Of a stretch of 64,000 bases of DNA, positions 1 to 64,000 are shown one piece after another. Position numbers and translations under genes: made by a program. A model generated the notes under the pieces. It was given only the letters and a program-made list of their open reading frames with translations. It did not search any database and was not told the origin of the DNA. How positions within the stretch are numbered: the stretch's first letter is position 1; every line of letters begins with the position of its first letter. This DNA comes from Candidatus Altimarinota bacterium (GTDB lineage: Bacteria > Patescibacteriota > Gracilibacteria > BD1-5 > UBA2023): NCBI GenBank assembly GCA_028714815.1, contig JAQTLR010000001.1:62001-126000 (forward strand), in the 5' to 3' direction.

Positions 1-337
1 TTTTCAGGAGATTGCTCTTGATATAGCTTTTTTTGAAGAGGGTCTCCACTTCTTTATTTTCCAGGAAAAAATGGGTATTGCTCTTGAAATCATGTGATTT
101 TTCCTCGATCATGGTCCCCCGGAAGTTCTCTATCAGGGTATTGTAATCATTTCTATACCTGTTGTTGAGGATGAGATAGATGGCAATGAAGACGGTATTC
201 AGGAAGATATTGCCGATAGATATGATATCTATCATTTTCCCGCTGGTGATTTTGAGTATGAAGACGATAAAAAGGATATTGCTCCCGAAAAAAAGGAACA
301 TGAGTGTCCGGTTTACTGATTGTATGCTGAGTTTCAT
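1..337 (-). CDS. Membrane-anchored protein, partial (C-terminus beyond window)
   Basis: The frame is open from an ATG at 335-337 to the window edge, giving 112 residues. It shows two adjacent hydrophobic segments (roughly residues 11-29 and 38-57), then a polar, charged stretch rich in Asn, Glu and Lys. This looks like an N-terminal membrane anchor or hairpin followed by a soluble domain. It lies 43 nt downstream of the PrsW-like gene on the same strand, so the two may be co-transcribed. I do not recognise the family, and the rest of the protein is outside the window. Confidence 0.6.
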   Translation of the reverse strand, partial: MKLSIQSVNRTLMFLFFGSNILFIVFILKITSGKMIDIISIGNIFLNTVFIAIYLILNNRYRNDYNTLIENFRGTMIEEKSHDFKSNTHFFLENKEVETLFKKSYIKSNLLK

Positions 338-380
338 AGGGGATTTATAAAAAATACGGTAAATAGATCCTATCATATGA

Positions 381-1349
381 TTACTGTTCCTCATAGAAGA
401 TTCGGGTGATAGAGAGGTAGGATCCGAAAAAATAGATGAATATGATCCCGGTGAACCCGACGGTGAGCGATATGTCGAATATGGCATGTACGAGTATGGA
501 AAGGAGAAATCCATACAGAAGCGTCTTCGCATACGGAAGGATTTTCGGGAGTGATGTATAGGCGATGAAGGCACGAGAAAAATACAATCCTACGATCACG
601 CTACAGATGATATGAGTAAGAAGCGAGAATATGGATCGGAATATCCAAGTCGAGAGTACTCAGGAACTCCAGACACCGGATTGTTCCGCTATGTTTTTGA
701 GGTAGAGGATATTTTCTATGAACCCGAAGCCGAGCGCGATGAATATGGAAAAAAGCACTCATTTTTTCACGGAATCGATGAAGGGGAGCGAACTCGTAAG
801 AACGCAGAAATGCTTGCTCGTCTCTTCTATGATGGCTATGACGACGTAGTAGAAAAGCACGAGTTTCAGGGTTCCGAATACCACTCAGGCGATGGTGATT
901 CACCCGTTCGCAAGAGGCGCTTCAAATATATCGAGACTGAAAAGAAGGAAATGGAAGAAGGAAAAGAGTATGCCTATCAAGAATAGTATCCCTGTATTTC
1001 TTATCAGGGTTTTCCAGACTTTTCCGATAGAGAGGGAAAAAAATCCTAGGGAAAAAACGAAGACGCTTATCGCTATGATCCCTATGGTCATCAGAAGGGA
1101 TGCAGCAAGCTCTATCTCATTGCCTCGGATTGCAAGCAGCGGAAAGACATTCCAGTGCACGAGATCGGCGAAAGCCATCATATCGCTCATGAAGAGCACG
1201 GGAACCACCGATATGGCCCCAGCGACGATACCCAGTCCGAATCGGCGGGCCCCGAGCGGGGAATTGTCGAGGTACGAAAATATATACCCCCACATAAGTA
1301 TGGGGAAAAAGGTGATGATGATAATGGGGATGAGAGACAATATTTCCAT
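381..1349 (-). CDS. PrsW-like intramembrane metalloprotease
   Basis: This 322-residue polytopic membrane protein has the pattern of the PrsW/CPBP-like glutamic/metallo-protease group: an EE-x-x-K motif (IEETSKH), a downstream FGFIEN motif and a late H-x-x-x-D motif (HAIFD), each in or next to a hydrophobic segment. The family cleaves membrane-bound substrates such as anti-sigma factors; the substrate here is unknown. Several UGA codons lie in frame (for example at 900-902 and 885-887) and must be Gly for the three motifs to join. The start at 1347-1349 has an AGAGG-like ribosome site about 8 nt upstream. The stop is TAA. Confidence 0.75.
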
Positions 1350-1505
1350 GGTATGGAACCTCTGAAAAACTCGTTCTTGGAGCTTTAAATCTCCGTTTCT
1401 CGTTCTCCGTACAAGTTGTACGGTTTGCTCGAATACTCGATTTACACTCCAATTACTTCACTTTTGAGAGGTTCTAGAGATTAATGAAGATAAATATTTT
1501 CAGAT

Positions 1506-1796
1506 TTACTTCCGAAAGATTTCGTATTTTCAGAACTTGATGCTTTCCCGTTTCCCATTTTTGAAGACATGGGAAATCAGGAACATATTGGCACCGATGA
1601 GTATGAAGAATACTCCGATGATATATGCTATAAGTGCCGGTGCAGCGATGACAAGTATCCCGAAGAGTATGAAAATGATGCCGACGAGGTTCATGAGATA
1701 TTTTTTAGCGATATAAATCGCTATCACTCTATAGTAAAAATCGAAAAAATCAACTTTTCTCGACCATTCGGGAATCTTTTTCCAAAATCCCGACAT
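1506..1796 (-). CDS. Small two-helix membrane protein
   Basis: This 96-residue protein has a charged N-terminus rich in Phe, Tyr and Trp (MSGFWKKIPEWSRKV) and two closely spaced hydrophobic helices forming a membrane hairpin, followed by a short basic tail. The apparent stop at 1530-1532 is UGA, so the real end is the TAA at 1506-1508, which adds eight residues. A purine-rich AGGGGA lies just upstream of the ATG. Function is unknown. It is divergent from the secreted-protein gene at 1875. Confidence 0.6.
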
Positions 1797-1874
1797 CTTC
1801 CCCTATTTTCGAATTGATTTTCCAAAATATTGTTGTACTATGGGTCCGTCCTTTTACTCTCCCTTTGCAATTTT

Positions 1875-2765
1875 ATGCACAAAATATATCTCCTCCTTGT
1901 AGTATTTCTTGCACCGATCGGTGTCTTCGCCCTGAATGTCGATGTTATCGCTACTCCTCCATCGGGGACATACCATGCTCCGGTGCATATCACCCTTACT
2001 CCCACCGAGCCCGGAGCAAAAACTTTCTATAGCTTCAAACCGGATGGGTATCCTGGGGACGCCTTTCTCTACACCGGGTCGATCCTTCTCAAACATTCTT
2101 CTCCGCTCATCTATTTCTCGTTTTTAAGCACGAGCAATGAATCGAAGATCAAGCAAAATGACTATACTATAGAATATTCATCGGATATTCACTTTGAAAC
2201 CGAATCCATTTTCGGTTCCTGACAGGTGGATGTGGTATTGGTGAATAGTGGATCCGAATCGGTAAATGTGGGATTTTGGCAGGTACAGTCCGAATCTGAT
2301 ATGGGAATTATTCCCGAAGATACAGTGATGGCTCCATGAGCAAAATACAGCGTACATTTGAATTACCCGGGTCAGAGCTCTATCGTGCTCAGAAGCCCAG
2401 ATGATGAAGAGCGGGATATTTTGGTACCCCAAGATTCTTCAGGAAATGCCGAAGCACCTTCTCCGAAGAAGAGGAATGTTATAACAAGAATCGTACCGAG
2501 AAAGATTATCTCTATCGGAGAAATTCCGGTAAATACAGAGATGGCTCCGGTTCTTTCTGAGACAAAATCCCCGGAGGTTTCCCTTCCCATAGAACAGAAA
2601 GTAGAGAACACCACCCCGGTTCCATTCGATATCAATCAGGTAGCGAAGGCATCGGCTAACGAATCCGGACAAAAGAACATGAATCCCTTATATCTCGTCC
2701 TTTTATGAGGTCTTTCTTTCTGAGCTGGAACAGTTCAATGGTATATGAGAAGGAGGCAGAGATAA
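1875..2765 (+). CDS. Secreted, C-terminally anchored protein with chitobiase-like domain
   Basis: The ATG at 1875 is chosen because it gives a clean signal peptide (MHKIYLLLVVFLAPIGVFA); an upstream in-frame start at 1830 would bury it. After the signal comes a domain resembling the chitobiase/beta-hexosaminidase C-terminal domain (PPSGTYHAPVHITLTP, then YTGSILL), which in other proteins is a beta-sandwich accessory module. A second beta-rich region follows, then a Pro/Glu/Lys-rich linker and a final transmembrane helix with the basic tail YMRRRQR. Three in-frame UGA codons before that tail and one or more in the middle must be Gly. The protein is probably exposed on the cell surface. The stop is TAA at 2763-2765; length 296 residues. 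Confidence 0.75.
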
Positions 2766-2873
2766 TGTCCATGAACCGTTCGCAAACAGGCGGGCGGTTT
2801 TTTTTGGAGAGCGTAAGTTGAAAAGAATGCTCTTTTGCATATACTGGCCGGACTTTAAGGAAAATATATCCGT

Positions 2874-4586
2874 ATGGACCATATCATTGTCGACATCCAA
2901 AAATACGAAGTCCGGGGGAAGGAGATCCTTTCGGATATTTCGTGTACCATCAACGCGACGGATCGGATCGCCATCGTCGGAGGGAATGGAGTGGGGAAGA
3001 CAACATTCATGAAGGTTTTGACGGGGGAAATTTCTGAGTTCGATGGAAGCATCAATAATATCGGGTCGATTTCGCTTGGGTATCTTTCGCAGATCCACTT
3101 CGATACCGAGGATCGGAAGGTTCGAGACGATCTCAGGCTCGCGTTCCGGGAAGTCCGGGAAGCGGAGCAGTGCCTGATAACTGCTGAAAACTTCATGACG
3201 GAGCATCCGGAGGATATGGACGCTATCGGTCGATATACCGAGGAACTCGATCGCTTCCAGATGCTCGGCGGATACGAAGTGGAGAACCGATTGGAACGGG
3301 TCGCTCGTGGAATCGGTATATTCGAGCTTTTGGAGCGACCGATCCGGGAAGTGAGCGGAGGACAACGGACCAAGATTGCCCTCGCAAAAGTGCTTCTTTC
3401 CGCACCGGATTTTCTTCTGTTGGATGAGCCGACGAATTTCATCGACCTCCAGAGCGTCGAATGGCTGGAAAAATACCTGATCGACAATTGGAAAGGAGGA
3501 TACATGATCATCTCCCACGATCGGGAATTTCTGGATAAGACCTGTGATCTGGTCTATGAAATCGTTCCCGGACATCCGCTTCAGATATACCACGGAAATT
3601 ATACCTATTCGGTTGATCAAAAGGCGAAGATCCGGGAGAAACAATGGAAGGTCTACGAGGAACAACAGACCATGATGGAGAGCGAAAAAGCGCTCATCAA
3701 CCGGTTTCGTGCCGGATCTCGGGCGAGTTTCGCAAAGAGCCGGGAGCGAGCGCTCGAGAAGATCGAGGTGATAACGAAACCCTATGTTCCACCGATCACC
3801 AACTTTTCTTTCGCATTCGGTGAGCGATCCCAAGAGAAAGTATTCTCTTTCAAAGAGTGTTTCATCGGACGCACAGAACCACTCTTCTATATCCAGGATC
3901 TGGTCCTTTCGGAGCGCGAACGGGTCGGGATCATCGGGGAAAATGGGGCGGGGAAGTCCACGTTCCTGAAGACGATCCTCGGGCAGTTGGAACCGCTTGA
4001 CGGGTATTGTCAGAAAGGGAAATGACTGGAGATCAGCTACTATTCCCAGATGCACGAGGAGCTCCTCAAAGACAGGACCGTCATCGAGAATTTCGCGCAC
4101 CATAACCTCCACTATCCGCGGGAACGACTGGTTTCCATTCTGAGTCAATACGGATTCGTCTTCACGGATCTGGATCGGAAGATCGAGTCCTTCTCTGGAG
4201 GGCAGATATCGAAAATCCTCTTCGCCATCCTCGGGCAGAAGCCTTCGAATTTTTTGGTCCTCGACGAGCCGACCAATCATCTGGATTACGAGGCACGGGA
4301 GGCGTTGGAGCAATCGTTGCAGAACTATAAAGGAACGATCCTCTTCATCTCCCACGACCGGTACTTCGTCAACAAGATCGCCTCCAAACTCTGGATCATC
4401 GCGAACAATGAACTCACCGTCAGCTACGGGAATTACTCGGACTACCAGTACAAGAAAGAGCGTGGACTCCAGTATGATGCAGCACTCTTCGATGAGAGCG
4501 CTGAACTCAATCTGGTCCTCGAAGAGAAGCTCGGAAAGAATGAAGCGAAGCGCATTGCGGAGAAATTCGGACGCAAAAAAAAGTAG
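2874..4586 (+). CDS. ABC-F family ATPase (ribosome-associated type)
   Basis: This 570-residue soluble protein has two ABC cassettes and no membrane segments, typical of ABC-F proteins, which act on the ribosome as translation or resistance factors. The first cassette has Walker A GGNGVGKTT (residues 36-44), signature VSGGQ and Walker B LLLDEPTNFIDL. A linker rich in charged residues follows. The second cassette has GENGAGKST, a degenerate signature FSGGQISK and VLDEPTNHLD. The UGA at 4023-4025 falls in the second cassette just before LEISYYSQ, where Gly fits and a stop would remove the last third. It ends in TAG inside a terminator hairpin shared with gyrA. Which ABC-F subgroup (EttA, Uup or other) I cannot say. 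Confidence 0.9.
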
Positions 4587-4616
4587 AGATTTGCCGCGGC
4601 AAATCTCTACTTTTTT
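4583..4616. terminator. Bidirectional Rho-independent terminator between ABC-F and gyrA
   Basis: A perfect palindrome spans 4583-4610 (GTAGAGATTTGCC, then its complement). It is followed by six T on the right (4611-4616) and preceded by eight A on the left (4575-4582). It therefore works in both directions and ends both convergent genes. The TAG stop of the ABC-F gene is inside the left arm. Confidence 0.9.
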
Positions 4617-4618
4617 GG

Positions 4619-7237
4619 TTATTCCTCACCATTCTCTTCTTTTCCTTCCACGACCGTTTCTTCCTCTTCTTCCCCCTTCTTCATGACGGTTGCGGTCGTG
4701 AAGGAATCCTTTTTATCTTTCAATTTTGCGAGGATGATTCATTGGGTGACACGGGAAGTGGTTCGGACTCCATTCAATGGAACCCGGACGGTCTGACCGG
4801 TCTTGGAGATGAGCATGACCTCACCGTCCTTTCGGGAATCCTCGGTGAGGATACTAACCCCGATGACATCTCCGGTTTTCTCGGTCATAGCTCCGACCTT
4901 GACTCCGGATCCTCCACGACCCTGTTCCCGGTATTCTTCGATATTGGTGATCTTCCCCATTCCGTTTTCGGTCACGGTGAATACGTATTTGTCATTTTCT
5001 CCGACTACATCGGCCTCCACAACAGAGTCGTTTTCGGCGATACGCATCCCACGGACTCCGGCAGCTCCACGTCCCATGACACGGATATCCTCCTCCTTGA
5101 ACTGGATCGCTTTCCCATGCTTGGAAACCATGAGAATATTATCTTCACCGTTGGTCACGCGTACCCATCCGAGTTCATCTCCTTCCCGTGGCTTCATGAC
5201 AATGAGTCCGGATGTCCGGATGTTCTTCACATCGTCCATATCGACCCGTTTGATAACTGCCTTTTTGGATATGAGCGCGAAGTGTTTTCCGGTAACAGCA
5301 GCAAGATCCAGGATAGCAGTGATTTCTTCTTCTTTCTGAAGGGAAAGGAGATTGATGATCGGTTGCCCTTTGGCGGTTCTCTGGGTTTCTGGAATCTCAT
5401 ATGCAGGGAGAGAGAATACCCGACCGGTATTCGTGAAGAAGAGAAGATCCGAATGATTGCTGGTCGACAGGATGATCTTTACCTCATCCTCATCCTTGAC
5501 TGCGACATTGACTCCCTTCCCTCCACGACGCTGCGTACGGAAGGCGGATGCCTTGATACGCTTCACATATGAGTTCTTGGAAAGGGTGATAACCACTTCC
5601 TCATTCGGGATGGTATCCTTCGGGTTCCATTCCCCGATAGCACCGATCTGTACTTCGGTACGGCGAGCGTCCCCGTATTTGTCCTTGATTTCGGTAAATT
5701 CGTCACCCATGATGGTGTTTACCCGTTCCGGTTTCGAGAGGATGTCTTTCAGGTCGGCGATGAGCAGGAGTTTTTCCGCGAGTTCGTCCTCGATCTTTTT
5801 GCGTTCGAGTCCGGAAAGCCGTTGGAGTTGCATCTCCAGGATGGCCTGAGATTGCTTGTCCGAGAGTCCGAATCGGCTCATGAGGTTGTCATGCGCTTCC
5901 TCCTTGCTTCCGGATTCCTTGATGGTCTTGATGACCGCATCGATATTGTCGAGAGCGATCTTGAGACCCTCGAGGATGTGGGCACGTGCTTCTGCGATCA
6001 TAAGCTCGTAGCGGGTCCGCCGTTCGATGACTTCCCGTCGGTGTACGATGAATTCCTCGAGCATCTCGAGGAGATTGAAGAGCTTCGGTTGGATTCCCCG
6101 ATCATGGAGCGCGATCATATTGAAAGCGAAGCTGGTCTGGAGCTGGGTGAGTTTATAGAGCTGATTCAAAATCTTTTTCGGGAAAGCGTCTTTTTTCATC
6201 TCGATGACGATCCGTACATCCCCGAGTCCCTTGGATTCATCCCGGAGATCGGATATCCCGACGATGATCTTTTCTTGGATGAGTTCGACGATCTTCTCGA
6301 TGAATGCCTTCTTATTGAGCTGGTAAGGGACTTCGGTAATGATGATGGCTCGTTTCCCGTTTTTGAGCTCATCGATGCTCGCACGTCCCCGCATAGTCAC
6401 GGAACCACGTCCGGTCGCATAGGCATTGAGGATATCTTTCCGGTTGTAGATGATTCCTCCGGTCGGAAAATCCGGTCCTTTAATGAAATCGAGGAGATTC
6501 TCGATAGTGATCTCCGATGGATTCGGATGATAGAGGATGAAGTTCAAAGCATCGATAACCTCGCAGAGGTTGTGCGGAGGGATATTAGTCGCCATACCGA
6601 CGGCGATACCGACGGAACCGTTCAGGAGGAGATTCGGGATACGGGTCGGGAGGACACTTGGTTCTTTGGTCGACGCATCGTAGTTGTCTCTCCAATCGAC
6701 CGTATCTTTATCGATATCGGCAAGCATGAGTTCTCCGAGCTTCGCCATCTTCACCTCGGTATAACGCATGGCAGCGGCACTATCCCCGTCCATGGAACCG
6801 AAGTTCCCTTGTCCGTCGACGAGCGTGTAGCGCATGGAGAAATCCTGGGCCATACGAACCATAGCCTCATACACGGAACTATCTCCGTGCGGGTGGTATT
6901 TTCCGAGCACATCTCCGACGACACGAGCCGACTTTCGATGTTTTCCGGTAGCACGGACCCCGCCATCATACATGGCATAGAGGATACGTCGGTGAACCGG
7001 CTTCATACCGTCGCGGATATCGGGAAGGGCACGATTGACAATAACGGACATGGCATAATCCAGATAACAGGTCTCCATTTCCTCTACGATGGAACGGTTC
7101 GCATCCCCTTCGTACGTAAGAGCCGTACCCGAAAACGGTGGGGGGAGTCCATCGGTGGATTCTTCTTGTACAGTATACATTTCTTCATTTTCTGCTCAAA
7201 GATTTTCGAGTTCTTCCGGAATGATGTTTTCTGACAT
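4619..7237 (-). CDS. gyrA: DNA gyrase subunit A
   Basis: This 872-residue protein is the DNA breakage-reunion subunit of gyrase. Diagnostic sequences are [17 protein letters not shown] (quinolone-resistance region, with Ser at the E. coli 83 position and Glu at the 87 position), the catalytic tyrosine in AMRYTE (about Y159), and the GyrA box QRRGGKG in the C-terminal domain, which marks gyrase rather than topoisomerase IV. The C-terminal blade ends VTQ-UGA-IILAKL, matching the Gly of VTQG in other GyrA proteins. The tail after that is acidic. I place the start at 7235-7237 ([13 protein letters not shown]), which reads through one UGA, rather than the later ATG at 7180; the frame stays open further upstream (see the gene at 7367). 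The stop is TAA. Confidence 0.95.
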
Positions 7238-7322
7238 AAAAATAAGGATCCAAAAAAGGTAAAATTTCCCGATTAATATACGGAATTCTCCCTGTTTTGC
7301 AAATGATTTTTCGCAAGAAAAA

Positions 7323-7346
7323 ATACCCTGGAACAAGCCAGGGTAT
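7323..7346. terminator. Terminator hairpin upstream of gyrA
   Basis: ATACCCTGG and CCAGGGTAT form a 9-bp stem with a 6-nt loop. The left flank carries an A run that becomes a U tract on the minus strand; the right flank has TAATTTTTT. It sits where the minus-strand gene at 7708 should end, so it probably separates that gene from gyrA. Confidence 0.75.
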
Positions 7347-7366
7347 CGTATAATTTTTTCTCTGTG

Positions 7367-7708
7367 TCAGGACTGACGAAACGTGAGCCTGGCACCGAGA
7401 ATACAGGGTGGATGGAGAATATCCAGCCACCGGGACACACGAATTTCAGAAGCATATATTATTGTATTCTCGTCATTCCTTACTTCATTCCAAGGATGGA
7501 CGACGACCATTTGAAACGAGCGGAGTTGGGGGAATATTTTGCGAGGTTGTTCGCAAATGCCTTTCTGGATCAATAGGGTATATTGATCTTTCGACAGAGA
7601 ATCATCGAGGAGTTCTATCCTGTTTTTACGGAGTTCCCGGATTATCCTGTCGGGGAAATCCTCGTGTGATGGCACGATGATTTCCCCTTCCACAAACCAA
7701 TTTGACAT
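7367..7708 (-). CDS. Hypothetical protein with no TAA/TAG stop before the terminator
   Basis: The reading starts at an ATG (7706-7708) with Shine-Dalgarno AGGTGA five nt upstream and a clear promoter further up, so a gene here is likely. It gives about 113 mostly soluble residues of unknown family. The only stop at the expected place is UGA at 7367-7369, 20 nt before a terminator hairpin. In this code UGA is Gly, and the frame then stays open through the hairpin and runs in frame into gyrA. Either UGA ends translation here, the transcript is non-stop, the stop was lost, or the open frame is chance. I give the coordinates to the UGA. Confidence 0.5.
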   Translation of the reverse strand: MSNWFVEGEIIVPSHEDFPDRIIRELRKNRIELLDDSLSKDQYTLLIQKGICEQPRKIFPQLRSFQMVVVHPWNEVRNDENTIIYASEIRVSRWLDILHPPCILGARLTFRQS

Positions 7709-7739
7709 AATAATCACCTATCTGTTTTTTCGTATTTTC

Positions 7740-7767
7740 ATAATAGATATTTCTGGTATTTTGTCAA
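7740..7767 (-). promoter_or_regulatory. Sigma70-type promoter for the 7708 gene
   Basis: On the minus strand TTGACA (7767-7762) and TATTAT (7745-7740) are separated by 16 nt. The start codon follows about 31 nt after the -10 box, with an AGGTGA ribosome site at 7719-7714. It lies just downstream of the stop of the acyltransferase gene, so the small gene has its own promoter. Confidence 0.7.
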
Positions 7768-7772
7768 AAGTA

Positions 7773-8624
7773 TTAGAGAAAACGGAAATAGGAATCTCGG
7801 AAATAGCACTCGTGTTCTATGAAGTTGAGCTTGAAATCAGTGTATCCCTGCTGGTCTTTCGTCATGGAGGAGTCGCGGAGATGATCGAAGTTTATATATT
7901 TGATACCTCGTTCGATACTGTCGGAAAACCAACGGTCGATGAGTCCGGTTCCTGCTTGGTACGGTTTGGCTTCCTGTCCGGTAAAGGCAACGAGGTGTAC
8001 ACTGGCATTGTCAGAATAATCATGAACCGCCAGTCATGCGATGGGGGTATTCCCACGGTAACATACATAACTTCGGACAGATTCTCCTCCTATTTCTTTC
8101 ATGGTACGGTAATATCGGATATAATCCGATTTGAAAAGATGCTTTACCCGTATCTGCTTGAAAGCATGAATGAATACATCGCTGCTCACGAGTTCTATGC
8201 GTACTTCGGACTCGGGAAATGAGAGGAATTTCTTGCGGGCACGTCTGGCTCGTTCATTCCATTTTTTGTAGTATTCCTGATTCTCAATCCGTACGAAACC
8301 GGTTCTCGTGAAATGGGTTCCGATGGTGAGTTTTTTCCATCCTGGAGGGATTTCGGTTCGACGAAACGGTATCCATATGACAAATCCGCGTTTGAATCCA
8401 TAGGAAGAGAGAAGTTCTTTTGTCGGTTCCGTGTCGATGCGTTCGAATTTCACGAGCTGCATATATCTCCCGAAAATCCGTTTGATCCAACCGAATCGGA
8501 ATCCTCCTTCAAGCGGTATAGTATGTATATGGCAATGATCCCGTAGATATGTATTGTATATGGGGGAAGTGGTCCGGTAGTAGGTGTGGTCTTCCGGAAA
8601 TTCCGAACGTTCTATGAGTTGCAT
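7773..8624 (-). CDS. GNAT/FemAB-like acyltransferase
   Basis: This 283-residue soluble protein resembles the double-GNAT FemAB/BioF2-like acetyltransferase group (Acetyltransf_6). The C-terminal half reads YRGNTPIA-UGA-LAVHDYSDNASVHLVAF, then a surface containing AGTGLIDRWFSDSIERGIKYINFDHL and ending in KLNFIEHECYFRD, which follows the usual order of strands and helices. Relatives add amino acids to lipid II or modify exopolysaccharide; the substrate here is unknown. The UGA at 8034-8036 must be Gly to join the halves. The start is ATG at 8622-8624 and the stop TAA at 7773-7775. Confidence 0.65.
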
Positions 8625-8768
8625 GGTTTTCGTTGATTGGATAATTGTTCGAGAGTATAGAGATAAAAATAAATTATTAGTTTAATGATGAGAGATGGTT
8701 ATATGATTGGAACAATGGTTTTTGCCGGAATGGTGGGACGGGATCAGTGTTGACATGGAATTATGATA

Positions 8769-9842
8769 TTAGTTAACCGGCGCCGAGCATGTTATCATTT
8801 TCGAACAGGAATTTCCGCAATTGTCGGTTCCGTAGGTTATGGGGGGAATCATACTGCAGTCAGGGGCTGGAGCATTGCAAGAGCCGTTCGGGATACAAGC
8901 AATCGTATTTCATCCACTAGTATTTCAGCTACACGAGCTTCCATTCCCCCCGCAAACTCCACAGGCATCATTTACTTTTGTCGATCCGCACTGATTATCA
9001 CATCCGCTTGGAACACAACAAGCTCCTAAGTTACAGCTCTGACTTTGCGTCGATGGTCATAAACAAGCCACTCAGCCGTTCGATGGGGCTGGATTCGTAC
9101 AGCTCCGGCTCTGACTCTGGGTTCCTGGTCAACAAGCCGCTGAACAGGCTGACCATCCGGACCATGCTGACCATCCTCCGTTCACCGGTGCAGTTACGCA
9201 GTTCGTGCTTCCATCTGCTTTGATCCCGTTTACTACCAGACTTCCTCCGCAAGTTGCAAACATGGCAGTGAAGAAATCTTGGAATTTTCCTCCAATACTC
9301 TGTCCTGAGGGTTGAACCGGCCAGGATATCCCTGACGGAATAACGGGAATATGGGGCGTAGCTATGACATTGGGGGTTGCTGGATCCACACAATACTTCC
9401 ATCCATCTGAGGCAAACCCTTTGACAAGAGTATTTCCCGGACAGGTTCAAACCAGATTGCTGAAATACGTTCCGAATTTCCCATGAACATATTGTCCGGT
9501 CGGAGGATTGGATGGATATGATCAAGTTGTGGGAATATATTGAGGATTCAAACCAGAACTTCCATCTCAGGGGACACAGATCGGAGTATAGTCTGTCTTG
9601 AATCCCTTTAGGAATTGATCCGTAGGACACGTCCCTACCATAGAGGTATTAAGCCTTCCTGAGAAGGTTCCTCATGGAATTTTTCCTGGAGGATTGGACG
9701 GAAGGGAAGAAAATACCCCAGCAGCATAGAGTATCCCGGATATAATGATTCATGAGAAGAGAATACCTAGAATCCCTTGGTGAAGGAATAGTAAGAATAA
9801 TGCTCCTCCTTTTTTTTGTTTCCAATCCGTTCATTGGTTCAT
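8769..9842 (-). CDS. Membrane-anchored surface protein with thrombospondin type-1 repeat
   Basis: This gene is visible only with UGA=Gly: 357 residues with eleven in-frame UGA codons. The N-terminus is basic and followed by a long hydrophobic segment (about residues 12-45). A Pro/Gly-rich extracellular region follows. Residues about 222-276 form a thrombospondin type-1 repeat: WSAWSGWSACSAACG, then SRSC, then paired Cys ending in GACC, with the W-x-x-W ladder and six-Cys pattern of the family. Residues 292-304 read DACGVCGGNGSSC, a Cys motif seen in ADAMTS proteins. Such repeats bind glycans or proteins, so host-cell or partner contact is likely. It lies beside the giant surface protein on the same strand. 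Confidence 0.75.
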
Positions 9843-9921
9843 ATATACGGTTTATGAGATGATAAAATATCGGAAATCATATGCAGCATCGAAAAGAAAT
9901 CAATTTTTCATAGCACTGCCC

Positions 9922-12900
9922 TTAGTAGGCTGCTTGCAACCTGAAATCCGTATTTGCGCCATATGCTCCTGATGGTTGCAGCGAGTCTATCTGCGCGCCG
10001 TAACGGATAGTATAGGTATATGTTTTCTGTATTCCGTTTCCTCCGATATAATTACCGGTTCCGAATGCGATATTCTCGATGGCAGTCGGGTTGATGGGGG
10101 TCAGTACAGCAATATTTGTGATTCCGGATCCTCCTGCAGTAGAAGTAAAGCCGAGTCCTTTATTTTGAGCACCGCTCCATGAGGCGAGTTCCGAGATTCC
10201 CGAGCTCATCGTTCCGCTTCCTCCGAGAGAAAGGTTGAATCCTGCTCCGATCGTCTTGACCGTCACATTGACCGAAGGAGAAAAGGTCTGATTTAGGGTG
10301 GAAAGCGTTCCGATGTCCGTACTCCCTGTCGATACTATGAATTCCAATTGATCGACATAGAAATAGTTTGTCTGTTGGGTGGTATTCCCTGCAGCATCCG
10401 TGATACTGAAAGTCGTGCGGTAGTGTCCATATGCGAGAGTATTGGTGGTAAACGAAGCGGTAGAGGCGGTGATGCCGGAAGAGCTGATGCTTCCAGCAGT
10501 CACATCATTGAATATCCCAGCACCGTTGTTTTTCTCGATCTTGAAAACATATCCCGGAATGCTGGATATACCGCCGGAATCGCTGTAATTGTATGAAAGG
10601 ACGATATTTCCGATAGGGAAGAGCGTATTATCGGCCGGAGTGGAACTCGTGATGGTCGGAGGGGTCGCATCGAAGATATTCGCGCTTCCCGGGGTTCCTC
10701 TTGGCCCGAGGGTATCGAAGAAGTTACTGCCGGTTTGTGCGGCATACCAACTTGCATCCGATGTTCCATTTCATGGACTGGACTGTCGTTCCATCGAGTA
10801 AGGGATATTCGCATCACCTACATTACCGCTCACACTTGCCTGATCGAGCATGATGGAGGTTGTATCGACCAGCTGGATTGTCGCTCCGGTCGCTATGAGG
10901 AGCGCTCCGGTGATGATATCCGGGGTGACTGTTAGAGCATTGACGGGACTCGTCGCTGGATCATTGCGGGCAATGAGATAGTATCCACCGGCTGGAATAG
11001 AGCCGGAAAGAGCGATATCCGGACCGGCATTGCGGATTTTCCATCCGGAAATGGAAAGCGGGGAAGCGGAAAGATTGCGGAGCTCTATATACTGATACGC
11101 ATACGATCCGGTGGAAGACCACATGACCTCATTGATGACAGCGGAGGCGGATATCTTTGTAAAGGATCTGAGATTCTGGGTATTGTTGAGGCTATCGGAA
11201 ACGGTACCGGTCGCGAAAGAGATTTCACTTACTCCATAGACAATGCCCGTTCCATTCAGTGTAATCGTTCCATAAGAGGAACCGCTGGTTCCCGTCGCGG
11301 AAAGGATATTCGATGTCGCGCCGGAAAGAGCAAAACTTGCGGCACTCAGAGAACCGGAGAAGTTCTCTGAAAACGAGACGAAGATGGTGTCGGTTCCGTT
11401 GAAACGGGCTCCTATGATGACCGGACCGACCGAATCGGTTGCCGGAGTCGCGCTCCCTTCAGATGGTATGATGTTTCCGGCAATGTCGGAAAGGGTCGTG
11501 TTTTGGAATTGTACAGGCGGAGCTGCGGAAGTATCGGGATTCAGCGCCTCGCTCAGGTGTGCTGTAAGCCCTGTTCCGCTTATGCTGTATCCGGTCACGA
11601 CATAACCGGCAACGGAGACGGTTATTCCAGAAACGCTTCAGGAAAGGGATTCCGAGAATCCGAAACGCACCCCGTCGATTTTCCCATTCCCATTAGTGTC
11701 GAGAGTGGTTCTCGTGAGGATTTTCGGAGCGATCGCATCGGTGACGTTTCCGTTAGAAAGATTGGCGAGGTAGTTGTTGCTCATATCTTTCAGATAGATC
11801 CCTGATCCGTTATAGGAAAGAGAATACGCTCTTGCCGTATCGGTTGTCGCAGGATCAGCAGTGATGAGCCGGAGGGTATTGGTGGTGGGCTGAAGGATTA
11901 TTCCTGTATAGGTACTGCTTCCAGAAAGAGTGAAACCGGAAAGTGATCCTGTGACCCCTTCGGAGAGAGTGAGATCGATCGCGTACATGCCATTGTTATC
12001 GAATGTCCGGATCTGTGTGATTGCCGGAGAGGCCCTATCTATGAGGGATATATTCGTTTTCGACGATGCGATATTTGCAGGAACCGCTCCATCTTTCCAA
12101 TTGGCATTCGCGGTGAAATCGAGACTCATGCTGCCGGTCGAAGTATTGGAAGTGATTGGCTCCGTGAGGATGATGGTCGCTGTATTCCCGGAGGTTGAAA
12201 CGCTTTGAACCGTCACTCCTGCGAGCGGATTATTGATGGTCCATGCTGAAATATCGCTTGCGGATGTGATCGGTTCGCTCCAATATACCTTCATCCGATC
12301 GACCTTCCCGTTGCTGTCGTTATCGAGGATTTCCGCACCCGTAATTATCGGATTGGCTTTATCAACTGCCGTCTTCGTTGTTCCTGCGAGCGGATTACCG
12401 GCGATATCATGAATACCTGTACCGGCATAGGTGAGTGTTCCTGTCGTTGCGGTTGTACCGGTTGCGCTATTCAATGCCAGTTGTACCGTTTGGTTTGCAT
12501 TCGCAATGATGTATGATCCGTTCAGGCTTCATAGCGACGAAGTGAAATCGTTTATATTGAGCGAAGCAGCATTGACCGGTTCGCTAAAATTGACGATATA
12601 TCCTCCGATCTGACCGAGCGTATCCCCGACCGTTTCTACCGAAACGATGGTCGGAGGGGTGGAATCGATGACGAAATCCGGAGAAATGGATCCGGTGGAA
12701 TTTCCGAGATTGTCGGTTATAGTAAGCCGGATACGCGAAGGACTTACATCGATCGATGGGAGCGATGTCCAATCAAAGCTTCCGTTATTCGGAAGTGCGC
12801 TCGCACCCGGTATGAGCACGTATCCTGTACCATCGAAGTATTCCAGTCGTATGGCCGAGCTGCCGATCCCGGAGAGATTATCCGAGATGCTTCAGGAATT

Positions 12901-15900
12901 CCATTTTATAACCGCTGCTTGTCCGCCGCGCATTATCCCTCCGGTACCCGCATTCGTAAATGGCGGTTCGATCCAGAATCCGGTCGGATTGAAGGTCGGA
13001 GCGGTCGTATCGATGGTTGCGATAAGCGAGGATGAGGAACTGTTATTTGTCTTGAAGGCCTGATCGTAGGCATAAACGGTTATATTGTATGATTGTCCGC
13101 TCGTTTCGGAAAGAGGCGGAGTGAAAAGATAGGTCCAATGTGCGTAACCATCCGATGTAGCGGTTGCGAGCTGCTGTTCGCTTGTTGCAGACCAATCCGT
13201 TCCGTTCCACCAATTCGATCCTTTTTTGATCGCGATCTTGATGCTGGAAAGGTGGGAACCGGTATCCGAAGCGGTTCCGGAGATCGTAAGCGAACCAGTG
13301 AAATAGACTCCGCTTGCGGTTATGACCGAAAGTGTTGGTGAAGTCGTATCGCCTACGTAACTCACAGGAGTTGCGATCGTTTCGTTTCCGGCTTCATCGC
13401 GGGATTTTATGGTGAGACGGTAGTTTTTCCCATCCAAGATGGAAGGAGTGATGGTGGTCGCGATATTGGAACATGCAAGGTCTGTCCCTCCGACTGTTCC
13501 ATCGCTACAGAGCACATTCCATGTATCGCAGGCGATCCACCCGGACGAGGATGTATTGTAACAAAGATTATCGGTCGTGTTTTCGAACCGCACATATACT
13601 TTATCGAGGTATGTATCGGTAGAATGGGCGGTGATATCGATTCCGGTACTGTTCACATATTTTCCGTTTTGCGGAGTATTCCCTCCTCATCCAGCATAGG
13701 TGACCGAGAGAACCGGGAGTGTAGAATCGATAATGAATGCCGAACTTGTTTGTGAACTGGTATTTCCGACCGAATCGGTTGCAGTGAGACGGATTTTTGC
13801 CTGAGCGGTATTGATCCCCGCTCCGATGTTCCATGCATAAGTTCCGTTATTGGCGAGATTCGTCCCGATGGAAATCCAGTTCGTTCCGTTATCGAGAGAA
13901 TACTCGAGACCGATGGGATTCGCTGCAAGCCCTCCGGCATCGGTGATATTGCCTGGAGTCCAGGTGATGGATGTACTGGTTCCGCCTCGGGTGACCGCTC
14001 CGGTAACGGGAGCAATGATAGTGTTGACAATAATAGTCGGCCCATTCTTATCGATGGAAAATACAGCGGAAGCCTGAGAAGCCGAGTGCCCTGCTTTGTC
14101 ATAGAACGTAAGGCGGAGAATGGAATCGTTCCCGGAAGGCAATGCTGATATATCCCAGGTATACGATCCGATGCTCGTCGACCCTGTCCAGAGAGTCCGA
14201 TATATTCCTGCTCCGGTCGCATATTCAAGACGGAGGAAATCAGGATTGGTTTCATGAAAAGCGGCAGTATTCCAGGTGACGGTTTTGGACGACCCTCCCC
14301 AGACCGTTCCGGAAACCGGGGCGGTGAAAGTACCAGCATCGATAACCGGTACAGTATTATCTGCTGTAACGGATGTATAGGCGGTTTGGTCATTTCCTCC
14401 GGAGATATTCTGCGCATGGAGAGTGATACCGCGAGTTCCATCGCCGAGTGTTCCCGCGAATCCAGCGAGAAATACATAATTCACGACTCCACCGATATAG
14501 GAACAGGTAATCGCGGGATTGAGGGTATTTGCACAATTCACGTTCGCGTAAGCGGCATTTTTTGCGAGAGCGGACATATCGAGCCAGATGTGTCCGGAAT
14601 CCGTATTCGCGATAGAGGCGCTCACAGTGACAGGATCTGCATCCTTTACATAGAGAAGAGCGTTTCCTCCGCCGTCTTTTATTGCAAGGCTGCTGATATT
14701 CGGAACGGATGTATCGATCGTGAAATCATCACAAGTAGAGAGCCCTCCGGTGTTCTCCATATGGTCATACGCATATATCGTCCACGCATAGTGGGAGAGG
14801 TTCGCAAGGGTGATCTGTGTAGAGAGTGTTACAGGGTTCGTAATAGTGGTTGTCGTCGGTGTTCCAGTACAGGTCGATCCGGAATACACCAGAAGTTTGT
14901 ATCCCTTCACTCCCGATCCGTTTCCATTATCATCGGTTGTCATGAGCCACCCGAATGTCGGATTGACGATCCCGAGCACTCCGGCTGGTCAGAACGGCGT
15001 GATGGTCATAACCGCCGGTCCGGTACGGTCGAAACGGATCGTCCCTAGAAGTGTCGATGTAACCGGATTTCCCGCGAGATCCGTCGCATGGAGTGCGATG
15101 GAATATTCCGTACCGCTTACGGGCATCCTCCCGTTCCGGTCACCACTAGAGAGATTGATATCGGTATATGCCGTTCCGTTTGCGAGGCTATAGCTGTTTT
15201 GAAGGAGGTACGGATGGGTGAACGAATCGATATTGCCGGAAGCCCGGGTGAGCTCTATGTAAGACAAGGTATTTCCCGTAAGAGTTTCCGAGTTATTCCA
15301 GGAGAGGTGGAGCGACCCGGAATAGAAGTTCTGATAGTATGCGGCTGTTCCGGTTGAAAAATTGGTGATCGCCGGATTGATCGCATCCGTGATGGGGAAT
15401 CCTGAAAGAGAGCCGTTGATCGATCCGCTCAGGGTCGAAACGAGCGCTCCGGTCAGAAGTGTGAGGGATCCGGTCGCTGCCGTGGAAGCGAGGGTTGGGA
15501 TATTGATGGTGACAGTTTTTCCTACGACGCTTGCTACGGAAGTTCCGGTATAAGAAACCCCTCCGACGGTATAAGCGATCCTCGTCGGGTCGTGTGCTGT
15601 AACCCCTGAGAGTGTGAGGCTCGATGTGATCGCGAGTTGGCCGGTGGAGACGAAGCTTGCTTGTGTGAATCCAAAATCCGTGATGATCTCTCCGTTGATG
15701 ACTGCTATATTAGAAACCCCCGCTTCCCCTTTTGCTCCCTGTTTATTGGTCGCAAGTACGTAAGCGTGGTAGCTTCCGCCTGAAACGAATGGAGAGTTGG
15801 TGGAATCGGTCGTGATATCGACGGTTCCTGTCCAGGATCCGAGATTTTTATCATTGGTCGAGTATTTGAAATTCGCGAGATACGCTCCGGTAAGATCGAT

Positions 15901-17643
15901 ATTGGATGGAAGGATATAGACAAGGTACGAATCGAAATATGTTCCTGAATAACTCGCAAGAGCACCAGTGTCCCAATGGACTGCAAAATCGCGTCCATCG
16001 ATCCCTTCGTTGAGGCTATCTGGGTCCGCGAGGGTTATGAGCGAACCGGAGAGCGAGGGTGGGGAAGGGATCCCCTTTGTGACCGTACCGGTCGAATCCC
16101 CGTAATTGAGTGATGGGTCAAGACAATAGGCATGGACCGTATTCGTTCCCGCCGAGAGATCCGAATTGAGGATCGTTATCGAGATGGGAGTGCCGGCGAT
16201 CGTGGTTCCGGAATAAGTTCCTGCTCCCGTCGATGGATCGGTTCCGCCAACCTTCACCGCATAGGTTCCGTTCTCATTGCACTGGAACGAGAGAGAAACA
16301 TTTTCAGTATTGACGGTTGATGGACCGAATGAGAGCTGCTGTGAGGTCGGAGCGGTATCATCGCGGGTGATGGAAGCGGTACTATTCCCGATCTCTCCTG
16401 CTGCATTTTGGATACAGAGGAATACGGTATTTTGTCCGATAGCAAGGCCTGTATAAGAGAGACTCGATACGATGGTCGACCCGGTTGTCGAATATGTTTG
16501 CCATCCTGCATCGCTTCCTGTACAGGTCGATCCGATTTTCATGAGAGAAGTCCCCACTTGGTTTCCGCTCCAGCTCAACGTGATATTCGGCACCTGCGGT
16601 CCCGCGTATTGTGCAGAACTTGAAATGAGCGTTATGGAAGGAGTAGTGTTCGGGACGATGGAAAAGGCGATATTCTTAGTGGTATTTTCATTCGCAAGGG
16701 AACTTGCGGAATAATCGTCCGTATTCGTATTCCCATCCGAATCCCGAGCAGAAAAGCTTGAAATCCCGAGTGAAGCCGATCCAGCAGGTTGGGTGGTCGT
16801 GATGGCGGTTTTTTTGAATACTGCTTTTTTATTCGCGCTATCGCACGAGTCGAACACGAGCGCATCGGCACTATGTCCGGAACCGAGCACTCCTGTCAGA
16901 TTCGCGCTTACAAGCGCGGATCCTCATTGGAGGTTCGCACAGAGGTCGGTCGCATTGATATTATAGTCCTTGATCGTGACATAGAGGTCGAGCGAATCTA
17001 TTCCGTCGTTTTTGAGAGAGGTTTTTTCTGTTCCTGTTACACCCGCACTGGATGCAACGAATTTATAATCGGTGATATAGGGTTTTACGTTCGCATAGAT
17101 CGTCCGGGATTGTACCGGACTGCATATTTCTGAGCCACTATCCATGGCACAGAGGGTAGTGTTCATGATATTGGCATACGTCTTGATCGAACTCGATAAC
17201 TGGAAGGCATTGTTCCCTGGGGTATCGAGGAGATCGATCTGATAGTAGTAGGTGACCGGAGCGAGCGATCCGGAGGCGAGCGCTGGATCCGTATACGAAT
17301 CGAGCCCGGTCGAGCTCGAATACTCATTCGCCGGAAGCACCCTGCTTACATCCCCATTATTGGTGAATCCTCCATTATACGATACGCTCGAATTGTCTGT
17401 GAATGCAATCTTCGCTTTCGGTCCTGTGAGTGCAACCGTCCCGTTGTTGTACCCCAAAACTTCCACCCGGAATTTATCGCCTGGTCGCTTGGAAAGAAGG
17501 AGATTCGAAGTCGAACCATCGAGACCGATCGACTCGACTTTCATGCTCGGACCAGTGGCATATACCAGTATCTGGCTTGGTCCTTGGAAAAGAGTGATCA
17601 GTATGAGTGTCAAGGAAAGCGCTTTCTTGAGAGTATTGAGCAT
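9922..17643 (-). CDS. Giant secreted multidomain surface protein
   Basis: One frame of 2573 residues is open across seven in-frame UGA codons (at 16924, 14989, 13687, 12892, 12529, 11638 and 10771). It starts with a signal peptide (MLNTLKKALSLTLILITLF). The body is Thr/Ser/Gly/Ile-rich and made of many Ig-like beta-sandwich modules: recurring VTWN/ITWTPGN patterns with 'IDSTLP/IDTTAPT' linkers, and Big_5-like segments (FSEPVN, YWSEPIT). A lamin-tail domain lies at about residues 2165-2320 (INEVMWSS, YIELRN, GYYLIARND, then RGTPGSAN). Cys is rare. I see no C-terminal membrane anchor; it ends in an aromatic, beta-rich stretch. It is probably a surface fibre or adhesin. A TrmB-like regulator is encoded just upstream. 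Confidence 0.85.
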
Positions 17644-17750
17644 ATTTTTTATTCAGTACGAATTATAGACTGATTTATACTCATTTTTCGACCGATTTCA
17701 AGTCTATTTCAGAATGTTCCATGATCGGGCTTTCAGTACTCCTCTTTTGT

Positions 17751-18488
17751 CTATTTTTTCCGGAGAAACCGGAACAGGAGCTCGAAAATCTTCCGCTCGA
17801 AGTTTGCGAATATCGCGCTTTCGATGATGAAAGCCGTTTCCGTATTGTAGTCGATCACGGCAACTTTTGATCCGTAGATGACTTTCGAGATATTATCCTC
17901 GAAGAGATCGAACCCCTTGGGGATAACCACCACCTCCCGTTCGAGAAGCGGCCTTTTCGTTTTGGAGAGCTCTTCGCTCGTGATGAGCATACGTTCGAGC
18001 TGCTTCTTGTCGCGCATTTCCCGGGTGGATTCGCTGAAATAATTCTTCGAAGTATCCCGTGAAACTTTCCTCGAACTGTAGCGGTAATAGATATCCCCTT
18101 TCTTGAGCGTCCGAACGACATCATCGTGGACAAACGACATCCCTTTCGCTCCAGGAAAGAATTTCAGGATCGGGCGATCCGTACGGGAGATATGGAGTTC
18201 TTCAAGCGAAGGGAGTGCGGATTCGAAATCATTCGCGAGACGATCGACCATAGATTTGAGGTGGCTCGGAGATTCTGCCGTATATACCCGCCGTTTTCCG
18301 ACCGGACCGACCGATACGAGTCCCGTCTCGGTAAGAGCCGGCAATATCCGATAGATCATTTGCCGATGATATCCGCTTCGTCGGGCGATTTCCGTGATGG
18401 CGGATGAACCATGTTCGAGAAGGTCGAGAAAGACCCGGGATTCGCCTTCCGAGAGCCCGATCTTTCGGAGGAGTGGTAGGTAATCCAT
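17751..18488 (-). CDS. TrmB-family transcriptional regulator
   Basis: This 245-residue protein has an N-terminal winged helix (LSEGESRVFLDLLEHGSSAITEIARR is the start of the typical TrmB/MarR-like fold, with recognition helix HRQMIYRILP). A C-terminal region resembles the regulatory part of TrmB-like proteins in CPR genomes. TrmB regulators sense sugars or other small ligands. It has no in-frame UGA. It lies upstream of the giant surface protein gene and is divergent from the PHP gene; an inverted repeat sits just upstream of its start and may be its operator. Start ATG 18486-18488, stop TAG. Confidence 0.8.
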   Translation of the reverse strand: MDYLPLLRKIGLSEGESRVFLDLLEHGSSAITEIARRSGYHRQMIYRILPALTETGLVSVGPVGKRRVYTAESPSHLKSMVDRLANDFESALPSLEELHISRTDRPILKFFPGAKGMSFVHDDVVRTLKKGDIYYRYSSRKVSRDTSKNYFSESTREMRDKKQLERMLITSEELSKTKRPLLEREVVVIPKGFDLFEDNISKVIYGSKVAVIDYNTETAFIIESAIFANFERKIFELLFRFLRKK

Positions 18489-18505
18489 AGAATGTCACAG
18501 TTATG

Positions 18506-18527
18506 ATACACTTTTTTATAAGTGTAT
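18506..18527. promoter_or_regulatory. Inverted repeat in the TrmB/PHP divergent intergenic region
   Basis: ATACACTT (18506-18513) and AAGTGTAT (18520-18527) form a perfect 8-bp inverted repeat around TTTTAT. It lies about 18 nt upstream of the regulator's start codon. A protein-binding operator for autoregulation is more likely than a terminator, because neither flank has a good position for one. Confidence 0.5.
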
Positions 18528-18626
18528 TTTTCTTTATCCTAAAAGCAAATATTTATTTCAAAAAAGATTATATGACACTTTATCATGTTATTTGAGACAT
18601 TTTTCTATTTCTTTGCATAATCCTTC

Positions 18627-18654
18627 TGTCTAGACAATATTTACTTCCTATAAT
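18627..18654 (+). promoter_or_regulatory. Palindrome and -10 box before the PHP gene
   Basis: TGTCTAGACA (18627-18636) is a perfect 10-bp palindrome placed where the -35 region would be. TATAAT follows at 18649-18654 and the ATG at 18665, so the mRNA leader would be only about four bases. This suggests near-leaderless, possibly repressible transcription. Confidence 0.5.
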
Positions 18655-18664
18655 CTTTGTATCT

Positions 18665-19609
18665 ATGAAAAATTCTTCCAACACTCCTGTCCGTGCTGAT
18701 CTGCATTTCCATTCCACTCTTTCAGATGGAAGCAAAACCCCCATAGAGATTGTCGCCACTGCGATGGGGCGGGATATTGAACTTCTTGTTAATACCGATC
18801 ACGACATCGTCAATACTCGGACTCCGGAGCTCGCGAAAGAGGCGGGGATCATGAGTTTCGAAGGCGTTGAGATTTCCGCATATGAACCATCGAGCGATAA
18901 ACATCTCCATATCACCTGTTATGCGCAGAAGTTTTCCGGTCGGATCCACGAAATTCTGACACACACTCGTGATGGACGTAAAGGGAAAATCACTCGCCAG
19001 CTTGAACGGCTTCGTGAAAATGGATTCGATATCGATACGGACCGATTTTTCCAGCGATTTGGATCCCAAGGGGTGAATACTGATAATCTTTCCAACTCTC
19101 ATCTCACTGAATATATCTTCGAGAGCCCAGAAAATGTCGCTCATATCGAGCATTTGACCGGAGAGAAACTCGAATATAGTATGTTTCTCCGCGAATGCCT
19201 CAAGAAAGAAGGAAAACATGCATGGATCGGCGGAGTTGAAGTTCCGGTGTATGAGCCGTCGGTAGAGAGTTGTGGAGAACTCGCGCGGGAGAATAGTGCC
19301 CTTCTCTCGATCGCTCATCCCAATTTCACCTTCGAGGATGATATAGACCGATTCGACAAGATAATCATGCCGTATATCGAAGCGGGGGTCCGGGGAATCG
19401 AAATCAATGCAGCAGCCCCTCGTATGTGGGTCGAGACAATCCTTCGGGTCCGGGACCGCTATGATTTGATCCTTACCTTCGGAAGCGATTGTCACTTCAA
19501 ACCTTCTGGAGATGGGAAACATAATGAGCTCGGATCGAGAAACCCTTACCTGAGCGATGAACAATACGGATCGATGGTGGAGCGATTCATGGAAACAGTT
19601 AGGAGATAG
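18665..19609 (+). CDS. PHP-domain phosphoesterase
   Basis: This 314-residue protein has the PHP metal-binding motifs in order: DLHFHSTLSDG near the N-terminus, NTDHD (about residues 58-62), a conserved Glu in EGVEIS, AHPNF in the C-terminal half and GSDCHF near the end. The family hydrolyses phosphomonoesters, and relatives (YciV/RNase AM type) act on 3',5'-bisphosphonucleotides or RNA 5' ends. The exact substrate is uncertain. Few or no in-frame UGA codons are present. It has a -10 TATAAT almost touching the start. The stop is TAG. Confidence 0.8.
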   Translation: MKNSSNTPVRADLHFHSTLSDGSKTPIEIVATAMGRDIELLVNTDHDIVNTRTPELAKEAGIMSFEGVEISAYEPSSDKHLHITCYAQKFSGRIHEILTHTRDGRKGKITRQLERLRENGFDIDTDRFFQRFGSQGVNTDNLSNSHLTEYIFESPENVAHIEHLTGEKLEYSMFLRECLKKEGKHAWIGGVEVPVYEPSVESCGELARENSALLSIAHPNFTFEDDIDRFDKIIMPYIEAGVRGIEINAAAPRMWVETILRVRDRYDLILTFGSDCHFKPSGDGKHNELGSRNPYLSDEQYGSMVERFMETVRR

Positions 19610-19610
19610 T

Positions 19611-20066
19611 TTATCTGATGTATCTTCTGAGGATTTCTGCAGTCGAATCCTGACCGTTTTCCTCCATGAACTTCAATCTCTTTTCCAAGAGTTTCTGAAC
19701 GGATTCATCTTGAAGAATGAGTTCTCGGATATGGAAAATAGTAGGATATTCTATACTGATCCGGAGGAATTCCTCAATCCTTCAGATTTTTGTGGAAGTC
19801 AATACTATCCGGAGAAGCATTTTCTGGAAATCTGGATGAGCGATAATCTCCTCATTCAGATTCTTTGCAATCCGAGGACTGACGGAGCATTCCTCCTTGA
19901 GGGTTGTCATGAATACTTGCAGAGTCCTCTCCAATCGTCTTATCTTTTCAAACTCCCCTCCACGAAGGATGTCATGGATCATTTGATGGATCTGCTCTTC
20001 GCATGTCCTGATCGCTCCTTCTTCTTCCGATCGGGGAATATCCCCGTCATGTATCGTATCGACCAT
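19611..20066 (-). CDS. Hypothetical protein, 151 residues
   Basis: The frame runs from ATG 20064-20066 to TAA 19611-19613 through one UGA (19782-19784). The product is soluble, helical and charged, rich in Glu, Arg and Ile, with no signal or membrane segment. It converges on the PHP gene with its TAA one base from the PHP stop. It is the last gene of a minus-strand run that includes the lipoprotein and the prepilin fusion. I recognise no family. Confidence 0.5.
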
Positions 20067-20195
20067 ATATACCTATCATGAAATAATCTTCCGTCTATTA
20101 GTAGACCATAGGATATGGAAGAATATTAATTTTTTATTAAAATCTGGAAGTTTTTTGAAGAATATTACAATTGTGGCAATGAGGTTTATGTAGTC

Positions 20196-20591
20196 CTATC
20201 GGCTCACTTCATCAAGTAATCGTATGATTTTCTTTATCTCGTTTATCTTTTCTTCATCTCCATTTTTCAACGCTTCAGACAATTCGTTTTGTCTCGTTTC
20301 TTTTAATTTTCGGGCATGTATGAATAGCTCTTCTCTTTTTACCGCATTTCAGCTTTTTCGTACCGTATCAAACTCCGATAAAACGGCTCGCTCCTCTTCT
20401 CTTGTTCCTTCCAATAAGGCGCTTCTTCTTTTTTCTTGAAGCACCTCGTTTTTATTGATCTTTGCCGTGTCTTTGTATGCACCGATTGCCGTTTTGGGAA
20501 TATCTTTTGTTGCTTTCTTTGTTTCTTCTCTGGAACAAGAAGTGAGGATGAACAGGATAAAAAGAGATGATAAAACGATTTTTCTCAACAT
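20196..20591 (-). CDS. Small lipoprotein
   Basis: This 131-residue protein has a signal peptide ending in a lipobox (FILTSC, Cys about residue 19). The rest is highly charged and helical, rich in Lys and Glu, and reads like a coiled coil (ALKNGDEEKINEIKKIIRLL). One UGA (20349-20351) is read as Gly and adds 51 codons. It starts 33 nt after the stop of the prepilin fusion, so the two are probably co-transcribed. The stop is TAG at 20196-20198. Function is unknown. Confidence 0.65.
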
Positions 20592-20624
20592 GATATGGAT
20601 TTTTAATGCGTTAAAATTGTATTT

Positions 20625-23414
20625 TTACCATTCTCAGACTTTTTTCGAGGAATCGAAGTGGATCCCATCAACTCAATAGGGTTGAGGGATACCAGTGACC
20701 GTGTCATAAATAATGGGTTGTGTTTGGTTTCAGATATCTGCCCCATAGGTATAATTCACCCCTCAGGTAAATGTTACAGCCTGTACTCATTTTGTGGCAT
20801 AATTCCATCAGGAGACATTCGGTTGAGCACACCAGCTAGGACCGAATGTCCCAGTGGTATCAAGACTCGTTCCATCGGAAAAACCAAGCGGTGAATTGGT
20901 TCAAAAAGGGATAGTTCCTCAGGTAAAGCCGAAACTCGTATTTCAGAAGGCTTTTATGGTTCCATAGAGATAGGTATTCGTATTTCAACTGGATACATAT
21001 ATTCATCAAATATTATTGTAGGAGAAGAGATTATGGATACTGGAATTCTGCGATACGCCTGTAGGATCGTATATGAATGTCCAAATTCAGCCGTCCGCAT
21101 CATTATTGCCATAAGCATATATATTATTCAACACTCATGGATACATTTCAAACTTCACTCAATAGGAAGTATTGTTGAAGGCTAGGATATTATTGAGAGA
21201 AGAATTTGATTCAAATCAAAACCTTATTCCGGCAGCATTATTGTATACTTTCATATTTGAATATATATTATTTCCATGAGAATCCGTATTGATTCACACT
21301 CCTGTATTGTTGAAGATGTCAATATTTGAGAATACGCTATTATTAGTGCTTATATCCAATCATGAAACATTGTTGTATATTTTTATATTATGGAAAGTGG
21401 CATATCAGGTCCATAAGAAACTGTTTGCATGGTAGGAATTATAGATATCTACATTATGGAGCGTAATATTATCTGCGGTTGAAGAAATTCAATTCGTATT
21501 CTTTTTTCAATCCCCCGTTCAAGTTACATGATTCGCTCCAAGTCCATTCGTTAGCCCATCAAGCTTTACTCAGGCCAGGATAGTATTGCTTTTTAAAGAA
21601 AAAGAGGTTGTTATCTTATCGCTCGTGTAGAAGGTGACATCGCCTACTCAGACAATTGCGCTACATGTTCAAAATACAACAGCAGCAGTATTGATATAAT
21701 GTCCAGCAGCAAGCCTATATACGGTATTTGCGGCGAGAGTGGTCGGGATGGTATTTGTTCCTGGAGACAGATCTATTACGCTCATGGTAGCAGGATTGCA
21801 AGGGTTTGCACTCCAGTTCTCTGTATATATCGATGAGTTGGAAAAGATATCTCTGATATCAGACGGTGTATAGGTCCATCAAAAAGCATGTTTCGTAGCG
21901 CAGCTTGTAATATTCCCGCCATTTACTCCATTACACGACCATGTATAATCCGAAAGTATCCCGCCATCGGTCACTCATGTGGGAGTTCAAAGGGCACAAA
22001 GTTCTGTTGGAGTTATATATGAATGCCCTCCATTGTCTTTTCAACATATTCAATCCAACGGTCCGCTATTAACCGATATCTTTATATTATCGACCCAAGC
22101 TTTATCCTGTCATTCAAAAGTTGATGAGTCTTTTTCATAGCACCATTTAAATGCATATGTTCAAGGGATGTAAACGGAGGAAGCATAGGTGTTCCAGGCT
22201 TGTTCCCCAGACCACTGCGATTGCAGGACTCCGTTTGAATAAAAACTCAGAAAATCATAGCCTAGCTCTGAGGAAACCTTGTAGTCAAAATGGATATTGA
22301 AAGCAGATGCTTGGCTTGTCGTGACTTCAAAGCATGAAGTACTGCTATCTGTCTGATTTCAGCTTTCTAGGGAATAGCTTCATTCATTTTTTTCTGCCGT
22401 TGTGCGATTCCATGTTCATTGGGTCACGGTATATCAGCTTTCCGTTTCGAAACCTATGACACTATCCGTTCATCAAGGAACCGAAGGAGTCGAAATAGGG
22501 CTTGTTCATCATGCACCGCCACCATTACTATTGAGGTAATTCGTTATGAGTTGTATGGCTCCATTCGGATTGGACACTGTATTCATATCTGTCACTTCTT
22601 TATAATCCGGATCTGTCTCCAGTATGGTAGTGGTGTAATATTCATCCAATGCGTTTGCAAGATCCAATTTTCATGTATTGGTTCAAAGCAGATCCATGCC
22701 TCATTCAAAGAGTAGCGCTCCGGTTCCTCCGGAAAAGTCGAATCACCCGGTAAAGGAGTATCCGTTTGTCTGGTAATTTGATGGGATATTCGAATACCCT
22801 TCATGTACAAAGCTTTTATTTGAGATTATAGTCTGTATGTCGACACTATTTATCTCATTCGTGATGATGCTCGGGGCTCAGAGGATATACACAGTTGATC
22901 CGCTGCTTGTTTTTACGAACTTTCCATTATAGTTCCCTCTCACCATCGCTTTCATATTTTCTGCAGCATAGGTCTGCGGAATCATTGCCGCGATAGCATA
23001 GTCTTCATAGATTGCCGCTATCTGAAATTCATTTTTCGTATTCGTAACCGAATAAGCGTATTCATTTCCATTCAAGGGATCAGTAGGCTTCGGATTAAGC
23101 ATTCCTACTTTCTGAAAAGTTGAATCTCAGAATGTTCATTGGATCCAGGCGAGGGATCATGAATAAGTTACATTGAATGTATTTGAAGGGTCCGGGTAAC
23201 TTCCCGTTTTGATTTTAGAAATTTCCAATGTCTTGATGATATTGTTCAGATCCGTGACACGTCTGCTATCTTTCGCATTTTTGATGTAACCACCAACGCT
23301 CGTTATCGCTATTATTCCAAGTATCGCCAAGATGCTTATTACCACTATCAGTTCCGTAAGGGTAAAGGCTTCCGGTTTCTTGAATTCCAAGATCTTCTTT
23401 ATGTAATGTTTCAT
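20625..23414 (-). CDS. Prepilin-like protein fused to a beta-helix domain (UGA-rich)
   Basis: I read this frame codon by codon: 929 residues, no TAA/TAG, and about fifty UGA codons. Residues 1-45 are a type IV prepilin/pseudopilin N-terminus (EAF-TLTELIVVISILAILG, with Glu at +5 of the processing site). A pilin-like globular region follows, then Gly-rich linkers (for example around residue 300), a beta-sandwich region beginning IGFETES with paired Cys, and a C-terminal right-handed beta-helix with repeated Asn ladders (ITLHNVDIYNS, FSNIDIFNNT, IYSNMKVYNN). Beta-helices commonly bind or cleave polysaccharide. The protein may be a pilus-tip adhesin or a pseudopilin-delivered enzyme. With the standard code nothing recognisable remains over most of this interval. 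Confidence 0.8.
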
Positions 23415-23544
23415 AACCTGTAAATAGGAAATAAAATACGTAAGATATCAGGTGATTCATTTTCGGATATTGAGATTTTATAAGGATGATTATAGTAAAT
23501 AAATATATATTACAAGTTCTATTCAGAAACTCTGCGGAAATATC

Positions 23545-24066
23545 CTAAAATAGGGTTACCTCGCCGGCCGTTCATTCCGTGCTATTTCTTTCGCATAAGA
23601 GATCTTCCTTGAAGCTCTGAAGAAATAGATCTGCAGCTTTCTGGACTTGTTCCATGAAAGAAATTTCCTTGTAATCGAGGCGACGTTCCTTATTTTTTTC
23701 CAAGAGATATTCGTATATTTCCATTTCATCATCTCATACTCACATTTCTATTCTCGACAACAATAGGATTCTCTCGAAAGCCCTTCTCCATTTTCCCATA
23801 ATGGATACTTCGACGGCCTGACAAGCGATCCCTCCACTGAGAGGAGAAGTACGGAAAGCATCTGCTACCCTGAAACGAACCTCGTCGACGTACATTCATG
23901 ATTTCTGGATATCCAATCATGTATGGCACTTGAATTCGCCTTTCATCCGAACCTTCGTATATAAGTTTTCATGTTCCATCATGACTATTCCAGCCCCGGA
24001 TAAGTGGGGGACTTCTCATTTTGCGACGATACTCAGACAGTTTCCGTCTCGAAGAATGCTCTGCAT
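23545..24066 (-). CDS. Hypothetical protein, 173 residues
   Basis: The frame is open from TAA at 24106 to TAG at 23545-23547; the first good start is ATG 24064-24066. It contains about six in-frame UGA codons. The middle (VDEVRFRVADAFRTSPLSGG, then VSIMGKWRRAFERILLLSR) looks like a small beta-barrel followed by helices and ends in an acidic/basic helical tail. A PilZ-like fold is possible but I cannot support it. It lies upstream of the prepilin fusion on the same strand. A different frame is open over 23729-23929, but it gives a poorer protein and ends early. Confidence 0.5.
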
Positions 24067-24280
24067 AGATAATAGAGAGTTAAGATATAAGGGGAACTTC
24101 CCCAATTACGCAGAAATTATGTAAACCGGATATTAAAATTTCATTAAAATTCCAAACATTTTTCCAGACTCCCCATTTCCGTTCCTACTTAAAGCCAAAA
24201 CTTTAGAATATATTTTCTCTGTACAAAATCGGATTCGATGTTATAGAGTGACTAGTATCATATTTTTCCGCAACAGAAAA

Positions 24281-24304
24281 AGAACGGATGAAGCCGTTCT
24301 TTTT
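24281..24304. terminator. Bidirectional terminator 1
   Basis: AGAACGG and CCGTTCT form a 7-bp stem with a 6-nt loop. TTTT follows on the right and an A run precedes on the left (24277-24280), so it can act in both directions. Confidence 0.7.
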
Positions 24305-24326
24305 GATATTTCTGATAAAAAAATAA

Positions 24327-24363
24327 TCCCAAACACTCTTTCGAGCGCCTGGGATGTTTTTTT
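24327..24363. terminator. Bidirectional terminator 2 with GAAA tetraloop on the minus strand
   Basis: On the minus strand TCCCAGGCGCTC and GAGTGTTTGGGA pair over 12 bp (including G-U pairs) and are closed by a GAAA tetraloop, followed by TTATTTTTTT. On the plus strand a T run lies at 24357-24363. It probably ends transcription of the 24637-26998 operon or of a small RNA after it. Confidence 0.75.
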
Positions 24364-24636
24364 CAAATGGTGGCACCTAGTTGAGGAAGTTAGAACTGCT
24401 TTGCAATCATCAGAGTTCATTCCATACGTTCCAAAACTGAGTGAAATTTTACCCCCAGGATAGACTCACTATATTGTTTGGTGTAATGGTGTGGAAGATC
24501 TTTGATGACAGCCCGACGAAGCTGCTATTACAAACCGTTTAAGGAGGATGATTGAGAAGTGGGGGTTGATAATGCCGATCGCATTAGGGGCTTGCGTTTA
24601 TTAGCTTAATATCTTTTTATCTTACTGTTGCTGGTT

Positions 24637-25494
24637 TTAATATTTGAGAGGTAGTTCTTTTTGGTCAACTACTTCATCTGGCTCTATTCATAACATAACC
24701 ATTTCCTCATAACCTATGTTATATGATGCTTTAACTAGGACTCAGTAGAATCGTTTCTCAGTAAATGGGATCGATAGGAATCATTCTAAGAATTTTCCGC
24801 GAGGTCACTGTATGATTACGGATGTTAGGAAGAACGTCGCAATCATACCAGCAACACTGATAGTCGATTTTATATCCGAAGAGACGGATATTGTTCCACT
24901 CAAAAAGACTCATAGTATCCAGTGTACGAAATACATAGCTATGGCCATTATCAGAATCCAGGATGTTGATCTATATATCGGATATATGTCTTTGAGTCGC
25001 TTGATGTCACATTCTTTTAAGACTCAGTTAAGAATTCATCAACTTGCATGGAGGTAGGGGTCTTTTGAATCGGTTATGATTTTCACAATGAATCCATCCC
25101 CCTTGTTTAGATAATTAAAGCCCAGCAGAACCTCGCTGTTACGCTTGCTTATTTTATGTATCACCTCTGTATTCTCATCACTTTTATACCATACCTCGAC
25201 CCCTAATATTTTACATGAATCTGAAAGTGTGATCTTCACATTGCTTCAACCAGAAAAGTCTTTTTCCTCCACAGCCTCTTTTCAGTCATTAAAAAAAGCT
25301 ACATCATGAATTATTACGTTCTCTGCTTCTATTCAACTATAAGAGAATCTCAGTTTAGGATGGTATTTGCTCGCCTCATTTAAGTCTTTATGCAAATGGA
25401 TGTAGGAAATACTTTTCTGAGCCTTAAAGTTTTGTAAATAAAATGTTGTTATAGTAAATATGAGTCAGATAGCTCAAATTATATATGAAATCAT
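24637..25494 (-). CDS. Membrane protein partner of the MBL-fold hydrolase
   Basis: The frame gives 285 residues with about ten in-frame UGA codons and stop TAA (24637-24639). An N-terminal hydrophobic segment (residues 1-20) is followed by a soluble beta-rich domain (about 45-155), then hydrophobic helices in the C-terminal third (SWILIMAIAMYFVHWILGVF and IATFFLTSVI) and an acidic tail. Its start lies 31 nt after the stop of the MBL-fold gene, so the two form an operon. I recognise no family. A membrane effector or anchor for the hydrolase is an inference from position. Confidence 0.6.
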
Positions 25495-25525
25495 GATTTT
25501 TCGTGTTAACAGATAATTATAGATT

Positions 25526-26998
25526 CTATAAAGGATGCTTGACCCCGTTTTTATAATCATTACTGAAATGGACATGGGGAGGTTCATGCGTATTACTGTT
25601 TACATGTCAGCAACCTTCGCAACAATCGTGCTCTACGAAAAATGCGCACGGAGCTACTTGACCACTCCCTTTCTTTCAAAAATTTTCTCGTTTATTTGGA
25701 ACGAAGTATTCTTTGGTATCTGTTATTTTTTGCAAGTCCTGAATCACAGTAGGCGAGTAGTGCGTATGCGCCGACCCATGGTGTGACACTTTAATGAATT
25801 CACATTCCTTTGAAGGAAGGTTATCCAAGAACTTGCAGATATTCTTGATATCCATATCACCAGTGATAAGGATGCTTTTCCCGCTCTGAACGGACGTTAC
25901 TCTTGCCAAGATGCCAAAATTATTTTGTTCCTTTTTGAGGCGCAGAATATCAACTACCTTTTTCCCAAACGGTGTCAATGATCATTCCAATTCATTTCAC
26001 AAGGAACTGAGTTTGACACTGAAATCGCGAAGCAGTTCCAACAGTTTTTCTTCCTTTTCAGTAAGCTCCAATTTACCAAGTTCATTTACTAATTCCGAGA
26101 GATTCGTTGCTTCGTCATGCCACAAATAAGTATATAAGATTCACTCTTCGAAAAATTCAAATTCCCGACTTGTGGAAGTTCATGTCTTTTTATGGAAGAG
26201 TGTTTCAAAATATCTAATCGTACTAGAAAAGCTTCATCGGATATTTGAACCCGTAAAGCTTTCAAGCGATGATTCACCAATGAACGTAATCAAAGAGTTA
26301 AACGACTGGATCAGTTCACTTATTTGGTTTTTTAACTGCCCCATAAAATCCTTATGAAGGGAGAATAATCAACTTATAGGATTGTCGTTGCTCCATCATT
26401 CAAAATTCTTATTAAGGTCCAAGATTTCCTGTTTCTCCTTTTTTGAAAGAGTATGATGTCCCTGTCATACTTTCGGGAATCTACAAGAATAACTAACATC
26501 AAACTGTTTACTGCACTCCTTATCGCATTTTAATGTTTCGTATGGCTCAGATGAAACTAGTTCAAATGGCTTGACGAGAATAATACCTGCCCTGTATTCG
26601 GATTCCTTATTTGCAAAGAGATGTAATGTGAGTTGGGATAATGAACTTATAGTGTGCGATAAATAATAGAGTCTCTTTACTCTTTGGACCCCTTTGCTAC
26701 AAACCCTTGTCGGTCCTTCTGGTTTCAATAGGAGTCACAGAGTATCAGGCATATACAGTTTCTCGATTTGGTTATTTTTCAATAAATGCAAGAATCCGTC
26801 ATAATGATCCTTGTGGTAATGAGTTAGAAAGGCGTGATTGAAAATAATATCGCCTGAAATAGACTTCTTTATTTCATTCGAATAACCAGCATCGAAAATG
26901 AGGTTTATCCGCTTTTCTTGTGTCTCATCCCATATTAACGTGGAATCTCCATATCCGTTTGATTTGGAAACATTTAGAACATGAATGGTTGCTGTCAT
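25526..26998 (-). CDS. MBL-fold metallo-hydrolase, ComEC-like domain
   Basis: This 490-residue soluble protein has the metallo-beta-lactamase metal motif THYHKDHYDG near residue 60. A long helical insert follows, then ILITGDMD and VSHHGSAHTHYS, which match the C-terminal metal ligands of the ComEC/Rec2-type MBL domain. No ComEC membrane domain is present. The tail carries several Cys and His (PCAFFVEHDCCEGCGH). Stand-alone proteins of this type are often found in defence or competence loci and may cleave nucleic acid or nucleotide substrates. About a dozen UGA codons interrupt the frame. It is co-directional with the membrane-protein gene and lies downstream of rmuC. Start ATG 26996-26998, stop TAG. 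Confidence 0.75.
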
Positions 26999-27044
26999 CT
27001 GAATATATTAACGGTTAGTTGGTAAAGATTTATTTGTTTTTAAG

Positions 27045-28400
27045 CTACTGAGTCTTTTCTGACTCGGATGCATCGGGATATCCCGCTCCGATAAGCTCCA
27101 CTTCCTCCTCCAAATGTTTTCCATCCAATTGCTTCTCTGTCTTCGCTCCGAGTGTCTTCAAACGTTCTATGGTTGAGGTAATGCTGCCTTTTCCGGTTTT
27201 CAGCTTTCATATAGCTTGATCGTGGGTCTCCAAGGACTTTTCAAGAGCCTTTTTGATTCCCTCCATATCACCAAGAAATCCAATGAATTTTTCGTAAAGT
27301 TGTCCTCAAATTCTCGCTATTTCCAGAACATTCTTCGTTTGCTTTTCATGACGCCATAAGGTTGCAACCGTTTTCAGTGATATAAGAAGCGTGGTTGGTG
27401 ATACTAGGACGATCTTTCGGTCCCATGCGTAGGTGAACAGCGATCAATCGGTAGTTAATGCAAGCGTAAGAGACGCTTCGATCGGAACAAACATCATGGT
27501 AAAGTCGGGGCTGCGTAAATCCGCATTGGATGGATAATCCTTTTTTGCAAGCTCATCGATATGACTCTTTACGGATGCAAGATGCCCAGAAAGATGCATT
27601 TTCTTTTCAGCTTCCTCTTCGGAACTCACAAACCGCTCATAATGCGTGAGAGATACTTTCGAATCAACTACTATCGTTTTTCATTCAGGAAGAATTATGA
27701 GAACATCCGGTTTTACTGGTGTTCATGTATCACTTTTAAGTCCGAGTCCTTCTCATTGCAAAACATATTCGGAACCTCTCCGGAGTCCTGATTTTTCAAG
27801 GAGATCTTCAAGGACGAGTTCGCCCCAGTCTCACTGTGTCTTTGAATCACCACGAAGAGCTTTTGTAAGATTTTTGGCATCATTAGCGAGATCTTGATTC
27901 ATATGTGTGAGTTGTTTGATTTGTTCCATCAAACTAGCATTTGTTTGTATTCAGCTTTCCCGATTCTCCTTTACCTCCTTTTGGAACGTTTCAAGTTTTT
28001 CCTTCAATGGCTTCAATAAAATATCTACTTGTTCTCTGTTATCCTTAGTGAGGCTAACTCGGTTGGATTCAAGAATCTTATTCGCGATATTCTCAAATTC
28101 GGTCTTGAATTCTTTCTTCGTATCCTCAATCTCTTGCTTTCTTTTTTCAACTTTTTCAAGTAGATTTTTATTTTCATTATCCAGTCCTGCTAATTTTCCA
28201 GTCAGTTCTACTATCGTCTTTTCGGAAGCACTTCTTTTTAATTCAAGGTCCTGGATTGTAGATTCCTTTTCGGAAATGGTTTTTTCAAGAGAAATCTTTT
28301 CAGCCTCAAAAAACGATTTCTTACTGTTTGTAGTTATCGCGAAATATACTGCTCCGGCTAACAGGATTACAAGGAGGATGATTATGGATTCGAGCATCAT
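27045..28400 (-). CDS. rmuC: RmuC-family DNA recombination protein
   Basis: This 451-residue protein has an N-terminal membrane anchor (MMLESIIILLVILLAGAVYF), a long coiled coil (about residues 30-150), then the RmuC nuclease-like domain: LTKALRGDSKTQ-UGA-DWGELVLEDLLEKSGL, KPDVLIILP and IVVDSKVSLTHYER. The UGA in TQ-G-DWGE falls on a Gly that is near-invariant in RmuC. RmuC limits DNA inversion and rearrangement and carries a PD-(D/E)XK-like core. Length is typical. It is divergent from the XRE-helicase operon. Stop TAG at 27045-27047. Confidence 0.9.
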
Positions 28401-28588
28401 GAAAGAAATTTAGGTGATAAATTTTGAACTTGGTAGACCATAGAACAATTGATTATGATATGAAAGATTATTAAAAATTTCTTAATTTTTTGAAGAAAAT
28501 TTCAAAAAGTCATTTCGTTAAAAATCGATTTCGTTTTTCATTATATACAAATATACTACTACCGGTAATTATTCTTTTGAAAAAACAT

Positions 28589-28846
28589 ATGAAACCATCT
28601 GCTGCGGAAAACTGGATTGGAGAGAGGGTTCGAGAACTCAGGAAGGATAAAGGGATATCGCAGGAAGTTCTTGCGGTAAAAGCTGGTATACCAATGGTAA
28701 GTCTGGCCAAAGTGGAACAGGGGCAGATAAAGAAACCTTCATTCCCCATGGTTTGGAAAATAACCATCGCACTCGGTATTAGTCTTAATGAATTCGTGGA
28801 AGGACTGAATTCACAAGAATTACTTTTTAACGCAAACAAATCGTAA
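28589..28846 (+). CDS. XRE-family HTH regulator
   Basis: This 85-residue protein is a single lambda-Cro type helix-turn-helix (IGERVRELRKDKGISQEVLAVKAGIP, then LAKVEQGQIKKPS), the usual layout for XRE repressors. I use the ATG at 28589 because the longer frame from 28490 adds a basic stretch unlike the family. The next gene, a giant helicase, starts 2 nt after its TAA, so it very likely controls that operon, as small HTH repressors often do for defence and restriction genes. Confidence 0.8.
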   Translation: MKPSAAENWIGERVRELRKDKGISQEVLAVKAGIPMVSLAKVEQGQIKKPSFPMVWKITIALGISLNEFVEGLNSQELLFNANKS

Positions 28847-28847
28847 T

Positions 28848-31800
28848 ATGCAAACAAAAAGACTTTCGGACCTTATAGAATTTACCCGACAAACAGCCCT
28901 TCTTAGAACAAAGCCAATTTCAGAAATATCAAGACATGGCATTTTCGAGGCCTCAGAATCAGATATCATAGGATTGCCATGAGTATACATCAATGCTATG
29001 GATGATGATGAGGATAGTGATAGTATCTGGCTAAAAGTAGATCGTCTTTCCGAAACTCAGGCACCCATTCCCTGATCTCTTGGACTTCAATCTTGGATAG
29101 AAATTCCCAAAGGGGTCTCGAAAGAACCGACTATTCTTCCTGTTACGAATGCTGGTTCAGTCTTTTCAGATGAAGAACTGAAAATTCGTGAGCTCGACAG
29201 CCAGGCGTCTATTCATTTTGAATCTTTTGATTCAAAAGAGGATATAGAGAAACAATACCAATCGTATCTGTTGAATGTATGGAAACCTTGGGCTAATGAA
29301 GAACGAAAAAGAAGAAAGACTATATCCCTGTATTCAAAATTATTTTCACTAAAACAACAACTTGATGGGGATCTTGGGGATGGTCAACTTGAATTTGCAT
29401 GGGGTGTTGGTATTGCTTTATGGAAGACGGAAACTTTCAAGGTGGACTATCCTATGATCACACAACTTGCTGAAATTTCGCTTGATGAAAAAACACTGGC
29501 TATCATGATTTGTCCTCGGGAGACTGATCCAAGAGTTGAACTTGAAGTTTTTATGACAGATGATAATCCATGAATTGCCGCATTGGATAAGACGTCTAAG
29601 GAATTCTTTTCTCAACAGGATTTTGTTTTCTCCCCATTTGATCGTGGTACCTTTGAACCTATACTTAGATCTGCTGTCTGAAATCTTGATCCGAATGGAA
29701 AATATTGGGCAGAAAACACTTCTGAAACCGATCGATCAACCCCAAAAGCTGATGAGAACCTAAAAATAACGGATACCTGGGTTATTTTTGCCCGACCAAG
29801 AAATGCGAGTATTTTTCTGGATGATCTCGCTAGATTTCAGAAACTTCTTGATGCTGGTTGAGAAATCGTAGAAATTATTTCGTCCGCAATCTCCTCAATT
29901 ATTACCGATCCTTCATTGTTAAATGAGGAAATGATACTTCCATCATTCCGATGAGTCTCGATGGTATCTGGATCATGAGAATGATCGGAATCAGAAGTGA
30001 AAGATTTGTTCTTCCCTATGCCATTCAACGATGAACAGGTCAGAATTATTCAACTTCTCGAAACTTCCAATGGGGTTGTTGTACAGGGGCCACCGGGAAC
30101 AGGAAAAACCCATACGATTGCCAACGTAATTTGTCATTACTTGGCAACTGGAAAAAAAGTACTTGTTACATCCATGAAAGATCCAGCGCTTGCGGTTCTG
30201 CGAGAAAAGCTTCCGTCAGAAATACGTCCGTTGGCAGTGAGTCTCCTTTCGTCTGAACAAGAAGGTATTAAGCTTTTTGAATTTGCTGTCGCGAAAATAG
30301 CCTCTGAGATACAAAGAATTGATCGAATATGACTTCGCAGGGAAATAGAGAGGTTGGAATCCGATCTTGATACATATCATTCCAGACTTGCGAAGAACTC
30401 TATGCAAACAGCTCGCATTGCTTCCAGAAAGTTGTCGCCTATTGAAATTGAGGGGGTAAAAATATTCCCAGATCAGGCTGCGCAGGAGGTGATGGCTAAT
30501 ATAGATACAGATCCTTGGCTGACAGATGAGATAACGGTAGAAGAAAGATTTACGCCTCGTTTTTCCGAGGAAGATATCGCAAAACTCCGTGAAGCGAGAA
30601 GATTTCTTTGAAATGATCTCGACTATCTCGGAGCACATCTACCGGAAATACATACTTTCCCGGATTTATCAGAGCTCATAAGGACGCACAAGGACTTATC
30701 CGAATCAAACAAGATTCAATCAAAAATAGACTCATGAGAGATTCCTCAACTCATTGATTCATCGAAAGAGACCTTTCAAAATGCCAGAGAGCTTTTTGAA
30801 TGAATTTCGAATCTCAGGATTTTGAGACAGCGCCTGGGAGGAATGCAAATGGAAGGTCGTAGTCAATTTCTCTCAGAGCTTCGATCACAAGGTCAAGAAT
30901 CCCCACGATTCACCCCTATGTGGAAAATTTTTCAAGAAATCCAAACGGAACTTGCTGAGAAGGTTAAATTTATCGACCGTCCTATTGCCATTATAGAAAA
31001 TGCTGAATCTGATGCCATTCTTATAAAAGCTATACAAAATCTCTCGGAGGGAAAGTCTGCCTTTTCTTTACTAGAATTCGGAAAGAGTGAACAAAAAAAG
31101 ATGCTTACCGGAATACGGATAATTGCATCAGAACCAAAAAGTACGGAGGATTGGAATTATGTTCTTTCTCTTTTGAATCATAGGAAAAGGCTTCTTGAAC
31201 TCATTATTAGATGGAACGCGGTTGCATCTGAAATGAGCATTCCTGTCGTGAATCCAGCCTTAGAATGAATAAAGGAGGTTGAAAGACTTTGAACGGTGTG
31301 CAATCTCATACGAAAAATTGTAGGGCTTGAAAACACTATTAAAGCATCTATCTCATTGGTATTCCCTGGGACTTATTCACCAGAATTTGTTTATGATGAG
31401 GCTAAGATCGAAGTGATAGGGAAAATTCTATCGTATCACCTCATGAAAAATCGACTTGCCGAAGCTTGGGCAATAAAAGAACGCTTTCAAGGGGCTATCG
31501 GAGGGTGTTCTGGTCGTGTGTCACGGTTAATGAAAGACTTTTTTGAACAAATGGTCGGAAATCCGAGTATTGAGGAAGATACTATCAAGAACGAATGGAC
31601 AGGTTTATTGGAGGAGCTAAGACGAGTTCGCTGACTTCGACCACATCTGGATACGATGTCAGAAATTACAGAACTCATCAGGGATTCAGGCGCTCCAAAG
31701 TGGGCAGATCGCCTCATTACAGACTCTGTACAATCGAGTTTAGACCCTCTTCTTCCTGGCAACTGGCGTGCCATATGGCGACTTAGGCGATTGGAGAATT

Positions 31801-33464
31801 ATTTAGAATCCTCAGGGGTTACAGAAGAACTTAGAATGCTGGCTCGGGAAAAGAAGCAGATAGAAACCGATCTTGCCCGAATATATAAAGAAATTGTTGA
31901 AAAGCGTTCCTGGCTTTCTGTGACTGAGAACGCTACTCCGAACGTTCGTGCTGCTCTAATGGCATACATGTCTGCTATTTCGAAGATAGGAAAAGGTACT
32001 GGAAAGCGAGCTATACGATATAGAAAAGATGCACGACAGGCAGCCAGTCTCGCACATGCAGCAGTGCCTTGTTGGATTATGCCGCATTATCGCGTTTCGG
32101 AATCTTTTCCGGCAGACTTCTGACTTTTCGACCTTGTTGTGATAGATGAAGCTTCACAATCAGATCTCACGGCGCTCCCAGCGATACTGCGAGCAAAGAA
32201 AGTTTTAGTTGTATGAGACGATAGGCAGGTTTCTCCCGAATGAATCGGATTAAAGGAAGAAGATATTAAATCTCTCAATCACCGCTATCTTTCCAGCCAA
32301 GTGGAAACCTATCGTCCGCAAATGACCCCGGAACGATCAGTGTATGACCTCTTTAAGGTAGCGTTTGCAAAGTCTTCGGTTATGCTTAGAGAGCACTTTC
32401 GTTGCGTTTCTCCTATTATTGAATATTCGAAACGTGAGTTTTATAATCACGAGATCGTACCATTGAGATTGCCAAAAAATTCTGAACGTCTGGATCCACC
32501 TCTTGTAGATGTCTTTATTACTAATGGATTTCGAAGAGGAGATACGAATGCTTTTGAAGCAAGGTTTATCGTTGATGAAATTAGGTCTATAATTTCGAAT
32601 CCTGAAATGAAGTGAAGATCAATAGGGGTAGTATCACTTTTGGCTGATAAACAAGCTTTGAAGATACGCGAAATGATAGAGTCGGACATTGGAATCGATG
32701 CCATAAGAGAACATCATATAGCCTGTGGGGATGCTAGAACTTTCCAGGGGAAAGAGCGCGATATTATGTTCCTTTCCATGGTTGTGTCTCCCGGCGAAGC
32801 CTCAGCGATAAGCAGAGAGTCATTTGCACAACGTTTCAATGTAGCAGCATCCCGTGCGAGAGATAGAATGTATCTTGTACGAAGTGTACAATCTGAGGAC
32901 CTAAGTAATGCTGACATCCATCGAAAAAGTCTAGTGGCTCATTTTTCACTTCCTTTCAATCAGGATGAGGTTCGAGTTGAGGATCTTCGCAAGCTCTGTG
33001 AGTCGGATTTTGAACGAGAAGTATATGACTTGTTAGTCGAGCGAGGATACCGAGTAGTTCCTCAGGTCAAAGTCGGAAGTTTTCGTATAGACATGGTTAT
33101 TGAGGGGCATAATGATTCACGGGTTGCCATAGAATGTGATGGTGATCGATATCATTGAGCAGATGTTTGGGATGATGATATGCGTCGTCAAGGAATACTC
33201 GAAAGGGCCGGATGGACCTTTTGGCGCTGCTTCGCCTCAGACTTTGTCATGCGAAGAGACGAGGTATTATGTGATCTTTTTAATACCTTGACCCGTATGG
33301 GAATCGATCCAATAGGCCATGAAAATGCAGGACGAAGCATCTATGTTGAAAAAAGGGAGGTTGAGATACCTGAGGTTCAGGCTTATGAAGAAACTATTCA
33401 GGAAGAACCTACAATGATCCTCGTTAATCCACTTTCGTTAACAAAAGAATTACTGGTCGCTTAG
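28848..33464 (+). CDS. SF1 helicase with C-terminal PD-(D/E)XK/Vsr-like nuclease domain
   Basis: This is one frame of 1538 residues with about 20 in-frame UGA codons. It has Walker A GPPGTGKTHT (about residues 413-422), a long helical insert, motif II VVIDEASQSD (about residue 1095), motif III VVGDDRQVSP (its Gly is UGA), and motif VI RFNVAASRARDRMYLV. This is the AAA_11/AAA_12 (UPF1/Dna2-like) layout. The last ~160 residues form a nuclease domain: FEREVYDLL, FRIDMVIEG, AIECDGDRYHG, then WTFWRCFASDF, as in the MTES_1575/Vsr-like endonucleases. Such helicase-nuclease giants are typical of anti-phage systems. The first 380 residues are not recognised. A small XRE regulator precedes it by 2 nt. 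Stop TAG. Confidence 0.85.
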
Positions 33465-33543
33465 TTTTGTTTATGCTTCAATGGTCAATTGAAAATGACC
33501 GCAACGGATGATCAATTATTAAAGCTTCGTATGGAAGCACTCT

Positions 33544-34518
33544 TTAACGTCTCATCGGTCGAAATATCGGGTCCGTAAGATGCGACACTTGCTTCTCGAA
33601 TTCTTCGGGATCTCGAAATTTATATTTGGATCTTTTACCCCATTGGACGACTATATCTTCGCTCCAAGATTTCTTCAATTGAAGTATCGCTCTTTCAAAA
33701 TCCTCAAAATCATTTTCAGATTCGCACGGATAACAGGGGTAATTGAAGGGATTGTCCAGAAAGTCGAGATATTCAACATACTGAGCAATCGGATCGAGAC
33801 AACCATTCCGATCGATATAGGCGATGCGCTTCGAATATGAGTACATAACCACTGATATTTTCAGGTATCCCATTTCTTGCAGCATCCCGCTTTCAAAGAG
33901 TTTCTTATATAGGTCCGCCTTGCCCCTGAGCGTAGCAAAATCCTCCGTTCCCATGTCCGTTTCCAAAAATACTATCTGGTCGTCTTTCGCGATGACGGCA
34001 TCCGGGTGGAGAAGTTCGCAACCATGATACTTCCCCGGGGAGGGAACCATAATACTAGTCTCACCATCAAAGAACGCTTCCAAAGGTTTAATTTTGAGCT
34101 TGTGGGAGAGATAAAGTATCCCATTTACGTTCGTGAGATCGTGTAAGAGACGATGTAGCTCTGGGGACTTCCCATAGAGCATTTTGGATTGAAAAAGGCT
34201 ATGGAATTGTGGAAGCTTTTCGATATTCAGTATGCCTTTCCAGTTTTTGGATCTATGGAGCTTGGAGTGGATTGCAACAGGAACAAGTGTTCTTATACAT
34301 TTCCCGATTGCTGCGGATTCGCCCCAAATGAACTGGTATTGCCTGGTTGATAATACGCCTGTCCTGTCTACTCTCATCCGAGCCATCCTTTGATCCCCGA
34401 TTGGGAACTCCTCCCCACTGAGAGGTGGATAACGAACAACAATCTTATTGAGTCGTACCCGAGAGTACGGAGCCTTCATACGTTTTGGTTCCGGTATCCA
34501 GATTTTTTGAATTTCCAT
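33544..34518 (-). CDS. Possible replication-relaxation family protein
   Basis: This 324-residue protein has no in-frame UGA. The centre reads LLHPDAVIAKDDQIVFLETDMGTEDFATLRGKADLYKKLFE, in which a PD...(F/L)ExD pattern followed by a basic helix resembles the replication-relaxation proteins of plasmids and conjugative elements. The C-terminal part is acidic and then basic. If correct, it would mark the left end of a mobile element. It converges with the helicase gene. The family assignment rests on one motif and I hold it loosely. Stop TAA 33544-33546. Confidence 0.5.
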   Translation of the reverse strand: MEIQKIWIPEPKRMKAPYSRVRLNKIVVRYPPLSGEEFPIGDQRMARMRVDRTGVLSTRQYQFIWGESAAIGKCIRTLVPVAIHSKLHRSKNWKGILNIEKLPQFHSLFQSKMLYGKSPELHRLLHDLTNVNGILYLSHKLKIKPLEAFFDGETSIMVPSPGKYHGCELLHPDAVIAKDDQIVFLETDMGTEDFATLRGKADLYKKLFESGMLQEMGYLKISVVMYSYSKRIAYIDRNGCLDPIAQYVEYLDFLDNPFNYPCYPCESENDFEDFERAILQLKKSWSEDIVVQWGKRSKYKFRDPEEFEKQVSHLTDPIFRPMRR

Positions 34519-35294
34519 ATTTGAAAAAGTAATTGATTAAACTTCTGTGGACATTATAAGGAAAAATCTCTGTTGACGGATTAGAGAAAAGATCCAGATA
34601 ATTTTCTCACATCCGCTGACGGAAAATTTTCGCGGAGCTTTTCGAATCTGTGGTGATTGCTAATAAAAATGCCACACTGGAAGATATCCGAGCGCGGAGT
34701 TTTCCTTCTTTATAAAAGGTGAAATTCAGAATGGACATCAGTCGAAAAATCCAATGCCCGCATGATACATCGTGCAGAATTTCCAGATCCAGAAATGGGA
34801 TCTATTAAAAGCAGCTGATTACGTCCGATTTTCCATAATCTCCCCCTTTATCTCTTCTTAGATAGGGACATTCTTAATTTCCTTTATCCTTTTTCCAATA
34901 GCGTTCCAATGGGGTTGCAGGTAGGTTATTTTTCGAAAAAATTGTGAATGTTCGATAGGTCGGACAACGAATGAAAACGATCATAGAAATGGATAATATT
35001 TTCCACATTCCTCATAGTTAACGAGTGCTGAGAGGTTTCTTTTTTCGTCCCCGACAGACGACTCAGATTCGCCCGGAAATATATAACGCCTTTCATGGAA
35101 TCATGTAGGGATTTCTTTTTGTATTTTCTTATGCTCATACGTTACGGTTGCGGAATATTTTCTCACTTAGAACTTCATGAGTCGCTGCAACGGACGATGC
35201 AAGCTAATGAAAATGTTGGTCATTTTTTCCGATTTCCCGACGACTTGCCATAATGTAGTGAAGAGATTATTTTTTATCATTCACTTTTCAATCT
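34519..35294. other. Mostly non-coding stretch
   Basis: About 780 bases separate the divergent genes at 34518 and 35295. Apart from a doubtful 70-codon frame (34926-35138, minus) I see no gene in either code. The region is A+T-rich with a TTGACG...GATAAT promoter-like pair near 34573-34603 (18-nt spacing). It could hold an origin, transfer site or small RNA, but no iterons or clear inverted repeats were visible to me. Confidence 0.4.
34926..35138 (-). CDS. Small hypothetical protein, doubtful
   Basis: The frame of 70 residues ends in TAA and contains no UGA. The product is basic (MSIRKYKKKSLHDSMKG) with many His, Ser and Asn and no membrane segment. There is no clear ribosome site. It stands alone in a long non-coding stretch. 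Length and composition alone do not show that it is translated. Confidence 0.3.
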   Translation of the reverse strand: MSIRKYKKKSLHDSMKGVIYFRANLSRLSGTKKETSQHSLTMRNVENIIHFYDRFHSLSDLSNIHNFFEK

Positions 35295-36368
35295 ATGCCA
35301 AAAAAGAAAACAGCCCATGCAGCTTCAAGACTTGCTAAAAAACTAGATAGATTGGATAAAGAGTTTCTTTCGAAACCGATTCCAGTAACAGCCCATCCAT
35401 TCGGGGATGATTCTTTGTCGGAACGCATCAAAGTATTCCTTGGGGCCGATCTTCTACAAATCATTGATTCCCCGCGTGGTGATACCTCTACCATGTGGGA
35501 TCTTCCGAGACTTGCAAACAGTCCATGACATACACTCGATTTCGAGGAAATAATTTTACTCAACGCAATGCTCGCATGAGTAGCCTCAAATATTGCCTTC
35601 GATATTTCTTGGCAACGACGAGAACTCACACGAAAATTCAATTGTAAAACATTCTTACAGTCATTGGAAGATTACTCGGGTTACATAGGATTGGATAGAA
35701 AAGTTATCGCAGTGAGAGCATTGACTATGGAAAACGAGGCAAGAAGACAATGATATTTCGCGTTCCCAAGGGACGGCTGGCATATTGGATCAATTTTTTC
35801 CAGTGCGATGCTTTTTTGGGACGAGCAAACTAAACTCTACGGACCGCGGTGGAAGTGATCGAATGATTTTGTTCGTTTCCTGACTGATCTCATCCGTCTC
35901 ATTATCTACCGCCCCAAACGAATAGATGTCCACAGAAAGGAGTGGGTGGGCACCTATACATACTCATTCGATGACTCGATGGCCGAAATATTCAAAAAAT
36001 ATTTCCCGAAATCACGAATCCTCATGGCACCAGAAAATGGATTCATTGCCAAGCCAGTACATTGGTCGGTATCGATTATTGCCTTACGGAAATTACTCGA
36101 AAACCGGAAGTTCCGTAATGTATCCTTGATAATAGGAACACGGCCAATGGCAGACTTCGTAGAATCCCTTAAAAACTATTGCAAAACGCGGGGGATTGAT
36201 TTCTCTCGGAAGTTTCTCCCGTACGACGTGGTCGAAACAAACACAGAGTCAGATTCAATACTCCTCATCGAGGAGTCGTTATTCACGGAACTCGGTCGTT
36301 TTTCACGCTTTCCGGGGTCCACGGTTCTTCCGATTACTGGAATCAAGGCATCGGCACGGTATTTTTAA
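35295..36368 (+). CDS. Hypothetical protein, 357 residues
   Basis: The frame is open with several UGA codons (35526-35528, and in GVASN, QGYFAF and KGSND contexts) and ends in TAA. The N-terminus is very basic (MPKKKTAHAASRLAKKLDRLDK); the rest is a mixed alpha/beta soluble protein with alternating strands in the C-terminal half (VSLIIGTRP, SDSILLIEES), compatible with a Rossmann-like core. I recognise no family. It lies between a possible replication-relaxation gene and an AAA+ gene and may belong to the same mobile module. Confidence 0.6.
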
Positions 36369-36481
36369 TCATACCCGACGAGAATAGTGTAAATTTCCTT
36401 ATAATACCATCAGAGTCTTAAACGTGGTTTTTATCGTGAAAACCATAACGACCACACTATTATTTTTTCACTTTTTCACAT

Positions 36482-37162
36482 ATGAAAAACAACAATCAAA
36501 CAAAGACGAGCCAGATCGAAAGAATGAGAGCTGCGATACAGTCAGAAATGCCGAATACTTCGGCGGGTGTATGTACCTTTGCAGATGTTTTTACGCAAGA
36601 AGTTCGAAAAAGGAAGAATGGCACTAAGGAGCTAGCACGAGCAATGCGCTCGTGGGATTTCGGAGACACTGGCAATTCGAGTGTATTTAATTCGAACGCA
36701 TTTATAGAAAAGATATCTCGCAGAAAATTTCAGTGTGACCCTTCTGTAAAACTGGATATCGCTTTGTACGATCATTATCTAAGCCTAGTATTGGAAACCA
36801 TCTGTAAAATTATCCGCCATAATAAAGGAGATGAATATAGAAAAGTTCTCGTCGAATACATACCTGATATTCTCGCTGTCATTTCTCCTGAGGAACGAGA
36901 CTTAATATCCCGTAAAGTTGCTCTTATCTTCGATAAGAAGGAAACAAAACTAAAACTTTCTCAAAAGAAAAAAACCTCCGTTTCCGAAACTCCTAAACCA
37001 GGAATACTGGAATCCATACCCATTCAGGCTATCCAGAATGTAGTTGAGCCGATTCATCAAGCGCAAGTGCAACAAGCACCGATTCAACCGCAATGGTCGG
37101 TCCCGAACACGGCCTCACAGCCAGCTCCACAATCCATTCCACAATCGCAACAAATTCCATAG
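36482..37162 (+). CDS. Hypothetical protein with Pro/Gln-rich tail
   Basis: This 226-residue protein has no in-frame UGA and ends in TAG. The first ~150 residues are helical and charged. The last ~50 are low-complexity, rich in Pro, Gln, Val and Ile (repeats of P-Q and Q-S), and probably disordered. No membrane segment or known motif is visible. It is followed by the AAA+ ATPase gene on the same strand after about 220 non-coding bases. Confidence 0.6.
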   Translation: MKNNNQTKTSQIERMRAAIQSEMPNTSAGVCTFADVFTQEVRKRKNGTKELARAMRSWDFGDTGNSSVFNSNAFIEKISRRKFQCDPSVKLDIALYDHYLSLVLETICKIIRHNKGDEYRKVLVEYIPDILAVISPEERDLISRKVALIFDKKETKLKLSQKKKTSVSETPKPGILESIPIQAIQNVVEPIHQAQVQQAPIQPQWSVPNTASQPAPQSIPQSQQIP

Positions 37163-37385
37163 CACGAGCGTGGCTTAAATCCCTAGAATTACAGGTTTTT
37201 TCTTTTTTATCACCCTCTTCTTTTCTGTACCCGATATGGGAAATTTCAGTTTATCACGTCATTTCCTGGTTTTTTCATTTTCAGAAGAGGGCTTCCGTAA
37301 GTCCCTTTGATTTTTCTCCTACGATTTTTCTGCAAAAACAGAGTTTTTTGGTACACTGATCTTAGAAAGAATATTTTTGGCTTTC

Positions 37386-38645
37386 ATGCCAGAAAAAATC
37401 GAAAAATCACTCTCGTGTGAGGGGTATTATTTTCTGACTAAAAATTCTATGGAAGATCGCAGATTGCCACTCTGGAAGCCCGAAATCGAAATGGTTGAGC
37501 GCATGAGACTATTTCTTTACGAAAGGCTCATTGGTCAAAAAGAGGCCATCGATGACGTTTGCAACCTGTTCGTGGCTCGTGCCGTCAGAACCGATGACGA
37601 CCGGAGGCCGTTCATGAGCGTTTTCTTGAACGGGACTTCCGGGGTCGGGAAGACCCTCATGTTCGAGTTGATAGGCGAGTTCCTCAACAATGAGCCGAAA
37701 GTCCGAAAAACGGGCGCCAGGATACCGGTCACGAAAATTTCTTTGAATTGAGTTTTCGCCTTCGAGTTGGTGGAGATGTGCTCTTGACTAAGTTCATCAG
37801 CCCGAAATCCATGAGATACGAAACGGAGCAAGTTCGAGACTTTGTACGAGGACGCATCTGAGGCTGATCCGATATTCGCCCGACAATGTATCGTGCTTGA
37901 CGAATTCGAGAAATTAGGTCCCAGTATCCACTGGAACGAAAAAATTGCTTTCAATTCTATCAGCGAAGTCATGGAAGAAGCCATACAGACTCCGAAGCAC
38001 CCCGATGGCATTACGATGGACCTCAGCAATACCATTTTGGTAATTACTGCGAACTATTTTCTGAACGAAGTGAAGGATCCGAAGCGATCCATCGGTTTCT
38101 CGGTGCCGGATGATCCGTCTGCCGCCAAGGAAGATGAAGCTCCTCAAAACATCGACAAGGAAGGAATCATTGAAAAAATGCGACGCCATTTCAGTATCTC
38201 ATCATTTAATAGGCTTGATAAAGTTATCATTTTTAATGACTTATCATCATTTGGCGACATGCGTAAGGGATTCGCTGAAAAGGAAATCCAGAAGATGTTA
38301 GATACGATTGATCGATTCTATACAGCACAAGGGAATCCGCTTCCATGCGTTGAACAATATGGAAATTTTGAGACACTGGTCCAGGAATCCCTTGATAATT
38401 GCGAAAAAAGCGGAGGATTCCGAGCAATCAAGCGATATGTTCAAAATACAATACTGGGCAGGATTTTATCATTGCTACATAAGGATTACCCCAATATTCC
38501 GAAGGAGAAAAGATTCGAACGCAGAATATGCAAAGGTTCCGGAAGTCAGACGCATGATAGAGCACCCCATAACGATGATGATTTTATGGAAGCTTTTGGA
38601 ATGGAGGATATGGCAAAAGAACTCAATCAGATCAATTACGAATAG
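37386..38645 (+). CDS. AAA+ ATPase, ClpA/B-like
   Basis: This 419-residue protein has one AAA+ module: a pre-Walker segment RLIGQKEAIDDVC, Walker A NGTSGVGKT, Walker B CIVLDEFEKL, sensor-1 TILVITANY, and a C-terminal lid region. The order and IGQKEAI signature match the AAA_2 (Clp/HslU/ClpB) group. The C-terminus is acidic. There is no ClpB middle domain or N-domain, so it is a short stand-alone unfoldase or remodelling ATPase. Three UGA codons between 37749 and 37823 separate Walker A from Walker B and must be Gly. I start at ATG 37386 rather than the upstream TTG at 37377. Stop TAG. Confidence 0.75.
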
Positions 38646-38692
38646 CTCAGCTCAGACCGTAGATACCAATTTATCCTTTATTTTAACACTAT

Positions 38693-39748
38693 ATGAAAAA
38701 CTCTACTATCAGTACCCCAGAAGGAACAAAAGAATTTAAGAAGATTTTGTACATAGGCGATATCCATTGAAGTCACCTCCTGAAAGGCTTTGTCGATCGA
38801 TTTGATGAATCTTATTATGTAGTTCTTTGCGGCGATTTATTCGATCGTGGCGATCATTCTGCCGAAGTCTACGAAACGGTACGAAAGTTGCATGAGCAAT
38901 GAAGGCTGACCATGGTCCAGGGTAACCATGATTTATTTTTTTCGCTTAGTTTTGGAATGAGGTGAGAATCCCGCTCAAAATTTGCTGAAAAGGCCAAATC
39001 GGTCCTTTCCGATATCGATCGTGTCATCCTTTGTGAAACATTTACCGACCAGTTCTACTCTAACGGTGGTGAATCAACAATGATTTCTTTCGCGAAAGCG
39101 TACGGAACCAATCTTGCTACGAAAGTTGATGAGATTATTGACTTCCTAATGCAATTCGGCCTATATGCCATTGATCCAGCAAATAATCTGGTCGCACACG
39201 GAACAGGGGCTATGTTTCTCGTGGATTGATCCCCAGTTTGAGAAACAATTGGCGGACAATTCATATCTGGATTCGATTATGTCCACGAACTTAATATCTG
39301 ATTCCGAAATCTTGACCGCAACACTTTGTTCCGGCTCACTGCCCGAGAAAGAGAACTTGGCACTAGGATTTACGAGGATATGGAAAGAAATTGAGCTATT
39401 CGGAATCCGGAATTCGTAAAAGGAAATTGGAGCTATCCGGTCGATATGGTGCAAACGTGGTTCAGTAATCGGATTTTTACCGATCCTCGGTATAGCGATG
39501 CTCACAAGGCACTTAGGAATGAGCTCGACCGTTACGGTCTTGGCAGGATGATATGCGGGCACTGGATGAATGACTCACAAACATTCGGAAAACCGAACGA
39601 TCCAGAAATGGAAAAGTATGGAGATACAATCATTCGGCTTGATCGATCAGCATGTGTTGGATACGGAAGTTTTGGCTACGCCGTGTTGGATATAGAAAGT
39701 AATACAATTGAAGAGGTTTGAGATTCTATTGATTTTATGAGAAATTAG
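38693..39748 (+). CDS. Calcineurin-like metallophosphoesterase
   Basis: This 351-residue protein has the metallophosphoesterase motifs in order: GDIHGSH (its second Gly is UGA), CGDLFDRGDHS, QGNHDLFFSL, a late H in VAHGTGAMF, and GHWMND. This is the PPP/ApaH-like serine/threonine or dinucleotide phosphatase layout. The last ten codons lie beyond a UGA (39719-39721). It follows the AAA+ gene by 47 nt on the same strand and is closed by a terminator, so the two probably form one operon. The substrate is unknown. Stop TAG. Confidence 0.8.
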
Positions 39749-39763
39749 TAATTGGAAGAAAAT

Positions 39764-39797
39764 GGACGTCCCCGAGAAAGGTGGATGTCTATTTTTT
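39764..39797 (+). terminator. Rho-independent terminator after the phosphatase gene
   Basis: GGACGTCCCC pairs with GGTGGATGTCT (with G-U pairs and one mismatch) around GAGAAA, followed by ATTTTTT. It closes the AAA+/phosphatase operon 15 nt after its stop. Confidence 0.7.
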
Positions 39798-39856
39798 GTA
39801 TTTTCTTTTTCCGTTCCCGATATTCCGATTTGGTTCCCTATGGAATGCCGTTTTTT

Positions 39857-39893
39857 TTGACAAAATAGCATATTTTATGCTATAATTTCGTTA
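39857..39893 (+). promoter_or_regulatory. Consensus leaderless promoter with palindromic operator
   Basis: TTGACA (39857-39862) and TATAAT (39881-39886) are separated by 18 nt; both boxes match the sigma70 consensus perfectly. The ATG of the next gene begins 7 nt after the -10 box, so the transcript should start at or next to the start codon. The spacer holds a perfect inverted repeat, ATAGCATA-TTT-TATGCTAT (39865-39883), which overlaps the -10 box. This is a strong promoter that a dimeric repressor could shut off. Confidence 0.8.
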
Positions 39894-40261
39894 TGAACCT
39901 AGAAATTCCAAAAGTCGGCATTTCGGTTCAGATTGAACGAATCGAATCGATTCTCGACAGCTCGTTTCTCTTGCTCCCAGAATCGAAAGCCGCACTGCTC
40001 TCGCATATGAAAGAAGAGGCGACGGATTCCATGGAAGTATCCAGGGTCGTCGCTTTTTTGGAGAGTGAGCGGAAATTCATGATCGAATTCATGAAACGGA
40101 GACTCCATGAGGATAATTTTCCGGAGAAAGCACCGATCCTGCTGCAAGAAATGCGCTCCGAGTTCCTTCGGAAGATTCGCGAGCAAGAAAATCTTGAAAG
40201 AGGCGAAAAGGAAACCATGAACAAAGAGATTGAGTCTCGACTCTCCTTTGCATTCGTATAG
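39893..40261 (+). CDS. Hypothetical protein, 122 residues
   Basis: The product is soluble, helical and charged, with no membrane segment and no in-frame UGA. The C-terminal half (RRLHEDNFPEKAP to KETMNKEIESR) reads like a helical bundle or coiled coil. It is the first gene of an operon driven by the leaderless promoter and is followed after 27 nt by the 881-residue gene. A small regulator or chaperone for that protein is possible, but no DNA-binding motif is visible. Stop TAG. Confidence 0.6.
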   Translation: MNLEIPKVGISVQIERIESILDSSFLLLPESKAALLSHMKEEATDSMEVSRVVAFLESERKFMIEFMKRRLHEDNFPEKAPILLQEMRSEFLRKIREQENLERGEKETMNKEIESRLSFAFV

Positions 40262-40288
40262 CACTGACTCATAACTTTCAACTCAACT

Positions 40289-42934
40289 ATGTCCCACACC
40301 CAAGAAAAACTCCCGAATCAAATACCGCGCACGGCCGAAGAAATGGTCCGTGCGGAACATTTGGCGCGAGAGCGAAAGGAACGGGGCGATCGAGAGGCAA
40401 TGACGGAACTCTCATCGCAGATGGAAGGCTTTATCCAGAATGCTTCACCAGATAATCTCCGCAGGTTTATCATGATAGTGTGCGCTGGCTCACCCGAGGC
40501 TCAGAAAGAATACTGACAACTTTGCACCTATTTCAATACGAAAGCCCTCGAACTCGCAAAGCATCCGAAAGCTGGGAAAAATCCAGACCAAAAATCAACC
40601 ACGGAACACTCCGCAGAACGTATAACCGAGCGTCCGGCAGAACCTTTGGCATTCTCAAAATTCGAGACAAAAGGAGATGTGAACGGAGTATCCGTACCTA
40701 TGCTCTCGACCGAGGCTTATGTTGCTCTCAAAACCACTAAAACGAATCCCGACGCGCTCGCGAAGTTCCTTGCCTCCGACGATCTCTCCTCGCTCGAATC
40801 GAGGAAGCGTCAGGCTCGGGACGAGCTTGAAAAGCAGAAGATCCATTTAATCAACTCAGGAAACTATCCTCAGGGCTGGGACAGCGCGGTAAACTTCCAC
40901 GAGGAATCCTTCAAGAAACAGGCCGAGGTAATTGTCGCGAAACACCGACCGAATGCCGAAGTATTCAAGAAATCCCTCAACACCGACCAGGGGCGCTACC
41001 TTCTCGAAAACACCGAACGGGTCCTTATCGAGTCCGGTATCAAATCAAACATTCGAAAAGGACTCGGAATCGCGGAGAATGCAGGTCCGAAAGAATCTTC
41101 CGGAGAAAAACTCACTGGGGAAGTCTATGGGAAAACGACTGATCTCCTTCGAAAAATCGGGTCGCTTAAAGATTCGATTAACCGTGACATAGAAGCTATT
41201 CGGGCACAGCATGCCACAATGCTCCGTGCGTGAGGGAATGAAATGGTGTATCAGCAGGCACTCGCAGGAGTTCCAGCGCGGTACGAACAGGTTGTCAAGA
41301 ATGATATCCGGGCATATGCAAAGGACGTGGGGAGTCATCTTCTATCACTCGATCCAGTCCCGCAGGTGGTCGTTCAAAAACAGCGTTTCTCACTCCCAAT
41401 CTGAGGAAAGAACGTAACGCTCGATTTCTCCAATCTCTGAAATGTGAATGTACAGGACAAAAAAGCATTGAAAGCTTCTTTCGAGAGTAATTTTGACTCG
41501 GTCTATCGAGAGACGATACCACAGAAGGCTTTCGATTCAATCAAGTCGGGTGCCGTCTACGTCAAAGATCATCCAGCCGAAGTCTGAGTGGATGTCGGAA
41601 GCATCGTAGTATCTGGAATAGCGACCGTCCTCTTCATGGAAAGTACCGCAAATACCAGCGTGTTCGTGGCGGGACCGGTTTTCACGGCGATGAACAATAC
41701 TGTAAGTGCTACGGGATACGGGATCATCGGAGCGAGTCGGGGGAAAGATTTCTCAAAGGAAGCACTCGCTGGTATCAATATACAGGATTCCGATAAGCCT
41801 GCGGATATCCTCCGTAAGAAGACGTTTGAGCTCGCATCGAACACAGTTCTTTTCGGTACTTTTAAGGCGACTGCAATCTCCGAAAAAGCCTTCAAGGAAG
41901 CAGTTACATCTCTTTCCGGCAAGACATTGAACCCGGAGCTCATGGCAATGGTGGCAAAAAATCCTATATTCAAGGGAGTGAACAAAATCGGTACACCAAT
42001 GCTCAAAACCACTGCCGAGACAACTTTCTTTACTTACTATATCGCCCTTTCGACAGGAGTAGATAATGCCCTCAAAGAAGTTATAAAATCCGGCGCGACT
42101 CCGAGCGAGGCTATCGAAGTAGTTCGAAATGAATTCGATAAAGTAAAGGATATCGATACCTTCCTCGACTACTACGCTTATAATCTCGGTTTTATATTAT
42201 CTGTGAAGTGAGGAACTAAGATTGGTGAGCATATCCTATCCAAACCAGATCACCAGAAGCTTTCAAAATCGGCTATGGAAATGGAAAAGGAGAAGACAAG
42301 ACTTGAATCAAAAGGGTATTCATTTGCAACCCGTCCGGACGGAGGGTTTTTCGTCTTCGATCCTTATGGGCATAGGGCAGATCTCAAAAGTCCAGATCTT
42401 GCACCATTCGTGAAGTCGAACAAAGAGATATTCGATCTTTCCATAAAACTCAATCCCAATGCTCAGCAGAAAACAAATCAGAAGGTCAATGAGCCCGACA
42501 GTGGTCGTGGAGGAAAAACAGCTACGAATCCGACGAACCTGGAACAAAAATTCGTAAACCTCGCAAGAAATTCCGCAGAAGCGGAAAAAAGTGGACTTAA
42601 ATATGCACTTCGCGATGAGACGGTATATTCCGGAATGGAACGAGCCGGAATATCTGATTGAGCAGGAGTGAAGGAAGGTCTTATGAAAAAATCCGGATTC
42701 GAAGAGTTTGAAATCCGGGATTATCGTGAAGGGAAAAAGGAATGATCCAATGAGATGGAGCGAGAAGCTTTGACGAAAATGGAGGTGGCGAGTGAGAAGA
42801 TTACAAGAGAGTATAAAAAAATAAAGAAAATGGTTCAATCTGATCTTGATTCAGATCAAAAAATCCAAATTTTGAAAGAATCTGGAATTACTGGGGAAAT
42901 ACACAGAAGATTACTTAGTCTAATGAAAAAGTAA
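40289..42934 (+). CDS. Large hypothetical protein, 881 residues
   Basis: The frame is open across nine or more UGA codons and ends in TAA at 42932-42934. The N-terminal half is helical and charged. The centre (about residues 435-500) is small-residue-rich and weakly hydrophobic (IVVSGIATVLFMESTANTSV), perhaps membrane-inserting. The C-terminal 300 residues are again charged, with a low-complexity Asn/Lys/Pro spacer (NPNAQQKTNQKVNEPDSG) before a compact final region of about 130 residues. The layout is reminiscent of effector or toxin proteins carrying a C-terminal active domain, but I find no catalytic motif. It is not an orthologue of anything I recognise. Confidence 0.7.
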
Positions 42935-42965
42935 TCCTTCACCTAAATTGAGGATTCAGTATTTC

Positions 42966-43637
42966 TTATCCTTTTGGTGTTTTCCCTTCCTTTTCATCCC
43001 AGTATTTTTGTAATTCGTCCATCTTTCTAATAAAGTTGACTAAATAGTCAGCCCATTTTGCATACTCAATCAGTGATTCTGGCGAAAGTGGATCTAGGGT
43101 TTTTCCATTCTTAATGATTCTATATCTTCCATCAATCACCTTTTCCACGAATTCATCATCAGAAGCTCAGCGAAGTGCTGCATACCGCATCATGTCGGCT
43201 CGCGACCAATGAAAGTCATAGCACTCTTTTCCTGTTTTATCAAAGATCATATCTACATCTCTTCCATCGAGTGAAAGAGCAAATAAATTCCGACCTGGAA
43301 CTTCATGAATTTGAAGTGTCTTTTTTTCGATAGCCTGCTTGATAGGTGAATCAGCTTTGAGCGTCGGAATAAGTTTTACGAGAAATTCCCTCTTTTCTTG
43401 TTCGATTCTGAGTTCTCCCGTTTGCTCCGAAGTCGCTTTTGCCACCGCTCACTTGTCAGCAATATGTATAATTCCGCCAACACTTCAAGAAACCTTCTTT
43501 CGTAGAATGAAAACCGGGTTTTGACGATCGATTTCAGGTCATTTAGGCACACCAAGACTCTCCGCAGATCTCACCTCGGCAGGAGGCTGTATTTGCGGAT
43601 GATAGTGATCAGGAGGTATGGATGCTCAGATTGCCAT
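42966..43637 (-). CDS. Hypothetical protein, 223 residues
   Basis: Reading through several UGA codons joins two segments into one 223-residue protein from ATG 43635-43637 to TAA 42966-42968. The first ~40 residues are Pro-rich and probably disordered. The centre is a mixed domain (TLQIHEVPGRNLFALSLDG, then GKECYDFHWSRADMMRYAALR). The C-terminus is helical. It converges on the 881-residue gene with 31 nt between the stops. A toxin-immunity or regulator relation cannot be shown. Function is unknown. Confidence 0.5.
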
Positions 43638-43724
43638 CGTGTGGATTTTGGTAATTTGTTTTTATGATTGTTGCAATCATACCATATTTACTCGATTTTT
43701 ACAAGAAATTGAGGTTAAAATTCG

Positions 43725-43774
43725 CAGGCACCAAATAGAAAAATAGATAGACTATTCGACTGATTCGGTGCCTG
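43725..43774 (-). terminator. Inverted repeat, likely terminator of the copper operon
   Basis: CAGGCACC (43725-43732) and GGTGCCTG (43767-43774) form an 8-bp stem that extends through AAATAG/CTATTC-type pairing inside. It lies 20 nt after the SHOCT gene's stop. The flanking T run on the minus strand is weak (AATTTTAA), so termination efficiency is uncertain. Confidence 0.45.
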
Positions 43775-43793
43775 ATAGATAAAGTACTGCTTA

Positions 43794-44021
43794 TTACATC
43801 AAATCCTTCTTCATACTCTCAAACTCTTCCTTCGTAATCTCTCATTTCGCGTAACGCACTTTGAGGATATCGAGGGGTGTTTTCAATCTCTGTTCGTTTT
43901 GTGATTCCTTCATCCATTGGACGATAAAATAGAGCATCACGAGACAGAAGGCTATCCACAGGATTGGCCCGAGGGACATCCATCCCCCGTTGTAGCCGTA
44001 TCAATAGAATCCATTCATCAT
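43794..44021 (-). CDS. SHOCT-domain small membrane protein
   Basis: This 75-residue protein was hidden by two UGA codons. It has a Gly/Tyr/Trp-rich start, one transmembrane helix (LGPILWIAFCLVMLYFIV) and a C-terminal SHOCT motif: LDILKVRYAKGEITKEEFES, in which the Gly is UGA. The SHOCT short helix pair is usually at a protein's end and mediates oligomerisation. It is the last gene of the copper island, 30 nt after the first multicopper oxidase. Small SHOCT proteins often accompany copper exporters; the role is unknown. Stop TAA. Confidence 0.85.
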
Positions 44022-44050
44022 AATAGGGAAAATTAGAAAGTAAATTCGTA

Positions 44051-45796
44051 CTACTTTACCTCAAAGTTCAGCATCATATTGTCTTCCAAGTGTTCGGATA
44101 TGTGGCAGTGCGCCATCCATTTCCCGATATTGGAAGCATCGAGGAGTATGTCGACCGTATCACCCGATGGGATCATCACGGTATCCTTCCAGACGAGATT
44201 TTTCTGTCTCACTCCGTTCTGATCGATCACGAGAAATCGTTGTCCATGGAAATGGATCGGATGCTGCATGGCGTGAGGCGAATCGGGATCGTTGAATATC
44301 TTAATCTTGACCATGTCTCCTTTTTTGAAATCCCAGTTTATATCGTCGTTTTCTTTCTTGGTATCCGTATCGATAATCTTCCAGAGCGTATTTCCCGTGT
44401 TTGACGTTTGATTCATCATTTGCATCATTCCGTCCCCATTGTCCCATTCGATCACGGACGTTCATTGCTTTGGGGAGTTCGTTGTTGCATCCCCCATCAT
44501 ACCTCCCATTCCGCCACCGCCCATGTGACCGTTCATCGCATCATTATTTCCCATATCACCCATCATTCCTTTGAGTTTGACGGAGAGGGTGAGGTTTTTA
44601 TCCGGAGCCTTGTCAAAAGCCGATCGGAACGGATCTATACTCTTCACGGTCGAATCGTAGGTATGGAGGGTTTCGAATTCTTGCTTGTCAGATACGGAAA
44701 TGAAAGTCGGATCGTCTTGGACTTTGATCGCTCCGATTATCATCTTTCCGGAAGGAATGTCGTTGGTGAGTGCGAAGCTTCCAACGGTATTGAACCTTGC
44801 CTCGAAGATGTAGCGTTCGGAAGGTCCGATCGTAATGGCGTCCGTCCATGCTTCCTGCTCATATGCACCACCATCTGATCAGATGAGTTTCATCTTCACT
44901 CCGGGGATGGTGAGATGGAACGGACGAGCATTCGCCGAATTGGTGACGTAGAATCGTATTGTCTCTCCTTTCTTCGCGACGAATGCACGGTCTTCCTCCG
45001 GTTTCGTAATGAATGGGCCATCCGGTGTTGCTTGGTACATATCGTTCATCTGTCCATTTATGAGGAGCATGTTCCCATATCGTCACATCAGAGTATATCT
45101 CGGATCTTTTGCTCCGAACGGCGCGAGATTTCCGTCCTGATCCAAGAGGATATCGCTCACGAAGAATGGAACCTCCCGGTCTACCTTGTCCTTCCAAGCG
45201 TGTTCGGCATCCGGAGTGACGATGTAGTTTCCGTAAAGACCGGAGGCTTGGCTATATGATTCGGACATATGCGGATGATACCAGTAGGCTCCCGCGTCTG
45301 GAAACTTGATATCATAGGTGAAACTCTCTCCCGGCTTTACCGGGGCTTGCGTGACATTCGGAATCCCATCGAAGGCATTGTCGAGACGAACTCCGTGAGA
45401 ATGGATCGTATTCTCCGTATCGGTCAGGTTCTTGAAGACGATATGAACTGTGGATCCCTGTTTGGCACGGATCGTCGGGCCGGGAATCATTCCATTGTAG
45501 GCAAGGAGTTGGAGTTCTTTCCCGTGGATCAGTTTCTTCACGAATCCGGCGGTCATCTCGTAGGTGGCTCCGTCGGCAAGATCGACTATTTCGGAAGACT
45601 TCGCTTCTTGGAGATCCGCTACGGTTTTCGGTTGCGTAGGATTGATAATGGCACTGGTATTATTACTCACGATCGGAGCATTCGGGATCGTGTATCTTTC
45701 TTCCCGGTCGGGAAAGAAGCGAGGGTTCGTGAATACTGCGGTGCCAGTAATGAGAAGCAGGGCAAGCCCCGCCAAGATTTTATAGGTTGGTGCCAT
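44051..45796 (-). CDS. Multicopper oxidase (membrane-anchored)
   Basis: This 581-residue, three-cupredoxin enzyme has all four copper motifs: HSHG, YWYHPHM, HPIHFHGQ and HCHISEHLEDNMM. An N-terminal hydrophobic segment (ILAGLALLLITGTAVF) acts as a signal or anchor. It is expected to oxidise Cu(I) or organic substrates outside the membrane. A Met/Gly/His-rich loop (GHMGGGGMGGMMG) before the third domain resembles the methionine-rich insert of CueO-type cuprous oxidases. UGA at 45083, 44879 and 44459-44461 is Gly. Second paralogue at 48375. It lies 42 nt after the CDF gene. Stop TAG. Confidence 0.92.
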
Positions 45797-45838
45797 AGAT
45801 AAGTTTATTAGGAAATTAAGAGTTTTGGATTGAGAACA

Positions 45839-46756
45839 TTACGGTTGGCCGATACAATCGGTATCTTCGCATTTTTCTTGCTCGGTTTCAATTGTGACGT
45901 GCATTATATTCTTGTGCAAGAGCTTGTGGCGAATTACTTCTTTTACTGCCTTTCCGTCATGTCAACCCTGCATAACCACATGGGCGGTCATGGCATTTTG
46001 CGTCGTAGAGAGCGACCATACGTGCATATGGTGAACGTCGGCAATTCCGGGAATATCGAGAATTGCCTGCTTGATTTCAGAAATGCTCAGATCGGTCGGT
46101 ACTCCGTCGAAATTCATGCGAATCGCTTTTTTGAACAGGTCCACGACGCTCCATATCATCACGAGGGAGACGATGATAGAAATGATCGGATCAACCATCG
46201 TATATCCGGTAAAATATATGATAGCCCCTCAGACGGCGACACCGAACGAAACGAATGCGTCGCCAAGAAGGTGGAGGTATGCTGATTTGACGTTTATATC
46301 CTCCTTGGCTCACCGCATAAGCAGGAGTCCAGACGCCCCGTTTACGACGATTCCGATTGCAGCGACGATCATCATGGTCGTACCGACGGTTTCCACCGGA
46401 TGTAGGAATCGGCTGATCGCTTCGATGATCAGGTAGGATGCTGTCAGGATCAGGAGAGTGCTGTTTATGAGCGTAGCAAGCATGCCAGCCCGTCTGTACC
46501 CATAAGTAAAGGTCTCGGTGTTTCCAAGTCGAGAAGTCCAAATAGCGACTCCGGATATCACGAGACTTAGGATGTCCATCGCATTGTGTCCGGCGTCCGA
46601 GAGAAGAGCAAGCGAATGTATGTGAAACCCGAAGAAGGACTCTATCGCCACGAAAACGATGTTGACCGCGATGGCGCCGAAGAATGCGAACGAAAGGTTC
46701 GTAACTCCATGATCGTGGGAATCTTTATGATCGTGTTCGTGCGAGTGGTGGGGCAT
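45839..46756 (-). CDS. Cation diffusion facilitator (CzcD-like) transporter
   Basis: This 305-residue protein begins with a His-rich cytoplasmic tail (HHSHEHDHKDSHDHG) and has six hydrophobic helices. The metal-binding pairs are in ALLSDAGHNAMD (helix 2) and HLLGDAFVS (helix 5), the CDF pattern of Zn/Cd/Co exporters. A C-terminal cytoplasmic domain (DIPGIADVHHMHVWSL) completes the fold. It exports divalent metal in exchange for protons. UGA codons at 46310 and 45962 are Gly; the latter adds about 40 residues with a Cys/His end. Copper is not the usual substrate, so the island may give broader metal resistance. Stop TAA. Confidence 0.92.
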
Positions 46757-46839
46757 GGGTATTGATATGTGAGGAATTACGTATGCAGGTTTGTATGGAT
46801 TCCATTATAGCTTATTTCACTCGTTTCTCTGATTAAGGG

Positions 46840-47328
46840 TTACCGTTTTTCATATACGATTCGTATGATCTCGTCATCCTTTAATACGGTGTTCTCGAAC
46901 GTATCCACCTCCCGTCCGTTGACCGTTACCCGGATGCTGTGGGTGGCATCGGCTTTGCTATCGAGCAGTCGGTCTTTTGAAAACGGTCTTCCCCAAACGG
47001 CGAAAAAATCTCAAAGGGTGAAATCTTTTTCTATGGGAGACTCCACGTGTATCTTTCCTTTTTCTTCGTGGGTATGGATAGCATTCATACACCCCGGATG
47101 GATGCCGATGTTTTCGGGTATGTCGAATGCCGCTCCGTTATCGATGATTTCCAGATCCGCGTGAATATGGAATTGGGTTGCCGTATCGTTCGTGCAGGCA
47201 AGAGCGATCTCGCGCGACGATTTTTTCGAAAGACCGGTATCCGAGGTGGTCGCCCAAAAGACAGATGCGACAATCAGCGTTCCGCCCGCAAGCCATATCC
47301 AATAGTGTTTTCATGGGTTCGTTTTCAT
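46840..47328 (-). CDS. Membrane-anchored His-rich periplasmic protein
   Basis: This 162-residue protein reads through two UGA codons. One N-terminal hydrophobic helix (YWIWLAGGTLIVASVFWA) is followed by an extracytoplasmic domain with FHIHADLEI, IHPGCMNAIHTHEEKGKIHV and a C-terminal beta-grasp-like region (IRVTVNGREVDTFENTVL). The clustered His, Cys and Met are plausible copper ligands. I do not know a named family for it, but the neighbours (DsbA-like protein, CDF, oxidases) suggest a copper-binding or delivery role. Stop TAA at 46840-46842. Confidence 0.7.
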
Positions 47329-47371
47329 TTGTTTTTGTTGAAGGATAAAGGTTACGGGATAATTTCGGGAG

Positions 47372-48280
47372 TTACTTCAAAAGTTTCTCTATCACACGTT
47401 CGAATTCGGAACTCGGGTAGGCTCCGGCGATAAGCTCGTAGGCTCCGGTCTCGTTGTTGATGACGAGGGTTCCAGGAGTTCCCTGTACTCCGTATTTCTT
47501 TCCTTCTGCCGTTTCAGCATCGTATCGGGCAATATCTTTTTTCGAGTCGATACATTCCTGAACTTTCTTTCCATCCACTCCGATTTCTTTCGCGAGAGGG
47601 ACAAGGCTATCTTTTGAGAATCCCGTTCCATTCCCTCCATTAGTACGCTCGAATATCTTATTGTAGAATGATACGTATTTTTCCGTTCCTCCGAGGTCTC
47701 CGACGCAAAGAAGCGCATTCGCTTCGATTTCAGCATTTTCATGTGGCACTCCGCGGAAAGTCTTGTAGATGTAATTTACTTTCCCTGCGTACTTTTCAAG
47801 GGTTTTCTGGATCGTTCCATCCTTGTATTGGCGGATGCAGAACGGACATTCGAGGTCGCTATATTCCACGAGTGTTATTTTCGCATCCTTGTTTCCTTCG
47901 AGGTAGGCGGCTTGTTTGATCGCGGTTATCTCGTCCTTGGACATCTTCTTGGATTCGGTCGAAGTTGTGGTATTCGTGGTTGCTGCCGTTTGAGCAGTAC
48001 CTCCTCATTTCTGTACGAATTCACGGATCTGCGGAAGCTGTTGTGCCAGTTGGAGGCGTTGCGCCTCGGTAATCAGGTCGTAGTTCTCCTTTCCGCCGTT
48101 CTTCGCGTATTCGATGGCGAGATAACCGTCCAGTACGTCCTTCGAGGCTTGTTTGGAGAAGAAATACGATGATCCAACGCTCGCTCCGATAGAGACGAGG
48201 AGGAGGAGAACGATCAGTTTTCTCGGTTGGTGTGCCTTCTGGGTTGAACAGCATGATTCTTCATTTGAGTGGTGATTCAT
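47372..48280 (-). CDS. DsbA-like thiol-disulfide protein, membrane-anchored
   Basis: This 302-residue protein has an N-terminal cytoplasmic tail with adjacent Cys (EESCCST), one transmembrane helix (LIVLLLLVSIGASVGSSYFF), a linker rich in Thr, and a thioredoxin-fold domain of the DsbA/Thioredoxin_4 group: LVEYSDLECPFC with active site CPFC, and the cis-Pro loop VQGTPGTLV. It makes or isomerises disulfides outside the membrane, where the copper proteins and other Cys-containing surface proteins fold. A UGA at 48005-48007 joins the two parts. I choose ATG 48278-48280 over upstream in-frame starts because it keeps the short basic tail before the helix. Stop TAA. Confidence 0.88.
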
Positions 48281-48374
48281 AGTTATAGATGTGATAGAGA
48301 TAAATATTCGCATGTTTCTTTCGTACCAGAGAGCGGGCAATTATCGCCCGCCCCGGAACGTTTTTTGCTTAAAA

Positions 48375-50147
48375 TTACTTTACGCTAAATCCGAATCCCA
48401 TACCGGAATGGAGATGTTCCGTGATGTGACAGTGCGCCATCCAACTTCCCGGATTGGACATGTCGACGAGGATATCGACCGACTGTCCGGCCGGTACGAG
48501 TACCGTATCCTTCCAGACTGGATTATCATTTTTTGTTCCGTTCTCATTCAGAATAATGAATCGTTGTCCGTGAATATGGAATGGGTGCTGCATCGGGTGC
48601 ATCGTATTCGCATCATTGTTGATGTGTATTTTTACGAGATCACCCTTCTTGAATGTCCAGTCGATATCGCCGTTTACTTTGTTCGTGTCGGTATCGGTAA
48701 TCTGCCAAGTGGTGGTTTTGCTATTGGAAACGGCATTTTCAACACCCATAGTATCTTCCCATTCGAGTCCATCCTTTGCAACTGGTTCATCCGTCATTCC
48801 GCCCATCATATTCGACATACCGTTCGCTCCCATCATACTCAGAGAAAGGGCAATATTCTTATCTGCTTTTTTCGCATAATACGAATCGAATTTGCTCATC
48901 TCGGCAACTATGTCCGCATTGGTTTTCAATATTCCGAATGACGCCGAATTATCCTTGTCCGTTGTTCCTGAGATATTTACCGCCCCGATCGTATAGGTCT
49001 TGTCGGGAGTCGTATGTGTGATCGTGTACTTTCCCGAAGTTGGGAAGTATGCTTCGACCACATAACGCTCTGCCGGAGCGATAATAACGGAATCTATGAA
49101 TGTTTCTTTCTCATACTTTCCGGCATCCGATCCGACGAGTTTCAGCTTCGCTCCCGGAATGGAGAGGTTAAATGTGCGAGCGCTTGCCGCATTCGTGAAA
49201 TAGAATCTGATGACATCCCCTTTCTTCGCGTCGAGTGAGTATGTATCGGTTCCGTTTACAAGAAGAGTATTCCCGTACCGTCCCATGATGGCGTGATCGG
49301 TAAAATCTTGTGGAAACGATGCGGTTTGTCCGTTATTTATAAGGATATCACTCAGCGTCAAATACTCCTCATGATTAACAGGACTGGTGAATCCGGAAGC
49401 CGTGTCGGAGACGATATAATTTCCGTAGAGCCCCATTCACTGACCGATGTCGTCCCGGAGATGCGGATGATACCAGAAAGCTCCCGCATCCGGGAAGTTA
49501 ATAGTATATTCTACAACATTACCGGATGGTAAGGAAACCGGAGTGAGACCGCCCTGTTCCGGAGGAACCCCGTCAAAGGCCTGTGCCACGCGGACTCAGT
49601 GGGAATGGAGCGTGGTATTGAAGCCAGCGATAGTGTTTTTCAATCGAATCTTTATCGTTGCTCCTTTCGGTGCGCGGATGACTGGTCCGGGAACCGATCC
49701 GTTATACGCGTACATAGCGACTTCGTTCCCCGCGATCATTTTCTTTACGCGGGAAACGGTAATATCGTATGCATCCCCGTTTTTGAGATCGACAATCGGA
49801 GTCGGAGTTGCTTCGGGAAGCGATGATACACTTTTTTCTGAAACCAGAGCCCTGACTGCTTGAAGTTTCTGCCCGATCGATTCTTTCAGCGACCCCATAA
49901 GCATTCCATCGATCTTTTGCATGATCATACCGAGACGAGGTTGATCATTCCCGATCGAGTCTAATTTACTCTGAACGAACGATTCTTCCTGTACGGTCAA
50001 TATTCTTGCAGACATCATTCCTGATGCAGTGCCATTCATTATATTCCCAGATGTCATCATATGGGAAGTATCTCCCATTGCAGAAGCAAGAGGAGAGAGT
50101 GTGATTACTCATACGAGCAATACGGAAACGATTGTAGATTTTTTCAT
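48375..50147 (-). CDS. Multicopper oxidase (secreted, second paralogue)
   Basis: This 590-residue enzyme has a signal peptide (MKKSTIVSVLLVGVITLSPLASA, one Gly being UGA) and the four copper motifs HSHG, FWYHPHL, HPFHIHGQ and HCHITEHLHSGM. The Gly of HSHG is encoded by UGA (49596-49598), so the active site itself needs the altered code. It carries a Met-rich N-terminal region after the signal and a Met-rich loop (MMGANGMSNMMGG) before domain 3. It is clearly related to the oxidase at 44051, so the pair may come from duplication or separate acquisition. Stop TAA. Confidence 0.92.
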
Positions 50148-50241
50148 AGTGTTGTAGGTTAAATAATGGTAATAATAGAAATATGAATGTACTGGTTGAG
50201 AACCCATTCAAAGGAAGGTATCCTTATAATCAATCCTGATA

Positions 50242-53200
50242 TTATTTGCTTATGCTTCCGGTACTGGTAGGTATTGCGACACTACCAGTATTACTTACAA
50301 TAGCCCCCGTATTACTGCTCGCAGTAACCGTTCTCGGCACTTCTTTCACGATATTCTCTGCGAACTTTTTCGGAACGAAATGCATCATATCGAGCATAGT
50401 GTAGGTTTTTTTCGGCAATCCCATGACAATGAGATTGCTTCCGTCCTCGTCGTCGAGCTTATCCTGTAATTTCGTAAATTCCTTGGCTTGAAGCATTTCC
50501 TCCGCGTCCGTATACCCTATGTAGACCGGAAGGTAGGTTTTCCCGTCCAATGTGAATACTGTTTTCTTCGGATTGATGAGGGAACTGAATTGCGTTGGGA
50601 TATTCGTCGCGTCGAACAGGTAGTAGAAACTGAGTTCTCCGAGCGGAGATTCCGTGATGACGAGGTCTTCTCCGAGTTTGACAGCATCGAAGGTCTCTTT
50701 GTTCATAATATGTGTATCGTCGAGAAACGTGTTGGTCGGTTCGAGGATTCCGGTTATCCGTACTTTCGGTACTCCGAAGAAATCGGAAAGTTCCGACCCA
50801 ACACCCTTTATAAGACCTTCCCGGATCATCATGGAGGCTTCGGTGTACCCGAGGACTACGCCGTTGTTGCTAAAATCTGCTGTTCCATTCTTGATTCTAA
50901 GTTCGTTCGGAAGCGAACTTGCGTCCGTCATGACCTTCGGAAATCCACCCTTGTCGAACCCGATCTTCACGCGAGTGGACGCGAGGTAATCGTGGATATC
51001 GCTGACGAGTCCCGGTGAATGGGCCGTATATGACTGTGTGGCATTGGTTACTCCGGAGAATTGCGAGAATTCCCAGAATACGAATACAAAGAATGCGGTC
51101 ATAAGCACCGGGGCGATCTTCGAGAGGACGTTCATGCGTTTCGGATGGAAGTTTTTGAGGAGGAGCGAATTGGTTACAACCGATACCGAAGAGAGCGCCA
51201 TTGCGAGTCCGGCAAGTTCTGGCTTCAATACCAACCCAAGGGAAGCGAGCGCTCCGGCGGCAACTGGAATCCCAAGAACGTTGTAGAACAGTGCAAAGAA
51301 CATGTTTTGCTTGATCTTCCCGACCGTTTCTTTACTGAGTTTTATTGCCGTAAGTACGTCGTTCAGATCGTTTTTCATGATGATCATCTGCCCTGACTCC
51401 ATAGCAACGTCCGCTCCACTTCCCATGGCGATTCCGAGATCCGCCTGAACGAGAGCGGGAGAATCGTTGATTCCGTCCCCGACCATCGCGACCGTGTATC
51501 CTTCCTGTTGGAGTTTCTTCACTTCGAGCGCTTTATTTTCGGGAAGGACTTCCGCGAGGATGTTCTCGATCCCGAGCTGCCGTCCGATCGCCTGCGCCGT
51601 GCGAAGGTTATCCCCGGTGATCATGTAGACCTTGATTCCGAGTTTTTTGAGCCTTTCGAGGGCTTCTAATGAAGTCGTCTTAACTGTATCGGCAACAGCA
51701 ATGAGACCGATGACATTGTTCGTGTCGGCGAGCATCATGACCGTCTTTCCTTCACTCTCCATGTTCTCGATATAGGCTTGAACGTTGAGAATAATGTTGT
51801 TTTCTGCGAGAAGTTTTCTCGTTCCGAGTAAGTAGGTGTTTCCATTCACTACTCCTTTGACTCACTTTCCAGGAACTGCCTCAAAATTCTCAACGAGGTA
51901 ATTCATGGCTCGATTTTCTTCACCGTATTTCACAATAGCTTCCGCAAGCGGATGTTCGGACTTCTTTTCGAGCGACATGGCGAGCGAGAGAATTTCGGAT
52001 TCCGAATGAGATCCGAGGCTGACAATGTTCGTTACCTTCGGTTTTCCCTCGGTGAGCGTTCCCGTCTTATCGAATACGATGGCATTGACTCGACAAGCAA
52101 CTTCAAGCGGTTCTCCTCCTTTAATGAGGATTCCGTTCTGCGCCCCCTTTCCGGTTCCGACCATGATGGCAGTCGGGGTTGCAAGTCCGAGCGCACACGG
52201 ACATGCGATGACGATGACGGCCGCGAAATAGAGGAGTGCGACCGAGAATGCCGCGCCGAGGAGGAAGTACCAGACCGCGAACGTGATAAGAGCGATGACG
52301 ATGACAGTCGGAACGAAGTACGCGGAAATCGTATCCGCGACACCTTGGATGGGCGCTTTCGATCACTGGGCCTCCTCGATCAGACGAATGATTCCGGCAA
52401 GCGCGGTTTCCTCTCCGAGTTTCGTTGCTCTGAATTCGAAGCTTCCGAGTTTGTTCATAGTCCCGGCGAACACCTTCGACTCGATGGACTTCTCGACCGG
52501 CATGCTTTCTCCGGTGAGCATGGATTCGTCGATGCTCGAATGTCCTTCGGTAATCTCTCCGTCCACGGGGATTTGCTCTCCCGGACGCACAACGATGATA
52601 TCGCCGAACGCGACGGAATCGATCGCGATGTCCACGATGTTCCCGCCACGTTTTACGCGGGCGGTTTTCGGTGCGAGTCCCATGAGTTTTTCGATCGCTT
52701 CGGAAGTTTTCCCCTTCGCTTTCGCTTCGAAGTACTTCCCGAGTGTTACGAACGTCACGAGGAACGCCGCCACCTCGAAGTAGATGTTCGGAATCTTCAT
52801 TCCTTGGAGTCCGATGATGGAACCGGTTTCCGTCAGGTAGGTGAAATAGGAATAGAGACTGTAAATGTATGCTACGAGCGTCCCGATCGAAATGAGCGAG
52901 AACATATTGAACGTCCGCATTTTAAGCGCCGACCATGCCCCGAAGAAATAGTCTTTCCCGATGATGAAAAGCACCGGGGTGGCGAGGAAGAATGAAATGA
53001 GCGCCGAGTACGGCATGACCGCTTTCTCAAACGGCAATCCCGGAACGAAGTCGTATACCATGAACGCCACCATCGGGAGCGACAGAATTCCTCCCGCGAG
53101 GAACTTATGGAACCAAGACTTCAATTCCTTTTTTCGTTTGTCGGTTTCCGAAATCTTGCTTTCGCCCTGTGCCTTCGCCGTATAGCCAGCATCCAAGACC

Positions 53201-53700
53201 GCTTTTTCGAGGTCTCCGATATTGGTTTTCTTCGGATCGAACTTGATTCGTGCCTTTTCGGAAGCGAAATTCACGTTCGCTTCTTCTACTCAGGAAACGT
53301 GCCTGAGTGATTTTTCGATAAGGGAACTGCAACTCGTACAGTGCATCCCCTCGATGTTCAGAATCGCGATGGAGGTATCGGACGCCTTCGGAGCAGGGTG
53401 GTGCGGAGTTTCTGTAACCTCGACCGGTTCCGCTTGCGTTATCGATTGCTCCGTAGCGATCGGTTCTGGAAGCCTTTCTTCTTCCTCACTCTCCATGATC
53501 GCTTCGTATTCGGCGTCATCGCGGATCGCTTTGGCGATGGCTTCTCCGGAAACGCCCGAATCCGTTTCGAGATAGAGTTTTCTTTGTTCCAGATCGAATG
53601 CTTTCGATTCGATCCCTGAGATGTTTTTTAGTGTCATGCCGATGAGTTTGATGCACGATTCGCAGTGGATCGTCGGCAGGCTGATGGTTATCTTCTTCAT
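50242..53700 (-). CDS. copA: Cu(+)-exporting P1B-type ATPase with C-terminal extension
   Basis: This 1152-residue protein has two heavy-metal domains (IHCESC, Cys 13/16; MHCTSC, Cys 121/124). Between and around them lies an acidic linker. The P-type core has the CPC helix (IACPCALG), DKTGT with phospho-Asp about D544, [15 protein letters not shown] and [10 protein letters not shown], and membrane helices in the P1B order. It pumps Cu(I) out of the cytoplasm. A usual CopA ends near residue 857; this one has about 295 more residues: an extra hydrophobic helix ([15 protein letters not shown]) and a mostly beta domain, ending in a Thr/Ser/Val-rich tail. An extra helix would place that domain outside. 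UGA at 53290, 52363 and 51862 is Gly. Stop TAA. Confidence 0.93.
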
Positions 53701-53729
53701 AAATTTTGAGTTATATAGATAAAGTGGGA

Positions 53730-53957
53730 TTATTCGTCTTTTGTGACTTTTTTGATCTTGAAAGAGGTTTCTTCTTCGAGATGAACAATAATATTCTCCT
53801 CGGTTATCTGCGCCTCGTCATAATCGCATTGGATCCGTTTCGTTCCGACATCGATCTGTACATTGTCGATCGTCCGGAGATCGCCGAATGCCATGCGAAG
53901 AATTTTCTTGCATGCTTCGCAGTGTATTTCCGGAGCGGAGAGCAGTAGTGTTTTCAT
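53730..53957 (-). CDS. Heavy-metal-associated domain copper chaperone
   Basis: This 75-residue protein is a single HMA domain: PEIHCEACKKIL supplies the C-x-x-C metal site (CEAC), then the usual beta-alpha-beta pattern. It is a CopZ-like cytoplasmic carrier that would deliver Cu(I) to CopA, whose gene starts 29 nt downstream. The tail is Lys-rich. It has no in-frame UGA. Stop TAA. Confidence 0.9.
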   Translation of the reverse strand: MKTLLLSAPEIHCEACKKILRMAFGDLRTIDNVQIDVGTKRIQCDYDEAQITEENIIVHLEEETSFKIKKVTKDE

Positions 53958-53992
53958 AGTGATTTTGTTATGATGTAAATGGTTGAGAGATT

Positions 53993-54379
53993 TTACTTGG
54001 CCGTGTTATCGACGATGTTTCGAATAGTTGCGTCAAGTCATTCGAATTTTTCGTTCAGCTCAGTGTTCGGAAAGAATTGAGAGAGGAAGGCGGGTCGTAT
54101 GGCCGAGACGACGGTTTTCCCGTCTTTGACGTAAACGCTCAATCTGCAAGGCAACCAAAGACTTATATTCATATCGGCATTCAGGGCTTCGTAGGCGAGT
54201 TTGGCATTGCAGAACTCGATTATTTTGAGAGGTCCTCTCTCGTATCATTTTTCGCTCAGAGTCTGGTGAACATCGTGGATATGCAGTACCCGCATGCCCG
54301 CCGTCGCTATTGCTTCTTGTGCGCTTTGTATGGCCACATCGAAGGATTTTTCGGTTGTTACCGTATAATCGAATTTCAT
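53993..54379 (-). CDS. DUF302 family protein
   Basis: This 128-residue protein was hidden by two UGA codons. It matches the DUF302 layout: FDYTVTTEKSFDVAIQSAQE, LHIHDVHQTLSEKG, then IIEFCNAKLAYEALNAD and the LWLPCRLSVYVKDGKT strand pair. DUF302 proteins occur beside metal and redox genes; their biochemistry is unsettled, although a conserved Cys pair could bind metal or haem. It lies 35 nt before the copper chaperone in the operon. Stop TAA at 53993-53995. Confidence 0.85.
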
Positions 54380-54416
54380 GGTTTGGTATGTTAGGAATTA
54401 CAATACTGTTCCGCTT

Positions 54417-56222
54417 TTAATTTACATTGACGACAAACTTTCCCCGATACATCCCCATGGAGCAGGAAAACGGTATTTCCCCGCTTGCCGGTGCGACGAA
54501 TTCTATAACGTTCTCGCCTGATTGGAGCGATTTGGATATTCCGAGCGATGGAACGATGATCTGACTGGAACAAGAATACGGATCATTGCTGGTTATGATC
54601 CAACGGATCTTCTTGCCTGCGTCTATTGAAAGATTGTTCGGACTATATCCGGAACCATCCTGAGTCATCCGTACTTCCTGAACTTTAAGATTCGCCGTAT
54701 CTGCCGGTTGTGGTACTGTTGTGTTCGTGTTTGGTTGTACAGTTGGCCTATTTCATCCCATCATGGAGCATCCTCCGCCTGATCCTCCTCCACCACCGCA
54801 TCCTCCTCAGTTTCCTCCCATCATACTGCATCCGCCACCACGTACAGGAGTGTTTTGTGTCTGAGTGCTTGCAACATTACTGGTTGTTGAAACTTGCTTT
54901 CCATTTGAGTTGATTACGAACTTCCCCCGGTACATCCCCATGGAGCAGGAGAACGGTATTTCCCCGCTTGCCGGAGCAACAAACTCGATCACATTCTCTC
55001 CCGGTTGGAGGGATTTTGATATCCCGAGCGCCGGAACGACGATCTGACTCGCACAAGTATACGGATTCGTACTGGTAATAATCCAACGGATTTTTTTACC
55101 GGCATCAATGGAAATTGTATTCGGAGAATATCCGAAATCGCCTTGGGTCATTCGTACTTCTTGGACTTCGAGGTTCGCCGCGTCTATTTTTTGAGTACCT
55201 GTTCCAGAGGGAAGACTGAGTGAAAGAAGGGCATATCCATTATTGAAGTTAAAAACTCCAAGAATAAGAACAATAACCCCGGTGAACGTAAAGAATTTTT
55301 TCAGCCACTCGCCTTTGAGTACCGCCGAAACAAAACCAATAGAGAGAAGTCCCGGGACGGTTCCGAGAGCAAAAAGCATCATCGCGAGCGCTCCGGCCAC
55401 AAAACTTCCCGTACTTACGGCATACGCTTGCATAGCAAGCGTGAATCCGCAAGGCAAAAAGAAGGTTGCCGCTCAGGTGCTGAGAATCGATGTTTTCGAT
55501 GTTCCCTCGCCATCAACGTTCTGACCGAGAAATTTTGGTAATTTCAGGGAAAAACTTCCGAGTCTTGGGGAGAGATTCGTGAGATTGAGTCCGAGAAGGA
55601 GCATAACGACACCGACCAATGCTGTCGTAACTCAGAGGAAGAGGCTCGAAAAGTGGATAATCGATCCGAAGAGTCAGAGAATTCCCCCAAGAAGTCCGAA
55701 TCCGAGAATTCGCCCGAGATGGAAGTAGATGTGTGGAGAGAAACGTGTGGAAGTCGAGCTATTCGCATGTTCTTTGTTCCATTTCGCACTAATTCCGAGT
55801 ACAAGTCACCCGATGAGTGCCATACAGCTTGAAACTCCGGCCGTGAGCCCTATGAGGAAAGCGACTCCAAGCGTGGGCGACGAAGTGCTTCAAATGCTTC
55901 CAAAAGACCATCCGCTCGAACTCGCTACGATGTAGAGAATGAAAATGATTATTCCGGCAATCAGCACGTTCGAATAGTCTTCAATGTTCGTGCTGATCCA
56001 TGGCAGTTTTTTTGCCATTCAGATGCCATAACCGTTTTTCTTGATGATCGATTCGATCTGATCCGTGTTCGGCTCCGTTCCTTCGTATCCGATCTCGACA
56101 CGTCATTCCTTCTCAAATGCTTCAACTTTTGCGACGTTCGGTACTTTCTTGATAGCCTTTTCCAAGAGTATTTCACAGGACGTACAGTGCATCCCGGAGA
56201 CTGGAATAGTAATTTTTTTCAT
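54417..56222 (-). CDS. HMA - SafE/TauE-like membrane - double cupredoxin fusion
   Basis: This 601-residue fusion was broken by many UGA codons. Order: an HMA domain (MHCTSCEILLEKAIKK, residues 1-70); a six- or seven-helix membrane domain of the SafE/DsbD-like (UreH-type) group with CMALIG and LPCGFTLAMQAY; then two cupredoxin-like domains, nearly the same in sequence (DAGKKIRWIITS, then GEIPFSCSMGMYRGKFV) and joined by Gly/Cys/Met-rich linkers (GGGCSMMG). The close match of the two cupredoxins shows a recent internal duplication; each keeps CSMGMYRG with Cys and Met ligands. It would take up, move and bind copper at the membrane. Part of the Gly linker is itself UGA. Stop TAA. Confidence 0.85.
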
Positions 56223-56274
56223 AGATTTTTTTATTAGATAAATAAAGCGGGCACAAAAAATCCCCTAAAACTGA

Positions 56275-56307
56275 CAAGGATGATTTTTCGACGCGAAAAA
56301 TCCCTTG
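56275..56307. promoter_or_regulatory. Hairpin-forming inverted repeat inside the copper operon
   Basis: CAAGG-at-GATTTTTCG (56275-56290) pairs with CGAAAAATC-CCTTG (56294-56307) around ACG, with a 2-nt bulge. It sits in the longest gap of the operon (109 nt), between the secreted-protein gene and the HMA-SafE fusion. It may be an RNA stabiliser, a processing site or an operator. Confidence 0.5.
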
Positions 56308-56331
56308 AACAATAAGGAGATGGGAAGATAT

Positions 56332-56781
56332 TTAATCGAGGCGCTTTATGATTCCAACAAGACTGGAATAGCTTTGTTTATCAGGAGGCGGCGCGGTGGA
56401 AGGATGGCTATCGTAAGAGTTTGCGAGTGACTTAAAGTCCGTATCGGTGGGAACGGGATACGTTGTCGCTCAAAAGGACTTGACGGTCTTCTCGGAAGCT
56501 CATCGTTCCCACATCCCGATTTTTGAATGGGCTGTGTCTGAATTGCAACAACTCATTCCAGGAGAAGGTGTAGTGTTTTGGTGGTTGCAGGTCAAATCTA
56601 CTGAACCCGATTCGTCTTGAAATTCTGATGATGGCATCACTCAGGATGTCGAAACCATTTCGGAATACCCTGTGTCCCCAGAAGCGCCCATATCCATGCT
56701 CATCGGCGAAAACGCCAAAACATTCCCGCATATTGGCAGGGAGAAGGTTAGGGCGAGAAGGATGACGACGAATCGCTTCAT
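56332..56781 (-). CDS. Secreted Cys/Met/His protein of the copper operon
   Basis: This 149-residue protein has a signal peptide (MKRFVVILLALTFSLPICG) and a hydrophilic mature part with Met-rich start (SPMSMDMGASG) and a Cys cluster (LTCNHQNTTPSPGMSCCNSD). The C-terminal half is Pro/Ser/Thr-rich and probably unstructured. The second gene of the operon, 17 nt after CsoR, it is a good candidate for a small periplasmic copper-binding protein. UGA codons at 56641, 56500 and 56470 are Gly. I know no named family. Stop TAA. Confidence 0.65.
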
Positions 56782-56798
56782 TTGATAGAAGTAAAGGA

Positions 56799-57077
56799 CT
56801 AATTTCTTTGGGTTACACTCCATATCTGCATAACTTCCTCGGAAAACTCCGAGATTGCTTTCGGATCACCGGAACTAATTTTAGAAACTCAACAGGTTTG
56901 AAGATGATTTTCAAGAAGAGTCGCGTTTGCATTTCGCAGAAGTCCGATAGTGGCATTTATCTGTTGTGCAATATCAGCACAATACGATCCTTCGGTGAGC
57001 ATCTTTTCGATCTTATCAAGCATGCCTCGGGATTTTTTAACTCCCAAGAGTATTTTATCACGTTTCTCAGAAATCAT
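56799..57077 (-). CDS. csoR: CsoR-family copper-sensing repressor
   Basis: This 92-residue all-helical protein matches the CsoR/RcnR family: KILLGVKKSRGMLDKIEKML, then SYCADIAQQINATIGLLR and ATLLENHLQTC. The Cys-x-x-...His-x-x-x-Cys metal set (C in SYCADI, H and C in ENHLQTC) is that of Cu(I) sensors. CsoR represses copper-resistance genes and leaves the DNA when Cu(I) binds. It heads the minus-strand operon, so it should control itself and eleven downstream genes. The UGA at 56889-56891 after LQTC is Gly; the extra 30 residues complete the usual length. Start ATG 57075-57077, stop TAG 56799-56801. Confidence 0.9.
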
Positions 57078-57087
57078 ATTGCAAGTT

Positions 57088-57114
57088 ATTATACCAATAC
57101 CTTAGGTGGAGGTA
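57088..57114 (-). promoter_or_regulatory. Promoter and candidate CsoR operator
   Basis: On the minus strand TATAAT (57093-57088) lies 10 nt before the csoR ATG, giving a leader of about four bases. Just upstream TACCT and AGGTA (57114-57110 and 57102-57098) form an inverted repeat around CCACCTA, in the -35 region. G/C-rich TACC...GGTA repeats are the usual CsoR target. The -35 box is poor, as expected for a promoter held by a repressor. Confidence 0.55.
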
Positions 57115-57235
57115 GTATATGCTTTATGAAATGGAAGTCAAATGAAAAGAATTATTGAATAATACGATACGTCAATTGAAAATACGACATTTTTCAGTAT
57201 AGTCCAAGTATCCAAATATATACATAAAAACCAAA

Positions 57236-58516
57236 ATGATGTCACTATTGCAGACCATTCAATCCCTCCCATGATCCGTATTGCACCACTGGTGATACTG
57301 GATTGTTTTTGCTGCATCCGTTCTGGAAGCATCTCCGATATTCGGAACATTCGTCCCCGGACACACGATTGTTATTTTGTGAGGATTTCTCGCGAAACTG
57401 GGTATTCTTGATCTGTGAGATGTTCTGGTCATTTCCGCTTTATGAGCCATCCTTGGGGATTTCATCGGATATTTCATTGGGAGGAAATATGGTCACGATT
57501 TCATCGTGAAATATGGAAAGTATGTCTTTTTCAAAGAAGCATACTTTGAGAAAACCAAACGGCTTATCGCTCGTCATGCCGGAAAAACGATCATCGTAGG
57601 TCGTTTTAATCCGATTATGAGGGCATTCGTACCGTTTGTCTCCGGGTCATCTGGAATACATATCCTGAAATTTTCTCTTTACAACGTCATCGGTGGAGTC
57701 AGTTGGGCAATGTCCTCCGTCTTTATTGGTTTCATATTCGGGCAGAGTTACGAAATTGTCGCGAAATATATCGGAAGGTTCGTATCCGTTGCACTGATCG
57801 TAAGTATTATACTTGTTTTCTTTTACCGATTCATAAACAAGAGGAAACATATCTTCCTGAAATACCGACCGTACCTTCTGACCCTCAATATCGCATCTCT
57901 GTATCTTTTCTCCAAGATGTTGGAAGATGTTCTTGACAATGAACTCATTACCAAATGGGATATATGGGTACATCTCCATATTATATCGCTTTGGAATCCC
58001 CTATTGAATAGGGTGATGATTCCCGTATCGGATATAGGAAGTCCCATGGTTCTCGGGATGCTCTCGGTTTCGCTTTGTGCTTTCTTCGTCCACAAGAAAC
58101 GGTGGCAGGATTTCTCGGTGGTATCCACCAGTATGCTCGGAGGATGGATTTTGGAATACGTGATCAAAATACTCGTTCAAAGACCGAGACCGGAAGGTGC
58201 GTTGATAGCGATTCCTCTCGATTACAGTTTCCCGAGTGCCCATGCGACGATGGCGGTTATTTTCTTTTCACTCCTCATCTACCTATTCAAGGATACGATG
58301 CGAAACATGGTAATGAAGATCGTTTTCATTGCCTCTTGCATTACCTGATTCCTGCTTGTGGGATTCAGCAGGATATATCTCAATGTCCATTGGATCAGTG
58401 ATGTGTTTGCTGGAATCGGACTTGGGATGTTCTGGCTCACATTTACGCTACTAGCAATAAAAATTACGAAATCATTTCTACGAAAAAAGAAAGAAACAAA
58501 ACTACAAAAGCGGTAA
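57236..58516 (+). CDS. DedA-PAP2 fusion membrane protein
   Basis: This 426-residue protein joins two membrane domains. The N-terminal ~200 residues are DedA/SNARE-associated (EASPIFGTFVPGHTIVI, GDFIGYFIGRKYG and GRFNPIMRAFVPFVSG), a lipid-scramblase/flippase fold. The C-terminal ~200 residues are a PAP2 phosphatase with the three motifs KILVQRPRP, PSAHAT and SRIYLNVHWISD. Fusions like this are expected to move and dephosphorylate undecaprenyl or other phospholipids. Seven or more UGA codons in the first 80 residues and one at 58346-58348 are Gly. Start ATG 57236 or 57239. It is divergent from csoR. Stop TAA. Confidence 0.88.
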
Positions 58517-58529
58517 ATACTATTCGTCA

Positions 58530-58561
58530 CTTACATTCCACTTACAATCATTCCATATACT
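58530..58561 (+). promoter_or_regulatory. CTTACA direct-repeat promoter, site 1 (PAP2/two-component operon)
   Basis: CTTACA occurs at 58530-58535 and 58541-58546 (11-bp period), followed after exactly 9 nt by TATACT (58556-58561). There is no -35 box other than the second repeat. This is the geometry of an OmpR/PhoB-type activated promoter. The same layout recurs at 61116 and 61817. Confidence 0.75.
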
Positions 58562-58604
58562 ACGAATATTTGCTCGTATAACCCATAACCATCAAACCAT
58601 CAGC

Positions 58605-59198
58605 ATGTTCGCTCAACTCTTTGAACTTAACAAACAACTTTTCCTTACCCTGAATCAACTCGGAGACATCGGCATTATTCGCAACATTGTCTCCATATTC
58701 GCCGATGCCCCGATATTTCTCATCCCGCTCTTTCTCGTCGGTTTTTGGCTGTACTATACGAAGCAAAAAGACATTTCTGGGAAGGAACGATTACTCTCTG
58801 TATTTTACGCGACCGTTCTCGCCATCGTTTTTAATATCGTCATTCAAAAATTCGTCCATATCGACCGTCCCGCGGAGTTCGCGAGAAGTGCTGGGCATTT
58901 CCTTTTGAATCACATCCCAGATGCGTCATTCCCTTCGGATCATGCTTCGGTATGAGTCGCGTTTATCACCGCGCTCATGCTGTTCGGATATAAGACCATT
59001 GGATATATCGTGATTCCATTTTTTGTCATAATGTTCCTTTCTCGTGTGATTTGAGGCGTTCATTGGCCGCTTGATATCCTCGGAGGCACGATTGTTGGAG
59101 TTGTATCGGGATTCGCTATTGCCGCCATAAAAGAAAATCCATATATTGGAAAATGTAATCGTTTCATTATCGACACGGCACACTATTTCAAATTATAA
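58605..59198 (+). CDS. PAP2-family phosphatase (undecaprenyl-diphosphatase-like)
   Basis: This 197-residue membrane protein has the PAP2 motifs KFVHIDRPAEFA, PSDHAS and SRVIGGVHWPLD, in which the second Gly (59052-59054) is UGA, and four or five helices. It would remove phosphate from a lipid carrier, probably undecaprenyl diphosphate in wall synthesis. It is the first gene of an operon with the response regulator (6 nt gap) and kinase, so the kinase may sense envelope state. Stop TAA. Confidence 0.85.
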
Positions 59199-59204
59199 CA
59201 TCTC

Positions 59205-59879
59205 ATGAAAATACTCGTCGTCGAAGACAATCTCATCCTCGCAAAAAATATCGTAAAATATCTTTCTCTTCAAGGAATGAAGGCGGAATTTGTGCGGACT
59301 GGTGAAACGGCGCTTGAAAGGGTCGTAAACGAGAACTTTTCGCTCGTTCTTCTTGATCTGAATCTTCCGGGGATCGACGGTCTCGAAGTGCTGTCGAAAA
59401 TCCGCAAGGAATTGAAAAACGCGGTCTTCGTCATCATCCTCACCTCTTCGTCCACGAGCGAGGACATTATCCATGGACTTGAACTCGGAGCGGATGATTA
59501 CATCGCGAAGCCCTTCGATTACTCCGTACTTCTTGCACGAATAAATGCCGTTGTGCGCAGAAGTGCTTCGGATAAAGGTGATAGTATAGAGATTGATGAT
59601 ATCGTTGTGGATTTTTCACAGAAAAAGGTATGGAAAGCTGATAAAGAAGTTGTGCTGTCCAGTCTGGAATTCGAACTCCTCCAATATTTCGTCCGGAATC
59701 CGTGAAAAATCCTTTCCCGATCGGACATATACGAGAATGTCTGGGGAGAATTCGAGAGTTATATGTTCTCCCGAGTGGTCGATATCTATATTGGGTACCT
59801 TCGGAAAAAACTCGGAAAGGATTTCATCCTTACAAAGAAATGAGACGGTTACTATATAAAATCATCAAATCATGGATAA
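59205..59879 (+). CDS. OmpR/PhoB-family response regulator
   Basis: This 224-residue protein has a receiver domain (VVEDNLILA, phospho-acceptor Asp51 in VLLDLNLPG, TSSS, and KPFDYSVLL) and a C-terminal winged helix (VLSSLEFELLQYFVRNP-UGA-KILSRSDIYENVW, then FSRVVDIYIGYLRKKL). Two UGA codons in the winged helix, at 59703-59705 and 59841-59843 (LTKK-G-DGYYIK), are Gly; a standard reading would lose the DNA-binding domain. It overlaps the kinase start by 8 nt. It is the likely binder of the CTTACA direct repeats. Stop TAA. Confidence 0.93.
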
Positions 59880-61062
59880 ACACTTTATCATTCTTCGAAA
59901 GAAACTCTCAATCCTCGCGACAATCGTAGTATTCCTTATTACCTTGTGCGTGGGTATCGGATTCATTTCCTACCAATACTACCGAGGATATACGGATACT
60001 TCCCAGAAGACGAAAACATATCAGGCGGAAGTCCTAAAACTCGACCTTATCGGAAAGGATCCAGAACAACTCAAAGACGATCCGAAGTTTTCGGGTCTTT
60101 TCAAGAACTTCTTTCTCCTCCTCGACACAAGCGGAAGCATCCGATACAACCATTCTCCGTATCCAAGCGAAACGGAAGGACGGGAATTGGTTCGAACACT
60201 CAAAGAATGAGGGACTTTCGAGGATGACGGGTATATGTTTGCCCGATTCCCTTTAAGCGGAAAAGAAGAGTTGGTCTCCATTGTGTTTCTTCCGTATTCG
60301 GAGGGGGAATATGCGAAAGATGTGGCGGAATACGCTGGCTTTCTCGTCTTCCTGTCCCTCCTTATCTATCTTATACTATTCCGCCTTGTCGGTCATATTC
60401 TGAAACCGATTGAAGAGAATATGAAGACAATGAAATACTTCGTGAAAGTCGCGGGGCATGAACTGAAAACTCCGCTCGCATCCATTTTAAGTAGTGTCCA
60501 ACTTCTCTCCGAAACGAAGGTTTATGATGAAGAAACGGTGCATGATATAGAGAATGAGACTAAGAAAGCAGGGGAACTCATCGAAAGTCTTTCGGAACTT
60601 TCTAGTATGAGTGAACAAACACCCAAAGAGGAAATTTACATATCGGAAATTCTCTATGAAGTCTTGAAATATCTGGATTCTCAAATCAAGAAGAAACGGC
60701 TTGAAGTGAAGATGGAACTCATAGAGGATATAACTGTATGTGCGAACAGATATTACGTATTCATCCTCATATCGAATCTTCTTTCCAATGCCGTGAAATA
60801 CAATAATATTGGAGGTAAAATATGCATAGATATTGTTAATGGAAAACTTCATATCAAGGACACTGGTATCGGTATTGGGAAGAGCCAACTCTCTAAGATA
60901 TTCGATGCTTTCTATCGTGTATCATCCCATCGTGAACGCTCCGAAGGACTTGGGCTTGGATTGGCACTCGCAAAGAAAATCGTTGTACTGTATGGATGGG
61001 ATATTGTCGTTGTTTCCGAAGAGGGGAAATGATCTGAATTCGTTGTGAAATTCAACTCTTAA
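59872..61062 (+). CDS. Sensor histidine kinase
   Basis: This 396-residue protein has two membrane helices (about residues 14-34 and 155-175) bounding an extracytoplasmic sensor region, then a HisKA domain (AGHELKTPLAS, His about 196) and an ATPase domain with N box NLLSNAVKYN, G1 DTGIGI and G2 GLGLGLALAKKI. The sensor region has no named fold that I recognise. UGA at 60208-60210 and 61030-61032 is Gly; the latter adds the final strand. It overlaps the response-regulator gene (ATGGATAA), so the two are translated together. Stop TAA. Confidence 0.93.
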
Positions 61063-61115
61063 TATCCGCATCAGGAAAGGGGTAATCGTAAATAAAAGAA
61101 AAGAAAACAGCGAAA

Positions 61116-61147
61116 CTTACAGCCGACTTACAGTAGATGAATATATT
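61116..61147 (+). promoter_or_regulatory. CTTACA direct-repeat promoter, site 2 (PepSY gene)
   Basis: CTTACA occurs at 61116-61121 and 61127-61132 (11-bp period), then 9 nt, then TATATT (61142-61147). The geometry is identical to sites 1 and 3. The PepSY gene starts 59 nt downstream. Confidence 0.75.
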
Positions 61148-61206
61148 GGTCGTGTACCTAATGCATGAGGTATAACTTTATATAATTTATCATTTACTTT
61201 TCTTTT

Positions 61207-61710
61207 ATGAAAAATACAAACATTTACAAGGTCGCTCTCATAACGGGGGCAATGGCTGCGACTGGTTTCACTTTTGCTTCATATAGCGGAGCTATTACCT
61301 TACCAACACAAAGTACTCCTTCATATTCTCAGACTGCCATTGAGCAAAAGGATATGGGAAAGGAGACGAATAGTAAGGTGGTAAAACTTCCTGTCGGAGC
61401 GATCAGTGAAGATACTGCAAAAAAAGCAGTTCTTACTGCCAATCCACAAGCACAGATTGTCGGAGTCGAGACAGAAGATGAGAATGGAACTATTGCCTAC
61501 AACATCTCCCTGAAAGATGGGACCGATGTCAAAGTTGACGCAGTCAAGGGAACTATTCTTGCAACCGATAAACGGGGGAATGAAGGAGAAATTGATTCCG
61601 ATAAGGAGACAAATGATGATTCGGTTGTTAATTCCGACAAGGAGACAAAGGATGGTTCTTCTGAATCAGCTGAATCAGCGAATGATAGTGATTCACAAAA
61701 TGAGGACTAA
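61207..61710 (+). CDS. PepSY-domain secreted protein
   Basis: This 167-residue protein has a signal peptide (ALITGAMAATGFTFA), then a PepSY domain (ISEDTAKKAVLTANPQAQ, then AYNISLKDGTDVKVDAVKG), a small inhibitor or metal/protease-associated fold found outside the membrane. The C-terminal ~50 residues are acidic low-complexity (DSDKETND repeats, Ser/Asp/Glu), likely calcium- or cation-binding. It has no in-frame UGA. It has its own CTTACA promoter and a terminator, so it is a single-gene transcript, and a natural partner of envelope sensing by the upstream kinase. Stop TAA. Confidence 0.8.
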   Translation: MKNTNIYKVALITGAMAATGFTFASYSGAITLPTQSTPSYSQTAIEQKDMGKETNSKVVKLPVGAISEDTAKKAVLTANPQAQIVGVETEDENGTIAYNISLKDGTDVKVDAVKGTILATDKRGNEGEIDSDKETNDDSVVNSDKETKDGSSESAESANDSDSQNED

Positions 61711-61757
61711 TCTGGACTCTTAATGGAAGTGAAAAACAGGACATACACTCTCGTAAA

Positions 61758-61795
61758 ATCCCGACTGTCACTAAATGAGCCGTCGGGATTTTTTT
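61758..61795 (+). terminator. Rho-independent terminator after PepSY gene
   Basis: ATCCCGAC (61758-61765) and GTCGGGAT (61782-61789) form an 8-bp stem with a 16-nt loop, followed by TTTTTT. It separates the PepSY transcript from the next promoter 20-30 nt downstream. Confidence 0.8.
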
Positions 61796-61816
61796 ATTTA
61801 CATAAAACTCGTGAAA

Positions 61817-61848
61817 CTTACACACCACTTACAAGCAATTTGTATTCT
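61817..61848 (+). promoter_or_regulatory. CTTACA direct-repeat promoter, site 3 (lipoprotein/ABC operon)
   Basis: CTTACA occurs at 61817-61822 and 61828-61833 (11-bp period), then 9 nt, then TATTCT (61843-61848). The lipoprotein ATG is 44 nt downstream. Same geometry as sites 1 and 2. Confidence 0.75.
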
Positions 61849-61892
61849 ATTCCAGACAGCTTTAATTATTTTTACTTTTTTAATTCCCTTTT

Positions 61893-62600
61893 ATGAGAAA
61901 CTATAAAAATTTAATTCCGATATCTTTATTATTTTTCGCTATATTATGACTGGCGAGTTGCAATCAGAGTGTTGTATCAAATCCTTCTGGTAAGATTGAT
62001 ACTGGAAAAACTTCTTCTTCGACGAACAACGTCATTGTGAATAATAGCACAAATGCTACTGATTCTGATGGAGACTGAGTTCCGGACAATGCAGAAAAAT
62101 TACTTTGAACCGATCCGAACAATCCCGATACCGATGGTGATGGGCAAAATGATAAAATAGATACAAATCCGACTTTGGCTGAAAATTTCGTTCCTTCTGT
62201 GTGAATAGATGGACTGAAAATAAAGGAGATCCTCGTAGAAAATAACGTTGATCCTATTTCTAAAAAAATTGCATCCGATCATCTGGAAGTATCTTTGAAT
62301 AATACCAGTTCGAAAGAAATTAAAAACCTTACTGCTTATTATAAGCTATCTGATTTAAGCGGAAGTACAGTGCAATCCTTTATTGTTCCGCTGAAAAATT
62401 TTGTCTTAAAAGCAAATTCCACTGAAAATATACATATAGACATCAAAGACTGACTAAATCATTTCAGAGCGGATCCGAACAGTTTGTACTATCTTTCAAA
62501 AAATCCTCTGAAAGTGGATGTTACTGTCAATGCGGTATGATACAAGGCTGCAACACTCAGTATCAATAAAGATGCTGGATGAGCAGAACTTGCGGACTAA
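61893..62600 (+). CDS. Lipoprotein with thrombospondin type-3 calcium repeats
   Basis: The 235-residue frame contains about eight UGA codons. A signal peptide ends in a lipobox (LGLASC, Gly = UGA). Residues about 60-95 hold two or more calcium-binding type-3 repeats (DSDGDGVPDNAE and DTDGDGQNDKID), then a beta-rich C-terminal domain. It is the first gene of an operon with an ABC ATPase (26 nt gap) and permease, so it may be a surface or substrate-linked part of that transporter. Stop TAA. Confidence 0.75.
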
Positions 62601-62626
62601 TCTTTATTCACAAAAATATATTTCCT

Positions 62627-63355
62627 ATGAAAAAAATTATAGAGGTAAAATGATTATCAAAAGTATATGAAGATGGCTTCAAATCGCTTGATAATATCAA
62701 TTTTGATGTAATGGAAGGTGATATCTACGGTTTTTTGTGACATAATTGAGCGGGGAAAACAACAACTATAAACATACTTACCACTCTCTTAGAGCCGACA
62801 AGTTGAGATGCTTTCATTAACGGAAACGGGATCATAAAAGATTCGTTTGAGATTAAAAAAATAATCGGTTATTTGCCGGAAAACGTACAGATGTATTCGA
62901 ATTTTACCGTATATGAAAATCTGGAATATTTTGCAAAACTTTCTTGAATCGAAAAACCAAAAAAGAGAATCGATGAAGTTTTGAAATTTTTAGAAGTTGA
63001 TTATGCGGATAAGAAGGTTTGAGGATTATCAAAATGAATGAAACAACGGATCGGAATAGCCCAAGCGATCCTCCATGAACCGAAAGTACTTTTTCTGGAT
63101 GAACCAAATACCTGACTCGATCCCGTATGAATGAAACAGCTCAGAGATATAATTATCAAGTTGAACACAGAGAAGGGCATCACTATTTTTATGAATACGC
63201 ATTTATTGTCAGAAGTCTGAAAACTCTGTAATAGAGTTTGAATCCTGAATCAAGGAAAGATTATCTTTTCGTGAACGATAGAAGAATTAAAACAAAAGTA
63301 TCCAGATGATAATTCACTGGAAAATATTTACTTAAAGATAGAAAAAAATGGCTAA
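62627..63355 (+). CDS. ABC transporter ATP-binding protein
   Basis: This 242-residue cassette has Walker A FLGHNGAGKTTT, in which the first and second Gly are UGA (so the P-loop itself depends on the altered code), Q-loop region PENVQMYSNF, signature LSKGMKQR and Walker B VLFLDEPNTGLDP (an N replaces the usual T of DEPT). The H-loop is in NTHLLSE. It is of the DRA/NatA type that energises ABC-2 permeases. About twelve UGA codons interrupt it, one of the highest densities in the window. Start ATG 62627-62629; stop TAA overlaps the permease start. Confidence 0.9.
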
Positions 63356-64000
63356 TATGAAAAATATAGTTGCCCGCAAGGAGATTCTATATCTTTTGAG
63401 AGAAAAGACATTTGTGTACGCCGTCTTTATATTTATAAGCATGGCCCTATTATCAACCATAATATGATGGTCTACCCAGCATACGGTTATTACGGTATAC
63501 GATTACGCGTCTCATTTGATACAATCCCTCTGACAAGTACCGCCAGTATTGACTCTTAAATCGGAAAGCTCTCTTCTGATAGTTAAGAATATGATTATAT
63601 ATAACACCCTTATCGCCACACTTGTGGTATTGATAATGGGATATTATATTTGAATGAACGACAGGATTGCCAACGTGACGAAACTCATATTTACAAGACC
63701 TATTAAAAAAGGTGAATTATTTTTATGAAAAACGATAGCACTGTTGTACAGTTTGTTTGTGTTGATATTGGCGTCGCTTATAATTACCAATATTTCCCTC
63801 ATGATTTTTGGGGCATTTTCAATCGTGAATTTATTGAATGTGTTATGATTTTATGCCCTCTCATTTTTTTATATAGCGTGATTCTGATTCGTGGGGTTAT
63901 GATTCAGTTATATATCGAGAGACACTTGAAATGCTCTTTTATACGCTCTTATTATTTGGATAATCGTAACTTTTGTTTTACCGGAATTAAGTTCAGCACT
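63348..64000 (+). CDS. ABC-2 type permease, partial (window end)
   Basis: The frame is open from ATG 63348 (overlapping the ATPase stop by 8 nt) to the window end, 217 residues so far. It has hydrophobic helices at about residues 20-36, 83-102, 131-150, 156-172 and 176-196, and no TAA/TAG. The first helix is followed by an extracytoplasmic loop, as in ABC-2/DrrB-type permeases. It is the membrane partner of the ATPase. Many UGA codons in helices are Gly. The substrate is unknown. Confidence 0.8.

Follow-up and report, generated by a model that had tools for sequence, protein, structure and literature searches.

The locus raises a simple question: are the three CTTACA repeats that lie around a two-component system promoters controlled by the response regulator of that same system? 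The window, by which we mean the whole 64 kb stretch of DNA analyzed here, carries CTTACA-N5-CTTACA at 58530, 61116 and 61817, and each copy is followed after exactly 9 nt by a -10-like hexamer, so that the coordinates given in an earlier note on this DNA are correct. Its placing of the sites also stood when the genes were called again with genetic code 25: they precede a PAP2 phosphatase/response regulator/kinase operon, a PepSY gene and a lipoprotein/ABC transporter operon. We read them as class-II activator-dependent promoters, where the 11-bp repeat stands at the position of a -35 element and the regulator encoded at 59205, once bound to it, activates all three transcription units, and give this reading a probability of about 0.86.

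Table 1. Features of the locus, in window coordinates.
Feature	Position	Strand	Details
DedA-PAP2 fusion	57236-58516		5' of site 1, without a site of its own
Site 1 repeat	58530..58546	+	CTTACA-N5-CTTACA, 11-bp period; predicted promoter of the PAP2-regulator-kinase operon; CTTACATTCCACTTACA-atcattcca-TATACT
Site 1 -10-like hexamer	58556..58561	+	TATACT, 9 nt past the repeat
PAP2 phosphatase	58605..59198	+	PF01569 8e-15
OmpR/PhoB-type response regulator	59205..59879	+	224 aa, 2 TGA; PF00072 3.5e-27, PF00486 3.7e-20
Sensor histidine kinase	59872..61062	+	396 aa; HisKA PF00512 1.2e-10, HATPase_c PF02518 3.4e-21
Site 2 repeat	61116..61132	+	CTTACA-N5-CTTACA; predicted promoter of the PepSY gene; CTTACAGCCGACTTACA-gtagatgaa-TATATT
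Site 2 -10-like hexamer	61142..61147	+	TATATT
Exported PepSY-domain protein	61207..61710	+	167 aa; PF03413 2.4e-08
Likely intrinsic terminator	61755..61792	+	11-pair stem followed by a T run; lies past the PepSY gene and before site 3
Site 3 repeat	61817..61833	+	CTTACA-N5-CTTACA; predicted promoter of the lipoprotein/ABC operon; CTTACACACCACTTACA-agcaatttg-TATTCT
Site 3 -10-like hexamer	61843..61848	+	TATTCT
Lipoprotein with TSP3-type repeat	61893..62600	+	235 aa, 7 TGA; PF18884 4.4e-06; N-terminal lipobox
ABC transporter ATPase, DrrA/GldA-like	62624..63355	+	12 TGA; PF00005 1.5e-31; TIGR01188 7.8e-72, under cut-off
ABC-2 type permease	63348..64000	+	PF12679 7.9e-05, under cut-off; continues past the window end

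The layout is confined to this locus. The full pattern CTTACA-N5-CTTACA-N9-TANNNT has three matches in the window and none in 100 dinucleotide shuffles, and the bare repeat occurs only three times in the whole genome of 1,205,485 bases, always between 58530 and 61848, with no match for the reversed control. The random copies in coding sequence that might have been feared for such a scan are thus absent. A chance origin of the layout is excluded by these counts together with the order-wide controls described below. All six half-sites start with C and end in CA. A consensus scan found no TTGACA-like -35 element 16-18 nt upstream of the three -10 hexamers. We also discarded a sigma70 promoter with CTTACA itself as the -35: such a promoter would have a spacer of 9 or 20 nt, and TTGACA-17-TATAAT was not among the matches of the consensus scan there. 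A hexamer repeat with an 11-bp period, placed one turn before a -10 and without a consensus -35, is the layout of a class-II direct-repeat promoter.

In-frame TGA codons occur throughout the locus and are read as glycine, and gene calls require code 25, which we take to place the host genome with the Gracilibacteria/Absconditabacteria. The correct extent of the regulator, 59205-59879, is obtained under this code; the table-11 reading frame is shorter. The protein has the receiver and C-terminal winged helix (Trans_reg_C) of the OmpR/PhoB family, full-length relatives in the PDB, and the recognition helix SRVVDIYIGYLRKKL. A cognate kinase is encoded alongside, its gene overlapping the regulator gene, and the domains of both proteins are intact. 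For the PAP2 protein the nearest curated family is that of YbjG-like undecaprenyl-diphosphate phosphatases (PRK11837, 1.8e-25), with a score of 90 bits that lies below the cut-off of 229. The DedA part of the fusion upstream of site 1 is UptA-like, and this one protein could combine an undecaprenyl-phosphate flippase with a phosphatase. Divergent from the fusion gene, on the minus strand at 48375-57077, lies a copper-handling cluster with a CsoR-like repressor (PF02583) and, named by eye, a multicopper oxidase, a copper P-type ATPase and a heavy-metal-binding/cupredoxin-like membrane protein.

Because a terminator-like hairpin divides the PepSY gene from site 3, the lipoprotein/ABC operon probably needs its own promoter. 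The hairpin has a folding energy of -16.6 kcal/mol (z = -3.9), none of 200 shuffles being as stable, and is absent from a general terminator listing whose loop limit is 8. The GC content is 33-35% in the lipoprotein/ABC genes (61893-64000) compared with 42-43% across 57236-61710, and TGA encodes 7/15, 12/24 and 9/13 of the glycines in these three genes, with fewer TGA codons in 57236-61710. Although it too bears the CTTACA promoter, the ABC operon may have been acquired from a code-25 donor richer in AT.

Two modules of like plan, differing in the first base of the hexamer, coexist in this genome, since TTACA-N6-TTACA-N9-TANNNT gives exactly six matches genome-wide, three in the window and three at a paralogous two-component locus (C1:295-300 kb; L083, G000:C1:295000-303000). 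The paralogous regulator, encoded at C1:299034-299687 on the minus strand, shares 80-83% identity with the regulators of four congeners and about 48% with the window regulator. Five or more perfect 11-bp units of the TTTACATGCTT type (TTTACA) stand in tandem upstream of the paralogue's gene, possibly for the binding of several dimers or as a repeat-length switch. A second TTTACA-type site precedes a secreted protein and a third a MacA-MacB transporter set, in places that match those of the window's sites. TTTACA is also the spelling in the window's genus. In the six congeners searched, the CTTACA repeat was absent and no regulator exceeded about 48% identity to the window's, so that the window module is not common to the sampled genus.

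Further afield, the CTTACA repeat was found in 28 of the 99 relatives scanned, where pairs are often about 2.7 kb apart, near the spacing of window sites 1 and 2. The full layout including the -10 is conserved in the order: 20 of 77 genomes together carry 64 sites, and a reversed-pattern control gave none. None of 379 genomes sampled from the rest of the phylum has it. The phase is also conserved. For 76 distinct direct-repeat sites in the order, TANNNT lies exactly at offset 9 in 62 (TATAAT in 31) and is missing there in 14, while the next best offset between 0 and 39 reaches 17 sites. Most of the order's sites are intergenic, a few falling inside predicted genes, and a gene starts within 260 nt of the full layout in 58 of the 60 cases where the sequence extends far enough, at a median distance of 53-60 nt. 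By a simple heuristic, 45 of the 58 genes after the sites encode a hydrophobic N-terminus, compared with 270 of 523 background genes at the same loci. Homologues of the window's regulator gene often have a site roughly 40-70 nt before them and a second one 1.9-2.8 kb downstream, past the kinase gene and before genes for secreted proteins. The association with promoters elsewhere, on which the earlier note had made its proposal depend, is therefore seen in the relatives, 9 nt from a -10 and ahead of regulator homologues and nearby envelope-protein genes.

One relative (G048, loci L062-L082), with a genome of 2.1 Mb, carries the full layout 30 times, the -10 being TATAAT in nearly every case; these sites mostly precede exported proteins and lipoproteins, some of them in tandem gene families. 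In two others (L165 in G050 and L166 in G042) full-layout sites stand 69-70 nt before genes that resemble Fe/Mn superoxide dismutase by eye.

The repeat is coupled to the regulator family. When 60 regions upstream of regulator homologues were searched for direct repeats of period 8-15 with no spelling assumed, an exact hexamer repeat with a -10 was found almost only at period 11: the maximum is 26 regions at one register, against 0-2 at other periods, and the opposite strand gave 3-7 at period 11. The spelling of the hexamer is also concordant between the two sites of a locus when compared with shuffled pairing (p = 5e-5), for 13 loci that were chosen for likeness to CTTACA on both sides and include related loci without phylogenetic correction. 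Both sites read CATACA at L136, CATACG/CATACA at L133 and CTTACA/CATACA at L134; L067, one of the 13, is discordant, with CTTAAC/CTTAAT in its upstream site and CTTACA in the downstream one. This concerted change within loci, along with the paralogous TTTACA module, supports a coupling of the sites to the two-component system, as had been proposed. In the tree the window regulator sits on a long branch and in no starred group, and its orthology to any single relative is unsure.

The promoter type itself is known already, from CiaR, PhoP and PmrA. The CiaR box of streptococci is a direct repeat NTTAAG-N5-TTTAAG with an invariant final G (PMC3091779), and the PhoP box of architecture I in Salmonella is a (T/G)GTTTA hexamer repeat in fixed orientation with a 5-nt gap (PMC3335776); they stand 10 nt and 11-12 nt before the -10, respectively, where the exact counts depend on each author's hexamer start. 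With CiaR our sites share the direct hexamer repeat, the 5-nt gap, the 11-bp period and a TATAAT about one turn downstream (PMC3091779), and the recognition helices are similar, VVEVYVSKVRKKL in CiaR and VVDIYIGYLRKKL in the window regulator. They differ in the CTTACA hexamer and the 9-nt distance, CiaR targets include small RNAs, and CiaR belongs to another phylum. The sites do not fit a CiaR regulon, in which the final G is invariant (PMC3091779): all six half-sites end in CA. The likeness to PhoP architecture I extends to the hexamer repeat, the gap, the fixed orientation, the single helical turn and the inclusion of the system's own promoter (PMC3335776), but PhoP uses several architectures where one layout dominates here, and its hexamer is different. 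The PmrA/BasR box has CTTAAT/CTTAAG half-sites 5 bp apart that are bound head-to-tail (PMC3973317). A sister regulator clade in the order nearly matches this box with CTTAAT-N5-CTTAAT, and BasR is among the nearest solved structures to the 59205 regulator, whereas the window hexamer ends in CA and not in AT or AG. We do not regard the regulator as a PmrA (BasR) orthologue: it scores 152 bits against a cut-off of 330 for the NCBIfam PmrA model NF007928, and its sites do not fit the CTTAAG/XTTAAT box. Like the Cpx and Bae envelope stress systems, this is a two-component system with nearby exported small proteins and efflux genes as targets, and in its sister modules the targets include a helical protein that is secreted, along with a MacA-MacB set. 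The sister-module proteins look similar to the Spy/CpxP family by eye but gave no Pfam LTXXQ match, and the window target is a PepSY protein, so we did not assign the secreted targets to that family.

The paralogue makes it necessary to ask if some other regulator binds the repeats, either the TTTACA-type protein at G000:C1:299034 or an orphan, with the window's two-component system merely one of the targets. The genome holds eight matches to the window regulator; the paralogue's motif is a single base from CTTACA, which makes cross-talk between the modules possible, and one of its sites even contains a CTTACA half. However, all three CTTACA sites are at the window locus with none elsewhere in the genome, all six of their half-sites start with C where those of the paralogue start with T with one exception, and across the order the spelling of the sites tends to track the local regulator. 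We consider a different regulator unlikely. The regulator could also act as a repressor that sits beside the -10 and blocks the polymerase until a signal releases the operons. A protein 9 nt upstream of the -10 could in principle obstruct polymerase, and orientation alone is no proof of activation, but these promoters lack the consensus -35 that activity without help would require, and a fixed 9-nt phase and orientation over 62 sites fits the activator geometry of CiaR and PhoP architecture I (10 and 11-12 nt, by their authors' own counts), which makes repression decidedly improbable. We give almost no credence to the repeats being a promoter element of an alternative sigma factor: rigid spacing to the -10 is typical of such factors as well, but here the spelling differs with the linked regulator within one genome, and one promoter holds at least five tandem units. 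Two hexamers with an 11-bp period ahead of a sigma70-like TATAAT are also not known as a sigma promoter.

Returning to activation by the 59205 regulator, the promoter geometry suggests a mechanism. The phosphorylated regulator would bind as a head-to-tail dimer, with one winged-helix domain on each CTTACA, and from the -35 position would presumably hold RNA polymerase on the -10 one helical turn downstream. It would in this way raise transcription of its own PAP2-regulator-kinase operon, a positive feedback, as well as that of the exported PepSY protein and of the lipoprotein/ABC transporter operon. Binding, its dependence on phosphorylation and activation rather than repression are all predictions from sequence. 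The signal may be damage to the envelope, or stress that comes from antimicrobials or affects the undecaprenyl carrier; the label 'envelope stress' is suggested by one thing only, that the targets are envelope proteins.

Across the order, the spelling of the repeat goes along with the recognition helix: SRT-type helices are found with CA-ending repeats and SKT-type helices with AT/CT-ending ones for 44 of 47 regulators. The site used to score L106, one of the three that disagree, was a poor automatic pick, and its real site is CTTACATAATTCTTACA. The CTTAAT-N5-CTTAAT repeat of the SKT clade is widespread in the order, and CATACA repeats form a smaller set. As a recognition code (R to CA, K to AT/CT) the association is not significant, the tree yielding only 1-2 independent pairs, and because there is essentially one split in the tree we treat the pairing as a lead only. 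With this proviso, it seems somewhat probable that genomes in this order of code-25 Patescibacteria carry several parallel two-component modules of one family, every one autoregulated by an 11-bp-repeat promoter of its own and with its own local targets. Insulation between the modules would come from single bases of the repeat that change in concert (CTTACA, TTTACA, CATACA, CTTAAT) and perhaps also from the recognition helix, where SR goes with repeats ending in CA and SK with those ending in AT. In G048 the circuit would have expanded to some 30 promoters, mostly for exported proteins.

Organisms of this kind are thought to have little regulation. A search of the open literature gave neither a regulon nor a binding motif for any two-component system of Gracilibacteria, and within that scope the present regulon and motif, like this lineage's family of parallel modules, seem not to have been described before. 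The motif is an explicit and testable regulatory code for uncultured bacteria with reduced genomes, and the paralogous modules are a natural series for the divergence of specificity between regulators and their sites. With a relative of undecaprenyl-diphosphate phosphatases (the PAP2 protein), a PepSY protein and an ABC transporter among them, the targets point to a role in defence of the cell envelope.
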